A DNA stretch of 64,000 nucleotides from Sulfurovum sp. (GTDB lineage Bacteria > Campylobacterota > Campylobacteria > Campylobacterales > Sulfurovaceae): positions 1 through 64,000 of the forward strand of contig JAMOTA010000044.1 of assembly GCA_027068435.1 (NCBI GenBank), read 5' to 3'. This document shows positions 1-64,000 of this stretch, in pieces. Position 1 is the stretch's first letter, and every line of letters starts with the position of its first letter. The position numbers and the translations under genes are program-made. The notes below the pieces were generated by a model. It was not told the DNA's origin. It was given only the letters and a program-made list of their open reading frames with translations, and ran no database searches.

Positions 1-3000
1 AGTGGTGCAACGCCAACTGTTAGTGGTTTAGCTGAAGGTGACCATACTTTTACACTTACTGTTACAGATGACGATGGTGCTACTGCTACTGACACAGTAA
101 TTATCAAAATAAACGTTGCTGCAAATGTACCACCAGTTGCAGATGCAGGTCCTAACCAAGAGGTAACATTAAGTGAGGATGACACCTTTGAACTTACACT
201 AGATGGTAGTGGAAGTACAGACAGTGATGGAAGTATCACTAGCTACTCTTGGACAGATAGTAGAACCACATGGACAGGTATAAGCCCTAACTTAACGCAA
301 GCAGATTTTGGTGAAGGTGAACACACTATTACCCTTACCGTAACAGATGATGATAATGCCACAGAAACAGATACTGTTATTATCACTATTCTTTCTGCTA
401 ATAACGTACCTCCAGTAGCCGATGCTGGAGATGACCAAAGATATAACATAGGTGATCAGATTATCCTTGATGGTAACGGAAGTACAGATAGTGATGGTAA
501 TATTACAGACTATAGCTGGACTGACGGTACAACCGTATGGACAGGTGTAAACCCTGATTTAACTGGTTTAGCTACAGGAGAGTATGATATTAACCTTACT
601 GTTACAGATAATGGTGGTTTAAAATCATCAGATATCGTAAACATTAAAGTAAATGCTAAAGACAACGAAGCTCCTATAGCAGAAGCAGGTCCAGCTCAGA
701 CTGTTGTTTTAGGTGTAGATGTTTCCCTAGATGGAAGTGAAAGTAATGACTCCGATGGAAACATCACAGCTTACAGCTGGAGTGAAGATGGAACAGAGTT
801 AGCTACAGGAGTAAACCCAACTGTAAGTGACTTAACCGAGGGTGAACACATTATTACCCTTACTGTTACAGATGATGATGGTGCTACTGCTACAGATACT
901 GTGATTATAGATGTAGTACGTGGAGACAACACAGCACCTGTTGCAGATGCTCAAAATGTAGCACTTGACAAAAATGGCTCTCTTGACATCGTGCTTACTG
1001 GTTCTGACCAAGAGAATGACCCACTAACCTTTATAGTTGTAGATGAACCAATGTACGGTACACTTACTGGTACTGCACCTAACCTCACCTACACACCAAA
1101 CATTAACTTTGTAGGTGATGACAGCTTTACATTTAAAGTAAATGATGGCTACGACGACTCTGAAGTAGTGACTGTTAGTATAAGTGTTATTGACCCTAAC
1201 CCTCCTATTATCTACGAAAATGCCGATGACCTCTGTTATGAAGACAATACTTACGCAGGTAGGATGTGTATGGATATGGGTATATGTAAAGGTGGTATAG
1301 GTTGTACAACGGCTTATCCACTAAAAAATATCAACCCTGAGGGGCAAAGCCTCTCTAATGTTAGTGTCTTTTACGAAGAGAACGGTATGGGTGGTACTAT
1401 GGCTGGAGATTGTAGTATAAGCCCATCTGGAGACTGTAATCAAGAGAGTAATATAGAAATGGGACCCATGGGAATGCTTGGTAGTACTACCGCCTTCTAT
1501 TTTGCCGATGATATTGATACGGATCAAGATGATGCTTCTATCGCAACAAAAGCTCTTTTTGCAATGTCTTGTCTTAACAGTAGTAACCTTTACGCTTACT
1601 ACACAAGAGATGGTAACCAGTACCGTGGTGCAGTAAAATCTTGTGACCCTGAAAAAATAGGAGATGGTGCAGACCGTCCATTTACGATAAGAAACCCTAA
1701 ACATACAAGAAACATTACAGGTAACTATGCCATTATCGGTAACAGTAACCAGTGTACACTACACAGTAACGATAAACATAAGCCTTGGACAGGAGAGTGT
1801 TACGCTTCTTACAGTAATGACAGACCATCTAAGTTCTTAAACATAGATAGCAATGACACAACAGTTAACTCAACTAAATCTACACTAAACATCCCTAGTG
1901 ATGCTACTGTGGTATTTGCAGGTCTCTACTGGCAAGGAGTGGTACATAACTCTAACCAAAATACAGACTTTATGGATGACCAAACTATTTCAGGTAAACC
2001 TACCTTTGGTAGTCATATGCAACTTAACTTTGCAGAAATCGGAGACACTTATGGTGCAGATGAAGTACAGTTTAAAACTCCAAATGGTAGCTACCAGACA
2101 GTAAGAGCAGATAGACAAGGAAGTGGTGGGAATGCAAGAGGTTTTGACTACTACCAACTAGGTTATGCTGGTTTTAAAGATGTTACCTCTCTTATAGATA
2201 TAAACAATCCAAATGGTGACTACTATGTAGCCGATATCAAATCTCACCAAGGGATAGATGAAGGAAGTAGTGGTAACCATGGTAACTATGCTGCATGGAG
2301 TCTTGTGGTTATCTACACTAAAGATGATGAGAAGTTTAGAAACATTACCCTCTTTGATGGATATGCTACTGTAAATAGTCATTTTGATGAAGACTTAGTG
2401 ATGGAAGGTTTCTTAACATCCAAAACACTACCTATTAACTCTAAACTTGCAATGTTTGCTATGGATGGGGATAACGGTGAAAATGAGTTAAAAGTAGTCA
2501 ATGAAGCAGGTGAAGTTACAGAGATTCTAAACCAAGAGAACCCAGAGAACTCTCTGTTTGATTCTACAATATCTAGTAGTATTGAAAGAAGCCTTACTGA
2601 CCCTATAACAAGTCTAAGAACTGACCTTAAAGTACTAGAGCTTGAAGATGTACTTAACCCTCTTGAGACAAAAGCTACACTAAAGCCTCGTAGTGGTGGA
2701 GACCGTTATACACCTTCATACTTTATTATGTCTGCTGAGCTAATACGTCCTGATCTCTGTTATGACTACTCTTACAAACAAGATGGTAGTTACTTTACAG
2801 AAGAGAATGATGGTAGTAAAGATCCAAGATTAGAGGGTTCACTCTTTTCACAAAATCCTATTACTGTTTCTCTCTACCTTAAAAACAGAGAAAACTCTGA
2901 CTTTACTATTACAAATATGAGTGTAAGTGTTAAAGATATAGACACACTACAAGCTAGCTATATAGACAGTACAACTCAAGTGATACTTAATGATGAAAAT

Positions 3001-5661
3001 AGACGTAAAGATGTAACACCTAGAAGTTCAAATGAATCTTCTATTACAGATATACCTATTGGACCTGTAGGAGGAGATGAAGACTTCTACCTTTACTACA
3101 ACCTTGACCCTAAAGAGTACCATATAGATATGCCAATCAATGCATACTTAAACTACACTGCAACATTTAAAATGCCAGATGGAACTATACTTGAGTTACC
3201 ACCATACAGTAACCAAAAAGTAAATAGTGATATTCCTCTATGTGTAGAGGGTGACTTCTCATATTCACCAATACTAGGTGCATTTAATGTTCAACATAAA
3301 AACTTAAACAAATACAACCTCTACACACAAGTAGCAAGACGTGTAGATGATTTTGAAGTAAAATCTTACGACATCAACAACACAGATACAGCAAAAACTG
3401 TAAGTACTATTGTTGCAGTAGAGCTTATAGATGCTGGTTCTTACCATGAAACACAAACTTCTTGTCAAGAGCCTGAGAGAAGTTTAACACCACGTGTATG
3501 GGTTGTTTTAGATAACACAGACAAAACAGACTTTACAGATGATGTTATTGCTAATGCTATAAACATGGGGCTAGTATCTGATGCTATACTTCATGAAGAT
3601 GTAACGATAGACTCTCCTGAAGACTTCTATGATGTTGCACGTAGAAACACTGCCTTTAGAGTTTCATCTACAAACGTAGGAACAGATAGTCTTATCAAGC
3701 TTACACCTAGTACATGTAGAGGAAACCAACATGCACCTTGTTACGAGGTTGAGAACTTCCCTGACTTAGTAAGACTTGATGTAGGTGCAGGAGCTGGAAA
3801 TTGTGGTCAAGATATAGATGGTAACCCTAACAGTACCGACAAAATCCCACAATACTGTGGTAATGCAGGAAGAGCAGGGTTAGATAGTACTGAGTTAGCA
3901 CAATGTATGGAGTGTATTTATGGTTATGACTTAACCTATGTATGTTCACGTGACAACTTTGCTATTAGACCTAAATCTATCAAAATCTCACTAAGTGATG
4001 ATAACAATGCTACAGATAATGTGGATTTTGCAAACAATACAGACAAAGCAAGAAGTCAAAATTCACCAGTTAACCTTGTTGTAGGGTATCCATACAAATT
4101 TGAAATCAATGCTACGAATTTTAAAAATGAAAACCCTGTAAAAGGATACATTCAAAAATTTGACTCAAGCGATAAACTTAAACGTGCATTTATGCAATGG
4201 AGTCCTAGTTCAGATAGAGATGTCTCAGATTGTAATGTTCCAGAAGATAGAAATATGACATTCTTTGTTCTACATGGTATGAATACTAACCCTAGTCCAT
4301 TGAATACATGGCAAGATAGTCACGATACACTTGACAATGTAGGTGAATATGTATTTAAAATTGTAGATGATGAGTGGACAAAATTCGATTGGGACATTAA
4401 CTTTACACAACACCACAACAGTGCTCACTTTATATCAAGTTCAACTCCTGACTGTATAGTAAACTCTACTTCTTCAGCCAATGCACCAGCTAAAGCAGGT
4501 TGTACAACAAGTAGTATAGATGGTGATGTATATAAACCAGTATATATCCAAAGTTACCCTTTTGATATAAATGTTAATGGATTAAGTGCAACATCTAAAA
4601 ATGGAAAATTTGTATATATCAATACACTAGATAAATCACTCTATCCAAATGGTATAGATGAAAATATGTCTTATAATGTTCAAGGTAGTTTCAGTGCAAT
4701 GAGTTATGACCATAAAAGATTAACAAACTTTGTAAACAACTGTTATGCAGAAGATGTTGATATGTTATTAGATTATAGTTACACATTTGATGCAGACGAA
4801 AACAATACTTTTGCTTATGATATTATGGACAATAACGGTAGTAGTACTGTATATAGAGAAAGAGAGAATCATGAACTTAGAACTGATAATATTATTACAC
4901 AAGGTAAAGAGTATTTTGCGAAAGAGATGAATGGTAGTATAACAATGGACTTAGGATACAACTATCCACGTACAAACAATACGCCTATGAACCCTATATC
5001 TGTTAAAATGAATAACTTTAGCATTGGTTATACTACTCAACCAAATACACTTTATGTAGAGGGTCTAAATAACCATAAAATTCTTGGAAAGAAAACAATA
5101 GATAAAACGGTAAACTTCTTCTATGGTAGAGTAAAACCTGCACAAGAGTATTATCAGACAGCAGAGGCATCTATGAAAACACCTATCTCTACAGTTATCT
5201 ACTGTAACCTTGGTTATCAGAAATGTCAAGATAGAGGGATTATGGCAAAATATGCTCAAACTAATGAGAAAAATTGGTGGAAATCATTAGATCATGACAA
5301 CCAAACAAATAAAGATGGAAATATTGAAGTAGCAAGTACACCAAGAAGTGCCATAAGTACAACTAATATTTCTATTATGAGTAAAGGTGAAAATGATTCA
5401 ACAGTGATAAGTAGAGGAGATGCTAACCCTCCATTAATAGTACCAGTGAAGTTAGTAGCTTATGACAAAGAGAACACCTATGCATCTGTAAACTATACAG
5501 ATAGATGGCTTATCTATAACCCAACAAATGCGACAAAAGCACCTTCAAGATTTTACAGAGTGAAATTTACAGGTCAGTCAGGATGGGCAGGTCACGGTAA
5601 AACAGGTCACGTTGTAGGTGGCTCAACCAATACAAATAAAAATAGACGATTGGAGTGGTAA
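1..5661 (+). CDS. Giant secreted/surface protein with N-terminal PKD repeats and an Ig/cadherin-like module, 5' truncated by window edge
   Basis: Frame 1 is open from base 1; the track start (GTG at 901) is internal. Repeated motifs PPVADAGxxQ, DGSxSxDSDGxITxYSW and GEHTITLTVTDDD are typical of PKD domains, followed by NDPLTF...YTPNxNFVGDDSFTFKVNDG. Confidence 0.85.
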   Translation, partial: SGATPTVSGLAEGDHTFTLTVTDDDGATATDTVIIKINVAANVPPVADAGPNQEVTLSEDDTFELTLDGSGSTDSDGSITSYSWTDSRTTWTGISPNLTQADFGEGEHTITLTVTDDDNATETDTVIITILSANNVPPVADAGDDQRYNIGDQIILDGNGSTDSDGNITDYSWTDGTTVWTGVNPDLTGLATGEYDINLTVTDNGGLKSSDIVNIKVNAKDNEAPIAEAGPAQTVVLGVDVSLDGSESNDSDGNITAYSWSEDGTELATGVNPTVSDLTEGEHIITLTVTDDDGATATDTVIIDVVRGDNTAPVADAQNVALDKNGSLDIVLTGSDQENDPLTFIVVDEPMYGTLTGTAPNLTYTPNINFVGDDSFTFKVNDGYDDSEVVTVSISVIDPNPPIIYENADDLCYEDNTYAGRMCMDMGICKGGIGCTTAYPLKNINPEGQSLSNVSVFYEENGMGGTMAGDCSISPSGDCNQESNIEMGPMGMLGSTTAFYFADDIDTDQDDASIATKALFAMSCLNSSNLYAYYTRDGNQYRGAVKSCDPEKIGDGADRPFTIRNPKHTRNITGNYAIIGNSNQCTLHSNDKHKPWTGECYASYSNDRPSKFLNIDSNDTTVNSTKSTLNIPSDATVVFAGLYWQGVVHNSNQNTDFMDDQTISGKPTFGSHMQLNFAEIGDTYGADEVQFKTPNGSYQTVRADRQGSGGNARGFDYYQLGYAGFKDVTSLIDINNPNGDYYVADIKSHQGIDEGSSGNHGNYAAWSLVVIYTKDDEKFRNITLFDGYATVNSHFDEDLVMEGFLTSKTLPINSKLAMFAMDGDNGENELKVVNEAGEVTEILNQENPENSLFDSTISSSIERSLTDPITSLRTDLKVLELEDVLNPLETKATLKPRSGGDRYTPSYFIMSAELIRPDLCYDYSYKQDGSYFTEENDGSKDPRLEGSLFSQNPITVSLYLKNRENSDFTITNMSVSVKDIDTLQASYIDSTTQVILNDENRRKDVTPRSSNESSITDIPIGPVGGDEDFYLYYNLDPKEYHIDMPINAYLNYTATFKMPDGTILELPPYSNQKVNSDIPLCVEGDFSYSPILGAFNVQHKNLNKYNLYTQVARRVDDFEVKSYDINNTDTAKTVSTIVAVELIDAGSYHETQTSCQEPERSLTPRVWVVLDNTDKTDFTDDVIANAINMGLVSDAILHEDVTIDSPEDFYDVARRNTAFRVSSTNVGTDSLIKLTPSTCRGNQHAPCYEVENFPDLVRLDVGAGAGNCGQDIDGNPNSTDKIPQYCGNAGRAGLDSTELAQCMECIYGYDLTYVCSRDNFAIRPKSIKISLSDDNNATDNVDFANNTDKARSQNSPVNLVVGYPYKFEINATNFKNENPVKGYIQKFDSSDKLKRAFMQWSPSSDRDVSDCNVPEDRNMTFFVLHGMNTNPSPLNTWQDSHDTLDNVGEYVFKIVDDEWTKFDWDINFTQHHNSAHFISSSTPDCIVNSTSSANAPAKAGCTTSSIDGDVYKPVYIQSYPFDINVNGLSATSKNGKFVYINTLDKSLYPNGIDENMSYNVQGSFSAMSYDHKRLTNFVNNCYAEDVDMLLDYSYTFDADENNTFAYDIMDNNGSSTVYRERENHELRTDNIITQGKEYFAKEMNGSITMDLGYNYPRTNNTPMNPISVKMNNFSIGYTTQPNTLYVEGLNNHKILGKKTIDKTVNFFYGRVKPAQEYYQTAEASMKTPISTVIYCNLGYQKCQDRGIMAKYAQTNEKNWWKSLDHDNQTNKDGNIEVASTPRSAISTTNISIMSKGENDSTVISRGDANPPLIVPVKLVAYDKENTYASVNYTDRWLIYNPTNATKAPSRFYRVKFTGQSGWAGHGKTGHVVGGSTNTNKNRRLEW

Positions 5662-6381
5662 ATGATATATAGCAAAAAATTTCGCCCTGCTGTAGCAATG
5701 GTAGAACTTATCTTTGCTATAGTCATAATGGGCATTGCTATGATGTCCGCACCTCTACTTATAAGTACCGCGGGGAAAGGCAGTACTGTTGCCATTCAAC
5801 AAGAAGGGATAAACGAAGCATCTACACGTATGGCTATTATCATGAGTTATGCGTGGGATGAGAATGATACAGATGAAATGTATATTCCTCCTATTTTACA
5901 TGTCACAAATGGACATACTGACTTAGATGAATCGGGAGATTCAGAAAGACGTGTAGGGACACCAGATGCTAGTCAACGAACCTTCCTTATTTCAGATTCA
6001 AACAGTAGTGAATTAAATGCAAGTACACTACTTGCAATGGATAGCAATGACAATAATGAAGAAGATGATATTGATGATTTTGTAGGTAGTATTTCACTTA
6101 CTCTTGTAGGTAGTAGTACCGATACAGATTACATTGAAAAAGATACCATTAATATAAAAACAGAAATTTCCTATATATCAGATAATGTAGATGGGGGATA
6201 TAGTAATGGACATACTATCAATTTTATACCATTTCAAGCTAATGCTGCTACAACAAACATAAAAGAAATTACAGTTACACTCACAAGTACAAGTGATATT
6301 GAAGAGCTTAACAAAACTATTGTACTTCGTGCTTTTTCTTGTAACATAGGTGGATACAAACTAGAAGAGAAGGTATTTTAG
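5662..6381 (+). CDS. Prepilin-type N-terminal cleavage/methylation domain protein (minor pilin/pseudopilin-like)
   Basis: N-term ...RPAVAMVELIFAIVIMGIAMMSAPLL: prepilin peptidase-like site, Glu5 and hydrophobic helix; ATG directly abuts the upstream stop codon. Confidence 0.75.
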   Translation: MIYSKKFRPAVAMVELIFAIVIMGIAMMSAPLLISTAGKGSTVAIQQEGINEASTRMAIIMSYAWDENDTDEMYIPPILHVTNGHTDLDESGDSERRVGTPDASQRTFLISDSNSSELNASTLLAMDSNDNNEEDDIDDFVGSISLTLVGSSTDTDYIEKDTINIKTEISYISDNVDGGYSNGHTINFIPFQANAATTNIKEITVTLTSTSDIEELNKTIVLRAFSCNIGGYKLEEKVF

Positions 6382-6383
6382 TC

Positions 6384-7220
6384 ATGAAAAATTTTAAAAA
6401 TAGACTTGGATTTTCTATGATAGAGGTTATTTTTGTTATTATTGTTTTAGGAATTATCTCTTCAATAGGTGCAGAGATAATCGCTAAAGTATATGAAAAC
6501 TACATTGTTCAAAGAGCACAACATCGTGCCTCCATAAAAACCCAACTTGCACTTAATCAAATGGTCAACCGTTTAAAATATGCTATTCCAGATACAATAG
6601 TACGTCGTAAAAGTAGAAACTCAGATAATGAAAATATCGATACACTTATGAGTAATGATTCTCAAGACTATACTGTATTACAATGGGTAGGAAGTGATAA
6701 AGAGAGCTTTAATGCTATCTCAGCAGATAACAATAGAAAACCTGGTTGGAGTGCTTTTTGTGATTTAAATGCTAGTGATGAGACACATATTTCTACTCCT
6801 GGATCAAATTTAGCATTGGCTAATACTATTATAAAAAACCTCTCAAATGATGTTGTAGATATAGAAAAATCTAGTATCTTTTTTCCTAACGATGATAATA
6901 CTTCGCATGCTATAGATAGTGCATCTGGAGAGATGATAACACTAGAAGATAATGCATTACGTATTGCAGAACGATATAAACTAGCTTGGACATCTTATGC
7001 ACTTGTTGTTGAAGAGGAGGAGTTGAGACTCTACTATACTTTTGACCCTGTAGTAGGTGTAGATATAGAAGATGATGTACCTCACCAGCTTCTTCTAAAA
7101 AATGTAACTACTTTTAAATTTGAAGGTAGAGGTAGCACTATACGTATTAAGCTTTGTGCCAAAGAGAAAATATCTGAGAATGCATATATCTCATCATGTA
7201 AAGAGAAGGCGGTATTCTAA
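6384..7220 (+). CDS. Prepilin-type N-terminal cleavage/methylation domain protein
   Basis: MKNFKNRLGFSMIEVIFVIIVLGIISSIGAEI: canonical G|FSMIE prepilin motif. Confidence 0.8.
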   Translation: MKNFKNRLGFSMIEVIFVIIVLGIISSIGAEIIAKVYENYIVQRAQHRASIKTQLALNQMVNRLKYAIPDTIVRRKSRNSDNENIDTLMSNDSQDYTVLQWVGSDKESFNAISADNNRKPGWSAFCDLNASDETHISTPGSNLALANTIIKNLSNDVVDIEKSSIFFPNDDNTSHAIDSASGEMITLEDNALRIAERYKLAWTSYALVVEEEELRLYYTFDPVVGVDIEDDVPHQLLLKNVTTFKFEGRGSTIRIKLCAKEKISENAYISSCKEKAVF

Positions 7221-7705
7221 TGAAATTTTATAAGCTAAAAAGAGAAGCATTCTCTATGATTACAGCTATTGTAATTATTGTACTTATGTCAAGTGTGGCT
7301 ATTCTTATCATGAATATGTCAGGTAAGATGGTTAAAGAGACTACGGCACAATACAGACAGGAACAAGCTATACTCTTAGCAAACAGTTACACAGAGTATG
7401 CTGTTATGGCAGTTACCGCAAACGACAGAAATGGATCTAGCTGCTTAAGCACTATCACTGGACTAGTAGGCGATACTGCACTAGGGTATGATATTACCGT
7501 GCAGATAGCCTATATAGGTACATCAGATGAGATGGGTGACTGTGAGGGGACACGAAAGTTAAGTGACACCGTAGCCAATACAGATACCCCTCTTACGATC
7601 ATTGTAGATGCTTATGTTAAATATAAAGATTTAGAGAATAGTGCTGCTGATACCAATGACATACCTAATATTGTCTATCATAGACGTACAGTCCAAAAGA
7701 TATAA
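7220..7705 (+). CDS. PilX/GspK-like minor pilin-type protein
   Basis: MKFYKLKREAFSMITAIVIIVLMSSVAILIMNMSG: prepilin-like helix lacking Glu5; overlaps the neighbouring genes by 1 nt on each side. Confidence 0.6.
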   Translation: MKFYKLKREAFSMITAIVIIVLMSSVAILIMNMSGKMVKETTAQYRQEQAILLANSYTEYAVMAVTANDRNGSSCLSTITGLVGDTALGYDITVQIAYIGTSDEMGDCEGTRKLSDTVANTDTPLTIIVDAYVKYKDLENSAADTNDIPNIVYHRRTVQKI

Positions 7706-8379
7706 TGATGCCATATAAAAAAGGATTTAATATGAATAGAGCCGCTTTTACACTTGTTGAAATCATTATGGTTATCGTTGTTCTTGGGATTCTTGCTTCT
7801 TTAGCTTTACCTAGATTAGATAGAGATGTCAAACAAGAAGCAGCAGATAGCATACTATCAGATATACGTTATACACAGCATTTAGCACTAACAGATAATA
7901 AACATAAATTCAATGAAGCAAAATGGCAAAGAGCCTTTTGGAAATTTAGTGTAGAATCATGTGCCAATGATACTGGACTCTTTATGGCTATTGGTACAGA
8001 TCTTGACTACTCAAAAGAACCCTCACGTGAAGAGTCTGCTTTAGACCCTATTAATGGTAAATTTATCTTTTGGGAAAATACAAGTGAATGTAGTGAAGGT
8101 TTAGAAGATTTAGATACTAGTAGTCGTATTTTTCTTACCAACAAATATGCGATTATCTCCGTAGAAGGTACTGGTGGGTGTGATGGAGTTCAACACATTG
8201 GTTTTGATAACACAGGTCGCCCACATGTGAGTTTCTCCAACTCAGATCAACCAAACTATGCTAGTGTTATGCACGAAACATGTACCTTTACCTTTACTAT
8301 GGAAGATGACACTACTTTTGCCATAGATATACTACCTGAAACAGGTTATGCCTATATTGTAGGTCAAGAGAACTCTTAG
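7705..8379 (+). CDS. Prepilin-type N-terminal cleavage/methylation domain protein
   Basis: NRAAFTLVEIIMVIVVLGILASLALPRLDR: canonical prepilin motif. Confidence 0.8.
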   Translation: MMPYKKGFNMNRAAFTLVEIIMVIVVLGILASLALPRLDRDVKQEAADSILSDIRYTQHLALTDNKHKFNEAKWQRAFWKFSVESCANDTGLFMAIGTDLDYSKEPSREESALDPINGKFIFWENTSECSEGLEDLDTSSRIFLTNKYAIISVEGTGGCDGVQHIGFDNTGRPHVSFSNSDQPNYASVMHETCTFTFTMEDDTTFAIDILPETGYAYIVGQENS

Positions 8380-8465
8380 CCCTCTCATTTACCCTTCATT
8401 AAGCTTCTTAAGTTACAATTAAGTATGGATTTAATTATCCATACTTTAAAACTAAAGGAATTATC

Positions 8466-8990
8466 ATGAAAAGAAGTATTACAGGAAGACATTTTGAACT
8501 CACTGAATCTATAAAAACACATGTTGAGGCTGCTATAGACGTACTAGATAAATATAATCTAGATATCACTACAGCCAATACAGTTATTTCATCAAGTGAA
8601 AAAAAAGGATTTTCTGTTGAATTTATAGTGAACCTCAAAGATAGAAATACTATTGTAATTACTCAGAATGATAAAGACATTTATACAGCAATTGATCTTG
8701 CTATTGAGCGAATGAAAAAATCTTTAAGACGTCATGCAGATAAGATTAAAGGTCATAGAATTATGAGCTTTAAAGATATGGGAACTGAAGCAGAAGCAGT
8801 TATGGACTTAGATACAGCAGATATTGAGTTAGTACCTATGGATTTAGAACTTCACAAACCACTAGATTTTGATGAAGCAATAGATGCACTAAAAGCAGAG
8901 AAGAAAAGACAATTTATTGTTTTTAATGACACTGAAGGTCTTATGAGAGTTATGTACAAAAGAGCTGATGGTAAATTTGGACTCTATTAA
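8466..8990 (+). CDS. hpf: Ribosome hibernation promoting factor (long HPF/RaiA family)
   Basis: MKRSITGRHFELTESIKTHVEAAIDVLDKY N-terminal S30AE domain; C-terminal KKRQFIVFNDTEGLMRVMYKRADGKFGLY dimerisation domain. Confidence 0.9.
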   Translation: MKRSITGRHFELTESIKTHVEAAIDVLDKYNLDITTANTVISSSEKKGFSVEFIVNLKDRNTIVITQNDKDIYTAIDLAIERMKKSLRRHADKIKGHRIMSFKDMGTEAEAVMDLDTADIELVPMDLELHKPLDFDEAIDALKAEKKRQFIVFNDTEGLMRVMYKRADGKFGLY

Positions 8991-8999
8991 TAGTTATAC

Positions 9000-9032
9000 C
9001 TACGTACTAGAGTACCCTACTCTAGTACGTAG
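9000..9032. terminator. 15-bp stem, CCC-loop hairpin between convergent hpf and recG (probable bidirectional terminator)
   Basis: CTACGTACTAGAGTA CCC TACTCTAGTACGTAG: perfect inverted repeat in the convergent intergenic gap, with T-rich sequence downstream of hpf. Confidence 0.6.
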
Positions 9033-9050
9033 TAGTTAGTTGCGATTTTA

Positions 9051-9117
9051 TTTTAACTCTTTTTTTATTTTAACTCTTTTTTTATTTTAACTCTTTTTTT
9101 ATTTTAACTCTTTTTTT
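9051..9117. repeat. 17-bp tandem repeat, about 4 copies (TTTTAACTCTTTTTTTA)
   Basis: Units at 9051-9067, 9068-9084, 9085-9101 and 9102-9117; overlaps the recG 3' end and stop codon. Confidence 0.95.
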
Positions 9118-10896
9118 GGCATACGCCACAACCTCTTCATCTTCAGCCATATCTAGCCATTTAAACTTTTGACCACTCTGGATAGTACCATCTAAAATAT
9201 CACCACTGTCACGAAACTTCAAATCTAACTTAGCGATGTCAAAACCGTTAGTGGTCTGTGTAAACTGCTGTAGTCTAAAGTTCTCTTTTTTATTGCTGTA
9301 GAGGTAACACCAGCTCTTTAAACCATTACGTCCTACTCTTCCCCTTAACTGATGTAGTGTTGCCAATCCTAAACGCTCTGCACCTACTATAACGATGAGT
9401 GTAAGCTTTGGAAGTGAGATACCTACCTCTACCACGGTAGTTGCTAAAAGGATACTCCCCTCTTCTCTAAACTTTAAGAGTACTTCTTCTTTATGTTTGT
9501 CTTTACCATGGGTTACATAGACCTGTTTAAACTTCTTTTCCCAAAACCCCCTACTCTCCTCTAAAGACTGATACGGTACTTCACTACTAGCCTCAACTAA
9601 AGGATAGATAATAAGCACTTGATGCTCTTGAGCTATCTCCTCTTTTATATGCCCTAATAAATCTGGAAAATCCTCTTTGCTTATGGTTTGTGTTAAAACT
9701 TCACGTTCAAAAGGAGTTGTAGTAATAAGACTAACATCAAGAAGTTCAGACTGCATCATCGCTTGGGTTCTAGGTATGGGGGTTGCAGAGAACTGTATAA
9801 AGTGTGCTTTATGAGTCTGCGAACTAACTAGCGTCTCTAAACTCTGTCTTTGTTGTGTACCAAAACGATGCTGTTCATCTACCATAACCAAAGAAGCTCT
9901 AGGTAAATCTTCTTTATATAAGAGTGCATGCGTACCGATAACAAAATCTGCCTCTACATAGTCACCCTTGTCCCTACCCTGCATGACTAAAGCCACTTTA
10001 ACCCATGAGGGAAGATGTTTATACGCCTCTTCATAAAGCTGTAGAGCAAGTAGTGAGGTTGGTGCCATCAAAATACTCTTATGAGGGTATGCCATCATCA
10101 CCGAAGCCAAAATAACCATAGTCTTACCAGAACCAACATCACCAACTACCATACGTTTACATGCTTTATCCTCTTTGGCTACATCTTTTCTAATATCAGA
10201 AATAACACTCATCTGTTCAGCTGTTAGTGTAAAAGGCAAGTTTGAGATAAAAGGTTCAATATCACCATTTAATGCTCTTATTGCAGGAAAATCTACCCTT
10301 TTACCTTGTAGTTTTTTTAGATGATTAAACGCTTCAATAAATTTAAGTCTATCTTTTAACTCACCCTTTAAGCTGTTGTTTTCATAAATCTCATCTATAC
10401 TTTTAGGAAAATGCAAAAGCATAAGTGTAGCTACTTCTTTAGAGTCTAACCCCTCATTGTAGAGGTTTTTCTCTGTAATGTAACACTCCATAAGTGAAGC
10501 AATACTAGACTCTTTTAAAACGGTTTTATATTTAGGTGTTATCTTTCCTATCTGTTTAATAGATTTGGGTTGAGACATTTGTAAGTAACCTTTGTACTCC
10601 TCCAACTTACCCTGTATCACATGAGAAGAACCTACACTAAACTGTTTATGATGGTAGGGTGTTGACCTAAAAAAAGTAGAACTTAAACGTCTTCCTGAGT
10701 CTGTTAAAGTAAAGGTAACACGCAATTTTCCTCCGTAAACACTACTCTCAATAACTTTAGCTTCAAGTGTATGTACTTGACCTAAAACTAGTGACTTAGA
10801 GAGTGTTGTATCGTTGTATGAAGTAGGAATAATAAGTGCCAAATCTAACAGTGAATAGATTTTAAGTTTTGTAAATAGTTGTTTTGCCTCTTCCAT
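9082..10896 (-). CDS. recG: ATP-dependent DNA helicase RecG
   Basis: Helicase motifs GDVGSGKT, DEQHRFG, QFSATPIPRT and QLRGRVGR. Start set at MEEAKQ with GGAG upstream. Confidence 0.93.
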   Translation of the reverse strand: MEEAKQLFTKLKIYSLLDLALIIPTSYNDTTLSKSLVLGQVHTLEAKVIESSVYGGKLRVTFTLTDSGRRLSSTFFRSTPYHHKQFSVGSSHVIQGKLEEYKGYLQMSQPKSIKQIGKITPKYKTVLKESSIASLMECYITEKNLYNEGLDSKEVATLMLLHFPKSIDEIYENNSLKGELKDRLKFIEAFNHLKKLQGKRVDFPAIRALNGDIEPFISNLPFTLTAEQMSVISDIRKDVAKEDKACKRMVVGDVGSGKTMVILASVMMAYPHKSILMAPTSLLALQLYEEAYKHLPSWVKVALVMQGRDKGDYVEADFVIGTHALLYKEDLPRASLVMVDEQHRFGTQQRQSLETLVSSQTHKAHFIQFSATPIPRTQAMMQSELLDVSLITTTPFEREVLTQTISKEDFPDLLGHIKEEIAQEHQVLIIYPLVEASSEVPYQSLEESRGFWEKKFKQVYVTHGKDKHKEEVLLKFREEGSILLATTVVEVGISLPKLTLIVIVGAERLGLATLHQLRGRVGRNGLKSWCYLYSNKKENFRLQQFTQTTNGFDIAKLDLKFRDSGDILDGTIQSGQKFKWLDMAEDEEVVAYAKKRVKIKKELK

Positions 10897-10948
10897 ATCT
10901 ACTCCTTTTATCTGTGTATTATACAAAAATTTGAAAAAGAGTGAAAAA

Positions 10949-10969
10949 AGTATGTCAAATTGACATACT
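10949..10969. repeat. Perfect palindrome AGTATGTCAA-A-TTGACATACT
   Basis: 10-bp arms with a single central A; same core recurs at 47805-47825. Confidence 0.9.
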
Positions 10970-12254
10970 ATTTTGTTTTTGTAACGATGGCAAAGGAGAG
11001 TTCAGATAACTCTTTATGAGAGAGAATAAAGCTATTCATCTCTTCTAATGTCACAGATTCTATCTTTTTAAGTTGTTCTCTTGAGAAACCTAAAGTACGT
11101 CCATAGTAGTACTCATTAAAAGCACGGCTTAGTCTTTGGGAGAGTGTTTCAGTACGTAGAGGTTCACTTCCTACAAGAAACTGCTTTGCAGAAGTTAGCT
11201 CATCTTGGGTGATACCTTTAGCAACAAATTCATCTACTACACTCTGGATAAGCCCTTTAGCTTCAGTTTGTGTACTGAGTTTTGTCTGCATGTATCCACT
11301 TAGGTAAGAAGCAGATTTTGTACGTCTTAAAGAAGCATACACCCCATAAGTCAACCCTCTTTTTACACGTATCTCCTCCATAAGACGAGAACCAAACCCT
11401 GCTCCACCAAGTAAATACTCAGCTATTTTTGCTTTGTACTGCTCTTTATCTTTGTAAGAGTAGTTAAAAGGTGAACCAAAAAAGATGTAAGCTTGTTGTG
11501 TCTCTTCATCTAGGAGTACTGTCTCTTTTTTGTTAGAGACTTGCAACACTTCAATGGTAGTGAGTTCAACTTTTGGTAAGATAGCTAAAAGTGACTCTGT
11601 GTAATTTTTGGCTTCATCAAGACTTATATCTCCACCTACTACAGCTACAGCGTTGTTGTAACCTACATGTGTTTTCACAAATTGCTTAATATCTTCAAGC
11701 TCTATACTCTTAATACTCTCTAGTGTTCCATCATAAGGTTTTGCTAGTGCAGTACCTTTAAAAAGTATCTCCCTAAGTTTAGAAGCTGCGATATAGTCAA
11801 AGTCACTCTTTTTTTGCGTAATCCACCCAACTTTTTGATGTTTTATCTGATTGAGTGCATCTTGTGTGTAGTTAGGGTCTTTAAGTAAATCTTTGAGTCT
11901 CTCTACTGCATAAGGGAACTCAGCTTTAAGTGCAGAGACTTCTATCACTAAACTCTCTCTACCTACATGGGTACCTATCTCTATTGCGTGGGCATCTAGT
12001 GTTGTTGCAAACCCTACACTTCCCTCTTTAGCTGTACCCTCATTGAACAACTTTGCAGACATATCAGCTAAACCATCTTTAGTGTTACTCAAGTGTCCAG
12101 AGTTGTTAAATACAAGTTGCATGGAAACAATAGGAATATACTTTCCCTCTTCAAATACCATAGGTACCATCGCATCTTTTATCTTAATCTTTTCAACTAT
12201 TTCAGCCATTAACACTCCTTGTAATACTATTAACAATATTAATATTTTTTTCAT
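10968..12254 (-). CDS. M16 family zinc-peptidase-like protein (secreted)
   Basis: Signal peptide; M16-like FGSRLMEEIRVKRGLTYGVYA and VVGGDI segments. The catalytic HxxEH appears absent (inactive-type domain). Confidence 0.8.
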   Translation of the reverse strand: MKKILILLIVLQGVLMAEIVEKIKIKDAMVPMVFEEGKYIPIVSMQLVFNNSGHLSNTKDGLADMSAKLFNEGTAKEGSVGFATTLDAHAIEIGTHVGRESLVIEVSALKAEFPYAVERLKDLLKDPNYTQDALNQIKHQKVGWITQKKSDFDYIAASKLREILFKGTALAKPYDGTLESIKSIELEDIKQFVKTHVGYNNAVAVVGGDISLDEAKNYTESLLAILPKVELTTIEVLQVSNKKETVLLDEETQQAYIFFGSPFNYSYKDKEQYKAKIAEYLLGGAGFGSRLMEEIRVKRGLTYGVYASLRRTKSASYLSGYMQTKLSTQTEAKGLIQSVVDEFVAKGITQDELTSAKQFLVGSEPLRTETLSQRLSRAFNEYYYGRTLGFSREQLKKIESVTLEEMNSFILSHKELSELSFAIVTKTK

Positions 12255-13331
12255 CTACTCAAACCTCTCTAAAATCTCATAAGCAGTATTACGTTTAGCA
12301 GGATTTTCACCTATATCGTGAATAAGTCTTATCATCTCATCTTGGTTCATCTCATTTTTAGCTCCTGCAGCAGAGACAACATTCTCTTCCATCATAGTAG
12401 AACCTAAGTCATTTGCTCCAAAAAGCAGTGCCATTTGCCCGATGTAGCTTCCTTGGGTAACCCATGAACTCTGTATATTTGGTACATTGTCCAAAAAAAG
12501 TCTTGCAACAGCTAAGTAACGCAGATACTGGTTTGATGTTGTCTTAGTAAGCATAGGTAGTTCTCTTTTAAGCTCTGTATTATCACTCTGGTATGACCAC
12601 ATGATAAAGGCTCTAAATCCACCTGTTTCATCTTGTAGCCTACGTATATGGTCAAAATGTTTAACAATCTCACGTGTTGTTTCTACCGTACCATACATCA
12701 TAGTAGCTGTTGACTTAATACCTAGTTTATGGGCTTGTCTATGTACCTCTAACCACTCATCTTTGTCATGCTTTTTAGGCGCAATAATATCTCGTACTCT
12801 ATCTGAGAGTATCTCTGCACCTGCACCAGGAATGGAGCTAAGTCCTTTAGCTTTAAGACGTGTTAACACTTCAGAGATACTTATATTGGAGCGGTTAGCG
12901 ATGTAGTTTATCTCTATAGATGAGAAACCATGAATAGTCACTTGTGGATACTTCTTAGAGATATGCTCTACTAACTCTTCATACCACTCTATCTCTAGTT
13001 TAGGGTGTACACCACCTTGAAAAAGTATCTGTGTTCCTCCAATAGCCAAAAGTTCATCTATCTTATGGTCTATCTCATCAAAAGTAAGTATGTAGGCATC
13101 TTCTTTTTTTTCGTGCGTATAAAAAGCACAAAATTTACAATCTACCCAACAGATATTAGTATAGTTAATATTTCTATCTACCACAAAAGTAGTTACACCT
13201 TTAGGGTGCATCTGCTTCTTACGTGCAAGTGCCATCTTCCCTAAAGTCTTCAAATCAGCATGTTCAATAAGCTCTACAGCTTCGTCTATAGTCATACGTT
13301 TTGGCATGGTTGTTGTCAAATCACTCTCCAT
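12255..13331 (-). CDS. mqnC: Cyclic dehypoxanthinyl futalosine synthase MqnC (radical SAM)
   Basis: NINYTNICWVDCKFCAFY (CxxxCxxC), GGTQILFQGGVHP, SIPGAGAEILSDRVR, GFRAFIMWSYQ. Confidence 0.9.
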   Translation of the reverse strand: MESDLTTTMPKRMTIDEAVELIEHADLKTLGKMALARKKQMHPKGVTTFVVDRNINYTNICWVDCKFCAFYTHEKKEDAYILTFDEIDHKIDELLAIGGTQILFQGGVHPKLEIEWYEELVEHISKKYPQVTIHGFSSIEINYIANRSNISISEVLTRLKAKGLSSIPGAGAEILSDRVRDIIAPKKHDKDEWLEVHRQAHKLGIKSTATMMYGTVETTREIVKHFDHIRRLQDETGGFRAFIMWSYQSDNTELKRELPMLTKTTSNQYLRYLAVARLFLDNVPNIQSSWVTQGSYIGQMALLFGANDLGSTMMEENVVSAAGAKNEMNQDEMIRLIHDIGENPAKRNTAYEILERFE

Positions 13332-13362
13332 ATATTCGTAATATAAGGTAGTTCTACCTACC

Positions 13363-13761
13363 CTATTTCTCTTTACCTATTGAGTCAAGCACACCATTGA
13401 TAAACTGTGGTGCTTTTTCATCTGCTAGCTCTTTTGCTAGTTCTACTGCTTCGTTGATGATGATAGCTCTATCTGTTTTAGCAATAATTATTTCATAAGC
13501 ACCCAATCTCATAATGGCTTTTTCTACTTTTCCTACAGTTTCATAATCCCAATCTTTAAGATGTGAGATAATCTCTTTATCAAGTAACTCTAGGTTTTCA
13601 ATAGTTCCATCAAAAAGTCCGTGTGAAAACTCTCTTTGTTTATTACGGATTTTACCCTCTTCTAAAATATCATCTTTAAAGTTTCCAATATTTTCATTTC
13701 CTAAGTCATACGCATACAGTAGTCCTACAACTGCTGTACGTGATTGGTGTCTTGTTGCCAT
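13363..13761 (-). CDS. nusB: Transcription antitermination factor NusB
   Basis: MATRHQSRTAVVGLLYAYDLG...AIIINEAVELAKELADEKAPQFINGVLDSI. Confidence 0.93.
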   Translation of the reverse strand: MATRHQSRTAVVGLLYAYDLGNENIGNFKDDILEEGKIRNKQREFSHGLFDGTIENLELLDKEIISHLKDWDYETVGKVEKAIMRLGAYEIIIAKTDRAIIINEAVELAKELADEKAPQFINGVLDSIGKEK

Positions 13762-13779
13762 TTCTTTCCTTTGTCTTGT

Positions 13780-14247
13780 TTAGTCTAGTTCAGAGTATAA
13801 GTTGATAAGTTCTATAAGTCCTACCATCGCTTCTGCACCCTTATTACCTGCTTTTGTACCCGCTCTTTCGATAGCTTGTTCGATACTATCTACAGTAAGT
13901 ACACCAAAAGTTGCTGGTTTAGCATGTTTAAGTGTCACAGAAGCCACACCCTTTGTTGCCTCAGCTGATACATAATCAAAATGTGGTGTAGCACCACGAA
14001 TAACTGCACCTAAACAACAGATAGCATCGTATTTTCCTGAAGCAAATGCTTTATCTAATGCAAGAGGAATTTCAAATGCACCTGGAACTAAAATAAGATC
14101 TAAATCATCTGCATTTCCACCATGTCTAGCATACGCATCTACTGCACCTTCTACAAGTCTATCTGTAATAAAGTGGTTAAATCTTGCATTAATTATCGCT
14201 ACTTTTTTACTCTTATCTACTTGGAGGTTACCTTCTACTGTTGTCAT
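13780..14247 (-). CDS. ribH: 6,7-dimethyl-8-ribityllumazine synthase
   Basis: [54 protein letters not shown]. Confidence 0.95.
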
Positions 14248-14282
14248 CTATGATTCCTTTTGTTTTTTTCTAATTTTATTTA

Positions 14283-15173
14283 TCAATTCTTTTTTGAAAA
14301 AGCTACAAGTAGCCCAGACAATATAACCAAGATTATACCCAAAACTGTCCAAATATCAGGTACGGGATCACCTAAAATTACTCCAATAACTACTGCAAAG
14401 ACAATATTGCTATAACTTATGGTTCCTACTATTCCTGCTTTTGTCAACTCATACGCCTTAGTCATGAGTAGTTGAGAAATAGTTGCAAAAATACCTACAG
14501 CAGTAACATATCCCCACTCTACACCTTGAGGCATAACAAACTCTGCAAACATCCAGTCAAAATCATCTGATACACTTACATAGGGAGTAATAAGCATAAG
14601 AAAAAGTGGTGCGACTGTTCCTACTGCCATAAAAGACATAACTATAGCTCTCGTATCGTAGTACATTCTTAACTCTCTAATTGAGGTATATGCCAATGCT
14701 GCCCCTATCCCAGAAAAGATACCTAATATGTCATACTTGTCAAATGAACCCCCTTGAGGTTGAGCAACAAGTACAATACCAATAAATCCTAAGGCGATAG
14801 CAAAAAGTGCATTTTTATGTAACTTTTCATTTAAAAATAGATAAGCAAATATTGCTACAAAGATGGGTGAAGTTTTGTTATAGGTTACCGCTTCACCAAG
14901 TGGTATATGTGCCATAATGTAAAAGTATGCTAATAGTGCAGCAAAGCCCATAGAACCACGGAAAAGCAGTAAAAGTGGTTTTCCACCTGTCTGCTTTAAT
15001 GGAACTTTCCATATAGCTATTCCTACTAAAAGCACACCAAAAATATTTCTAAAAAATGTGACTTCTACAGGAGGCAAAACTTGGCTCACCACCTTAGCAA
15101 AACCACCCATAGCAGCAAAACTAAACGAGGCTAACAACATAAGAAGGATACCTCTATCCATATTTTTAATCAT
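14283..15173 (-). CDS. EamA/DMT superfamily transporter
   Basis: Ten hydrophobic segments, EamA-like repeats. Start trimmed from 15242; the exact start is uncertain. Confidence 0.8.
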   Translation of the reverse strand: MIKNMDRGILLMLLASFSFAAMGGFAKVVSQVLPPVEVTFFRNIFGVLLVGIAIWKVPLKQTGGKPLLLLFRGSMGFAALLAYFYIMAHIPLGEAVTYNKTSPIFVAIFAYLFLNEKLHKNALFAIALGFIGIVLVAQPQGGSFDKYDILGIFSGIGAALAYTSIRELRMYYDTRAIVMSFMAVGTVAPLFLMLITPYVSVSDDFDWMFAEFVMPQGVEWGYVTAVGIFATISQLLMTKAYELTKAGIVGTISYSNIVFAVVIGVILGDPVPDIWTVLGIILVILSGLLVAFSKKN

Positions 15174-15243
15174 CTGTTTCAAATCATTTATCCTGACTTT
15201 TTGCGAAGTGTAGCATAGTTTATCAATACTACAGATACTCAAC

Positions 15244-15984
15244 TTACTTAATACGTTCTATTTTGGCATCACCATAGAGTAAAATATCTTTAATCACAGA
15301 CTTTTGAATATAGCCATCAGATGCAAGAGAGATAAGTATATCTCCTTTTTTCTTTCTAAAGTTTTTTTGATAAATAAAAGCTTTAGCATACAAACTAGCT
15401 CCCTTACCTAAATCTTTAACATAGGGTGCTTCTTGTTTTTTACTAGGAATGGTTATCTGTACTTTTCCATTTTGTTTTTCTAGCCCAGCCACTCTAAAGT
15501 TGTATTTTTTACCCCTTGTGGTGACTGATTTACCTAAATTAAAGTAGAGCGTAAGCAGGTCATCTTTTGTGTAAAACTTTAGATTTTTAGTTTTATTTTT
15601 AACAAGCTTACCATTTTTCCATTTTTTATATACTTTAGTAATCACTTTAGTTTTATGGTTGAAAATATACTCTTTTCGTATGGTTTTACTTTTACTTTTT
15701 TGTATAGAAATATAGCTATCACTTACCATAAGTCCATTGACTATGTGACCTTTAGAGATGTGGGTCTCTTTTTGTCCATTAAGTAACAATTTTGCGGTTC
15801 CCATTACCTTTATTTTAGTCTCTATCTTATAGGTATTTGTATTTTTAGTAATCTTTGTATATAGCTTACCTACTGTACCAAAAATCCCAAATGTAGCCTT
15901 ATAATTGATGGTATCTACAGTTGCTACTGCTTGTGTAGTTATAAACCCTACTATTAAAAATAGTAAAAAATTTCTTTGAATCAT
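15244..15984 (-). CDS. DUF3108-like exported protein
   Basis: Signal peptide MIQRNFLLFLIVGFITTQAVA; KTKVITKVYKKWKNGK...DLLTLYFNL. The track start at 16080 overlaps the divergent gene. Confidence 0.6.
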   Translation of the reverse strand: MIQRNFLLFLIVGFITTQAVATVDTINYKATFGIFGTVGKLYTKITKNTNTYKIETKIKVMGTAKLLLNGQKETHISKGHIVNGLMVSDSYISIQKSKSKTIRKEYIFNHKTKVITKVYKKWKNGKLVKNKTKNLKFYTKDDLLTLYFNLGKSVTTRGKKYNFRVAGLEKQNGKVQITIPSKKQEAPYVKDLGKGASLYAKAFIYQKNFRKKKGDILISLASDGYIQKSVIKDILLYGDAKIERIK

Positions 15985-16051
15985 GTTAAACCCCTTTACT
16001 AACAAAATTTTACTATAATATTGTGTATAAAACATAAAGGAATTATAAAAT

Positions 16052-17251
16052 ATGCCAAAAACAGTATCTCCCGAGGTCAATGCAACTGAAGTATTGGATG
16101 TAATTAATGATTTAGATTTAGGATTAGCAGATGTTGTGCAACACTGGCTTACCCCAGTATATACCTCTAAATATGGTGATTTTTTTCAACAAATTATTTT
16201 TGATATTCCTCTTGCAAATTTTATTTTAGCAGTAGCAGTATTTTTATTTGTACTAGTATTGAGAAAGTTTTTTACACTTGTTGTTATTATATTTTTACAA
16301 AATCTTACTAAATATACAAAAAGCTATTACGATGACCGTATTATCTCTGCGTTGAAGCAACCATTACGTTTTACATTTATTATTGTGGCACTTCATCTCT
16401 TCTTTTTACTTATATTTAAAGAGACACAATTTATTAAAAATATTTTAAATACCATGGTTGTCTATACAGTTTTTTGGGCTGTACTCTCTATTGTAGAAGC
16501 ACTACGTGAGGCTGTTTACAACCTTATAGGTAAGTTCAACAATGAACTCTCTAAAGAGATGGGTAACTTTGTTTTAGCGATAGTAAAAATACTTATTATG
16601 GGAGTAGGTTTAGGTGCTATGCTTCAAGTTTGGGGTATTAATGTTACTGCACTTGTTGCCTCGTTAGGTATAGGGGGGCTAGCTTTTGCCTTAGCTGCAA
16701 AAGATACTGCTGCTAACCTTTTTGGTTCTTTCTCCCTTCTTGCAGATAAGTCAATACGTATTGGTGAGTGGATAAAAGTCAAAGGTGTAGAGGGAACGGT
16801 AGAGAACATAGGTATGAGAACTACTAAAATACGCTCTTTTCAAAAATCTTTGATTACTGTTCCCAATCACATTGTGGCAAATAATCCTATAGAGAACTTT
16901 TCACGAAGAGGTATTAGACGTATCAAAATGCATATTGGGCTGACATACGGTATTACAAGCGATCAAATCTCACAAATTATCAAAGATATTAAACATATGC
17001 TTCAAGACCATAAAGGTATCTCACAAGAGGACTCACTTATGGTTAACTTTGACTCTTTTGGTGAGAGTACACTTAACATTTTTATCTACACATTTACAAA
17101 CACTGCAAACTGGGCGATTTACCTAGAGATACGTGAAGATATTCATTTAAAAATCATGAAAATAGTTGAGGGAAATAACGCTTCATTTGCTTTCCCTTCA
17201 CAATCTATTTATATAGAACAATCACCTACTGCAAACAACAGCTGTATTTAA
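16052..17251 (+). CDS. Mechanosensitive ion channel (MscS family)
   Basis: ALVASLGIGGLAFALAAKDTAANLFGSFSLLADKSIRIGEWIKVKGVEGTVENIGMRTTKIRSF. Confidence 0.92.
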   Translation: MPKTVSPEVNATEVLDVINDLDLGLADVVQHWLTPVYTSKYGDFFQQIIFDIPLANFILAVAVFLFVLVLRKFFTLVVIIFLQNLTKYTKSYYDDRIISALKQPLRFTFIIVALHLFFLLIFKETQFIKNILNTMVVYTVFWAVLSIVEALREAVYNLIGKFNNELSKEMGNFVLAIVKILIMGVGLGAMLQVWGINVTALVASLGIGGLAFALAAKDTAANLFGSFSLLADKSIRIGEWIKVKGVEGTVENIGMRTTKIRSFQKSLITVPNHIVANNPIENFSRRGIRRIKMHIGLTYGITSDQISQIIKDIKHMLQDHKGISQEDSLMVNFDSFGESTLNIFIYTFTNTANWAIYLEIREDIHLKIMKIVEGNNASFAFPSQSIYIEQSPTANNSCI

Positions 17252-17284
17252 AGTGTCTTTGAGGGGGTTACCCCTTCAACGATA

Positions 17285-19441
17285 CTAATCTATACTATGA
17301 AATTTAAAGTTATTACGACCTGAACTCTTTGCTTCATACATCGCTTCGTCTGCATATTTTATCATCTCATCTGCATTATTTGAGTTTTCAGGATAATAAC
17401 TAATACCTATACTACAAGAGATTATTATCTCCTCACCTTCTATCTGCATAGGTTTGCTTAATGTACCTACTATCTTCTTTGCAAGTAAAGAGATATCTCT
17501 ACTTTTAGGTATATCTTCTATGACTATGGTAAATTCGTCTCCACCTAAACGTGCAAGTGTATCTTGAGGTTCTAAGACTGTCTTAAAACGCTTAGCTACG
17601 GTTTTAAGTACCTCATCACCTATGGCATGACCTAGTGTGTCATTTATCTCTTTAAAGTGATCCAAATCTATAAAAAATAGTGCTAATCTACTATTGTTAA
17701 ATCTTGATTTTTCAATACCATCTTTTAGTCTATCATTAAAAAGCATTCTGTTTGGTAACCCTGTAAGTGAATCATGGTAAGCTTTATAACTAAGCTTATG
17801 TTTCTCTTTACGTAAGTTGTTTTGTACTTCAACATGCTCTGTAATGTCTCTAGCAGACTCTATAATACCAATACAGTTATCTTTAGAGTCTAAAAGAGGA
17901 GTTGCAGAGAGTTCCAAATACTCTGTATTGCCTTTTTTATCTAATAATTTATGTACTACGCTGTAATGTTTTTTTGTCTCCATCACTTTTTTTAGTGGAC
18001 AGGGGTGTGAACTTCCATCACAAGGAAGAGTTCTTCCATAAGATACTTCATAACATTTTGGACTACACAAATCTGCTATATTTGAACTCTTCATATTCTC
18101 TTTAATCTTATTGTTCATAAGCTCAACGCTATAGTCCTCTTTTATCACCATAATAGGGTCATTAACACCATTTAAAACAGACTGCAAATACTTATGTTGC
18201 TCTTTGAGTGCTAACTCAGCTTCGATACGCGTTGTAATATCTTTAGCATAAGCGATAATACCTATCACATTATCTTTCTCATTTTTAAGTAAAGAGAGTG
18301 TGAGTTCAACATCAACTTTTTCATTAGATTTTTTATGTAATTTTATAATAGATTGATGTTTACCTTTAGACTTTAACATATCAATATTGTTACAAAGTTC
18401 ATCAAAATCATTATCAGCATAAATAAGCTTTATATTTTTACCTATTGCCTCTTGAGCTGTGTACCCTAAAAGTACTTGAGAACCCATATTCCAACTCTGA
18501 ATAACACCTGAAAAGTCCATAGAGATTACACTATCATGTACTTGATCAATAATCTGTGCTTGTTGTGCATACTTAAGCTGTAACTCTTTCTCTTGTGTAA
18601 TATCGGTGTGTGTACCTATCATACGAATAGCTTTACCCTCACTATTGTAAATAATTTTTGCTCTACCTAATACCCAAATCCACTCTTGATTTTTCTTTTT
18701 AAGACGATGTATATTTTCATAAATTTCTTTTCTCTCTAAAATAGATTTTTTCAATGAAGAAAAAACCTCTTTTTTATCGTCTTTATGGACTCTTCTTTTC
18801 CAGCTCATAATATTATTTGGTAATTCATTCTCTGTAAACCCAAGCATATTCTTCCATACAGAAGAGATATAAAAACTATTATCTATAAAATCCCAATCTA
18901 ATACAGCTGTTTTACTCTCCATTAAAGCTAGCTCTGTATGCTCCTTAAGTTTTTTAATTACTTTATAGTCATCATTTAAAGATTCTTTCATATCAAAAAA
19001 TTGCTTTGTCATTAAACCAATCTCATCTTGATAATATGTAGTTTTATTCTCTTCAACTTTTCCATTTTTAAAATTTAAAATACTTTTTGTTAAACTCTCA
19101 ACAGGCAATAAAATCTTTTTTCGTATCATAATTACAATAATAATAAAAAGAAGAAATGAGAGAAAAAATAGTAGTGATATATGGTCAAATAGCACTTCTG
19201 ACTCTTCCACATAGTTATCTATACGCTTTTTTAGTAAAGCGTTTAATTCATAATATAAAGTTAGGTTAGAATCTTTTTGAGTCTTTGCAGCTTTTTGAAG
19301 CATAACATAGTGTGTTTGAGGTATCTCTTTTAAGCTACTATTGTTTACACTTAACTTATAGATGTCGTGTGAGACAAAGCTTATAATAGCCAATACACAG
19401 ATACTCACTATGGTAAAAAAGGTTTTTATTGTAGTATTCAT
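17285..19441 (-). CDS. Membrane PAS-domain diguanylate cyclase (GGDEF)
   Basis: Two TM segments, HAMP-like linker, multiple PAS/PAC, DSLTGLPNRMLFNDRL and ARLGGDEFTIV. Confidence 0.92.
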   Translation of the reverse strand: MNTTIKTFFTIVSICVLAIISFVSHDIYKLSVNNSSLKEIPQTHYVMLQKAAKTQKDSNLTLYYELNALLKKRIDNYVEESEVLFDHISLLFFLSFLLFIIIVIMIRKKILLPVESLTKSILNFKNGKVEENKTTYYQDEIGLMTKQFFDMKESLNDDYKVIKKLKEHTELALMESKTAVLDWDFIDNSFYISSVWKNMLGFTENELPNNIMSWKRRVHKDDKKEVFSSLKKSILERKEIYENIHRLKKKNQEWIWVLGRAKIIYNSEGKAIRMIGTHTDITQEKELQLKYAQQAQIIDQVHDSVISMDFSGVIQSWNMGSQVLLGYTAQEAIGKNIKLIYADNDFDELCNNIDMLKSKGKHQSIIKLHKKSNEKVDVELTLSLLKNEKDNVIGIIAYAKDITTRIEAELALKEQHKYLQSVLNGVNDPIMVIKEDYSVELMNNKIKENMKSSNIADLCSPKCYEVSYGRTLPCDGSSHPCPLKKVMETKKHYSVVHKLLDKKGNTEYLELSATPLLDSKDNCIGIIESARDITEHVEVQNNLRKEKHKLSYKAYHDSLTGLPNRMLFNDRLKDGIEKSRFNNSRLALFFIDLDHFKEINDTLGHAIGDEVLKTVAKRFKTVLEPQDTLARLGGDEFTIVIEDIPKSRDISLLAKKIVGTLSKPMQIEGEEIIISCSIGISYYPENSNNADEMIKYADEAMYEAKSSGRNNFKFHSID

Positions 19442-19456
19442 ATTTATCTATTATCA

Positions 19457-19615
19457 CTATTTATCTAACTCTTTACCACCATAAACCATATCTGAAAGAA
19501 TTCCTCTTTCATCTTGATTTTCAGCAATAAAAACACCAATCATATGCATTAGTACAAAAAACACAAAGGAATCTAACCAGTGCCAAATTCTAAAATCTAA
19601 ACGCCATTTTTGCAT
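19457..19615 (-). pseudogene. Cytochrome b561-family remnant (52 codons, middle deleted)
   Basis: Manual translation MQKWRLDFRIWHWLDSFVFFVLMHMIGVFIAENQDERGILSDMVYGGKELDK: N-terminal RIWHWLD and C-terminal HxxGVxIAE..GI...M..GGK signatures directly joined. Below the ORF-track length cutoff. Confidence 0.6.
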
Positions 19616-19719
19616 GCTTTCTCCTCTATTTATCTGAAATCAATTGTACTATATCATTGTCATTGAAATGTTATTAATCTCTTTATTTAGAGCTGTTCTA
19701 GGAAATTAAGGTTTTAGAG

Positions 19720-20166
19720 TTAACGAAACATTTTACTTAACATATCCATAGCACCTTGTGGTCCACCTACTTGAGCTAACATCTCATCCATTATAGTACC
19801 TTCACCAGAAGTTGCTTTATCAACTACCTGTGGAAGAGCATCAACTAACGCATTTTTTGCACTCTCTTCAGAAAGTCCTAGTGAAGATGCAAATGAAGCA
19901 ATTTTATCTGAACCTAAAAGATCAGTAATCTGATCTGTAGAGATAGATTTATTTTCTCCATTACCTAACCATGATCCCACAATCTCACCCAAACCATTTT
20001 GTGATAAACCACCTACTAATGCACCAAGATTTAATCCACCTGCTCCATTACCAAGCATACTGTTAAGTGCTGAAGCGATACTATCTACATCTAATCCTGT
20101 TGTTGCGTTATCATTGTTACCTTGAATAAGTGACCCACCTACTTTTAAAAGATCCATTAGTTCCAT
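19720..20166 (-). CDS. DUF937/YidB-like protein
   Basis: GGLNLGALVGGLSQNGLGEIVGSWLGNGENKSISTDQITDLLGSDKIASFASSLGLS. Confidence 0.75.
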   Translation of the reverse strand: MELMDLLKVGGSLIQGNNDNATTGLDVDSIASALNSMLGNGAGGLNLGALVGGLSQNGLGEIVGSWLGNGENKSISTDQITDLLGSDKIASFASSLGLSEESAKNALVDALPQVVDKATSGEGTIMDEMLAQVGGPQGAMDMLSKMFR

Positions 20167-20208
20167 ATTTTATTCCTTGTATTATTTAATCATTTAGTAT
20201 AGCAAAAA

Positions 20209-21069
20209 CTACAGTAATTTAATAGAACTCTCTAAAAGCTCTATTTTCTCACTCTCTATAAGTTCTGTCAATGTACGTTTAAAATTTTTCTTACTCATTG
20301 CAAAGACTTTTTTTATCTCATCTGCATCACTTTTATAGGTAAAAGGAAGTGTACCATCTGCCTCTTTAAGTAGTTTAACTACCACCCCTTCTATTTCATC
20401 TTTTTTTGCTTGAACACCAATAGCTTGAAGAGATAAATCTAACTTAAAATCTTTTCTAACAGATTTGATATATGTTTTTTTACGATCACCTATTTTGATA
20501 GGTTCAAAAATCTCATTATTGAAAAGCATACCTTCATATTGATTATCTGCTATTACCTTGTACCCTAAAGGTGTTTGTGCTAAGACAATAACATCTAGTA
20601 CTTTATTTTGATGTAAACCTTTCATCTCTCTGTTAAAGTATTTACCTATCTTTTGTGTAGCAAAGAGTCTTCCTGTCTGCTCATCAAGACAGACACGCAG
20701 AAGGTACTTTTTTCCTATAGTAAAATGCTCTTTTTGTTGTGAAAGTGGCACAAAAAGGTCTTTTGGTAGTCCCCAGTTTACAAATGCACCGTACGATTTG
20801 TAGTCAACAACAGTAAAATAACCATACTCCCCTAGTTTTGCATAAGGCATCTTAGTTGTAGCTACAGGTCGGTCTTCAGAGTCTGTATAGACAAACACTT
20901 CTAGTAGTGAACCCATGGGCATTTCATCTTCCATAATATAAACATTAGGAAGAAGCACTTCGTTAAAGTCTTCAGCTATAAGGTAGTAACCAAAGTCTGT
21001 ATCACGTGCAATTTTGAGAGTATTAACTTCACCAATATTAATGGTTTTATTTTGAATTTTTTCTGACAT
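20209..21069 (-). CDS. S1 RNA-binding protein (CvfB/YitL family)
   Basis: GAFVNWGLPKDLFVPLSQQ S1-like segments and a C-terminal winged-helix-like segment. Confidence 0.8.
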   Translation of the reverse strand: MSEKIQNKTINIGEVNTLKIARDTDFGYYLIAEDFNEVLLPNVYIMEDEMPMGSLLEVFVYTDSEDRPVATTKMPYAKLGEYGYFTVVDYKSYGAFVNWGLPKDLFVPLSQQKEHFTIGKKYLLRVCLDEQTGRLFATQKIGKYFNREMKGLHQNKVLDVIVLAQTPLGYKVIADNQYEGMLFNNEIFEPIKIGDRKKTYIKSVRKDFKLDLSLQAIGVQAKKDEIEGVVVKLLKEADGTLPFTYKSDADEIKKVFAMSKKNFKRTLTELIESEKIELLESSIKLL

Positions 21070-21194
21070 TATGTTTTTCCGTTTCTATGTAATGTTTTGT
21101 GATATACTCACAATTTTAGTAAATGTATTATACCCTAATAAAATCTTTTGCTATAATTAAAAAATATTTATATAAAAACAGATAAGGAGAACAC

Positions 21195-21653
21195 ATGCTT
21201 CCAGCATTTCTAACAAAAACTTCAACTACCAAATTAGGTAAAAAAGAGAACCATCTACAGTGGTGGGTAACATTTATACTTTCACTTGCATTAGCCATAG
21301 GTACATGGAACCCTACAGGTAGCCATTTTATCAACTATATCTCTCATTCAGAGAATATTCTTTCAGGATTCAAACCTTTTGGTATTTTACTGATGCTCGC
21401 ACTTTGGTTACTTGCGATTAAATCTATTTTTCAAAGTTTAAAACTTTATGGTGCCATACTTACGGTTATTATTATTGCTGCATTTATCTGGGGTCTACAA
21501 GAGTATGGCATCATAGACATTAACCAGTTTCAACAAGTAGGATGGGCAGCAACTATAGGTGTTGGGGTTCTTATTTGGTTTGGACTTAATGCTTCTATTA
21601 TATGGAAAAAGCTTACGGGTGTCTATACTACAGACTTAACAGAAGAGGAGTAA
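21195..21653 (+). CDS. Small integral membrane protein (DUF6524-like)
   Basis: Four hydrophobic segments; WNPTGSHFINYI. Confidence 0.55.
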   Translation: MLPAFLTKTSTTKLGKKENHLQWWVTFILSLALAIGTWNPTGSHFINYISHSENILSGFKPFGILLMLALWLLAIKSIFQSLKLYGAILTVIIIAAFIWGLQEYGIIDINQFQQVGWAATIGVGVLIWFGLNASIIWKKLTGVYTTDLTEEE

Positions 21654-21701
21654 TTTGTACCTAGAGCAAATTATAGATATACAAAACCAAAGGAAGATAA
21701 A

Positions 21702-22394
21702 ATGATACCCTTAAAAATCATCTCAAAAGTACTCTTTTTTGTAACTATTATACCACTTACAAACATCTATCTTCAAGCAAATGTAAAGAACATAAAGCTT
21801 GACAAAGGTGAAAAAAAATTTAAAGTGTTAAATGCCTATACATTAAAAGATTTTCACTTTAAGTGGAATATAACCTATATGGATATAGTAAATTTTGATA
21901 CTGAAAACTCTGATGGTATGCACTTTTCACTTCCCTCAAAAGTTATATTTTACACCCGTCTTAAAGTAGGTAAAGCGTTATCTTTTCCACAGCGTAAACA
22001 GCTATGGCTCGCTAATGCCATTTTAAAAAAGCGTTATTTCTGGAAAGAACCTCTCTTACCTTCTACCCTGTATAACTTTTCATCTATGCGTTTTTTGGAA
22101 AAAGGAGACCATCACTTCAAAGCTATTACTAAACTTAAAGATATAAAAGATATGTTCGGTGATATAGACACCGAAGCAGAACTACACGTATGGATAGAAG
22201 CAACCATGCATCATGCTATGGGTATTTACAGTTATAAAAAAACATCTAAAGGGTACAGAGTTCGTTTTGCAAGTACAAGCTTAGGTTGTCAATACAGTGA
22301 ATACTTTAACTACTATGACAAAAGAGGAAAACTTCTTAAAATAAAAAAAATAAAATCTTACAATGTTAAGGGTTGTTCTGTTATTTGTTTGTAA
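21702..22394 (+). CDS. Exported hypothetical protein
   Basis: N-terminal signal-like hydrophobic segment, SD-like AAAGGAAG upstream; C-term KSYNVKGCSVICL. Confidence 0.6.
   Translation: MIPLKIISKVLFFVTIIPLTNIYLQANVKNIKLDKGEKKFKVLNAYTLKDFHFKWNITYMDIVNFDTENSDGMHFSLPSKVIFYTRLKVGKALSFPQRKQLWLANAILKKRYFWKEPLLPSTLYNFSSMRFLEKGDHHFKAITKLKDIKDMFGDIDTEAELHVWIEATMHHAMGIYSYKKTSKGYRVRFASTSLGCQYSEYFNYYDKRGKLLKIKKIKSYNVKGCSVICL
22351..22393 (+). repeat. Imperfect direct repeat, copy 1 (3' end of 21702 gene)
   Basis: TAAAATCTTACAATGTTAAGGGTTGTTCTGTTATTTGTTTGTA; 36/43 identical by eye to 23345-23387. Confidence 0.8.
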
Positions 22395-22462
22395 TAGATT
22401 CAAAATTACTGTTTTATTAAAGATTTAGATACAATAATAGATACAGAAAAAGGATTTAAAAT

Positions 22463-23347
22463 ATGAAATTTGCAGACCCTAAAAATGACTTGGCATTTAA
22501 AAAAATATTTGGTGATGAGAATCATAAAAATATATTAATCTCATTTTTAAACTCAATATTGGACTTTAAAGAGCTTCAAACTATCGTTGACATCTCTTTA
22601 GCAAATCCTTATCAGGTACCAAAAATACCTGAATTAAAAGAGACTATACTAGATATAAAAGCTACCAATAAAAATGGTGATGATTTTATAGTAGAAATTC
22701 AGAAAAAAGACTTAGGTGACTTTACTAAAAGAAGTTTGTACTACACATCTAAAGCTTACATAGCCCAACTACCAAAAGGGACTAACTACACTGTACTTAA
22801 AAAAGTATATTTTATAGGTATTTTAAACTTTAATATATTTGACAATAAGAAGTTTATATCAAGACATCTTATTATCAATCAAGAGACAAATAAACAAGAT
22901 TTAGATGATTTTGAATTTAGCTTTATAGAGTTACCAAAGTTTACAAAAGAGTTAAAAGATTTAAGCTCTGTATTGGACAAATGGATATACTTTATAAAAA
23001 ATGCATCAAATCTAACAATGATACCATCACAATATCAAAACCTAAAAGAATTCAAAGAAGCATTTAATATAGCTACGCAAACCACATGGAACAAAAAAGA
23101 GTTAGAAATCTATGACTACATAAGTCTAAAAGAGTTTGATGAGCTAAATGCATTAAAAACAGCTGAGAGAAAAGGAATTGAAAAAGGAATTGAAAAAGGA
23201 ATTGAGAAAGGAATTGAGAAAGGAATTGAACAGGAAAAAATTAATATAGCCAAAAGTCTTTTAGATATTCTTGATGATGAAACTATCTCTTTAAAAACTT
23301 GCCTTAACATAGATATTGTTAAAAAGCTTAGGGGAGAGAAGATTTAA
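22463..23347 (+). CDS. Rpn/PD-(D/E)XK nuclease-family putative transposase
   Basis: MKFADPKNDLAFKKIFGDENHKNILISFLNSIL; ILDIKATNKNGDDFIVEIQKKDLGDFTKRSLYYTSKAY; GIEKGIEKG C-terminal repeats. Confidence 0.88.
   Translation: MKFADPKNDLAFKKIFGDENHKNILISFLNSILDFKELQTIVDISLANPYQVPKIPELKETILDIKATNKNGDDFIVEIQKKDLGDFTKRSLYYTSKAYIAQLPKGTNYTVLKKVYFIGILNFNIFDNKKFISRHLIINQETNKQDLDDFEFSFIELPKFTKELKDLSSVLDKWIYFIKNASNLTMIPSQYQNLKEFKEAFNIATQTTWNKKELEIYDYISLKEFDELNALKTAERKGIEKGIEKGIEKGIEKGIEQEKINIAKSLLDILDDETISLKTCLNIDIVKKLRGEKI
23174..23233 (+). repeat. 12-bp in-frame tandem repeat (GGAATTGAAAAA-type), 5 copies
   Basis: Encodes (GIEK)x4 plus GIEQ in the Rpn-family protein. Confidence 0.95.
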
Positions 23348-23387
23348 AATCTTATCTTGTTAAAGGTTGTTCTATTATCTATTTGTA
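23345..23387 (+). repeat. Imperfect direct repeat, copy 2 (orphan gene 3' end, KSYLVKGCSIIYL*)
   Basis: TAAAATCTTATCTTGTTAAAGGTTGTTCTATTATCTATTTGTA; stop codon in the corresponding frame. Confidence 0.8.
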
Positions 23388-23421
23388 GGAAGGTTTACAA
23401 TATACTTTGCTACAATTCAGT

Positions 23422-23640
23422 ATGGAACAAAATATAAAAATAGAATTTAAACAAACCACTGTTGAAAACTTACAACTCTTTTCTAAAATGCTCAAAAAAG
23501 ATATTAATTTTATGCTTGAAGAGGCTTTAGAACAGTATTTTGACAATGAGCAAAAAAGACTTATGGAAAAAAATATTAATGATGAAAATGCTATGACAAA
23601 CTTAGACTTTAATGAGTTTTGGGATGATGTGGATATTTAA
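23422..23640 (+). CDS. Small RHH/antitoxin-like protein
   Basis: MEQNIKIEFKQTTVENLQLFSKMLKKDINFMLEEALEQYFDNEQ plus acidic tail; abuts the next ATG. Confidence 0.45.
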   Translation: MEQNIKIEFKQTTVENLQLFSKMLKKDINFMLEEALEQYFDNEQKRLMEKNINDENAMTNLDFNEFWDDVDI

Positions 23641-24144
23641 ATGAAAAAATGGAATATAAAAAAAGTACTTAAAGAGTTAGCTATAGGAGTACTCATTCTA
23701 TTTGTCATTAGCAACCTTTTTAGTTACTTACGTAAACCCATATTAGATAGTAACACCTTACCACAGATGCAAATTAGACTCCTAGACAACACTCTATTCT
23801 CTTCAAAAAATCTAAAAGGCAAACCAGTTGTTATTCATTTCTGGGCAACATGGTGTCCAACTTGTAAACTTGAAGCACCTAATATACAAAACATTTCTGA
23901 GCATTACAATGTACTTACTATTGCCGTACAGTCAGGAAGCAGTGCAGAGTTACAAGCCTATATAAGAGAGAGAAACTTAAGCTTTAATGTCTTAAACGAT
24001 AAAAAAGGCATATGGTCAAGAAAGTTTCATGTTCAAGCTTTTCCTACTAGTTTTATCTATAATAGTAAAGGTAAATTAGCATTTACAGAGGTTGGATACA
24101 CAACTACAGCAGGATTGTTGGCAAGATTAAAAATAATAGAGTAA
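23641..24144 (+). CDS. TlpA-like membrane-anchored thioredoxin/disulfide reductase
   Basis: N-terminal TM; VVIHFWATWCPTCKLEAPNIQ. Confidence 0.88.
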   Translation: MKKWNIKKVLKELAIGVLILFVISNLFSYLRKPILDSNTLPQMQIRLLDNTLFSSKNLKGKPVVIHFWATWCPTCKLEAPNIQNISEHYNVLTIAVQSGSSAELQAYIRERNLSFNVLNDKKGIWSRKFHVQAFPTSFIYNSKGKLAFTEVGYTTTAGLLARLKIIE

Positions 24145-24181
24145 AATACGTACTCTTATTAAGAACATTAAAGGATAAAAA

Positions 24182-24721
24182 ATGAGTATTGATAAAGCCT
24201 TACTAGAAAGAGCCGAAAATAAATGTGAACTGTGTGGTTCTCAAGATGAGCTAACTGCATATGAAGTAGCACCTAAAGATGAGTCTATTGTAATCTGTGG
24301 AACTTGTGCTAAAAGCATAGATGAGCCCACATCTGATGAGAAACACTGGAACTGTCTTCATGACAGTATGTGGAGTACAGAACCAGCTGTTCAAGTAGTT
24401 GTGTTTAGATTACTAAATAAGTTAGCTGCTCAAGATCAACTTGACATGATGTACCTAGAAGATGATGTAAGAGTATGGGCAGAAGAGGGCTTAAACGAAG
24501 AGAAGCAAGAGCCTACACAAGATGCAAATGGTACAATACTAGTAGAGGGTGACGCAGTAAGTATCATCAAAGATCTTGTCGTTAAAGGTGCTGGTTTTAC
24601 TGCAAAACAAGGTACCACAGTAAAAAATATCCGTATGGTTCAAGGTGACCCACTGCATATTCAAGGACGTGTAAATGGAACAATGATTTTTATCATTTCT
24701 GCTTATTTGAAAAAACTTTAA
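24182..24721 (+). CDS. PhnA/YjdM family zinc-ribbon protein
   Basis: [15 protein letters not shown]...[49 protein letters not shown]. Confidence 0.85.
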
Positions 24722-24821
24722 CCTTAGATTTGGAGTGTAAAACTCCAAATCAAACCTCTTCGTATCTCATACTAAACCTTAAAATAGTTAAATATATGCT
24801 ACAATTATTTAAATTATACTG

Positions 24822-25592
24822 ATGAGGAATATCATGCAAACTATCACATTTATAGGTAACGGAAATATGGGACTTAGCATCGCTAAGGGTCTAAAAAATA
24901 AATACAACATTGAAGTAGTAGGTAGAGATATAAAGAAGCTTGATCTCTTTGAACAAGCATTAAATATAAAAATAGATAAATACCTCATGGAGGGTTTTGA
25001 TATTACTGATAAAACATTACTTCTATGTGTCAAACCTGCCAATGTAGAAGAGGTAAGTACAAAACTTATCGGAGAGGCTAAAGTACTTTTTTCTGTCTTA
25101 GCAGGTACAAAAGTAGAGAAGTTAAAACAGCATTTTAAGACTCAAGCCGTAGTAAGAACAATGCCAAACCTAGCAGCAAGTGTAGGTGCTTCTATGACTA
25201 CACTAACTGGTGATATAGCCTTTAAAGAAGAGGCTAAAGAGCTTTTGGGTGCTGTGGGTGATACATTATGGTTAAACAGTGAAAAAGAGATAGATATCGC
25301 CACTGCATTAGCAGGATCTGGTCCAGCTTACTTAGCTCTTATGGCTGAAGCATTAGTCGATGGTGCAGTAAAACAGGGGCTTAAGCGTGAAGATGCAATG
25401 GCAACTATGAGAGGTCTTTTCTCTGGCTTTGGAACACTTATACAAGAGATACATCCTGCACTACTTAAAGATGGTGTAATGAGTCCAGGAGGAACAACAG
25501 CAGCAGGATACGCTGCACTAGAAGAGGGAAATGTACGCTCATCATGTATTAAAGCCATAGATAAAGCGTATGAAAAAGCACAACAACTTTAA
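24822..25592 (+). CDS. proC: Pyrroline-5-carboxylate reductase
   Basis: ITFIGNGNMGLSIAKGL, VRTMPNLAASVGASMT, ALAGSGPAYLALMAEALVDGAVKQGL, SPGGTTAAGYAALE. Confidence 0.94.
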   Translation: MRNIMQTITFIGNGNMGLSIAKGLKNKYNIEVVGRDIKKLDLFEQALNIKIDKYLMEGFDITDKTLLLCVKPANVEEVSTKLIGEAKVLFSVLAGTKVEKLKQHFKTQAVVRTMPNLAASVGASMTTLTGDIAFKEEAKELLGAVGDTLWLNSEKEIDIATALAGSGPAYLALMAEALVDGAVKQGLKREDAMATMRGLFSGFGTLIQEIHPALLKDGVMSPGGTTAAGYAALEEGNVRSSCIKAIDKAYEKAQQL

Positions 25593-25594
25593 TA

Positions 25595-26200
25595 TTATTT
25601 AGATAGATAAATCTTTTGTAAATCATTTTTTGCAAAAGGCATATAGCTATGTCTGGTAATAACTATTTTTGTTTTATATGTTGCCCACTTAAAGAGTACA
25701 GGAATATCTTTTGGATCAATATGTATGCATCCATGAGACATCCAATCTACACTTCCTTTATGTAGTGCATGACCATAATGGGTAAACTTCATCATATAAT
25801 CCATGTTATTTACTCCTGATTCATCTGGATAAGATGTGGACATATGAAAACGCTTTTTATGAATAATAGGAAAAACCCCTGATGGGCTTCTAAACTCTAA
25901 GGCACCTGAAGTTACAACTCCACTCCACCAAACTGTACCATCACTATCTACAGCATAAAAACGTCCATCGCTACCAGCTTCTCGTACAGAAACAATTATA
26001 AAGTTTTTACCCGTTAAATCAATAGTCTTCTCTTTTAGAGTTTTTAAATTTATCTGCTTAAAAGTTGTTTTAGAGAGAGGCATAAGCTCTGTAGTTAAAG
26101 GCTTTAACTCTACAGTTTCTTCTTTAGTACTCTTCTCGTCTGCACTTATATAACTAAAAAGTAAAACACTTAGTAAAAAAATATGTATTATGTTTTTCAT
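25595..26200 (-). CDS. L,D-transpeptidase (YkuD family)
   Basis: Signal peptide; HALHKGSVDWMSHGCIHI catalytic SHGC motif. Confidence 0.85.
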   Translation of the reverse strand: MKNIIHIFLLSVLLFSYISADEKSTKEETVELKPLTTELMPLSKTTFKQINLKTLKEKTIDLTGKNFIIVSVREAGSDGRFYAVDSDGTVWWSGVVTSGALEFRSPSGVFPIIHKKRFHMSTSYPDESGVNNMDYMMKFTHYGHALHKGSVDWMSHGCIHIDPKDIPVLFKWATYKTKIVITRHSYMPFAKNDLQKIYLSK

Positions 26201-26201
26201 T

Positions 26202-26987
26202 CTATAACCTCTCTAACTTTTCTTGTGCAATCTTAGCACTATTTTTACCTTGATAGTTCTCAATAATATTTTCATAAAACATTTTTGCTTGCTCTTTGTC
26301 TCCTATATATGATAAAGAGATACCTGCATGTAAGAGTAAAACATCCATATAACTAGCCTTATCATATAAACCTGCACTCTTTTTAAAATAAAATATTGCA
26401 TCATCATAATTTTTAGTATAATACGATATCTCACCCATATAGTAGTTAGACGCTGCTGGCTTGTGTCCTTTTTTATCGGTGATTTCAAATCTTTTTCTTG
26501 CTTCATTGTAACGTTTTTTTTGAAATAACCTTACCCCTTCACTATAGACTTTAGAGATATCTTTTTTATCTAAAGTAGGTTTAGTCTCAATAGCGTTTGG
26601 TTTTGAAGTAGTAGTAAGTGTTGAGTTAGAACTTAAAGCTTTTTCTAATGTCTCCTTAGTAACATACGTGTCATCAATAGTATCTACCCTACTCACTAAG
26701 TTTTGAAGCTCAATACTACTACTATTACTGCTACTCACAGATGTAGAGTGACTACTGTTTTGTAGTTCAGCTATACTGTTATTTAACCCCTCTATTAGTG
26801 AGATTAAACCATCTATTCTCTCATTTTGTTTATCTATCTCTCTTTTAAGTGAGGCGATACTTCTTTTGTTCTGCTTTACACTAACTCCAGTATTAGAACC
26901 TTTGTTATAACTATTGTCAAATCCATAAACAGAAGGCTCAGCTAAGAGCAGTGTAGAAATTAAAAAAAATAAAAAAGAGACATTCAT
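26202..26987 (-). CDS. cpoB: Tol-pal system protein YbgF/CpoB-like
   Basis: Coiled-coil N-term, TPR C-term (YSEGVRLFQKKRYNEARKRFE), adjacent to pal and tolB. Confidence 0.75.
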   Translation of the reverse strand: MNVSFLFFLISTLLLAEPSVYGFDNSYNKGSNTGVSVKQNKRSIASLKREIDKQNERIDGLISLIEGLNNSIAELQNSSHSTSVSSSNSSSIELQNLVSRVDTIDDTYVTKETLEKALSSNSTLTTTSKPNAIETKPTLDKKDISKVYSEGVRLFQKKRYNEARKRFEITDKKGHKPAASNYYMGEISYYTKNYDDAIFYFKKSAGLYDKASYMDVLLLHAGISLSYIGDKEQAKMFYENIIENYQGKNSAKIAQEKLERL

Positions 26988-27518
26988 CTAAGGAACCAAA
27001 CGAAGATCAACTCTTCTATTTTTAGCATAACACTCATCAGTAGGACTACTACACAATGGACTACTCTCACCAAAGGTAATCATTACTATTCTACTAGCAT
27101 CTACACCTTGTGCAGTAAGTCCATCTTTAACTGCTTTTGCTCTTTTTAAACCTAGAGCATAGTTATACTCATCTGTACCAAACTCATCACAATTTCCCTC
27201 TATCTTAACCCTTTGACTTTTACTGTTAGCTACTTGTCTATTTCTATCCATACTATTTTCCATACCTGATGAGAGAGTGAAATCATCAAAATCAAAATAG
27301 ATACTTTGAAAACCATCACTACTACTATTCATACCATTGCTTTCTCTATCGATACTCTCACTATTACCCTCACCATTACTCTCATCAACACTTACTGTGT
27401 CTCCTGCTATTTCATTTACATCTGAGACATTTCCATAACCATTAAGGTCAGGAGCTTTTTGACTACAACCTACTAAAAGCAACGCGGTAATTACTGTTAT
27501 TATCATATTTTTTTTCAT
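26988..27518 (-). CDS. pal: Peptidoglycan-associated lipoprotein (OmpA C-terminal domain)
   Basis: Lipobox LLLVGCSQK; IYFDFDDFTLS...VKIEGNCDEFGTDEYNYALGLKRAKAVKDGL. Confidence 0.92.
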   Translation of the reverse strand: MKKNMIITVITALLLVGCSQKAPDLNGYGNVSDVNEIAGDTVSVDESNGEGNSESIDRESNGMNSSSDGFQSIYFDFDDFTLSSGMENSMDRNRQVANSKSQRVKIEGNCDEFGTDEYNYALGLKRAKAVKDGLTAQGVDASRIVMITFGESSPLCSSPTDECYAKNRRVDLRLVP

Positions 27519-27538
27519 TATTAAAATCCTTATTTTCA

Positions 27539-28804
27539 TTACCAATCAAGAGATTGTATTTTTTTGACACCAAGAGGAAAAAGTAAACTTTGATGTGATT
27601 GAAGATTTGTATAGCCAATAGAAGAGCCATAATCACTATGTTTTATAAAAAGTACAACAGAACCATCTGTTGAAAATCTAGGGAATTGATTGGTACCTGT
27701 AGTTGTCAAAGGTCGTGTTCCTAAACCATTTGAAGAGGCTAAATAAAGATTAAACTTATTATTACCAAAACTTTTTGTACTCTCTCTACTTGAGTAAACT
27801 AGTTTATCTCCATGGGTATCACAAGCATTGTTATTTCTGCCATGATGTACCACTTGAGAGATAGCTGTACCATCTATAGGTTTTTTAAATATATTAGCAT
27901 ATCCTAGTCTGTTAGAGACAAAAAGCACTGCATTTTCACTATGATTATATTTACCACTTACATCAATACCATTAAACTTTGTCACTCTTTTTTTTACATT
28001 AGAAGCAACATTAAACTCATAAATATCTGGCTGACCATTAGGTGCCATTGTGAGTAAAAGTTTTGTGCCATTATTACTAACATCAGTACATACAAGCATC
28101 CCCTCAGAAGAGACTATCTTCTTTTTTACCCCTGAATAAATGTTAATCTTATACAGTGTAGGATATAAGCTAGCATAAGAGGTGTAGTAAAAACTCTTCT
28201 GTTTCTCATCTGCCCATTTAGGAAAAAGATTAAGTCCCCCTCTTATAATCACTTTTGTATAATTAAAAGTATAATCAGCTAAAACAATTTCACTCTTTCT
28301 TGAAGCTGTATATCGAGAAAAAACCACATAACGATTTAACCAACTTATATCAGTATAGTTTAAAGCATTATTAATATCAGAAACTGCTTTATGTGCCAAA
28401 AAAGGTATTTTACTTTTACTAGGTATGCTATAATTTTTTTGAAATATCTCACTACCAGTGGAGGCTTTAAGAAGACGTATACTTAACTTACTACCACTAC
28501 TTTGATTTAGTGCATACTTTACAATATACTCTTTACTTTTCAATGCAGGATCCATAAGATTACTACCTATCTCACCTTTGTATTTTGTGCTATCTGCTAA
28601 AAAATGACCTGAGATTTTAAAGTCGGAGAGTAAAATACTAAAGAATTTAGGATTAACCACTGAAGAGCCATCTACTAAAGCAATACGAGAACGTTGCTCA
28701 ACATCTTTTTCAATCTTCAATACTGCATCCACTGCAAAAAGATGCACAGATAATAATACAATTAAAATATACTTCAATATAATTCCTTCTGTTTTAGTAT
28801 GCAT
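27539..28804 (-). CDS. tolB: Tol-Pal system translocation protein TolB
   Basis: Beta-propeller repeats; FPKWADEKQKSFYYTS, NELVFVSNR-like AVLFVSNRLGYANIF; upstream of pal. Confidence 0.88.
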   Translation of the reverse strand: MHTKTEGIILKYILIVLLSVHLFAVDAVLKIEKDVEQRSRIALVDGSSVVNPKFFSILLSDFKISGHFLADSTKYKGEIGSNLMDPALKSKEYIVKYALNQSSGSKLSIRLLKASTGSEIFQKNYSIPSKSKIPFLAHKAVSDINNALNYTDISWLNRYVVFSRYTASRKSEIVLADYTFNYTKVIIRGGLNLFPKWADEKQKSFYYTSYASLYPTLYKINIYSGVKKKIVSSEGMLVCTDVSNNGTKLLLTMAPNGQPDIYEFNVASNVKKRVTKFNGIDVSGKYNHSENAVLFVSNRLGYANIFKKPIDGTAISQVVHHGRNNNACDTHGDKLVYSSRESTKSFGNNKFNLYLASSNGLGTRPLTTTGTNQFPRFSTDGSVVLFIKHSDYGSSIGYTNLQSHQSLLFPLGVKKIQSLDW

Positions 28805-28853
28805 TGTATCAAGGCTGAGTTGAATTCTTCATTAATTAATATTAATTATATTT

Positions 28854-29681
28854 TTATCTATTACTTTCATAAATACCTAAAATACGTACTTCATCTGCAA
28901 AAAAAGCCAACTCTTTTAGTGCAAGTTTTAATATACTAGAGTCTATATGCCCATCTATATCTATATGAAATTGGCTACCAGGAAGCATATGTGTTCCCAT
29001 ATAGCTCTCTATTTTTAAAAGGTTTATCCCGTTTGTAGCAAATCCACCAAGAACTTTATACAGTGCAGAAGGTATATTTTTTACTCTAAATACCAATGAA
29101 GTAATATACTTTTTAGTAGGGTCAAATACTGGGATATTTTTCTCTTTAGAGAGGATAAAAAAACGCGTTGTATTGCCTTTCTTATCTTCAAAATTCTCTT
29201 TGAGTATCTGTAAGCCATAAATCTCTGAAGCAAGCTTTGAAGCGACAGCTGCTCTGTGTTTATCATTAAGTACAAGCAACTCTTTTGCTGCACCAGCAGT
29301 GTCTAGTTTAGCTTCAGCTTTTAACCCTAAAGCCATAATATTATTATGACATTGAGCTAATGCCTGTGGATGAGAAGCCACATATTCTAAATCATCAAGA
29401 TTGGCTTCAGGTAAAGCAAGTAAACAGTGGACTACAGGTTCAAAATGTTCAGCAACTACATGTAGTGCCATCTTTGGAACAAGCCTATATATCTCCTCTA
29501 CTCTACCTGCTGTTGAGTTCTCCAAAGGTATCATAGCTAACTCTGCATCACCTTGTTCTACAAGCCACATAGCTTCATGAAAAGTATCACAAGCAATACT
29601 TCTATAGCTACTATAAGCATTTTTACATGCTTGCTCTGAATAAGCCCCTTGAACACCTTGGTAAGCTATGGTTTTTTGCAT
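28854..29681 (-). CDS. pheA: Prephenate dehydratase with ACT domain
   Basis: IAYQGVQGAYSEQAC, MIPLENSTAGRVEEIYRL, VASHPQALAQC, NTTRFFILSK, NLLKIESYMG. Confidence 0.9.
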   Translation of the reverse strand: MQKTIAYQGVQGAYSEQACKNAYSSYRSIACDTFHEAMWLVEQGDAELAMIPLENSTAGRVEEIYRLVPKMALHVVAEHFEPVVHCLLALPEANLDDLEYVASHPQALAQCHNNIMALGLKAEAKLDTAGAAKELLVLNDKHRAAVASKLASEIYGLQILKENFEDKKGNTTRFFILSKEKNIPVFDPTKKYITSLVFRVKNIPSALYKVLGGFATNGINLLKIESYMGTHMLPGSQFHIDIDGHIDSSILKLALKELAFFADEVRILGIYESNR

Positions 29682-29691
29682 TATTTTCCCT

Positions 29692-30486
29692 CTATTCTTT
29701 TGCTATAAATTCTGCTTCAAATTGATATGTTCTTTGCCCTCTATGAGGTCCAAAACCTATACTTTGAAGTTGTTCTAAATAGTATGCTAGTCCTACATTA
29801 AAATCCTCATTATATGAAACTGTTTTAAGTTCAAACTCAAAAGTTCCATCTGTCTCTATATATAATAATACTTTAACCTTTTCACCAGTATATTCACTCT
29901 GTGCTGGCCATCCTTCTAACATACTCTGTACTTTAGCTAAGTAGGCATCTTCTACACCACTTTGACGTGCTTTCTGATTTTTTAGAGCATTACTATTATG
30001 ACTACTCTTAGGCTTGTTACTAAGTTTAATTAAGTTATTTTTAGGCTTACTCTTTTTAGGTTTATCAGTTAATTCTATAATATTTTTTTTCTTTTTTGTC
30101 TTAACATTAGCAAATAAATCTATAGGTTTCTTTTTATGTTTAGTACTGTTTGTATCTTTTTTCTTTTTTAACTTTTTAACTATTTTCTCTTTGATAACTC
30201 TTTTTTTTACCACTTTTTTCTTTGCAACTTTTTTCTTTTCTACTTTTTTCTTTAAATGTTTTTTAGGCTTAGGAGTTGGTTTATTATCTTTTACTTTTTT
30301 TTTAACTATTTCTTGAGGTTTAGACAATGCAACTTGTATTACTTTTTCATCTTTTTTAACATAATTTATAGGCTTCTTTTCTTCTTTTGTATTAAAGTAA
30401 AAGAGAAGCAAACCCATAAGTATAAAGTAAATACCAAAAGCCAATAAGCCAGAGATAAATGTAGAATAGTTTTTCTTAATAATCAT
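29692..30486 (-). CDS. TonB/TolA-like energy transducer
   Basis: N-terminal TM, Lys-rich linker, C-terminal TonB-like domain; overlaps the exbD/tolR-like gene. Confidence 0.78.
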   Translation of the reverse strand: MIIKKNYSTFISGLLAFGIYFILMGLLLFYFNTKEEKKPINYVKKDEKVIQVALSKPQEIVKKKVKDNKPTPKPKKHLKKKVEKKKVAKKKVVKKRVIKEKIVKKLKKKKDTNSTKHKKKPIDLFANVKTKKKKNIIELTDKPKKSKPKNNLIKLSNKPKSSHNSNALKNQKARQSGVEDAYLAKVQSMLEGWPAQSEYTGEKVKVLLYIETDGTFEFELKTVSYNEDFNVGLAYYLEQLQSIGFGPHRGQRTYQFEAEFIAKE

Positions 30487-30869
30487 AATGTTATAAGTGA
30501 TACTTTTTCAAAACCTGCTGCTTTAACACTTTTAAGTAAATACATAATATTCTTATATTTTAACTCCTCATCAGCACGTATATATACTTCTGATTTTTTG
30601 TTAAACTTGACGGACATATTTACAAAATCATCAGCAAATGTTTTTAAATCATAAACATCGTTGTTTAGATAAATCTTTTGATTTTTATCCATACGAATAG
30701 TAAGTGTTTTAGGTTTAACAACCTCTACACTCTTAGAACCAACAGGTAGCATAATTTTCTCTTGAAAAGTAATAGTAGGTGCAGTAACCATCAAAATAGC
30801 CATAAGTACTAACATGACATCTACAAGAGGTGTAATATTCAGATCTGGACTATCATCCCACGAAAACAT
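30483..30869 (-). CDS. ExbD/TolR family protein
   Basis: DSPDLNITPLVDVMLVLMAILMVTAP. Confidence 0.92.
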   Translation of the reverse strand: MFSWDDSPDLNITPLVDVMLVLMAILMVTAPTITFQEKIMLPVGSKSVEVVKPKTLTIRMDKNQKIYLNNDVYDLKTFADDFVNMSVKFNKKSEVYIRADEELKYKNIMYLLKSVKAAGFEKVSLITL

Positions 30870-30870
30870 A

Positions 30871-31446
30871 TTAGTCCTCGTTAAGTTGAGATAAGATTAC
30901 TTCTGATTGAGAAGAGAGTAGAGAACTAAGCTCATAAGCTTTACGTTTTAGAATGAGATGAAAAGTATAAGCAAAAATCGCTACTGCTATACCCGCAGCT
31001 GTAGCGATAAGTGCTTCAGAAATAGCAGGAGCAACCACACTCAACGAGGCAGAAGATTGTGAACCCAATTTAGAAAATGTCTCAAGAATACCTATAACTG
31101 TACCAAAAAGACCAATAAAAGGAGAGGTTGAAGCGATAATAGATAACCAAGTAAGTCCCTTAGTTGAAACTCTAATAGCATCTGAAGAAGCGGCTTCTAA
31201 AATAGCTCTATTTGGCAAGTTAACACGAGACAGATAAGTAAAAATAAGTGAGCTACTAGCCACTGTTTTTGACTGACCTGTATAGAGTGCTTTAAGTGAT
31301 TTTGATTCTGAAGTGATACGTATATTGATAATATAAAATCTATCAATAAATACCCAAAATGTAGTAATAAAATATCCAGAAAGCAGCAGCAATACAAAAA
31401 TAGTAATTGCACTGCTTTCTATGAAATAATCTAGGAGAGATCCCAA
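30871..31446 (-). CDS. MotA/TolQ/ExbB proton channel family protein
   Basis: LSIIASTSPFIGLFGTVIGILETF...ISEALIATAAGIAVAIFAY. Confidence 0.92.
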   Translation of the reverse strand: MGSLLDYFIESSAITIFVLLLLSGYFITTFWVFIDRFYIINIRITSESKSLKALYTGQSKTVASSSLIFTYLSRVNLPNRAILEAASSDAIRVSTKGLTWLSIIASTSPFIGLFGTVIGILETFSKLGSQSSASLSVVAPAISEALIATAAGIAVAIFAYTFHLILKRKAYELSSLLSSQSEVILSQLNED

Positions 31447-31447
31447 T

Positions 31448-31834
31448 TTAAAAAGACTTTCCGATTTGCTCCACTTTACTTACCGCTGATGCGATAGCTG
31501 CATTTGAAGCTTCTGTACTCTTGAGCAACTCTTTTGCTGCTTCAAGTGCTTTAGCAAGTTCACTATCATTACCAGATAGAGCAACTGCACCATCAACGAT
31601 ACAAGTGGTTTTTTCTTCTTCGACTTTTACATATCCAGAGTTAATAGCAACTGCTAATTCACTTGAATCTGATTTTTCGATAACGATTACACCTGTATCA
31701 AGTAACGAAACCAGACTAGCGTGGTTGGCTAAAACACCAAACTCACCTTCACTACCTGGTAGAGTTACCTGTTTAACTTCAGCGTCAAAAATCACACCGT
31801 TAGGTGTGACTATTTCTAGCTTCATAAGTTCCAT
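31448..31834 (-). CDS. atpC: F1 ATP synthase epsilon subunit
   Basis: MKLEIVTPNGVIFDAEVKQVTLPGSEGEFGVLANHA. Confidence 0.94.
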   Translation of the reverse strand: MELMKLEIVTPNGVIFDAEVKQVTLPGSEGEFGVLANHASLVSLLDTGVIVIEKSDSSELAVAINSGYVKVEEEKTTCIVDGAVALSGNDSELAKALEAAKELLKSTEASNAAIASAVSKVEQIGKSF

Positions 31835-31855
31835 AATTATCCTTTAAAGATTTGC

Positions 31856-34158
<2,303 letters not shown>

Positions 34159-34170
34159 TCTAAGCCTTTC

Positions 34171-35685
34171 TTATGCTGAAAAAGATGCTTTGAAATCTTC
34201 GATAGCTTTACGTAACTGAGCATCAGTATCTTCAGTAATCTTTTTATCATTTCTTATAGCATCAAAGATATTTGCATATTTTGCTTCTAAAAATGGCATA
34301 AGATCTGCTTCAAATTTAGTCACTGAACTTACAGCAACATCATCTAAGAATCCATTTGCACCAGCAAAAATAATAACAACTTGCTTCTCAATTGGAACTG
34401 GAGCATAAGGTCCTTGTTTAAGAACTTCTACCATTCTTTGACCACGTTCTAGTTGTCCTCTTGTATAATCATCAAGATCAGATGCGAACTGTGCAAATGC
34501 TTGAAGCTCTCTAAATGAAGCCAAGTCTAGTCTCAATGTACCAGATACCTGTTTAGTTGCCTTAATTTGAGCAGCTCCACCAACACGAGAAACAGAAAGT
34601 CCAACGTTAATTGCTGGTCTAATACCTGAGTTAAATAAGTCAGTCTCAAGGAAGATTTGACCATCAGTAATAGAGATAACATTTGTTGGGATATACGCCG
34701 CAACATCACCTGCTTGAGTTTCAATAATTGGGAATGCAGTAATAGATCCAGCACCTAAGGCATCTGAAAGTTTTGCAGCTCTTTCAAGTAATCTTGAGTG
34801 AAGATAGAAAACATCTCCTGGATATGCTTCACGACCTGGAGGACGACGAAGAATAAGTGACATCTCTCTATATGCAACAGCATGTTTAGAAAGGTCATCA
34901 TAGAAAATAACTGCATGTCTACCATTATCTCTGAAGTACTCAGCCATTGTTACACCTGCATAAGGAGCAAGGAACTGTAATGCTGAAGAGTCTGCTGCAG
35001 AAGCTGTTACAATAATTGTATAGTCCATTGCACCATGCTCTTCAAGTTTTTTAACAGTAGCAGCTACAGTTGATTGTTTTTGACCAATTGCAACATAAAT
35101 ACATACAACATCTTGACCTTTTTGGTTGATGATAGTATCGATAGCTAAAGTAGTTTTACCTGTTTGTCTATCACCAATGATAAGTTCTCTTTGCCCACGA
35201 CCAACTGGTACTAGTGCATCAATAGCTTTAATACCTGTTTGAAGTGGTTCATGAACTGATTTTCTAGCCATGATTCCAGGTGCTTTCTCTTCAACAAATC
35301 TGTATTCTGCTGCTTCAACTGCACCTTTACCATCGATAGCTTCACCAAGTGGGTTAACAACTCTACCAATCATAGCATCACCAACTGGTGTTTTAAGAAG
35401 TTCACCAGCTCTTTTAACGCTCATTCCCTCTTTAATTCCTGTACTAGAACCAAGAACAACAACACCAACGTTTGCTTCCTCAAGGTTTAATACTAGACCT
35501 TTAGCACCGTTGTCAAATTCTACAACTTCACCTGCCATAACATTGTTAAGACCATAAACTGTTGTAATACTATCTGCGATACCTACTACTTTTCCTACTT
35601 CATTGATGTCAACATCAATCTCGAAATTTTCAATTCTCTCTTTGATAATTGAACTAATTTCATCTGCTTGCAATTTTACTGCCAC
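34171..35685 (-). CDS. atpA: F1 ATP synthase alpha subunit
   Basis: [50 protein letters not shown]. Confidence 0.98.
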
Positions 35686-35709
35686 TGATACTCCTTTACT
35701 TTTAGATAA

Positions 35710-36237
35710 CTATAAAGATTTCTTAATGAAATCAATTAGTTGTTCTTTAACTCTCTGTTTAGAGAAGTTAACCTCAATACCTAAATCATCAACTGAAACA
35801 CGTAATCCATCAAGATCCGTTTTTTCTTGTGTTAATTTAATAGTAGAACCTGTATATTTTTTAAGTGCCTCTTCTAACTTCTTAATCTCTTTTTTATCAA
35901 TAGTATTTTTGCTTTTCAATATACCTTCATATTGATTTGATTTCTTTTGTAAATCTGCATTTAAAACTTTTGCTATAGCTGGGATTAAATTAAGTCTTTT
36001 ATTTTCACCTAAAATTTTAATAAAATTAATTAAAGTATTATCAGTACTTTTATCAAGTGCAGATAAAATCATACCTGTCTTTTTTTCATCTGAAAGAATA
36101 GGAGAGTTTAATGTTACCATTACCTCTTCTGTATCAATAGCTTCAGTTAAAATATTAATAATTTCAGAAATTCCATCAATATTTTTACTTACAGATGAGA
36201 GTGCATGTGCATACCTTTTAGCAATTAACTCTTCCAT
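35710..36237 (-). CDS. atpH: F1 ATP synthase delta subunit
   Basis: MEELIAKRYAHALSS; position between b and alpha; C-terminal LDGLRVSVDDLGIEVNFSKQRVKEQL. Confidence 0.88.
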   Translation of the reverse strand: MEELIAKRYAHALSSVSKNIDGISEIINILTEAIDTEEVMVTLNSPILSDEKKTGMILSALDKSTDNTLINFIKILGENKRLNLIPAIAKVLNADLQKKSNQYEGILKSKNTIDKKEIKKLEEALKKYTGSTIKLTQEKTDLDGLRVSVDDLGIEVNFSKQRVKEQLIDFIKKSL

Positions 36238-36786
36238 TTATGCAACCTTTTTTGAAATAACATCTATAACTTTAGACTCACTAATCATAATATCATCATT
36301 AGTAATATATTCAGTTAATATTTCATCAATAGCATCTCTAGCTGAATTTCTCTCTTCTAAAGATATTTTCTCTTCAAGATATTTGTCCATAAGAGCCAAC
36401 TCATTAATATTTGCTTCAGATATTTTATCTACTAAAAGAATTGCTTCTTTTTTTGCATCTACAATAATCTGATCTGCTTTTTTACTACTCTCATCTAAAC
36501 GAGACTGAGCATTTCTTTTTTCATCTTTAGCAGCTTGAAGTTTCTCTTCAATTTCAGCAAGTTGAGCAGCAATACCTTCTTTTCTTTCTGCGAAAAAATT
36601 TTTAACTGGGTTAGCAATTAAATAATAAAGTAATGAAGCAAAAATAATAAAGTTTACTAATCTTGGTAAATAATCTGTCTCTCTACCAGTTTGAACAAAG
36701 TATCTTGTTGATTCTGCATCTACATGTCCACTTGCCAAAATAATAGCAGGTGCTATAAGTAAAGACAATAGTACTAATTTTTTCAT
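36238..36786 (-). CDS. atpF: F0 ATP synthase b subunit
   Basis: TM anchor, RLVNFIIFASLLYYLIANPVKNFFAERKEGI, long helix. Confidence 0.88.
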   Translation of the reverse strand: MKKLVLLSLLIAPAIILASGHVDAESTRYFVQTGRETDYLPRLVNFIIFASLLYYLIANPVKNFFAERKEGIAAQLAEIEEKLQAAKDEKRNAQSRLDESSKKADQIIVDAKKEAILLVDKISEANINELALMDKYLEEKISLEERNSARDAIDEILTEYITNDDIMISESKVIDVISKKVA

Positions 36787-36799
36787 ATATATCCCTTTC

Positions 36800-37222
36800 C
36801 TATAACTTGCTAAATTTAGCTTTTAGACTCTCTTTAAAAAGAGGCATCTCTGAAAGTAAAGAATTTTTAAGATTCTCTTTATCTTCTGATAACTTCTTAA
36901 TGAAGCTCCCATACTCTTTGTCTAATTCACTTTGTTTATTTTCGACTTTACTTGCTGCTGAAGATTTTTCATCATCAGTAGCTTTCTGTCTTATTGCTGC
37001 AGCTTCATTCTTAGCGTCGCTAATATTTGCTTCTGCTTTAGCATTAAGTTCATCTGTGTTTCCAGTAAGCCCTTTTGCTGCTTCTAAATCTTTTGCTATA
37101 GAGTTATCTCTATCATCCATAAAACTAACCAATGGCTGAAATAGCATCTTATTTAAAATGACAATTAGGAACAGAAACAAAACTAAGACGAACAACATCA
37201 ATGGTAAATGTATGTCAAGCAT
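36800..37222 (-). CDS. atpF': F0 ATP synthase b' subunit
   Basis: LMLFVLVLFLFLIVILNKMLFQPLVSFMDDRDNSI and coiled-coil; upstream of atpF. Confidence 0.85.
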   Translation of the reverse strand: MLDIHLPLMLFVLVLFLFLIVILNKMLFQPLVSFMDDRDNSIAKDLEAAKGLTGNTDELNAKAEANISDAKNEAAAIRQKATDDEKSSAASKVENKQSELDKEYGSFIKKLSEDKENLKNSLLSEMPLFKESLKAKFSKL

Positions 37223-37284
37223 TAAAACTCCTCGTGTAATTTCACATTATTTTACCATTTTAGAGATGATATATTGATTAAAAA

Positions 37285-38154
37285 TCATACTTTTGAGAGG
37301 AATGTTAAAAAGTTTTCAATATCTTTCTTATCAGTTAAGCTTATCTCTATGCTTTTAGCTTTAATTTTATACTTAAAGGGGAGTAGATTTTCTATCTCTT
37401 GGGTATAATTATCAAATATTGATACTTTACTATTTTCAGTAACAGTAGTTGGGCTATTATCTTTATATTTTTTTACAATTTTTTCACTCTCACGTACACT
37501 AAGTTTTTGACCTATGATACTGTCGATAATAATTTGCTGTTGCTTCTCTTCAAGACCAACTAATATTTTTGCATGCCCTTGTGTAATTTTATCCGAAGAG
37601 ATTTTATCTTGAACATACGCTGACAAGCTTAAAAGACGCAGTGTATTTGTAATTTGAGATCGACTTTTATGTACTATAGATGAGAGTTCATCATGAGTAA
37701 TAGCATGTACTTCAATAAGTTCTGAATAAGAGTTTGCTAACTCAATGGCATTAAGATTTTCTCTTTGAATATTTTCTATAAGTGCAAGTTCACGTAGTCG
37801 TACTTCATCTATGTCAACATCAGCTATAATAGCTTTAATCGTCCCTAGTCCAGCCAATTTATGTGCTCTTAAACGACGTTCACCTGCTATAAGTAGATAC
37901 CCTTCCTCTTTCTCTATAATAACAATAGGTTGAAGTAATCCATGCTCACTGATTGAACTGCTTAACTCTTCTAAACTTTTTTCATCAAAATGTTTACGAG
38001 GTTGAAAAGGGTTAGGTGTAATAATCTCAACATCAACCTCTTCTACTCTTGCACCTTGCTTTTCTAATTCAAAACTATCTATGTCGCTTAAATCTTTTTC
38101 ATATGCTTCTTCAACTTCTGAGAGTATATCTCCTAAACCTCTACCTAATGCCAT
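37285..38154 (-). CDS. parB: Chromosome partitioning protein ParB/Spo0J
   Basis: NPFQPRKHFDEKSLEELSSSISEHGLLQPI, GERRLRAHKLAG, ALIENIQRENLNAIE. Confidence 0.95.
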   Translation of the reverse strand: MALGRGLGDILSEVEEAYEKDLSDIDSFELEKQGARVEEVDVEIITPNPFQPRKHFDEKSLEELSSSISEHGLLQPIVIIEKEEGYLLIAGERRLRAHKLAGLGTIKAIIADVDIDEVRLRELALIENIQRENLNAIELANSYSELIEVHAITHDELSSIVHKSRSQITNTLRLLSLSAYVQDKISSDKITQGHAKILVGLEEKQQQIIIDSIIGQKLSVRESEKIVKKYKDNSPTTVTENSKVSIFDNYTQEIENLLPFKYKIKAKSIEISLTDKKDIENFLTFLSKV

Positions 38155-38155
38155 A

Positions 38156-38941
38156 TTAACTACCTACTATAACTGTAGCTAAATTTTGATAAGCTAAAGA
38201 GCCTTTAGACTTTGCAGCATAATAAATAACTGGTTTACCAAAACTTGGACTCTCTGCTATTTTTACATTTCTTGGTACGACAATACACTCTTTTACTTTT
38301 TTCATATGAAATAGTTTATCTTTAAAATGATGACTTAAATCTGCTAAGACTTGCTTAGAAAGATTATTTTGTGAAGAGTACATTGTAGGAAGAAATCCCT
38401 TTATTTTAAGTTTAGGATTAATAGTTTTCTTTAATAAACTTACAGTATTTAAAAGTTGTGCCAACCCCTCTAATGCAAAAAATTCACATTGAATAGGAAT
38501 AATTACTGAATCTGATGCACTTAAAGCATTTATTGTAATAGGTCCTAATGCTGGTGGAGAATCAATAATGATATAATCAAAATTTTTAGAAACCTCTTTT
38601 AGCTTCTCTTTTAAAATTAGCTCTCTATTTTTCTTTTTAGGGTTATAAAACTCTTTTTCTATACCAACTAAACCGATATTTGATGGTACCAATTTAAGAT
38701 TAGAAATGCTTGTTTTAAGAATAACTTCTGAGAGCTTCTTTGTACCAATAAGTACATGATAGATATTAAACTCATAATCACTTCTATTGAAGCCCAAACT
38801 TGTAGTAGCATTTGATTGTGGGTCAATATCCATAAGGAGAACTTTTTTACCCTTTTGTGCCAAAGATGCTGCTAGATTTACAGCTGTTGTAGTCTTACCT
38901 ACTCCACCTTTTTGATTGGCTATACTAATTATTTCACTCAT
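38156..38941 (-). CDS. parA: Chromosome partitioning ATPase ParA/Soj
   Basis: IANQKGGVGKTTTAVNLAASLA, DIDPQSNATTSLG, IIDSPPALGPITINAL. Confidence 0.96.
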   Translation of the reverse strand: MSEIISIANQKGGVGKTTTAVNLAASLAQKGKKVLLMDIDPQSNATTSLGFNRSDYEFNIYHVLIGTKKLSEVILKTSISNLKLVPSNIGLVGIEKEFYNPKKKNRELILKEKLKEVSKNFDYIIIDSPPALGPITINALSASDSVIIPIQCEFFALEGLAQLLNTVSLLKKTINPKLKIKGFLPTMYSSQNNLSKQVLADLSHHFKDKLFHMKKVKECIVVPRNVKIAESPSFGKPVIYYAAKSKGSLAYQNLATVIVGS

Positions 38942-39573
38942 CTTAAACTATACACTCTCTTACTCCCTATTATTAAAGATCCATCATTGCATAAAATTGC
39001 ATTTTCAAGACTCTTTTTCTGATTTTCTATATGCACAGAAAATCTCCTACTTAATTCAAATTCTACCTCATACTCACTAAAAATTTGCTTCCATTTCGGA
39101 AATTTATCTACGGCTAATAGATAAATTTCAAGCAGTTTTTGAGGTAATATATCGTTCTCTAAGGCTCTATAGCTATTTTTATTTTTTTTTAAATTTATAC
39201 CTATTCCACAAACTAGTATATTATCTATTTTTTTAGTAATAGTACCACCGACTTTATAATCTCCACTATAAAAATCATTTGGCCATTTTAGCCATACCTT
39301 TTTATCTAACTCTTTCAATACCTGCTTCATGATAAAAGAGAAATAGATTGAAGCTGATGAAAGAGGTAAATCTTTAGGTAACATCTCTAAGTTTAGAGCA
39401 ATAGAAGCAAAAAAGTTACCTTCTCCACCAGACCAACTGTTGTCACGACTACCTACTCCTAATGACTGCTCCTTAGATATAACTGCGACAGGAGCATCTA
39501 ATTTCTTCTGTTTTAACGCATCTAAAAGATAGGTTTGCGTAGAGGGTAAAGTACTAAAAGATAAAATCTCCAA
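38938..39573 (-). CDS. birA: Biotin--[acetyl-CoA-carboxylase] ligase
   Basis: STQTYLLDALK, VGSRDNSWSGGEGNFFASIAL, WLKWPNDFYSGDYKVGGTI. Confidence 0.9.
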   Translation of the reverse strand: MEILSFSTLPSTQTYLLDALKQKKLDAPVAVISKEQSLGVGSRDNSWSGGEGNFFASIALNLEMLPKDLPLSSASIYFSFIMKQVLKELDKKVWLKWPNDFYSGDYKVGGTITKKIDNILVCGIGINLKKNKNSYRALENDILPQKLLEIYLLAVDKFPKWKQIFSEYEVEFELSRRFSVHIENQKKSLENAILCNDGSLIIGSKRVYSLR

Positions 39574-40468
39574 TTTTTAATCCTCTCCCTACACAGTAGG
39601 CTTTTGCACTCATAGCTTTTTTAGAAGCAGGTTGAAGTGTAGCTATTTGTAATGCACCTATTTCACACCCTAATATAACACTATCATCAACAAATGAAAG
39701 TATCTCGAAAGGCTTATGTTCTCTATTTTTATCTACAAGTGTTACACCATCTAATTTTGTACCATTAGAAACAAAGATACCAGGCCAGCCCTCAAATGCA
39801 CGATATTTATTATACATATCTACTGCATTATCAAAGCTAACTTCACCATGACTCTTTTTAATCTTCTTACAAAGTGTAGCCTCAGATTCATTTTGTATTT
39901 TTGGTACAATATTTTTAAAATTTCGTATAGTACTTAGCGTAAGAATACAAGCATCTTCTGTAAGCTGTTGCATCAGTGCATTAAGTCTCATATAAGAGGG
40001 GATAGTAAAGAGCTTTTTTTCAAGAATATCTCCTGTATCTAAGCCCTCTTCCATCATCATAGAAGTAACACCTGTTTGTTTATCTCCATTGAGGAGTGAC
40101 TGTTGTACTGGGCTTGCTCCTCTATACTGTGGTAAAATAGATGCATGTAAGTTAATACATGGAGCTATATCTAAAATAGACTTTGGCAATATCTGCCCAA
40201 ATGCAGCAACTACTATAAAATCTGGATTAGCATCTTTTATTGTATCTTCTATACCCTCTTCACTAAGACGGTTAGGTTGCAACAAAGAGATGTTATGTTC
40301 AGTAGCTAATACTTTTACAGAGGGTGGCGTTAAAACTTTTTTACGACCTACTGGACGATCTGGCTGTGTTAATACCAAATTTACATTCATATCATCTGCA
40401 TCTATTAATGTATCTAATATCTCTCTTGCATAATGTGGTGTTCCCATATAAACAATGTTATATTTCAT
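39554..40468 (-). CDS. fmt: Methionyl-tRNA formyltransferase
   Basis: IVYMGTPHYAREIL, TQPDRPVGR, NLHASILPQYRGASPVQQSLLNGDKQTGVT. Confidence 0.96.
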   Translation of the reverse strand: MKYNIVYMGTPHYAREILDTLIDADDMNVNLVLTQPDRPVGRKKVLTPPSVKVLATEHNISLLQPNRLSEEGIEDTIKDANPDFIVVAAFGQILPKSILDIAPCINLHASILPQYRGASPVQQSLLNGDKQTGVTSMMMEEGLDTGDILEKKLFTIPSYMRLNALMQQLTEDACILTLSTIRNFKNIVPKIQNESEATLCKKIKKSHGEVSFDNAVDMYNKYRAFEGWPGIFVSNGTKLDGVTLVDKNREHKPFEILSFVDDSVILGCEIGALQIATLQPASKKAMSAKAYCVGRGLKIGDFIF

Positions 40469-40480
40469 TTATACCCTCCA

Positions 40481-41698
40481 TTATTTAAAATTAAGTCTTT
40501 GAGAGCTGTCAAATCCATAAACATCATTAAAGAGTAACAGTTTTCCTGTATCATCTACATATGCTGTTAAATACGCTGTATGTACTGCTAATTTTTTATT
40601 AAGCGACACATGACGAGATTTTAAACTGTCATACATTTTTTTAACCTCTGCGTAACTTCTAGCTGTATAGTTTACTGTAATATGTTCTAGCATCTCTATT
40701 GGTTGAGAGAGTCTTACGCAACCATGACTATACATACGCACTTTTCTTTTAAACAGATGTTTTGATTGTGTATCATGCATGTAAACAGAGTGTCTATTAG
40801 GGAAAATAAATTTCACACGTCCTAAACCATTTCTTTTTGATGGTACTTCAATAAATTTAAACGGTACATGACCTTTTCCACCAGAGTATTTTTTCAAGTT
40901 TACAGAAGATGGTGATAGCTTTTTAGAGTTTAAATCATAACTAGAACGCATTACCATACGTTTACGTTTCAAGTAATTTGGATTTCTTATAAGCTTAGGG
41001 ATAATCTCATTTCTTGCTATACTATCTGGTACACTCCATTGTGGGTTAAGTGTAATATATTTTAAGTCTGTACTAAAGATTGGTGTTGGCATCTTCTTTT
41101 TACCTACAACTACTGCCATAGAGACTGCTTCTATATTGTTTTCAATAATACGTACTCTAAATTCAGGAATATTAATAAGTGCATAATTTTTTCCATTATC
41201 TGGCTTCATTAACTTTATTCTCTCTATATTAAGACGAATTTTATAAAGTGTAGATGAAGAGATATTACTATCATTTTCTAAGGCTTTGTATCTAGTTAAA
41301 AGTCTATCAAATTCTCTATATTTTGGAACATAAGGTGCAAGTATCTGTTCAATTGTATGTCCTGCTTTTATTCTCATCATGATATTTGACTTACTTACTC
41401 TTTGTCTATAGACACTATAATCTTTTGATACATGTAAATTAATACATCCATTAGCAAGGTTTTTAGTATATTCTACAAGTAAATTACTCATAAGTAGAGA
41501 GTTTTTAGTACTTAAGACTTGTGCATAAAGTGCTTGTTGATTACAGATAGACGCATATTTATCTGTTTTTAAAATCTTCAAAAACTCCTCTTTTTGTGCA
41601 TGTTTCCATCCCTCTTTATCTGGGATGATTACATCACTACAACCACTTATAAAAATGGCTACTAATACTGCTAGTAAAACTTTTATCTTCATATTCAT
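40481..41698 (-). CDS. L,D-transpeptidase lipoprotein (YcbB-like)
   Basis: Lipobox VAIFISGCSD; NPQWSVPDSIARNEIIPK; YMHDTQSKHLFKRKVRMYSHGCVRL. Confidence 0.88.
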   Translation of the reverse strand: MNMKIKVLLAVLVAIFISGCSDVIIPDKEGWKHAQKEEFLKILKTDKYASICNQQALYAQVLSTKNSLLMSNLLVEYTKNLANGCINLHVSKDYSVYRQRVSKSNIMMRIKAGHTIEQILAPYVPKYREFDRLLTRYKALENDSNISSSTLYKIRLNIERIKLMKPDNGKNYALINIPEFRVRIIENNIEAVSMAVVVGKKKMPTPIFSTDLKYITLNPQWSVPDSIARNEIIPKLIRNPNYLKRKRMVMRSSYDLNSKKLSPSSVNLKKYSGGKGHVPFKFIEVPSKRNGLGRVKFIFPNRHSVYMHDTQSKHLFKRKVRMYSHGCVRLSQPIEMLEHITVNYTARSYAEVKKMYDSLKSRHVSLNKKLAVHTAYLTAYVDDTGKLLLFNDVYGFDSSQRLNFK

Positions 41699-41711
41699 TA
41701 TCTCATTCCTT

Positions 41712-42863
41712 TTATTTTATCTCTCGTGAACAGGCAAAGGCACTTGAAAATGCCCATTGAAAGTTATATCCACCCAATCTTCCCGTAACATCTAAGACTT
41801 CACCAATAAAATAAAGACCATCAGTTTTTAAACTCATCATACTTTTACTGTCAATTTCATCTGTTGATACACCACCTTTTGTCACCTCTGCTTTTGAATA
41901 ACCAAAAGTGCCTGCAGGTGAAAAAATATAATTATTAAGAGATTCTAGTTGTTTTAGTTCATTTGAAGTCAATTTAGATGCTACTTTATCTTCAATGCCA
42001 AATTGTATCAAAAATGCCTTAGTAACACGTTTAGGCATAGGTAAAAGTGAAGATATCTGTTTTTTACTACTTTTTAAATTATTCCAAGAAAAATTAGGTA
42101 GAAAATCTATACGTACCTTCCCCTTCTTCCAATAAAGTGAAGCATCAAGTACAGAGGGACCACTAATCCCTTTATGTGCAAACAACAAAGCACCCTTACA
42201 TAAATTATCATCTACATGTATTTCAACCTCTGTTGAAGTTCCCGATAGTTCTTTAAAGAAAAATTGCTCTTTTTGTACAGTAAAGCCTACTAGTCCAGGT
42301 GCTGTATTAACTATAGTATGTTCAAATGACTTAGCGATCTCATAACCTATAGAACTAGCACCTAATTTTGGAAAACTCAAACCTCCAGAAGCAACAACAA
42401 CGATATTTGCCTTTAATATTTGTTTATTTGTTTTAATAAAAAATAGTTCATCTTTTTTAGAAACCTCTATAACATTTTCATTTAAGAGTACTTTCTGTCT
42501 TTTACACTCTTTTAGAAAAATATCTAACAACTCTTTTGCTGAGTTTTGACAAAAATACTGTCCATCTTTACGTATAACTGGTACAAGATTTTGTCTCTCT
42601 AACCATTGAAGAAGATTTTTTTCTGTAAATATTTTTAATGCATCAGTAACAAAACTTAGGGTAGGTTTATCATCGCTGTTGGAGAGAAAATAGGCTTCTC
42701 CCATTTTACTGTTAGTAATGTTACATTTACCTCCACCTGAGACTAAAATCTTAGCTCCAAGTTTAGCATTTGATTCAACTATGGTTACTCTATTTTTAGG
42801 TAGTAAGGAAGCTAACATTAATGCACTAGCCCCTCCTCCTATAATTACAATACTTTTATTCAT
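41712..42863 (-). CDS. HI0933/YhiN-family flavoprotein
   Basis: VIIGGGASALMLAS, VSGGGKCNITN, TKGGVSTDEIDSKSMMSL, GYNFQWAFSSAF. Confidence 0.9.
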   Translation of the reverse strand: MNKSIVIIGGGASALMLASLLPKNRVTIVESNAKLGAKILVSGGGKCNITNSKMGEAYFLSNSDDKPTLSFVTDALKIFTEKNLLQWLERQNLVPVIRKDGQYFCQNSAKELLDIFLKECKRQKVLLNENVIEVSKKDELFFIKTNKQILKANIVVVASGGLSFPKLGASSIGYEIAKSFEHTIVNTAPGLVGFTVQKEQFFFKELSGTSTEVEIHVDDNLCKGALLFAHKGISGPSVLDASLYWKKGKVRIDFLPNFSWNNLKSSKKQISSLLPMPKRVTKAFLIQFGIEDKVASKLTSNELKQLESLNNYIFSPAGTFGYSKAEVTKGGVSTDEIDSKSMMSLKTDGLYFIGEVLDVTGRLGGYNFQWAFSSAFACSREIK

Positions 42864-42947
42864 GGCGGCATTATACTATAAATATTATGATGCAACTCAA
42901 TATAACACTTCTATGATATAATAGTAAAAAATATGATAAGGGTATTT

Positions 42948-43625
42948 ATGTTTAAGATTTTTTCTTTTTTTATTGTGATTATTTCTTTTGGCTATTCAAA
43001 TTTATTTACTATTACAGATATAGCAGGTAATATAGTGCATTCAGAAGATATGAAACCTAAAAATAATGCTTCAATTAAACAAAAAGATACAGAATACTCT
43101 TATCAAGCTATCTATAATGAGTTACATAAAGCTGAAAATCTTGCTCGTCGTGCTGCTATAGCAAAAGAGAAAATAAAACACATTGCACAAGCTCAGCAAC
43201 GGGCTAAAGAAAGAGGGCAAACTTACCGTATAACTAAAGCTGATAGGAAAAAGTTATTAGAGTATGCCAAATATTTTAAAGGTGGTAAATATGTTTGGGG
43301 AGGTACAACACCACAAGGCTTTGACTGTTCTGGATATGTTCAGTATCTTTATAAAAAAAATAATATCAACCTTCCACGTACTGCGTGGGCACAATCTAAA
43401 AAAGGAAAACTTGTAGAGATACATAGTTTACAAAAAGGTGATTTACTTTTCTTTCTTACCGATAAAAAAAGAGGCATACCTGTCACCCATGTAGGAATAT
43501 ACTTAGGTGGAGGAGAATTTATACATGCTGCATCTAAAAAGAAGGGGATTATCATCTCCCCTATTTATTATGGATACTATGCCAATAAGTTTGTTTTAGC
43601 TAGAAGGATTATAGACCCTAGTTAA
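42948..43625 (+). CDS. NlpC/P60 family peptidoglycan hydrolase
   Basis: GKYVWGGTTPQGFDCSGYVQYLYKK...THVGIYLGGGEFIHAASKKKG. Start set at MFKIF (AAGGG upstream). Confidence 0.93.
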   Translation: MFKIFSFFIVIISFGYSNLFTITDIAGNIVHSEDMKPKNNASIKQKDTEYSYQAIYNELHKAENLARRAAIAKEKIKHIAQAQQRAKERGQTYRITKADRKKLLEYAKYFKGGKYVWGGTTPQGFDCSGYVQYLYKKNNINLPRTAWAQSKKGKLVEIHSLQKGDLLFFLTDKKRGIPVTHVGIYLGGGEFIHAASKKKGIIISPIYYGYYANKFVLARRIIDPS

Positions 43626-44452
43626 AAACTGTATCTCATCACTAAACCTATGTTTTGAACTTTTACATCTTTATTATGTATAGGTATCTCTGTGGCTTTT
43701 TGATAAATATATTTCAGATTTATATCTATATTATTAAAATGTCTTCCCAAACCAAACATATAGGTTTTATTAAACTCCATAGCGTGATGTTGTACTTTAA
43801 ATCCATCATTCATCACAGCAAAAACACGTTCACCGAAAAATGCACCTGTTCCAAAGTGGTACTCACCATAATGTACATGCAATTTTATTCCTGGAGAAAA
43901 GTAACTCTCTTTAGCATTTTTAGAAAAATTATTACTCTCTTTGTTATTAAGATAGAAGTATTTACCTAGCAAAATAAGTGAAGCATGTAAAGTACCAAAA
44001 TCTTTTTTTAATTTATATTTTATATCTGTTTGATAAACATCAAAATGATGATAATCACTTAAATATTGTGTGAACAAAAAATCTTTATATTGACACCCTA
44101 AACCATAAATATTTCCACCATCTGTCTCTTTCATCAAATTATCATCTATCGTAGCATAACTTAGAGAAAACTTTGTAGTATCATTCCATAAAGAGGTATA
44201 TTTAAAATAATACTTATTTACATTTAAATCATCACTAAGAGGTGGTTGAAATGTATCTGTATTTGTTCTTTCATAAGCTAATTGGTAGAGTGAATCCTCT
44301 GTCTTATGATTTACAGATAGAGTATAAACCTTACCCTCATCTTTCTTTTTTGAATTATCGAAGTTTAAATTTTCATAACCTATTTTAATCGTTGTATTTT
44401 CTGAATGAGCTATATTTAAAAATACAATTCCCGATAGTACTAATCTTTTCAT
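43622..44452 (-). CDS. Outer-membrane beta-barrel-like hypothetical protein
   Basis: Signal peptide, alternating amphipathic strands, C-terminal aromatic IGLVMRYSF. Confidence 0.6.
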   Translation of the reverse strand: MKRLVLSGIVFLNIAHSENTTIKIGYENLNFDNSKKKDEGKVYTLSVNHKTEDSLYQLAYERTNTDTFQPPLSDDLNVNKYYFKYTSLWNDTTKFSLSYATIDDNLMKETDGGNIYGLGCQYKDFLFTQYLSDYHHFDVYQTDIKYKLKKDFGTLHASLILLGKYFYLNNKESNNFSKNAKESYFSPGIKLHVHYGEYHFGTGAFFGERVFAVMNDGFKVQHHAMEFNKTYMFGLGRHFNNIDINLKYIYQKATEIPIHNKDVKVQNIGLVMRYSF

Positions 44453-44509
44453 ACGTAATTTTTCCTTTATTAATCTTAATTATTCTATATCTCTAGGTAA
44501 AGTGTAAAA

Positions 44510-44794
44510 TTAACAAAATGGCGGAGCAGTACTATTGAAGCCTTTCAGTATTTTTTGAATAAAAAGATATTGATAAAATCTTACATTTTCATAGGCATAT
44601 TCTATAGAGTCAATAATAATAAATATATGAGAAAGATCTCCACTGTGAAGAGTATTAATTACGACACATATATCACAATTATCTTGATGATTTAAGTCAT
44701 AATCATGTATATGAGTGGCACTAATATAGGAGCTATTTAAGATAAGAAACACTATTATATAAAAGAAAAAATGCTTCAATACAACTCCCAACAA
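44510..44794 (-). CDS. Small His/Cys-containing exported hypothetical protein
   Basis: Signal-like N-term, THIHDYDLNHQDNCDICVVINTLHSGDLSH, C-term STAPPFC. Confidence 0.5.
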   Translation of the reverse strand: MLGVVLKHFFFYIIVFLILNSSYISATHIHDYDLNHQDNCDICVVINTLHSGDLSHIFIIIDSIEYAYENVRFYQYLFIQKILKGFNSTAPPFC

Positions 44795-44945
44795 TCAATT
44801 TTTCAAAGAGTATCATTATTTCTTAAATTCTTTCCTAAATTACTGTATAATAAGTACAAAGCGTGTTCTAATTCATAAAAACTAATTACTATTATTATAT
44901 AATCCTATGAAAATAGTTATAAATCTTTCAATTAAAAGGCATAAA

Positions 44946-45341
44946 ATGAGTTTAAAGTATCTTGGTCAAAAAAATATATTGGTTGTAGAGGATGATGCAT
45001 TTAATATACAACTTATTCGTTCTTTTTTAAATAAAATTTCTGATATGAAAATTATCTCCTCCTCTGATGGTTCTGAAGCTCTACAAATTATCAATTCTAA
45101 AAAGTACACTATTGATATGATTTTATTGGATTTACGTATGCCAATTATGTCAGGTGAAGAGTTACTTACTCGCATTAGAAATCATGATGAGTATAATGAT
45201 TTACCTATTTTAATTATATCTGTTGATGATGATAATAAAAATGAGTTACGTCAGTTAGGTGCAAATGATTTTATCCATAAACCTTTTAGGATAGATGACT
45301 TAGCACAGAAGATTTCAGAAAACTTTACAGAAAAAGTTTAA
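44946..45341 (+). CDS. Single-domain response regulator (REC)
   Basis: ILVVEDDAFNIQLIRSFL...MILLDLRMPIMSGEELL...FIHKPF. Start set at MSLKYL (AAAGG upstream). Confidence 0.92.
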   Translation: MSLKYLGQKNILVVEDDAFNIQLIRSFLNKISDMKIISSSDGSEALQIINSKKYTIDMILLDLRMPIMSGEELLTRIRNHDEYNDLPILIISVDDDNKNELRQLGANDFIHKPFRIDDLAQKISENFTEKV

Positions 45342-45348
45342 TAGTTTT

Positions 45349-47175
45349 ATGAATCTTCAACAAAAACAAGATCTGTTTATGGCTTCTATAAGCCATGAGC
45401 TTAGAACACCTCTTACTTCTATATTGGGTTATGGTGAACTGCTTAATAATACTCACCTAGATAGTAAACAGCAAGAGTACCTAAAACGTATGCTTCATAG
45501 TTCTAAATACTTACTCTCTTTAGTCGGTGACTTTTTAGACATTGTTAAATTTCAAAACAATGAAATAGATCTTGATTTAAAAGAGATTAGACTCCATACT
45601 GTACTTTCTGAATGTGCAGAAATTATCAAAACGAATCTTCATAAAGATATCAAATTTGAAACAGATATTCCTTTTTTAAACTATACTATCTTAGCTGATG
45701 ATAGGCGTATTAAACAAGTCATGTTAAATCTACTCTCAAATGCAGCAAAATTTACCAAATCTGGTACGATTAAATTTTATGTAAAAGATATTATAGAGCT
45801 TGATAATGAGACTAAACTCACAGTCAATATAGAAGATAGTGGCATGGGTATGTCAGAAGAGATACAAAAAGCCCTTTTTAACCCCTTTGTAACAGGTGAC
45901 AGTACACAAGGTTTTGGGTTAGGTCTTTATATCTCACAAGAGATTATTCGCCTTATGAAAGGGGAGATAAAAGTTACTTCCCAAGAGGGGAAAGGTAGCA
46001 CGTTCTCTGTTACATTCCTTGTCAATAAGATTAAAAATAAAAATATCAGTCAGATACTTTTTAAAAAAAATATTTTGATGTTCTCTAATCAGAGTGTATT
46101 TAACCAAAATATTACAAATGCACTGAAAACCTTTAACAGTACACTCCAATGTTACAGTCCTAACCAAAATATAGCTTCAAGTTTTAGAACTATTTTTGCA
46201 TCTACATTAGAGTACCACATAGCTGTTTTTGACATGAATCATGTAAACTATGATGTCGCACCTATGATTTCTACTCTGAAAATGCTACATCCCTCTATCA
46301 AATGTATAGCACTACTTAAACAATATAGCTCTGTTCGTACATCTTATTTTGATAAAATTGTTCAAACACCTATATCAGTAGAAAATTTAATGTATGAGTT
46401 TGAGGAGTTATCTGCTATAGATAATAACCTTAAAAAAAATAACCAATACATAGATTTTTCTCATCTTCATGTACTCATTGTTGAAGATGTAGAGATGAGT
46501 CGTGATTATATAAAAGAGATGTTCTCCATCTCTTTTTCAATAGAATGCGATACCGCGGTCAATGGAAAAGATGCCATCGAAAAAGTTAAACAGACTAATT
46601 ACGATATTATTTTTATGGATGTAAGAATGCCTATTTTAAATGGTCTTAAAGCAACTAAAGAGATCCGTAAGTTTAATCAAAATGTACCTATTATCTGTAT
46701 GAGTGCAGACGTACATGATAAAGATATACATGCAGCTAAAGACGCTGGAATGAATTCATTTATACAAAAACCACTAGACAAAGGTGAGATAATAGAGTGC
46801 CTACTAAGTCTTATTCCACAAGGAACAGCATACACCGTATCTCATACAGTATCATTAAAAGAGATAGCTCACAAATACTTAGCTCAAAATTTTAATGAGG
46901 AAACTATTTTACTACTTCTTGAAAAATCTTCTCAAAGTATCGCTCTTTATATTGGGAACATTAAAGAGCATAGCAAGACTAATAATTATCAAAGCTTAGC
47001 AGATGATTTTCATGCATTTAAAGGACTACTAGGAAATCTTGGTCTTACAGATGAAGCTAAAACTACTTCTGAGCTACAACATACTTTTGAAGATGAAGAT
47101 TCAAGCTATGATGTAGAAGAGAAGGTCACTTCTTTCCTAGAGAAAATGGAAATATTTTTAAATGATATAACCTAA
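45349..47175 (+). CDS. Hybrid histidine kinase (HisKA-HATPase-degenerate REC-REC-Hpt)
   Basis: MASISHELRTPLTSILGYGELL; LSNAAKFTKSG; HVLIVEDVEMSRDYI...IIFMDVRMPILNG; Hpt-like DDFHAFKGLLGNLGL. Confidence 0.92.
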   Translation: MNLQQKQDLFMASISHELRTPLTSILGYGELLNNTHLDSKQQEYLKRMLHSSKYLLSLVGDFLDIVKFQNNEIDLDLKEIRLHTVLSECAEIIKTNLHKDIKFETDIPFLNYTILADDRRIKQVMLNLLSNAAKFTKSGTIKFYVKDIIELDNETKLTVNIEDSGMGMSEEIQKALFNPFVTGDSTQGFGLGLYISQEIIRLMKGEIKVTSQEGKGSTFSVTFLVNKIKNKNISQILFKKNILMFSNQSVFNQNITNALKTFNSTLQCYSPNQNIASSFRTIFASTLEYHIAVFDMNHVNYDVAPMISTLKMLHPSIKCIALLKQYSSVRTSYFDKIVQTPISVENLMYEFEELSAIDNNLKKNNQYIDFSHLHVLIVEDVEMSRDYIKEMFSISFSIECDTAVNGKDAIEKVKQTNYDIIFMDVRMPILNGLKATKEIRKFNQNVPIICMSADVHDKDIHAAKDAGMNSFIQKPLDKGEIIECLLSLIPQGTAYTVSHTVSLKEIAHKYLAQNFNEETILLLLEKSSQSIALYIGNIKEHSKTNNYQSLADDFHAFKGLLGNLGLTDEAKTTSELQHTFEDEDSSYDVEEKVTSFLEKMEIFLNDIT

Positions 47176-47190
47176 GCCATATGCTTCAAG

Positions 47191-47748
47191 CTACAGACGT
47201 TGTAGCTTTTTTAAACCCTCTTTTACTAAAGAAGCAGTATCTCCTGTAGAACCTAAGAGGGCTTTTCTTATCGCCTCTTTTTTAAAGCCTAAACTCTCTA
47301 ACGCCATAGTCGCCTCACCTAATGCTCCACTGTTTTCACTCTCTTGTGTACCATCTACAATAAAGTCAGCCAACTCCACCAAGATACGGCTCGCTGCCTT
47401 AGGTCCTATGCCAGGAACTCTTTTAAGCATAGGTACATCTTTTGAAGCGACTATCTTAGCAAAAATACTAGGGGTAAAAGTAGAACAGATAGCAAGTCCC
47501 ACTTTAGGTCCTACTCCATTGATTTTGATAACAGTGTCAAACATTCTCTTTTCATCCATATCTATAAAACCAAAAAGTAAATTGGCATCTTCACGGATTA
47601 TCTGAGTAACATACAGTTTTACTTTTTTCTCTTGCATAAGCGAAGAGGTATTGACAGACACTTGCACTTCATACACTATACCATTTACATTTAAATGCAC
47701 AAATGTTGGCTCTTTTCTCTCTACACTACCTTCTATACCTACTATCAT
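47191..47748 (-). CDS. ruvA: Holliday junction branch migration protein RuvA
   Basis: [63 protein letters not shown]. Start set at 47748 (GGAGAAG upstream). Confidence 0.94.
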
Positions 47749-47793
47749 ATCTTCTCCTAGTATTGGAATGCTATTATAACTAACCGAATAAGA

Positions 47794-47836
47794 AAAAGAG
47801 GAAAAGTATGTCAAATTGACATACTTTTCCTCTTTT
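47794..47836. repeat. Perfect 21-bp-arm palindrome (AAAAGAGGAAAAGTATGTCAA-A-TTGACATACTTTTCCTCTTTT)
   Basis: 43-bp perfect inverted repeat in the ruvA/hydrolase divergent intergenic region; core identical to 10949-10969. Confidence 0.95.
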
Positions 47837-47942
47837 AGTAAAGATAGAGCTATCTAATAACAATCCTAATTGTTATATTTTAGTAGTCTATTTTATAGGG
47901 TGTTTTATGCTAAAATAGCTCAAATTATTTTAATGGTAAATT

Positions 47943-48671
47943 ATGGCATCTAAAGAGATATATTATAACAATCAACCTTTTCAACTCTCCTATGAGTTAG
48001 TAAACCCTACTGCAAAACCTGTGCTACTTGTGCTTCATGGTTGGGGTAGTAACAAAGAGATAATGAAACAAGCATTTTCTAAAACACTAAGTGAGTACAA
48101 ACATATCTACCTTGATATGCCTGGTTTTGGTAAAAGTAATAACGAGATGATACTTACAACGCAAGACTATGCAAACATAGTGCAACTCTTCTTAGATGAG
48201 CTTGGAGTAGAGGCAACCATAGCCATGGGGCACTCTTTTGGAGGTAAAGTCTCTACACTACTTTGTACTCCTTGTTTGGTACTTCTCTCTTCTGCTGGTA
48301 TTATTACCCAAAAACCTTGGTCTGTAAAAGTGAAGATAGCTACTTTTAAACTACTCAAACCACTAGGTATGAAAAAGATACGAGAACTTTTTGTAGCTCC
48401 CGATGCTCAAGGTATGAGCCATGAGATGTATGAGACTTTTAAAAATGTTGTTGATGAAGACTTTGAAGCTTCTTTTGCCAAGAGTCAAAGCAGCGCGTTA
48501 TGTTTTTGGGGTAAAGAAGATACTGCTACTCCACTCTACACAGGTGAGAAGATAGCTAAACTCATCAAAAACTCTAACTTTTATCCACTAGATGGCGATC
48601 ACTTTTTCTTTTTACAACATAAAGACTTTATCGCACAGACTATCACAGAACAATGTAAAGGTATTCACTAA
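47943..48671 (+). CDS. Alpha/beta hydrolase
   Basis: VLLVLHGWGSNKEIMKQAF, GHSFGGKVS, GDHFFFLQHKDF; coupled to murF. Confidence 0.88.
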   Translation: MASKEIYYNNQPFQLSYELVNPTAKPVLLVLHGWGSNKEIMKQAFSKTLSEYKHIYLDMPGFGKSNNEMILTTQDYANIVQLFLDELGVEATIAMGHSFGGKVSTLLCTPCLVLLSSAGIITQKPWSVKVKIATFKLLKPLGMKKIRELFVAPDAQGMSHEMYETFKNVVDEDFEASFAKSQSSALCFWGKEDTATPLYTGEKIAKLIKNSNFYPLDGDHFFFLQHKDFIAQTITEQCKGIH

Positions 48672-50128
48672 TGTTACAGATTATCAACTCACTTTTTTAC
48701 GCACTCTTTATTTTAGCTATGGGCTATTATTTCATCACTAACTTACAATGGTACAGTTACAAACTAAGCCGTGTACTTTTTCATCATACTAAAACATGGT
48801 GGCACTTTGTCTACTTTTTAGTACCTTTTTCACTCTACATTTTTATAGATGGCATAAGCGAATATAGTTTTGTAGTAGTCATAGCGTACCTTGCTCTGCT
48901 TTTTCAGTGGTACAAAGGACTTGACAAACCTCTTGTATGGACTGGAAGAGTCAAACGTTTTTACGCTGCGATGCTTCTTTTTACCATCTTTATGGCTGTA
49001 GCATTTAACCATTTTGCAGTTGTTATCCCTATATTTTTAGCTTACTTTATCTCTATGTTTATTGAAAATATGCTCTTTCATGGCTTTAAAGTAAAAGCTG
49101 AAAAGAAGATAGAAGAGATGAGAGATATGACGGTTGTGGGTATCACGGCTAGTTATGGAAAAACAAGTATCAAGAACTATGTTGAGCATCTACTTAAAGT
49201 CAAATACAGAACCTACGCTACTCCACGTTCTGTAAACACACTTGGTGGAGTGATGAAAGATGTCAATGACGACCTACCCCTAGATACAGAAGTTTATGTC
49301 GTTGAGATGGGTGCTAGAGGAGAAGGTGACATCGCAGAGATAAGTACCTTTGTAAACCCTCAATATGTAGTAGTAGGTAAAATAGGACCTGCACATATAG
49401 AGTACTTTAAAACCATAGAAAACATACGCAATACAAAAATGGAGATACTTCAAACGCAAAGACTCAAAGAGGCATGGATACATGAGAGTGCTATGGTTAA
49501 ACCTGAATCTATGGTACATACATTTGGCGAGAAGATTGAACTCAACATTAGAGAGAACATCCCTGCACCTCAATACGTTATATCAGATATAGAAGCGACT
49601 TTAGATGAGACAAGTTTCACACTAGAGGGTACACGTTACTCTGCAAGTATCTTAGGTGCATTTAATGCTATGAACTTAGCAGCTGCTGTCTTAGTAGCCA
49701 AAGAGTTAGGACTTACAGATAACGAGATACAAAAACAACTCTCTACCCTAAAACCTGTAGACCATAGACTCCAACGCATAGACGCAGGTGGAAAAGTTAT
49801 TTTAGATGACTCTTTTAACGGTAACATAGATGGTATGATGGCTTCATTTGACTTAGCAAGTACGTTTAAAGGGCGTAAAGTGGTTATCACTCCAGGGCTT
49901 GTAGAGGTGGACGATGCACTCAATATACAAGTTGCAAAAAGAGCCAATGAAGTGTTTGATGTAGTCGTAGTAACAGGTGAGTTAAACTATGCCATATTTA
50001 AAGAGCATGTAGAGTCAAGTAAGTTAGTAAAACTCGCTTCCAAAAGTGAGATGGAAGCGATGCTTATAGAGCAAACTACAGTCGGTGACCTTATACTCTT
50101 TGCCAATGATGCACCGAGTTTTGTTTAG
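48671..50128 (+). CDS. murF: UDP-MurNAc-tripeptide--D-alanyl-D-Ala ligase (Mur ligase)
   Basis: VVGITASYGKTSIKNYVEHLL, VVEMGARGEGDIAEI, DDSFNGNIDGMMAS. Confidence 0.88.
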   Translation: MLQIINSLFYALFILAMGYYFITNLQWYSYKLSRVLFHHTKTWWHFVYFLVPFSLYIFIDGISEYSFVVVIAYLALLFQWYKGLDKPLVWTGRVKRFYAAMLLFTIFMAVAFNHFAVVIPIFLAYFISMFIENMLFHGFKVKAEKKIEEMRDMTVVGITASYGKTSIKNYVEHLLKVKYRTYATPRSVNTLGGVMKDVNDDLPLDTEVYVVEMGARGEGDIAEISTFVNPQYVVVGKIGPAHIEYFKTIENIRNTKMEILQTQRLKEAWIHESAMVKPESMVHTFGEKIELNIRENIPAPQYVISDIEATLDETSFTLEGTRYSASILGAFNAMNLAAAVLVAKELGLTDNEIQKQLSTLKPVDHRLQRIDAGGKVILDDSFNGNIDGMMASFDLASTFKGRKVVITPGLVEVDDALNIQVAKRANEVFDVVVVTGELNYAIFKEHVESSKLVKLASKSEMEAMLIEQTTVGDLILFANDAPSFV

Positions 50129-50135
50129 CCCTTTA

Positions 50136-50564
50136 TTATTTACCCATTTTTCCAAAAAAGAGTTCATGTGTTGGACTCTTTAGGGTTATCCCCTCTACTC
50201 CGTTTCTTTTAGCCTTACTAATACTAAACCCCTCGTTTATAGTCTCATGTAACCTTTGACTTACATAGCTCTGTATCTTACCTCTACACGCCATTTTTGT
50301 ACTTATAAGTCGAGAGCTTATGTTTGTGTCGTTGTTTACTTTTAACACTCCAGAGATACGATTACACGCATCAAAACCACTTAATCTCATTTTATCTGAG
50401 TCAAAATCAAGTATCGCTCTTGCTTTTCTTACCTCCATACCATCCATAATACGCAAATGCCAGTTACCATTGATTTGAGATAAATCTATAGTTGGCACCT
50501 TTGCAAAAAGAGGCGAAACCATTAAAGCGGTGCAAACTGTTATGATTATCTGCTTATAAGACAT
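50136..50564 (-). CDS. META domain protein
   Basis: Signal peptide; LSQINGNWHL...SGFDACNRISGVLKV...ISTKMAC. Confidence 0.8.
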   Translation of the reverse strand: MSYKQIIITVCTALMVSPLFAKVPTIDLSQINGNWHLRIMDGMEVRKARAILDFDSDKMRLSGFDACNRISGVLKVNNDTNISSRLISTKMACRGKIQSYVSQRLHETINEGFSISKAKRNGVEGITLKSPTHELFFGKMGK

Positions 50565-50625
50565 ATAAAACTTCCTTGTAAATCATTTTTTGATAGTATA
50601 TTAAATATTATTTAATGGAGTATGT

Positions 50626-51420
50626 ATGAGATTTATATTTTCTTTACTTTTACTATGTTCAACACTCTTCGCCCAAGAGATACACCTCACAAAAAAACAA
50701 GCCAATTATATAGCCAAAAAAGTGTGGCAAAATGAAGGAGCTGGTCTTGACAAATACCTTGTTCACTGGAACGAAGGCGAAGCATTTGCCTCTGTAGGTA
50801 TAGGGCATTTTATCTGGTTTAGTAAAGGACATACCGAGCGTTTTAGAGAAGTTTTTCCTATGGTTTTAGCATTTATGCAAACTAAAGGCGTTAAGATGCC
50901 CTCTTGGCTTACACCTACAACCCCTTTACCGTGGAACTCCAAAGCAGAGTTTTACCGTGCAAAAAAGAGTCATACAAAAAAACATACCCAACTCTTCAAA
51001 TTTTTAAAATCTACCATGCCCTACCAAGCAGAGTTTATGGCTAGACGTTTGAGTCAAGCTTTACCGCAAATATTGGACTCTATACACGACTCTCAAAAAA
51101 AAGCCCTTGTTAAAAAACATTTCAATGAAGTGATGTACCATAAAAATGGCACTGTTAACGAAAGAGGTCTATACATCTTACTAGACTACACCAACTTTAA
51201 AGGAGAAGGTACACTCAAAAGTGAACGCTATAAAGGACAAGGTTGGGGGCTACGACAAGTCCTAGAACACATGAACCCACAAGAGCCTAACAGACAAAAA
51301 GCCTTTGCCCTCTCTGCAAAAGCGATGCTAAGCAGACGTATTAAAAACTCTCCACCCACACGTGGCGAAGAGCGATGGCGTAAGGGGTGGAATATTAGAT
51401 TAGACACCTACTGGAAATAA
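50626..51420 (+). CDS. Exported lysozyme-fold-like conserved hypothetical
   Basis: Signal peptide; VWQNEGAGLDKYLVHWNEGEAFASVGIGHFIWF. Confidence 0.6.
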   Translation: MRFIFSLLLLCSTLFAQEIHLTKKQANYIAKKVWQNEGAGLDKYLVHWNEGEAFASVGIGHFIWFSKGHTERFREVFPMVLAFMQTKGVKMPSWLTPTTPLPWNSKAEFYRAKKSHTKKHTQLFKFLKSTMPYQAEFMARRLSQALPQILDSIHDSQKKALVKKHFNEVMYHKNGTVNERGLYILLDYTNFKGEGTLKSERYKGQGWGLRQVLEHMNPQEPNRQKAFALSAKAMLSRRIKNSPPTRGEERWRKGWNIRLDTYWK

Positions 51421-53306
51421 TGCCGATGAAACATATACAATTCTCCTACTACCTAGACACTCTTAGTAAATATATGGGTTATCTATCTGCTATACTTGTC
51501 GTCTCTCTTTCACTTTTAGTCGCGTATGATGCAAGTATGCGTTACTTATTTTCAGCAGGGTCTATAGCTCTACAAGAAGTGGAGTGGCATCTGTTTGACA
51601 TGGTCTTTTTATTAGGGCTTAGTTATGCTCTAAAACATGACAAACATGTAAGGGTAGATATCTTCTTTGAACGCTACACCCCTGATGTAAAAGCGATAGT
51701 ACAACTACTCTCAATGTTACTACTTGTACTCCCCTTCTCTCTTCTTTTTCTAAGTGATGCGTTTAGTATGGCTCTACAGAGTTACCTACAACAAGAGGTC
51801 TCTTCTGACCCTGGAGGGTTAACACATCGTTGGCTCATTAAAGGTATGTTAGTTTTTGCTTTTTTATTACTACTACTTCAAGCCTTAGCAGAGATACTTA
51901 AAGCCTACCATCACATCAAAAAGCCCATGCTTCTTTGGCGTACACTTGGGGGTATCTTACTTTTTGGTATCTTCGTTTATGTGGCATGGTACAATAGAGT
52001 TGCTTTTTTGATAGACCCTGTTTTTCTCATGTTTCTCATGACTTTGGTTCTACTAATGGTAGGGTTCCAAGTGGCTTTTGTTTTTGCAGGAGTGGCACTC
52101 TTTTTTGCTCTCATAGCAGACGAAGTTGGCTTAGGTGTTTTAGAGATGCTTCCTTACAGAACGTATGGTATTATGGGAAATGTGACACTTATGGCTATCC
52201 CTCTTTTTATCTTTATGGGGCTGATACTTGAAAAGTCTAAAATGGCAGAGGGTTTACTTATCTCTATGGGTAAACTCTTTGGACAAGTAAGAGGTGGTTT
52301 AGCCATCTCTGTGGTTTTGGTAGGGGCTATTCTTGCAGCAAGTACAGGCATAGTAGGAGCGTCCGTTGTCATGATGTCACTCATCGCACTACCACTCATG
52401 CTCAAACACAACTACAGCCCTGCATTAGCCTCTGGAAGTATCGTAGCTTCAGGTACACTAGGACAACTTATACCTCCCTCTATTGTACTCATTATTTTAG
52501 GTGATCAGATGCATTTGAGTGTAGGAGATCTATTTCGTGCAGCAGTAGTACCTGGGCTTTTGCTCATTACACTCTACATCATATACATTTTAATCTTCTC
52601 TTACTTCAACAAAGAGGTAGCACCTGCCATAGTCTCAAAAGAGCCTTATGGTGACATCGTAAAAGAGGCACTCAAAGCCATCGCACCCCCTCTTCTACTT
52701 ATAGCCGTTGTATTAGGCTCTATTTTCATGGGTATCGCCTCTCCCTCTGAGTCTGCTGCCATAGGTGTACTAGGTGCAGGACTTTTAGCTCTGTATAACC
52801 GTACCTTCTCTTACGAACTCATACGTTACGCTTCCATAGAGACCGTAAAACTCACCGCCATGATATTTATGATACTCATCGGTGCAACAGCTTTCTCACT
52901 GGTATTTGGAGAGTTAGGCGGGGGCGATATGGCACTTGCATTTTTTGCAGGAGAGCAAGGCGATGTTTGGACATTTATACTCCTCTCTATGCTTGTTATC
53001 TTCCTTTTAGGTTTCTTCATAGACTTTATAGAGATAGCCTTTGTAGTCGTGCCTATCTTAGTACCTATAGTCGCAACCTTAGGTATAGACCCTATCTGGT
53101 TTGCCATACTCATAGCCATGAACCTTCAAGCCTCATTTCTCACCCCACCCTTTGGCTTTGCATTGTTTTATCTTAAAGGAGCAGCAGGAGACAGAGTCAC
53201 CACAAGTGCCATCTACAAAGGGGTTATTCCATTTATTTTGTTACAGTTGTTAGCATTGGGGATTATCGTAATGTTTCCTGAGTTGATTTATATTTTTGGG
53301 TCGTAG
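51420..53306 (+). CDS. TRAP transporter, fused small (DctQ) and large (DctM) permease
   Basis: DctQ-like N-term (HDKHVRVDIFFERY), DctM C-term (GSIVASGTLGQLIPPSIVLIILGDQM; SPSESAAIGVLGAGLL). Confidence 0.92.
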   Translation: MPMKHIQFSYYLDTLSKYMGYLSAILVVSLSLLVAYDASMRYLFSAGSIALQEVEWHLFDMVFLLGLSYALKHDKHVRVDIFFERYTPDVKAIVQLLSMLLLVLPFSLLFLSDAFSMALQSYLQQEVSSDPGGLTHRWLIKGMLVFAFLLLLLQALAEILKAYHHIKKPMLLWRTLGGILLFGIFVYVAWYNRVAFLIDPVFLMFLMTLVLLMVGFQVAFVFAGVALFFALIADEVGLGVLEMLPYRTYGIMGNVTLMAIPLFIFMGLILEKSKMAEGLLISMGKLFGQVRGGLAISVVLVGAILAASTGIVGASVVMMSLIALPLMLKHNYSPALASGSIVASGTLGQLIPPSIVLIILGDQMHLSVGDLFRAAVVPGLLLITLYIIYILIFSYFNKEVAPAIVSKEPYGDIVKEALKAIAPPLLLIAVVLGSIFMGIASPSESAAIGVLGAGLLALYNRTFSYELIRYASIETVKLTAMIFMILIGATAFSLVFGELGGGDMALAFFAGEQGDVWTFILLSMLVIFLLGFFIDFIEIAFVVVPILVPIVATLGIDPIWFAILIAMNLQASFLTPPFGFALFYLKGAAGDRVTTSAIYKGVIPFILLQLLALGIIVMFPELIYIFGS

Positions 53307-53396
53307 TTACTGTAGATAAATTCATAAAACTTTAATATTTTTTTTAATCTAAAAGTAAAAAAATACCGTTACTATTTTTAGTATAAATGATAATAC

Positions 53397-53419
53397 TAGC
53401 TATATACAAGTTTACACTA
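53397..53419 (+). repeat. Left terminal inverted repeat
   Basis: TAGCTATATACAAGTTTACACTA versus reverse complement of right end TAACTATATACAAAGTTACACTA. Confidence 0.75.
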
Positions 53420-53480
53420 AACAATTACTTTTTAATGTAACTATCGATATAATACTCTTAGTTTAACACGAAAGGGTATT

Positions 53481-54078
53481 ATGATTAATTATGATTTTAA
53501 CTCAATATCAGATTTAATAAATACTTTCCCCGATGAAGAAATATGCATATCACACCTAGAAGAGCTTAGATGGAATGGTCATGTGGTTAGTCCATTTGAT
53601 ATTTACTCTAAGGTATATAAATGTGCTAACAATAGATATAGATGTAAAGAAACAAGTAAATATTTCAATGTAAAGACTGCTACGCTCTTTGATAACACAA
53701 AAGTAAAACTTCAAAAATGGTTTATAGCTATTTGGCTTGTAACTTCTCACAAAAAAGGCATATCTTCACTTCAATTATCAAGAGATTTAAATGTAACACA
53801 AAAAACAGCATGGTTTATGCTTCAAAGAATTAGAGCTTGTTTTGATATTAATAATGATGTACAGCTTGATAATACTGTAGAAATAGATGAAACATATATA
53901 GGTGAAAAGAACAAAAACAGACACGCTAACAAAAAAGTACCACATTCACAAGGTAGAAGCACAAAAGATAAAACAGCCGTTGTAGATATGGTTGAGTGTG
54001 AATGAAGTGATTAGATTTAATATGCTTATAGCTAATTTAAAACACAGAACTACTTATAAAGGATTGATTAATGGGTAA
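53481..54078 (+). pseudogene. IS1595-family (ISXO2-like) transposase, internal deletion/frameshift
   Basis: N-part 53481-54005 with VEIDETYIGEKNKNRH...GRSTKDKTAVVDM; C-part in the +1 frame 54004-54078 EVIRFNMLIANLKHRTTYKGLING*, an IS1595-type C-terminus; central catalytic region missing. Confidence 0.85.
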
Positions 54079-55075
54079 GATTTTAAGGGCAACACATGAT
54101 GGGGTGTTGAGTATTGATGGAAATGAATTAAGTGTAGCTGTACTTGAAGATGGTACAAGAGTGATAACACATAGTGCAGTATTTAATGCACTGGGGAGAG
54201 AAGCAAGAGGGAATAGTCGTGTGGTCAATATCCCTGCTTTTATGGATGCAAAAAACTTACAAAGCCTTATAGATGGGACTTTGAGAGACAAGATCAGTAA
54301 AGTAGAATATATTGGTCTGAATGGGAAAAATCAATCTGGTTATGATGCAACAATTTTGCCATTGGTTTGTGATTTATATCTAAAAGCTAGAGAACTAGGA
54401 GTAATTAAACAGAAGAGTCAACTAGAAACAGCACAAAAAGCAGAAATATTGGTGCGTTCATTAGCTAAAATTGGTATAACAGCACTTGTTGATGAGGCAA
54501 CGGGGTATCAGTATAATAGGGAAAGATTCGAATTACAGAAGATTTTAAAATCTTACATATCAGAAGAAATATTAAAGTGGCAATTAACATTTACTGATGA
54601 ATTTTATAGAGAGATTTACAGACTATGGGGCTTACCATTTACACCAAAGACTATAAAAAGAAAGCCTTCGTTTATTGGTGGTATTACTACAAAATATGTA
54701 TATGACATGTTGCCTGATGGAGTTTTACATAAGATTAAGGAAAATACTCCAAAATCAAAAAAAGGTCATTGGAAATATAAATTTCATCAATCCTTAACCC
54801 CAGAGATAGGTAGAGAACATCTAAAAAAGCAGATTATAGAAACTACACTACTTATGTCTATATCAAAAAATAAGGAAGAGTTTAAAAAGCTCTTCAGGAA
54901 TAAATATGGTAAATACATACAATTAGAAATGGAATTTTTAAACGATGACAAAGATAATAGAGACAAGGAACTCTCCTCCTACAATAAGAGCTTAGTAAAA
55001 ACCCTAAACTTCAATCCTAACGCACCAAAAGAAGAATCAAAGCCAAAGAAAAAGACAGCACCTAAGCTATTCTAA
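54071..55075 (+). CDS. P63C domain-containing protein
   Basis: MGKILRATHDGVLSIDGNELSVAVLEDGTRVIT...WQLTFTDEFYREIYRLWGLPF...YDMLPDGVLHKIKENTP...; AAAGGA 7 nt before ATG. Confidence 0.8.
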   Translation: MGKILRATHDGVLSIDGNELSVAVLEDGTRVITHSAVFNALGREARGNSRVVNIPAFMDAKNLQSLIDGTLRDKISKVEYIGLNGKNQSGYDATILPLVCDLYLKARELGVIKQKSQLETAQKAEILVRSLAKIGITALVDEATGYQYNRERFELQKILKSYISEEILKWQLTFTDEFYREIYRLWGLPFTPKTIKRKPSFIGGITTKYVYDMLPDGVLHKIKENTPKSKKGHWKYKFHQSLTPEIGREHLKKQIIETTLLMSISKNKEEFKKLFRNKYGKYIQLEMEFLNDDKDNRDKELSSYNKSLVKTLNFNPNAPKEESKPKKKTAPKLF

Positions 55076-55127
55076 CTAAGCCTTTTTGAAAGGTTTGGTT
55101 ATTCGTAGCAAGTGGTTTAATTTTAAA

Positions 55128-55150
55128 TAGTGTAACTTTGTATATAGTTA
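55128..55150 (-). repeat. Right terminal inverted repeat
   Basis: TAGTGTAACTTTGTATATAGTTA; inverted match to the left repeat. Confidence 0.75.
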
Positions 55151-55524
55151 CCCAAATATATTTAAAATAGGTATAACAGAACATTGAAATTTAAAAGTTA
55201 CTTATGTAAAGTATTAACCTAAATTATGCAATAAAACACAAAAAGAATCTATGCATAGTGTTAACTTAATTAAAAATATACACAACAAGGGATGTTCCTA
55301 AGTTTATTGTATATTCAATGCCTAAGCCAAAGAAACTTTGGGATAATATAGAACAATCAAAAAAGTAATTAATCTTAATACATACTAGTAATGATGAAAA
55401 TATGTCTTGTAAGATATTTTTTTATTATGTACGTATTAATTACTGATATTCTTCCTGTATATTTAGGGAATAGTAAAATTGTTAGGCAAAATAAAAGCTT
55501 ATATTTATAAGCAAGGATTGTACC

Positions 55525-56142
55525 ATGTTAGTTCCTTTATTAAAAAATGTAATAATATTATTATTACTATGTAATATTTCAATATTATCTGCATCTGACT
55601 TTACAATTAGTTCAAAAGATGATATATGGACACAAATACAACTTCATGGTCAAAATGAAGTTTGTAATATTTCTGTTCGGGATTTTCAAATTCATGGAAA
55701 TCAAATTTTAATAGATGATAAAAACTGTGTCTCTATGATAAATTCTAAAAAACAATCCATCATCTGTACAAAGAAAAAAACAATATGTAAATTAGATGAT
55801 GAAATACTTAATTTTACTATGGGCATATCTACACCAAGTAGAGCTATATATAGAAAAAATATCTTTACTACTACAAAAGGAACACCATTCAAGTCTTCAG
55901 TAAATAAGCATGGAGCAGTACTAAAATCAAAAAGTTTTACAATTTATTTAGGAAAAGATTGTGATGTATCCTCTCCTCAGTTTGGAAAAGGTACATGGGA
56001 GCAAAATAATAATAATTTCAATATTACATTCTCTACTGGTAAAATAGTAAGTTTTGCAAATACTAAAGCACCAATAAAACAATGTTCAACAAATTCCAAT
56101 AATACAGTAAAATTAAATAGTAAGAAAAAAATCATTCTCTAA
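55525..56142 (+). CDS. Exported hypothetical protein
   Basis: Signal peptide VIILLLLCNISILSAS; no recognised domain. Confidence 0.55.
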   Translation: MLVPLLKNVIILLLLCNISILSASDFTISSKDDIWTQIQLHGQNEVCNISVRDFQIHGNQILIDDKNCVSMINSKKQSIICTKKKTICKLDDEILNFTMGISTPSRAIYRKNIFTTTKGTPFKSSVNKHGAVLKSKSFTIYLGKDCDVSSPQFGKGTWEQNNNNFNITFSTGKIVSFANTKAPIKQCSTNSNNTVKLNSKKKIIL

Positions 56143-56173
56143 AGTATATTTTGATGATTTATCTATTTTTCCA

Positions 56174-56551
56174 ATGGACTACTATAATAAAAATATAGAA
56201 ATAGAATGTGGTCTACGAGAAACACAAGTTAGTTATTTGGGTAGAGGAGAAGTTACAAAGGTAACAGACGCATTTATGGTTGATTCTTATTGTAAACTTC
56301 GAACAGCTATTAAAGGTAATACGCATAAAAAAGATTCTTCAAAATTACTACTTCTAATCTTAAATACATCTGACGGAGAAGGAAAAATTTTAGCAAAAAA
56401 AATCCAGCATAATACAGATAAGATGTTTATATTTAAAGGTATTTTTAAAAGAGCTGATAATATTTTCTTCTTATATCCTACCTTAGTTATTATTGATGTA
56501 CAAATTATAGGAAAGGCACCAGCTACTGAATTTTCAGACTTATTTAGATAA
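56174..56551 (+). CDS. Hypothetical protein
   Basis: 125-aa ORF following 55525 in the same orientation; no recognised domain. Confidence 0.4.
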   Translation: MDYYNKNIEIECGLRETQVSYLGRGEVTKVTDAFMVDSYCKLRTAIKGNTHKKDSSKLLLLILNTSDGEGKILAKKIQHNTDKMFIFKGIFKRADNIFFLYPTLVIIDVQIIGKAPATEFSDLFR

Positions 56552-56785
56552 TAAATTATACTAGTAAAAGAGTGCTTAAAATATCACTTCCTACAAAAAG
56601 AAGAGCTTGGATGGATGGGCTATTTGAAAATATAAAACAGTGTCAAATACCTTTTAAATATACCTGATTTTTATCTTTTTTTAGGTAAAAATTAGAACTA
56701 TTTATAGATTCTTTTTATGTTATTGGGTTTCTATATATAATTTAGGTTAGACCAATGCAAGAACTTAAAAAAATTATATGATAAA

Positions 56786-56801
56786 GGTGGATAAATCCAC
56801 C
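56786..56801. terminator. Short hairpin GGTGGAT-AA-ATCCACC near the pbpC 3' end
   Basis: 7-bp inverted repeat between convergent genes. Confidence 0.35.
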
Positions 56802-56822
56802 CTACGGTATTTTATTTAGCTC

Positions 56823-59033
56823 TTATAACTCTTCAACTTCTATAGTGACACTTCTCATTTTAGCCCCTTGGTCAAGACAGTTTATTTGGTGTCTTCCTTG
56901 GCTAAAGTAGCGGTAGTATTTCTCTCCTGATATACTACGAAAAGGTGATTCATTGTCTATAAGCCAATAAATCGTAGCGTTATCTTCAAAAGAGAAACAT
57001 TGTAGTGAAATCTTTTTTAAGTACTGAGGAAGCAGTCTGTTTTGTAGGTATGTTTGTTTATCTACAGGGTTACTTATAAGGGGGTTATACTGCTTCCACT
57101 CCTTGTAACACGTATGGTTTTGTAAAGCTGACATTGAGTTAACCATACCCTCTTCAAGCATCTTAACAAGTACCTCAGCACGTAACAACTTACAAGAAGT
57201 ATGAAGCTTTACCCCCTCTATAACCTCATCTTTTACCTGACTCTTACACTCTCCTACTTGTATAACATCTTGACATATCTTTTTACTAACCACACCTTTT
57301 GGTTTTTTAAAATGCTCTTTGGGCTGAAGCAGTTTAAAAATAGCATGAAGCGTAGGAGAAGCAGCTTCAAGACCTGTCATACGCTTTGCATTTTTCCCTT
57401 CTCTTTTTTTACTCTTTGTTCTGTTGAAGTTACCATACCACACGGCTACGGTGTATTCGGGTGTGTACCCTACACAAAGCAAATCTTTTGCATGTGCAGA
57501 AGTTCCTGTTTTAAAAGCAACGCTAGGTACATCTTTCATATACTCCCATGAGCTACTAAAAGCATCTCTAGGTGCATCTACTAGCATCTTACTCACAAGG
57601 TATGAAGCTTCTTTACTAAGTACTTTCTTTGCTTTTATGTCTCTCTCTTCTAACAGATATGAAGCCTTACTATAGACTCCACCATTTGCAAGCATCGCAA
57701 AAAGTTCTGCAATATTTTTTAACGTTATGCCACACCCTCCAAGTGTTAAAGACAAACCATAATACCCTTTAGAACGGTTTATAGACTTTATATCTGCATT
57801 TTTAAGTACACTATAGAGTGATGCCTCTTCAAGCAGACGCTCAAGCTCAACAGCAGGAATGTTCAGCGAAAACTGCAACGCCTCTTTTGCAGTCACCTCT
57901 CCAAGGAAGCGTTTACTGTAGTTTAAAGGTTTATATCCTCCCATATAAAGTGGCAAATCATAAAGCTTTTTAAGCGGTGTTATCAACCCTTTTTCAAGTG
58001 CTTTAGCATAGACAAAAGGCTTGAGCGTAGAGCCTGGACTAAAAAGAGCCATAAGACCATCTATTTGACCACCATGCTGTTTATCTTCAAAACCTTGAGA
58101 GCCTACATAGGCAAGTATCTTCATTGTTTTGTTGTCTATAACTATGGCTGAACCGTTGTAAATCTGCAACTTCTTTAACGCTTTGACTCTTTGGCTAACG
58201 AGCGTTTGCACTCTCTGTTGTAGTTGAAGCTCAATACTCGTATGCACCCTCCCACCCGCTTTAAATTTACGGCTAAGATGAGGAGCAAAATGAGGTAAAT
58301 CTCTTCTTTTAGGGCTAAGCTTCTCTCTTTTAGCTCGACTATAGACTTCTTGCGTAATATTGTGGTTGTTATACATACTCAAAAGTACTTTTTTCTTAAG
58401 TGACTCTACTCTGTTTAAAACTTTAGGTGTATTGAGATTTGGATTTTTAGGTATGGAGACAAGATAGGCTACTTGGGCTACAGAGAGTGCATCAACATCG
58501 ACACCAAAATAGACAAACGAAGCCGAAGCAAACCCCTCTACATTTCCCCCATAAGGAGCATTATTGAGATACAGAGTCAAGATACTCTCCTTAGAGTAAC
58601 TATACTCCAACTGTAGAGCCATAAAAAGTTCTATACACTTGTTTCGTAATGTTCTAGGCTTACGGTGCATCATACGAGCCAATTGCATGGTAAGCGTAGA
58701 AGCACCTATGAGATGTCTGTTACGCAAGTTAAACCACAACGCCCTTACTACAGAAAAAGGGTTCACCCCCAAATGTTCATAAAAGTATTTATCTTCATAA
58801 CTCAAAAGTGCTTGTTTCATCTCTTTTGTGATTTCACTACGCTCTAAAGGCATACGCAAAAACCCATCTTCACTCAAATGCACCCTCAAAAGCTTATGGT
58901 TTCTGTCATAAACAAGTGTAGACCTTGGTTTAAAAAGACGTTTTGTATCTAGTGGAAACAGTTCATTTAAAAGAAAAAAAGATAAAACACTCACTACTAA
59001 AAAGAGTAAAACTATTTTAATGCTTTTTATCAT
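56823..59033 (-). CDS. pbpC: Penicillin-binding protein 1C
   Basis: Transglycosylase EDKYFYEHLGVNPFSVVRA, GASTLTMQLARMM; transpeptidase SPGSTLKPF and FKTGTS; C-terminal extension. Confidence 0.94.
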   Translation of the reverse strand: MIKSIKIVLLFLVVSVLSFFLLNELFPLDTKRLFKPRSTLVYDRNHKLLRVHLSEDGFLRMPLERSEITKEMKQALLSYEDKYFYEHLGVNPFSVVRALWFNLRNRHLIGASTLTMQLARMMHRKPRTLRNKCIELFMALQLEYSYSKESILTLYLNNAPYGGNVEGFASASFVYFGVDVDALSVAQVAYLVSIPKNPNLNTPKVLNRVESLKKKVLLSMYNNHNITQEVYSRAKREKLSPKRRDLPHFAPHLSRKFKAGGRVHTSIELQLQQRVQTLVSQRVKALKKLQIYNGSAIVIDNKTMKILAYVGSQGFEDKQHGGQIDGLMALFSPGSTLKPFVYAKALEKGLITPLKKLYDLPLYMGGYKPLNYSKRFLGEVTAKEALQFSLNIPAVELERLLEEASLYSVLKNADIKSINRSKGYYGLSLTLGGCGITLKNIAELFAMLANGGVYSKASYLLEERDIKAKKVLSKEASYLVSKMLVDAPRDAFSSSWEYMKDVPSVAFKTGTSAHAKDLLCVGYTPEYTVAVWYGNFNRTKSKKREGKNAKRMTGLEAASPTLHAIFKLLQPKEHFKKPKGVVSKKICQDVIQVGECKSQVKDEVIEGVKLHTSCKLLRAEVLVKMLEEGMVNSMSALQNHTCYKEWKQYNPLISNPVDKQTYLQNRLLPQYLKKISLQCFSFEDNATIYWLIDNESPFRSISGEKYYRYFSQGRHQINCLDQGAKMRSVTIEVEEL

Positions 59034-60408
59034 TTACCACATCTTTTAGATACCTCAATGCATCTTCTTTAAAGTTTAGAACCCCCTCAAGTTGTAAAGC
59101 ATACACTTCATCTAAAATGGTTTTAAACTTAGGAGAGGGCTTTAACCCTAGAGCGATAAGGTCACGCCCTTGTAGTAGGTTCTCTAAGGGTTTCTCTTTT
59201 ACCTTTAGCTCTTTTGCTCTCTCTAGTAGCCACTCTCCTGCATGGTAAACTCCTGCTAAAGACTCTTTAGTCGTACGTCCTAAAAAGTCTGCCTTTGCTA
59301 CTACTGTTAACTCCTCTATGTTTACTTTAGTGGCTAACCTTCGTATGGCAGAGGCTTTGGCTTTTGCTGTGTAAAACTGTGAGGGTTTTAAGTGGTGTGC
59401 GACTAGAGGTAAAATACTCTCTATAAAGTCGTGTTCATTCGTAAGCCTATACATAAACGTTTTTGTAAGCTCTACCCCTGCTTGTTCATGCCCAGTAGAA
59501 CGTATGCGTCCATCTTCATCTGTGGTGGTAGTGGTAGCTTTACCTAAGTCATGACAGAGGATAGCAAACATATATTTTAGATTTTGCTTTTCATCGTTAC
59601 CCAAGAGTACTACCATCTTGTCAACACACAGCATGGTATGCTTCCAAACATCCCCCTCAGGGTGCCATTTTACTGACTGAGGTATCTCTTTAAGTACCCC
59701 AAGTTCAGGAAAGTACTTTTCCAAAATGCCCAAGTCTTGCATAAGTGTAAAGCCCACAGAAGATTTAGGAGACTTAAGTAAAAGCTTTGTCCACTCTACA
59801 TACACCCTCTCTTTGGGTAGCTCTTCTAACATACCTTCTGCTACCATAGCTTGACACAACTGTAAAGTCTCATCGGCTAAAGTGTAACCAAACCTTGCAC
59901 AAAACTGTACGGCTCTGTAGACACGCAAAGGGTCTTCTACAAAAGTTTTATCTTCTATGTGTCTAAGTATTTTACTCTCCATGTCTTTACGTCCACCAAA
60001 GGGGTCTAAAAACTTTTGCGTCTCTACTTCGTACCCCATGGCATTTATGCTAAAGTCACGTCTAAGAGAAGCCTCTTTAAATGCTAAGTTACCATCTACA
60101 AACACATCAAAACCACGATGCCCCTGCCCTATTTTCTCCTCTTTACGAGGAAAAGAGAAATCATACTCCTCCCCCTCATAACAAAACTTTAACACACCAA
60201 AACTCTTACCCACAAGGTTAACAGAACCGTACTCTGAGAGTATCGCTTCAAGTTCCTCTATCTTCTCCAACCCATACACCTCTACATCATAGTCCTTAGA
60301 CGGCAGTTGCAAAAAATAGTCACGAACCAAACCACCCACCACCACAGCCTTAGCATGATGTTCATCAAGTGTAGCAGAAATAGTTTTCAATATATTGGGT
60401 ATTTTCAT
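59017..60408 (-). CDS. CCA tRNA nucleotidyltransferase / polyA polymerase family with HD domain
   Basis: AVVVGGLVRDYFLQLPSKDYDVEVYG, RRDFSINAMGYE, EDPLRVYRAVQFCARFGY, HDLGKATTT. Confidence 0.92.
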   Translation of the reverse strand: MKIPNILKTISATLDEHHAKAVVVGGLVRDYFLQLPSKDYDVEVYGLEKIEELEAILSEYGSVNLVGKSFGVLKFCYEGEEYDFSFPRKEEKIGQGHRGFDVFVDGNLAFKEASLRRDFSINAMGYEVETQKFLDPFGGRKDMESKILRHIEDKTFVEDPLRVYRAVQFCARFGYTLADETLQLCQAMVAEGMLEELPKERVYVEWTKLLLKSPKSSVGFTLMQDLGILEKYFPELGVLKEIPQSVKWHPEGDVWKHTMLCVDKMVVLLGNDEKQNLKYMFAILCHDLGKATTTTTDEDGRIRSTGHEQAGVELTKTFMYRLTNEHDFIESILPLVAHHLKPSQFYTAKAKASAIRRLATKVNIEELTVVAKADFLGRTTKESLAGVYHAGEWLLERAKELKVKEKPLENLLQGRDLIALGLKPSPKFKTILDEVYALQLEGVLNFKEDALRYLKDVVNDKKH

Positions 60409-60608
60409 TACATATTGTAGCTAGTAGCCCCTTAACACCCTCATACTTTAAGGTTAAAGAGTTTTAGAACTTAGATAGTCCAAACATATAGTTTTAACTA
60501 AACATACATTATTAACAAACACTTTTCATGTTCTATGTAATAAGGGTTATAAAGGGGTTTATGCTAGAATGGGGTTTACTAAGTAGTTAGAATACAAAAG
60601 GAATATAA

Positions 60609-61637
60609 TTGCAATTTGTAACAATTGGTAATGAAATTATAATACAGCCAAATAATATAAAATTAAATGATATAAAAAATTCTTGCAAAATAAATATTAT
60701 GCAAAATTCAAATAAATTAAATATTGAATTTATTAAGCAAGAATTCAATTTATCAAATGAAGATTGGTCTTACATTAGTAAAGAAATATATGATGAACAC
60801 CTAAGTGATGCAAAAAGAAAACGAGAAGAGGATTTAGCTAATCCTAATATACACATTTGTGCAACAAGTAATGATGAAATATCAGATATTATACAAGTTA
60901 ATAATCAACTTTTTCAATATGCTTTATCGATGCCTACATTTTGTACAATGCATGAATTTAAAACTATAAAAGCATTCATAAATGACAAAAATAAAGTTAT
61001 AAATTATATTAAAAAAATTACTATGGAACCAGATATTAGAGCAGCTCAACAAATAGGTAGATTTGAAAAAATTCCACTATTTAAAGAATTCTCAAAAATA
61101 ATAAATGCTGGATTACTATCGTATTACAGAGGAAATTATATAAGTTCTTATATGACATTAGTCCCTGTAATAGAAGGAATAATACTAAGATGGTATGGCT
61201 ATCCAAATAATATAGGTACTAATAAACCATCATTTGATAAAGTTAAAAACTTTATTAAAAAGACATATCAAAGACAACCCATGCCATCAAATATATTATT
61301 TATGGAAGTACATTCAAAAATTGCTGATAAAATATTAAAAGAGCATTTTTTCAAGCCATCAACAGATGGTGATGCTTATGATAATTTTAATAGACATTTA
61401 GCCTTACATTTCTTAAATAACAATAAATTTGTTACAGAAGAAAATATCATGAGGCTATTTGTTTTACTAGATTTATTATCAGAAATATATATTTATGAAG
61501 AATACCATCAAGACCCAAGATTTAATTTAACAAATAAAGAAAGAAAAATGTATACTGATATTTATAGAAATACTATTTTAATGAGTCAACTTAATATAAA
61601 TGATTTTGAAAATAAATTAAATTTAAAGATGCATTAG
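60609..61637 (+). CDS. Hypothetical protein with C-terminal HEPN-like NRHxxLH motif
   Basis: TTG start with AAAGGA SD; YMTLVPVIEGIILRWYG...FNRHLALHFL...FVLLDLLSEIY. Confidence 0.6.
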   Translation: MQFVTIGNEIIIQPNNIKLNDIKNSCKINIMQNSNKLNIEFIKQEFNLSNEDWSYISKEIYDEHLSDAKRKREEDLANPNIHICATSNDEISDIIQVNNQLFQYALSMPTFCTMHEFKTIKAFINDKNKVINYIKKITMEPDIRAAQQIGRFEKIPLFKEFSKIINAGLLSYYRGNYISSYMTLVPVIEGIILRWYGYPNNIGTNKPSFDKVKNFIKKTYQRQPMPSNILFMEVHSKIADKILKEHFFKPSTDGDAYDNFNRHLALHFLNNNKFVTEENIMRLFVLLDLLSEIYIYEEYHQDPRFNLTNKERKMYTDIYRNTILMSQLNINDFENKLNLKMH

Positions 61638-61752
61638 GACTTAATATTCTAACAAAACAGAGTATCCAATAAATTACTTAGCGGAAATTTATTGACTATC
61701 TTCGACCGTTGCTCTGAACGCTACGCATTTAGAGCAATACTCCTATTATACA

Positions 61753-61781
61753 TTGACAGCCAATAAGATATATGATATACT
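61753..61781 (+). promoter_or_regulatory. Sigma70-type promoter for mazEF (TTGACA-17-TATACT)
   Basis: -35 TTGACA 61753-61758, 17-nt spacer, -10 TATACT 61776-61781; GATATAC repeats at 61774 and 61785 overlap and follow the -10. Confidence 0.75.
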
Positions 61782-61809
61782 TTGGATATACAAATATAAA
61801 GGATATATC

Positions 61810-62055
61810 ATGACTGCGACTATATCAAGTTGGGGTAATTCTCAAGGTTTAAGGTTTCCAAAAGATATAATGAAAGAATTACATTTATCAATTGGTGATA
61901 AGATGAAAGTTTTGATTGAAAATCAAAAAATTGTATTGGAACCAATAAGACAATCACGTGAAGTATATGATATTAATGATTTGATTAAAAAACTACCATC
62001 TGATTATAAAACTTATGAGGAATTTGATAATAAAACTGGATTAGAAGAATGGTAA
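61810..62055 (+). CDS. mazE: MazE/AbrB-type antitoxin
   Basis: MTATISSWGNSQGLRFPKDIMKELHLSIGDKMKVLIENQKIVLEP; 7-nt overlap with the toxin gene. The track start at 61753 is the -35 box. Confidence 0.9.
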   Translation: MTATISSWGNSQGLRFPKDIMKELHLSIGDKMKVLIENQKIVLEPIRQSREVYDINDLIKKLPSDYKTYEEFDNKTGLEEW

Positions 62056-62387
62056 AATATATTCCAGAACAAGGAGATATTGTAGCTTTAAGTTTTGACC
62101 CACAAAGTGGTCATAAACAAAAGGGGCGAAGACCTGCAATAATTATTAGTAATAAAATATTTAATCAACATATTGGTCTTGCTTTTGCATGTCCAATAAC
62201 AAATACAAAAAGAGATTTTCCTTTTCATATTGAAGTTAAAAGTGAAAATATTACTGGTTTTATTATGGGAGAACAGATGAAATCAATTGATTATAACTCA
62301 AGAAATATAAAATTTATTGAAAAAGCAAACCAAAAAACAGTAAATCAAATATTAGGCATAATTGATAGTATCATACAATCTAGCTAA
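62049..62387 (+). CDS. mazF: MazF/PemK endoribonuclease toxin
   Basis: YIPEQGDIVALSFDPQSGHKQKGRRPAIIISNKIFNQHIGLAFACPITNTKRDFPFHIEV. Confidence 0.92.
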   Translation: MVKYIPEQGDIVALSFDPQSGHKQKGRRPAIIISNKIFNQHIGLAFACPITNTKRDFPFHIEVKSENITGFIMGEQMKSIDYNSRNIKFIEKANQKTVNQILGIIDSIIQSS

Positions 62388-62415
62388 AGTCACTACTCTA
62401 GCTAGAGAATCTTAA

Positions 62416-63255
62416 TTATGCAGATTTTTTATTGAAAAGTTTGAAAAGATCAGATAGCGTTTGCTTCATATCGTCACGATTGACTATCATATCTATAAGA
62501 CCATGTTCAAGTAAGAACTCTGAACGTTGGAAACCTTCTGGTAAATCTACACCCACAGTTTGCTTGATAACTCTCTGACCAGCAAACCCAATAAGTGCAT
62601 CTGGTTCTGCCATTATAATGTCACCTAGCATTGCAAATGAAGCTGAAACTCCACCCATAGTAGGGTCTGTTAAGATAGAGATAAAAGGTAAGCCTTTTTG
62701 GTGTAGTCTGTTAAGAGCTGCTGATGTTTTACTCATTTGTAAAAGTGCATAAGTACTCTCTTGCATTCTTGCACCACCTGAAGCAGAAACAATAATAAAC
62801 CCACACTCTTTCTCAATAGCTCTACTAATACCACGAACTATCTTCTCTCCTTCTACAGAGCCAAGACTTCCTCCCATAAAAGAGAAATCAAAAACAGCTA
62901 TTTCAACAGCTTGACCATCAATAGTACAAGATCCACTCATAACTGAAGAGGTTTTTCCCGTTTTAGCTTTTGCCTCTTCTAAACGTTTTTTATATGACTT
63001 TTTATCTGTAAACTTAAGAGGGTCTACAGGAACTAACGACATATCAAACTCTACAAAACTTCCTGCATCGGTAATAGCTGCTATTCTTTTTTCAGCAGAA
63101 ATACGAAAATGGTGATTACATTTAGGACAAACATTTTGTTTTGCTTCTACCTCTTTGTAATACATTAGTGATGTACATTTAGGACATTTTATCCACTGAT
63201 TAGGTTTCTCTTCTTTTGTCTCTTTTAATATATTATCAAAAAGGCTTCCAAACAT
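62416..63255 (-). CDS. accD: Acetyl-CoA carboxylase carboxyltransferase beta subunit
   Basis: WIKCPKCTSLMYYKEVEAKQNVCPKCNHHFRISAEKRI; SASGGARMQE; GFAGQRVIKQTVG. Confidence 0.96.
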   Translation of the reverse strand: MFGSLFDNILKETKEEKPNQWIKCPKCTSLMYYKEVEAKQNVCPKCNHHFRISAEKRIAAITDAGSFVEFDMSLVPVDPLKFTDKKSYKKRLEEAKAKTGKTSSVMSGSCTIDGQAVEIAVFDFSFMGGSLGSVEGEKIVRGISRAIEKECGFIIVSASGGARMQESTYALLQMSKTSAALNRLHQKGLPFISILTDPTMGGVSASFAMLGDIIMAEPDALIGFAGQRVIKQTVGVDLPEGFQRSEFLLEHGLIDMIVNRDDMKQTLSDLFKLFNKKSA

Positions 63256-63371
63256 ATCTACTCCTACGTAACTTTTCTTTAAGCTTTATTCTTCTATAGA
63301 CTATAGCATAATCCCACTCAACAATGACTTCATAAAGCATGAAACTTCTCATTTCATGCTAAAATGTTCAC

Positions 63372-64000
63372 TTATGAAAAACTCTTTACCATCGCTTTCG
63401 CTGCTTCACGTCCATCTCTTACTGCGGTAACAACTAAATCTGCACCACGATGACAGTCACCACCAGCATAGATACCTGGTTTTGTTGTTTGGTAATTTTC
63501 ATCTACTAAAACCCCACCCCATTTATCTGTTTCTATGCCATTACTTGCAAAGAAAGGATACTCAATTGTATCAAAACCAAGAGCAAAGATAACAACATCA
63601 GCATCTACATTGTAGTTAGAACCTGCTATCTCTTCTACTTTTTGTCTTCCAGATACATCGGCTTCACCTAGTTTTGTTTTTACCATCTCAACAGCGATAA
63701 TCTTGCCTTTATCATTGGTTACTAACGACTTAGGAGAGACGTAAAACTCAAACTCTACACCCTCTTCTTTTGCGTTAATGTACTCTTTTCTACTTCCTGG
63801 CATGTTATGTGCATCACGTCTGTAAAGACATTTAACAGATTTTGCTTTTTCACGAAGTGAAGTACGTACACAGTCCATAGCAGTATCACCACCACCAATA
63901 ACCACTACATTTTTCTCTTTAACTTCTATATTTTCTGTTCTTGATTCATCAAAGATTTTCTTTTGAATATCTACAAGAAACTCCATTGCTAAGTGTGCAT
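63372..64000 (-). CDS. gltD: Glutamate synthase small subunit (GltD), 5' truncated by window edge
   Basis: VVVIGGGDTAMDCVRTSLREKAKSVKCLYRRD; GIYAGGDCHRGADLVVTAVRDGREAAKAM; frame stays open to base 64000. Confidence 0.92.
   Translation of the reverse strand, partial: AHLAMEFLVDIQKKIFDESRTENIEVKEKNVVVIGGGDTAMDCVRTSLREKAKSVKCLYRRDAHNMPGSRKEYINAKEEGVEFEFYVSPKSLVTNDKGKIIAVEMVKTKLGEADVSGRQKVEEIAGSNYNVDADVVIFALGFDTIEYPFFASNGIETDKWGGVLVDENYQTTKPGIYAGGDCHRGADLVVTAVRDGREAAKAMVKSFS

Follow-up and report, generated by a model that had tools for sequence, protein, structure and literature searches.

Second genes in a subgroup of IS1595-type elements typically overlap the transposase gene and join exchangeable phage-type bodies to a constant C-terminal tail

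In IS1595-type elements related to a decayed copy in Sulfurovum sp., a second open reading frame (ORF2) typically begins at the end of the transposase gene, and its product carries a body from one of several phage-type regulator families together with a short, shared C-terminal tail. We propose that ORF2 encodes a modular accessory protein of the element, in which a variable phage-derived regulator would be combined with a constant docking tail, and we give this reading a probability of roughly 0.5. The decayed copy lies in the window, that is, the whole stretch of 64,000 nucleotides that was analysed, and consists of the following features.

53395..55152, + strand: whole decayed IS1595-type element, delimited by the pair of terminal inverted repeats and by comparison with the G397 ends, with flanks that show no target site duplication (TSD)
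53397..53419, + strand: left terminal inverted repeat, its terminal GG mutated to AC at 53395-53396
53481..54005, + strand: truncated IS1595 transposase, with the zinc ribbon, the HTH and the first catalytic D kept
54004..54078, + strand: out-of-frame remnant of the transposase C-terminus, RFNMLIANLKHRTTYKGLING and then a stop, read against A2
54071..55075, + strand: intact ORF2 for a P63C protein of 334 aa, its start overlapping the old transposase stop by 8 nt
54968..55021, + strand: coding sequence of the C-terminal tail that is specific to the element (residues 300-317, LSSYNKSLVKTLNFNPN), from a profile match; a short helix on a disordered linker is predicted
55128..55150, - strand: right terminal inverted repeat, its terminal CC intact at 55151-55152

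The two inverted repeats match at 20 of 23 positions; when the flanks (174 + 175 bp) were shuffled 1000 times with dinucleotides preserved, a single shuffle reached this score. They also agree with the independently defined ends of an element in G397, a campylobacterotal genome of another family in the same order (18/23 on the left, 20/23 on the right), and by homology the window element reaches 2 bp further out on each side than the repeats. At the right end the terminal CC of the family (GG on the other strand) is present, and at the left end AC stands in place of GG. No 8-bp target duplication was found at the window element, as the flanking 8-mers ATGATAAT and CAAATATA differ. Because the left terminal GG is lost and no target duplication is left, the window copy is dead and unable to move itself; it is an IS1595 remnant and not an active member of the family.

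The truncated transposase matched NF033547 with 98.8 bits (cut-off 75) over profile positions 1-103 of 215 only, and PF12762 with 32.5 bits (cut-off 27) over positions 1-45 of 153. Compared with intact relatives, the gene has undergone a deletion of about 316-322 nt and a frame shift. The catalytic triad is incomplete, the second D (TDEW) and the E (IEGFW) lying inside the deletion, and the last ~25 codons persist out of frame as far as the old stop at 54078, within the start of the P63C gene. The initial annotation had described a non-autonomous IS1595-family element with inverted repeats and a gutted transposase, and this description was borne out by the profile matches, by the deletion of ~320 nt and by repeats that proved to be real and of IS1595 type.

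The P63C gene between the repeats is intact, as had also been annotated, and its product matched PF10546 with 91.6 bits (cut-off 26.1) and PHROG 2384 with 354 bits. The 8-nt overlap of its ATG with the old transposase stop is the commonest arrangement among relatives. The AlphaFold model (mean pLDDT 77) has a folded core followed by a disordered linker (residues 282-301) and a short tail helix (residues 303-312); the linker and helix have the usual look of a docking peptide, in a part of the model where AlphaFold confidence is low. In Foldseek searches, the top named match of the core was p63 of Myxococcus phage Mx8 (probability 1.0), and the model also gave many weak matches to Bro-N proteins, the best named one at E = 0.01 and all of them above E = 0.001. 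The window P63C had no Pfam match to the Bro-N, KilA-N or RhuM families and no match in PADLOC, and no solved structure was found for it by fold match.

P63C genes were present in 12 of 398 Campylobacterota genomes. In G397, a transposase gene lies directly upstream of P63C; its product is 78% identical to the window transposase over 149 residues, the string at the junction of the two genes is nearly the same as in the window, and the element has intact ends that share the window's sequence and a perfect 8-bp duplication, AAAATTTA, on both flanks. The G397 transposase (L035, 6603-7466, minus strand) lacks ~20 residues of the DDE domain compared with relatives, and its activity is uncertain, although the ends and the target duplication are intact. 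In scans with this transposase, the next gene downstream was P63C in five contigs from the first viral set and in fifteen genome contigs, mostly of Bacteroidota, and among 80 viral P63C loci sampled separately with a P63C query, 8 had an IS1595 transposase directly upstream. About 27 IS1595/P63C pairs were found altogether, mostly in Bacteroidota, and perfect 8-bp TSDs flank the ends at 40 of the 87 loci of the clade. In the window and in the TSD-bounded relatives, P63C lies inside the ends and moves with the element, which is the arrangement that marks a tIS. The expectation that P63C travels with repeat-bounded IS1595-type elements in Campylobacterota was therefore confirmed in G397, with a target duplication, and extends widely into Bacteroidota.

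In the 19 nearest relatives that bear the TRAP gene, neither P63C nor the transposase was found within 1.5 kb downstream of it (0/19), and none of these relatives thus carries P63C at this place apart from a transposase and inverted repeats. The TRAP gene is kept in 74 of the 78 genomes of the genus and the content downstream of it is not; no exact empty site was found among these genomes, and none is demonstrable because synteny breaks down past this gene. In the window, two hypothetical ORFs (205 and 125 aa, 55525-56551), which have no Pfam match, lie between the element and a penicillin-binding-protein-like gene (56823-59033).

ORF2 occupies a nearly fixed slot. At 35 of 87 loci its start precedes the end of the transposase gene by exactly 8 nt. 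Most other loci that have an ORF2 also have its start close to that end, no more than 11 nt ahead of it at about 19 of them; extra genes are often found after it within the element. The slot of sister elements holds P63C, RhuM, KilA-N or Bro-N proteins, a 145-aa protein in Streptococcus, or short ORFs. The Streptococcus protein is similar to the C-terminal part of P63C proteins only. At eight Streptococcus loci (L168, L169, L171, L173, L176, L177, L179 and L185), an ORF2 of 144-152 aa corresponds to this C-terminal part together with the tail; more small genes come after it, one of them nucleotidyltransferase-like (GGYVLEYHGLRATQDVDAF). The KilA-N products matched a transcriptional-regulator PHROG, and the RhuM- and KilA-N-type products matched the solitary phage-defence candidates PDC-S05 and PDC-S22 of PADLOC.

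The bodies in this slot have been swapped repeatedly between phage-type regulator families, while the surrounding frame stayed constant. On the transposase tree, the P63C label requires 16 changes, at least 10 of which are forced by well-supported branches; on the tree of P63C cores, the IS label requires 11 changes, at least 8 of them forced. The window and G397 illustrate the same process: their transposases are close, yet their P63C cores come from different lineages, and therefore the body of ORF2 has been exchanged within a frame that stays.

BLAST connected the P63C, RhuM, KilA-N and short ORF2 products solely at the C-terminus, for the most part over the final 25-30 residues, and there they share a peptide of about 18 residues close to LSDFNxKLKKGLNYNPK. 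With a profile built from non-P63C ORF2 products only, the window P63C scored 22.1 bits, and the tail was detected in 19 of 21 IS-borne P63C proteins vs none of 14 from phages, plasmids and other chromosomal places. When a second flavour of the tail (VPPPKK) and a new viral set were included, it was found in 24 of 28 IS-borne P63C proteins vs 0 of 67 elsewhere (Fisher p about 1e-18; best non-IS score below 0 bits); the strict count is 23 of 27, because the viral locus L334 repeats L073. After correction for descent, 8 independent pairs remained, of which about 6 agreed and none opposed (p about 0.03). A few IS-borne P63C proteins (L082, L340, L359) have no detectable tail. The window P63C has the tail, unlike P63C proteins in phage, plasmid and other chromosomal settings, and the PADLOC and PHROG models of the KilA-N, RhuM and P63C families stop short of it.

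IS1595 loci supplied the seeds for the tail profiles, and matches were also sought beyond the slot. The loci contain 31,835 ORFs, of which 59 scored above 10 bits; 51 of these were in the ORF2 slot, and most of the other 8 fell in genes further along the same element or in a frameshifted case of it. Strong matches in 30 whole host genomes were confined to IS1595 loci. Within a single bacterial family chosen by taxonomy, the Flavobacteriaceae, 301 genomes yielded 11 matches in 10 genomes; all 11 were in IS1595 elements or remnants, nine of them directly after a transposase. At one locus of this set (L373), it is the second gene after the transposase that bears the tail, in an element with matching ends and a duplication; at another (L374, G555:C13:110500-119000), an intact RhuM-type IS1595 has on its upstream side a truncated, tail-bearing RhuM C-terminus, apparently left over from a second copy. 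Since the tail is carried by the second gene after the transposase in a few elements (L165, L213 and L373), its action does not necessarily depend on the 8-nt overlap. A DNA-pattern scan for the tail in 2.9 million viral contigs gave two matches, both in contigs already known to hold IS1595 and P63C (L295, L073), and a corresponding scan for the VPPP flavour gave none.

An insertion sequence is usually seen as a transposase with or without chance passengers. The presence of one constant, element-specific tail on second proteins that are unrelated in other respects points to a common function that has so far gone unseen, and suggests that ORF2 contributes to the working of the element instead of merely riding along. 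We propose an accessory protein because of the predicted linker and helix, the matches of the core to viral models and the regulator PHROG matched by the KilA-N products. The tail would dock onto a partner encoded by the element, most likely the transposase translated from the same message, and the variable N-terminal part would bind DNA or a factor of the phage or host. ORF2 might in this way steer or control transposition, through target choice, timing or the sensing of phage or plasmid entry. In the window, the transposase would then have been lost by deletion, leaving ORF2 readable and partnerless. More tentatively, a subgroup of IS1595 may be built on a constant docking peptide and swappable phage domains (P63C, KilA-N, RhuM, Bro-N), with micro-ORFs perhaps as its stand-alone form. 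If so, an element could change its target finding or phage sensing by exchanging one domain. With the tail, a testable role can be assigned to the P63C, RhuM and KilA-N genes that adjoin IS1595, and copies adapted to the element can be distinguished from those of phages by a simple feature of their sequence.

According to the main rival reading, ORF2 is cargo captured from phages, as in a plain tIS, with no role in transposition and with a tail that serves the cargo's own job. Such cargo would be defence-like, acting for example in superinfection control or phage defence to the benefit of host or element, because the RhuM and KilA-N types match PDC-S05 and PDC-S22. Evident cargo is indeed found in other IS1595 elements, such as DNA methyltransferases, and resistance genes are known from MTnSag1 and tISCpe8 (PMC5704250); P63C also occurs on its own on phages, a satellite phage and small plasmids. 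However, random cargo would not be expected to share an IS-specific peptide on unrelated folds or to start at a fixed overlap with the transposase gene, and the evident added cargo in the same elements sits further downstream and has no tail. We therefore regard pure cargo as a real but somewhat doubtful possibility. The initial annotation had read P63C as a passenger or as part of an IS-linked system. That it travels with the IS stands, but "cargo" understates the relationship; "part of an IS-linked system" fits better, because the slot that overlaps the transposase is fixed and the element-specific tail is shared with KilA-N, RhuM and Bro-N proteins. The tail could instead be a signal for degradation, localisation or a host factor.

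It is unlikely that the window P63C was kept as a useful host gene after the death of the IS. ORF2 is intact while the transposase is deleted and the left end mutated, as domestication would predict, but the remaining 174 transposase codons are also still open, and the decay may therefore simply be recent; moreover, none of the nearest relatives in the genus has the gene at the same place, and a single copy is too few for gauging selection. Least probable of all, and very much so, is that the tail merely reflects, at the protein level, a DNA site conserved close to the right end or a hotspot at which bodies recombine: new cores do enter between the transposase and the tail code, like exchange at conserved borders, but the codon data largely refute this reading, as identity is 0.69, 0.79 and 0.46 at first, second and third positions, many different codons are used for Leu and Pro, the distance from the tail to the right end runs from 45 to 3531 bp across loci, and the tail frame is kept at the C-terminus of every type of protein. 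A DNA-level end site is rejected on the codon data together with this variable distance, and because third codon positions vary freely, the peptide is the conserved thing.

Several observations on other loci are recorded here. In distant IS1595 elements, a coupled micro-ORF (37-63 aa, often with an ATGA overlap) directly follows the transposase gene (L107, L112, L116, L119, L122, L123, L126, L131, L136-L138, L140, L145-L149, L152). Its products are of two kinds, LDAVxDRVLAYRPKPKxKxAKKRxRK and FDxLxxxLVxVPKxE...KKRKKK, and look like stand-alone accessory peptides. A common origin with the tail stays a lead, because the profiles hardly match each other and flavour B also occurs outside elements (two control matches). 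At L080, L085, L087, L090, L092, L101, L104 and L142, ends of the same type enclose DNA methyltransferase-like genes after the transposase, that of L085 being of the D12 class (Pfam). The P63C proteins of L007:6145-7107 (Javan441), L035 and L036 end in or near QLSLF or QSKLF, which we take to resemble the sliding-clamp binding motif QxxLF. In Salmonella phage SEN34 (L008, 4854-5882), P63C is by itself on one strand while its phage neighbours are on the other, in the manner of a moron gene.

The elements described here share with the IS1595 family (PF12762/NF033547) a zinc-ribbon DDE transposase, inverted repeats that start with GG and, in intact relatives of the window element, 8-bp target duplications. 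They differ in the ORF2 that overlaps the transposase gene and in its constant tail, neither of which was seen when 37 further IS1595-type transposase loci of Campylobacterota were inspected. Pfam, NCBIfam and PHROGs describe neither the slot nor the tail; the 2009 paper of Siguier et al. (Res. Microbiol.), which reportedly defines the family, might mention either. Among the papers searched, none names KilA-N together with IS1595, and one names RhuM and IS1595, in separate tables. With P63C-domain proteins (PF10546, PHROG 2384, Mx8 p63), the window protein shares the core, as judged by profile and Foldseek matches, whereas the phage and plasmid members have neither tail nor transposase neighbour. 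The Bro-N, KilA-N and RhuM regulators occupy the same slot in sister elements, but P63C has no Pfam match to them and its Foldseek matches are weak. A further parallel is with the tIS of the IS1595 family (MTnSag1/tISSag10, tISCpe8), in which a transposase and an extra gene, for lincosamide resistance in MTnSag1 and tISCpe8, lie within one pair of ends and are flanked by 8-bp duplications (PMC5704250); here, the extra gene encodes a phage-type regulator with an element-specific peptide. IS1595 elements with extra genes were already known as tIS, and what seems to be new is the ORF2 slot and the C-terminal tail shared by the proteins that fill it.
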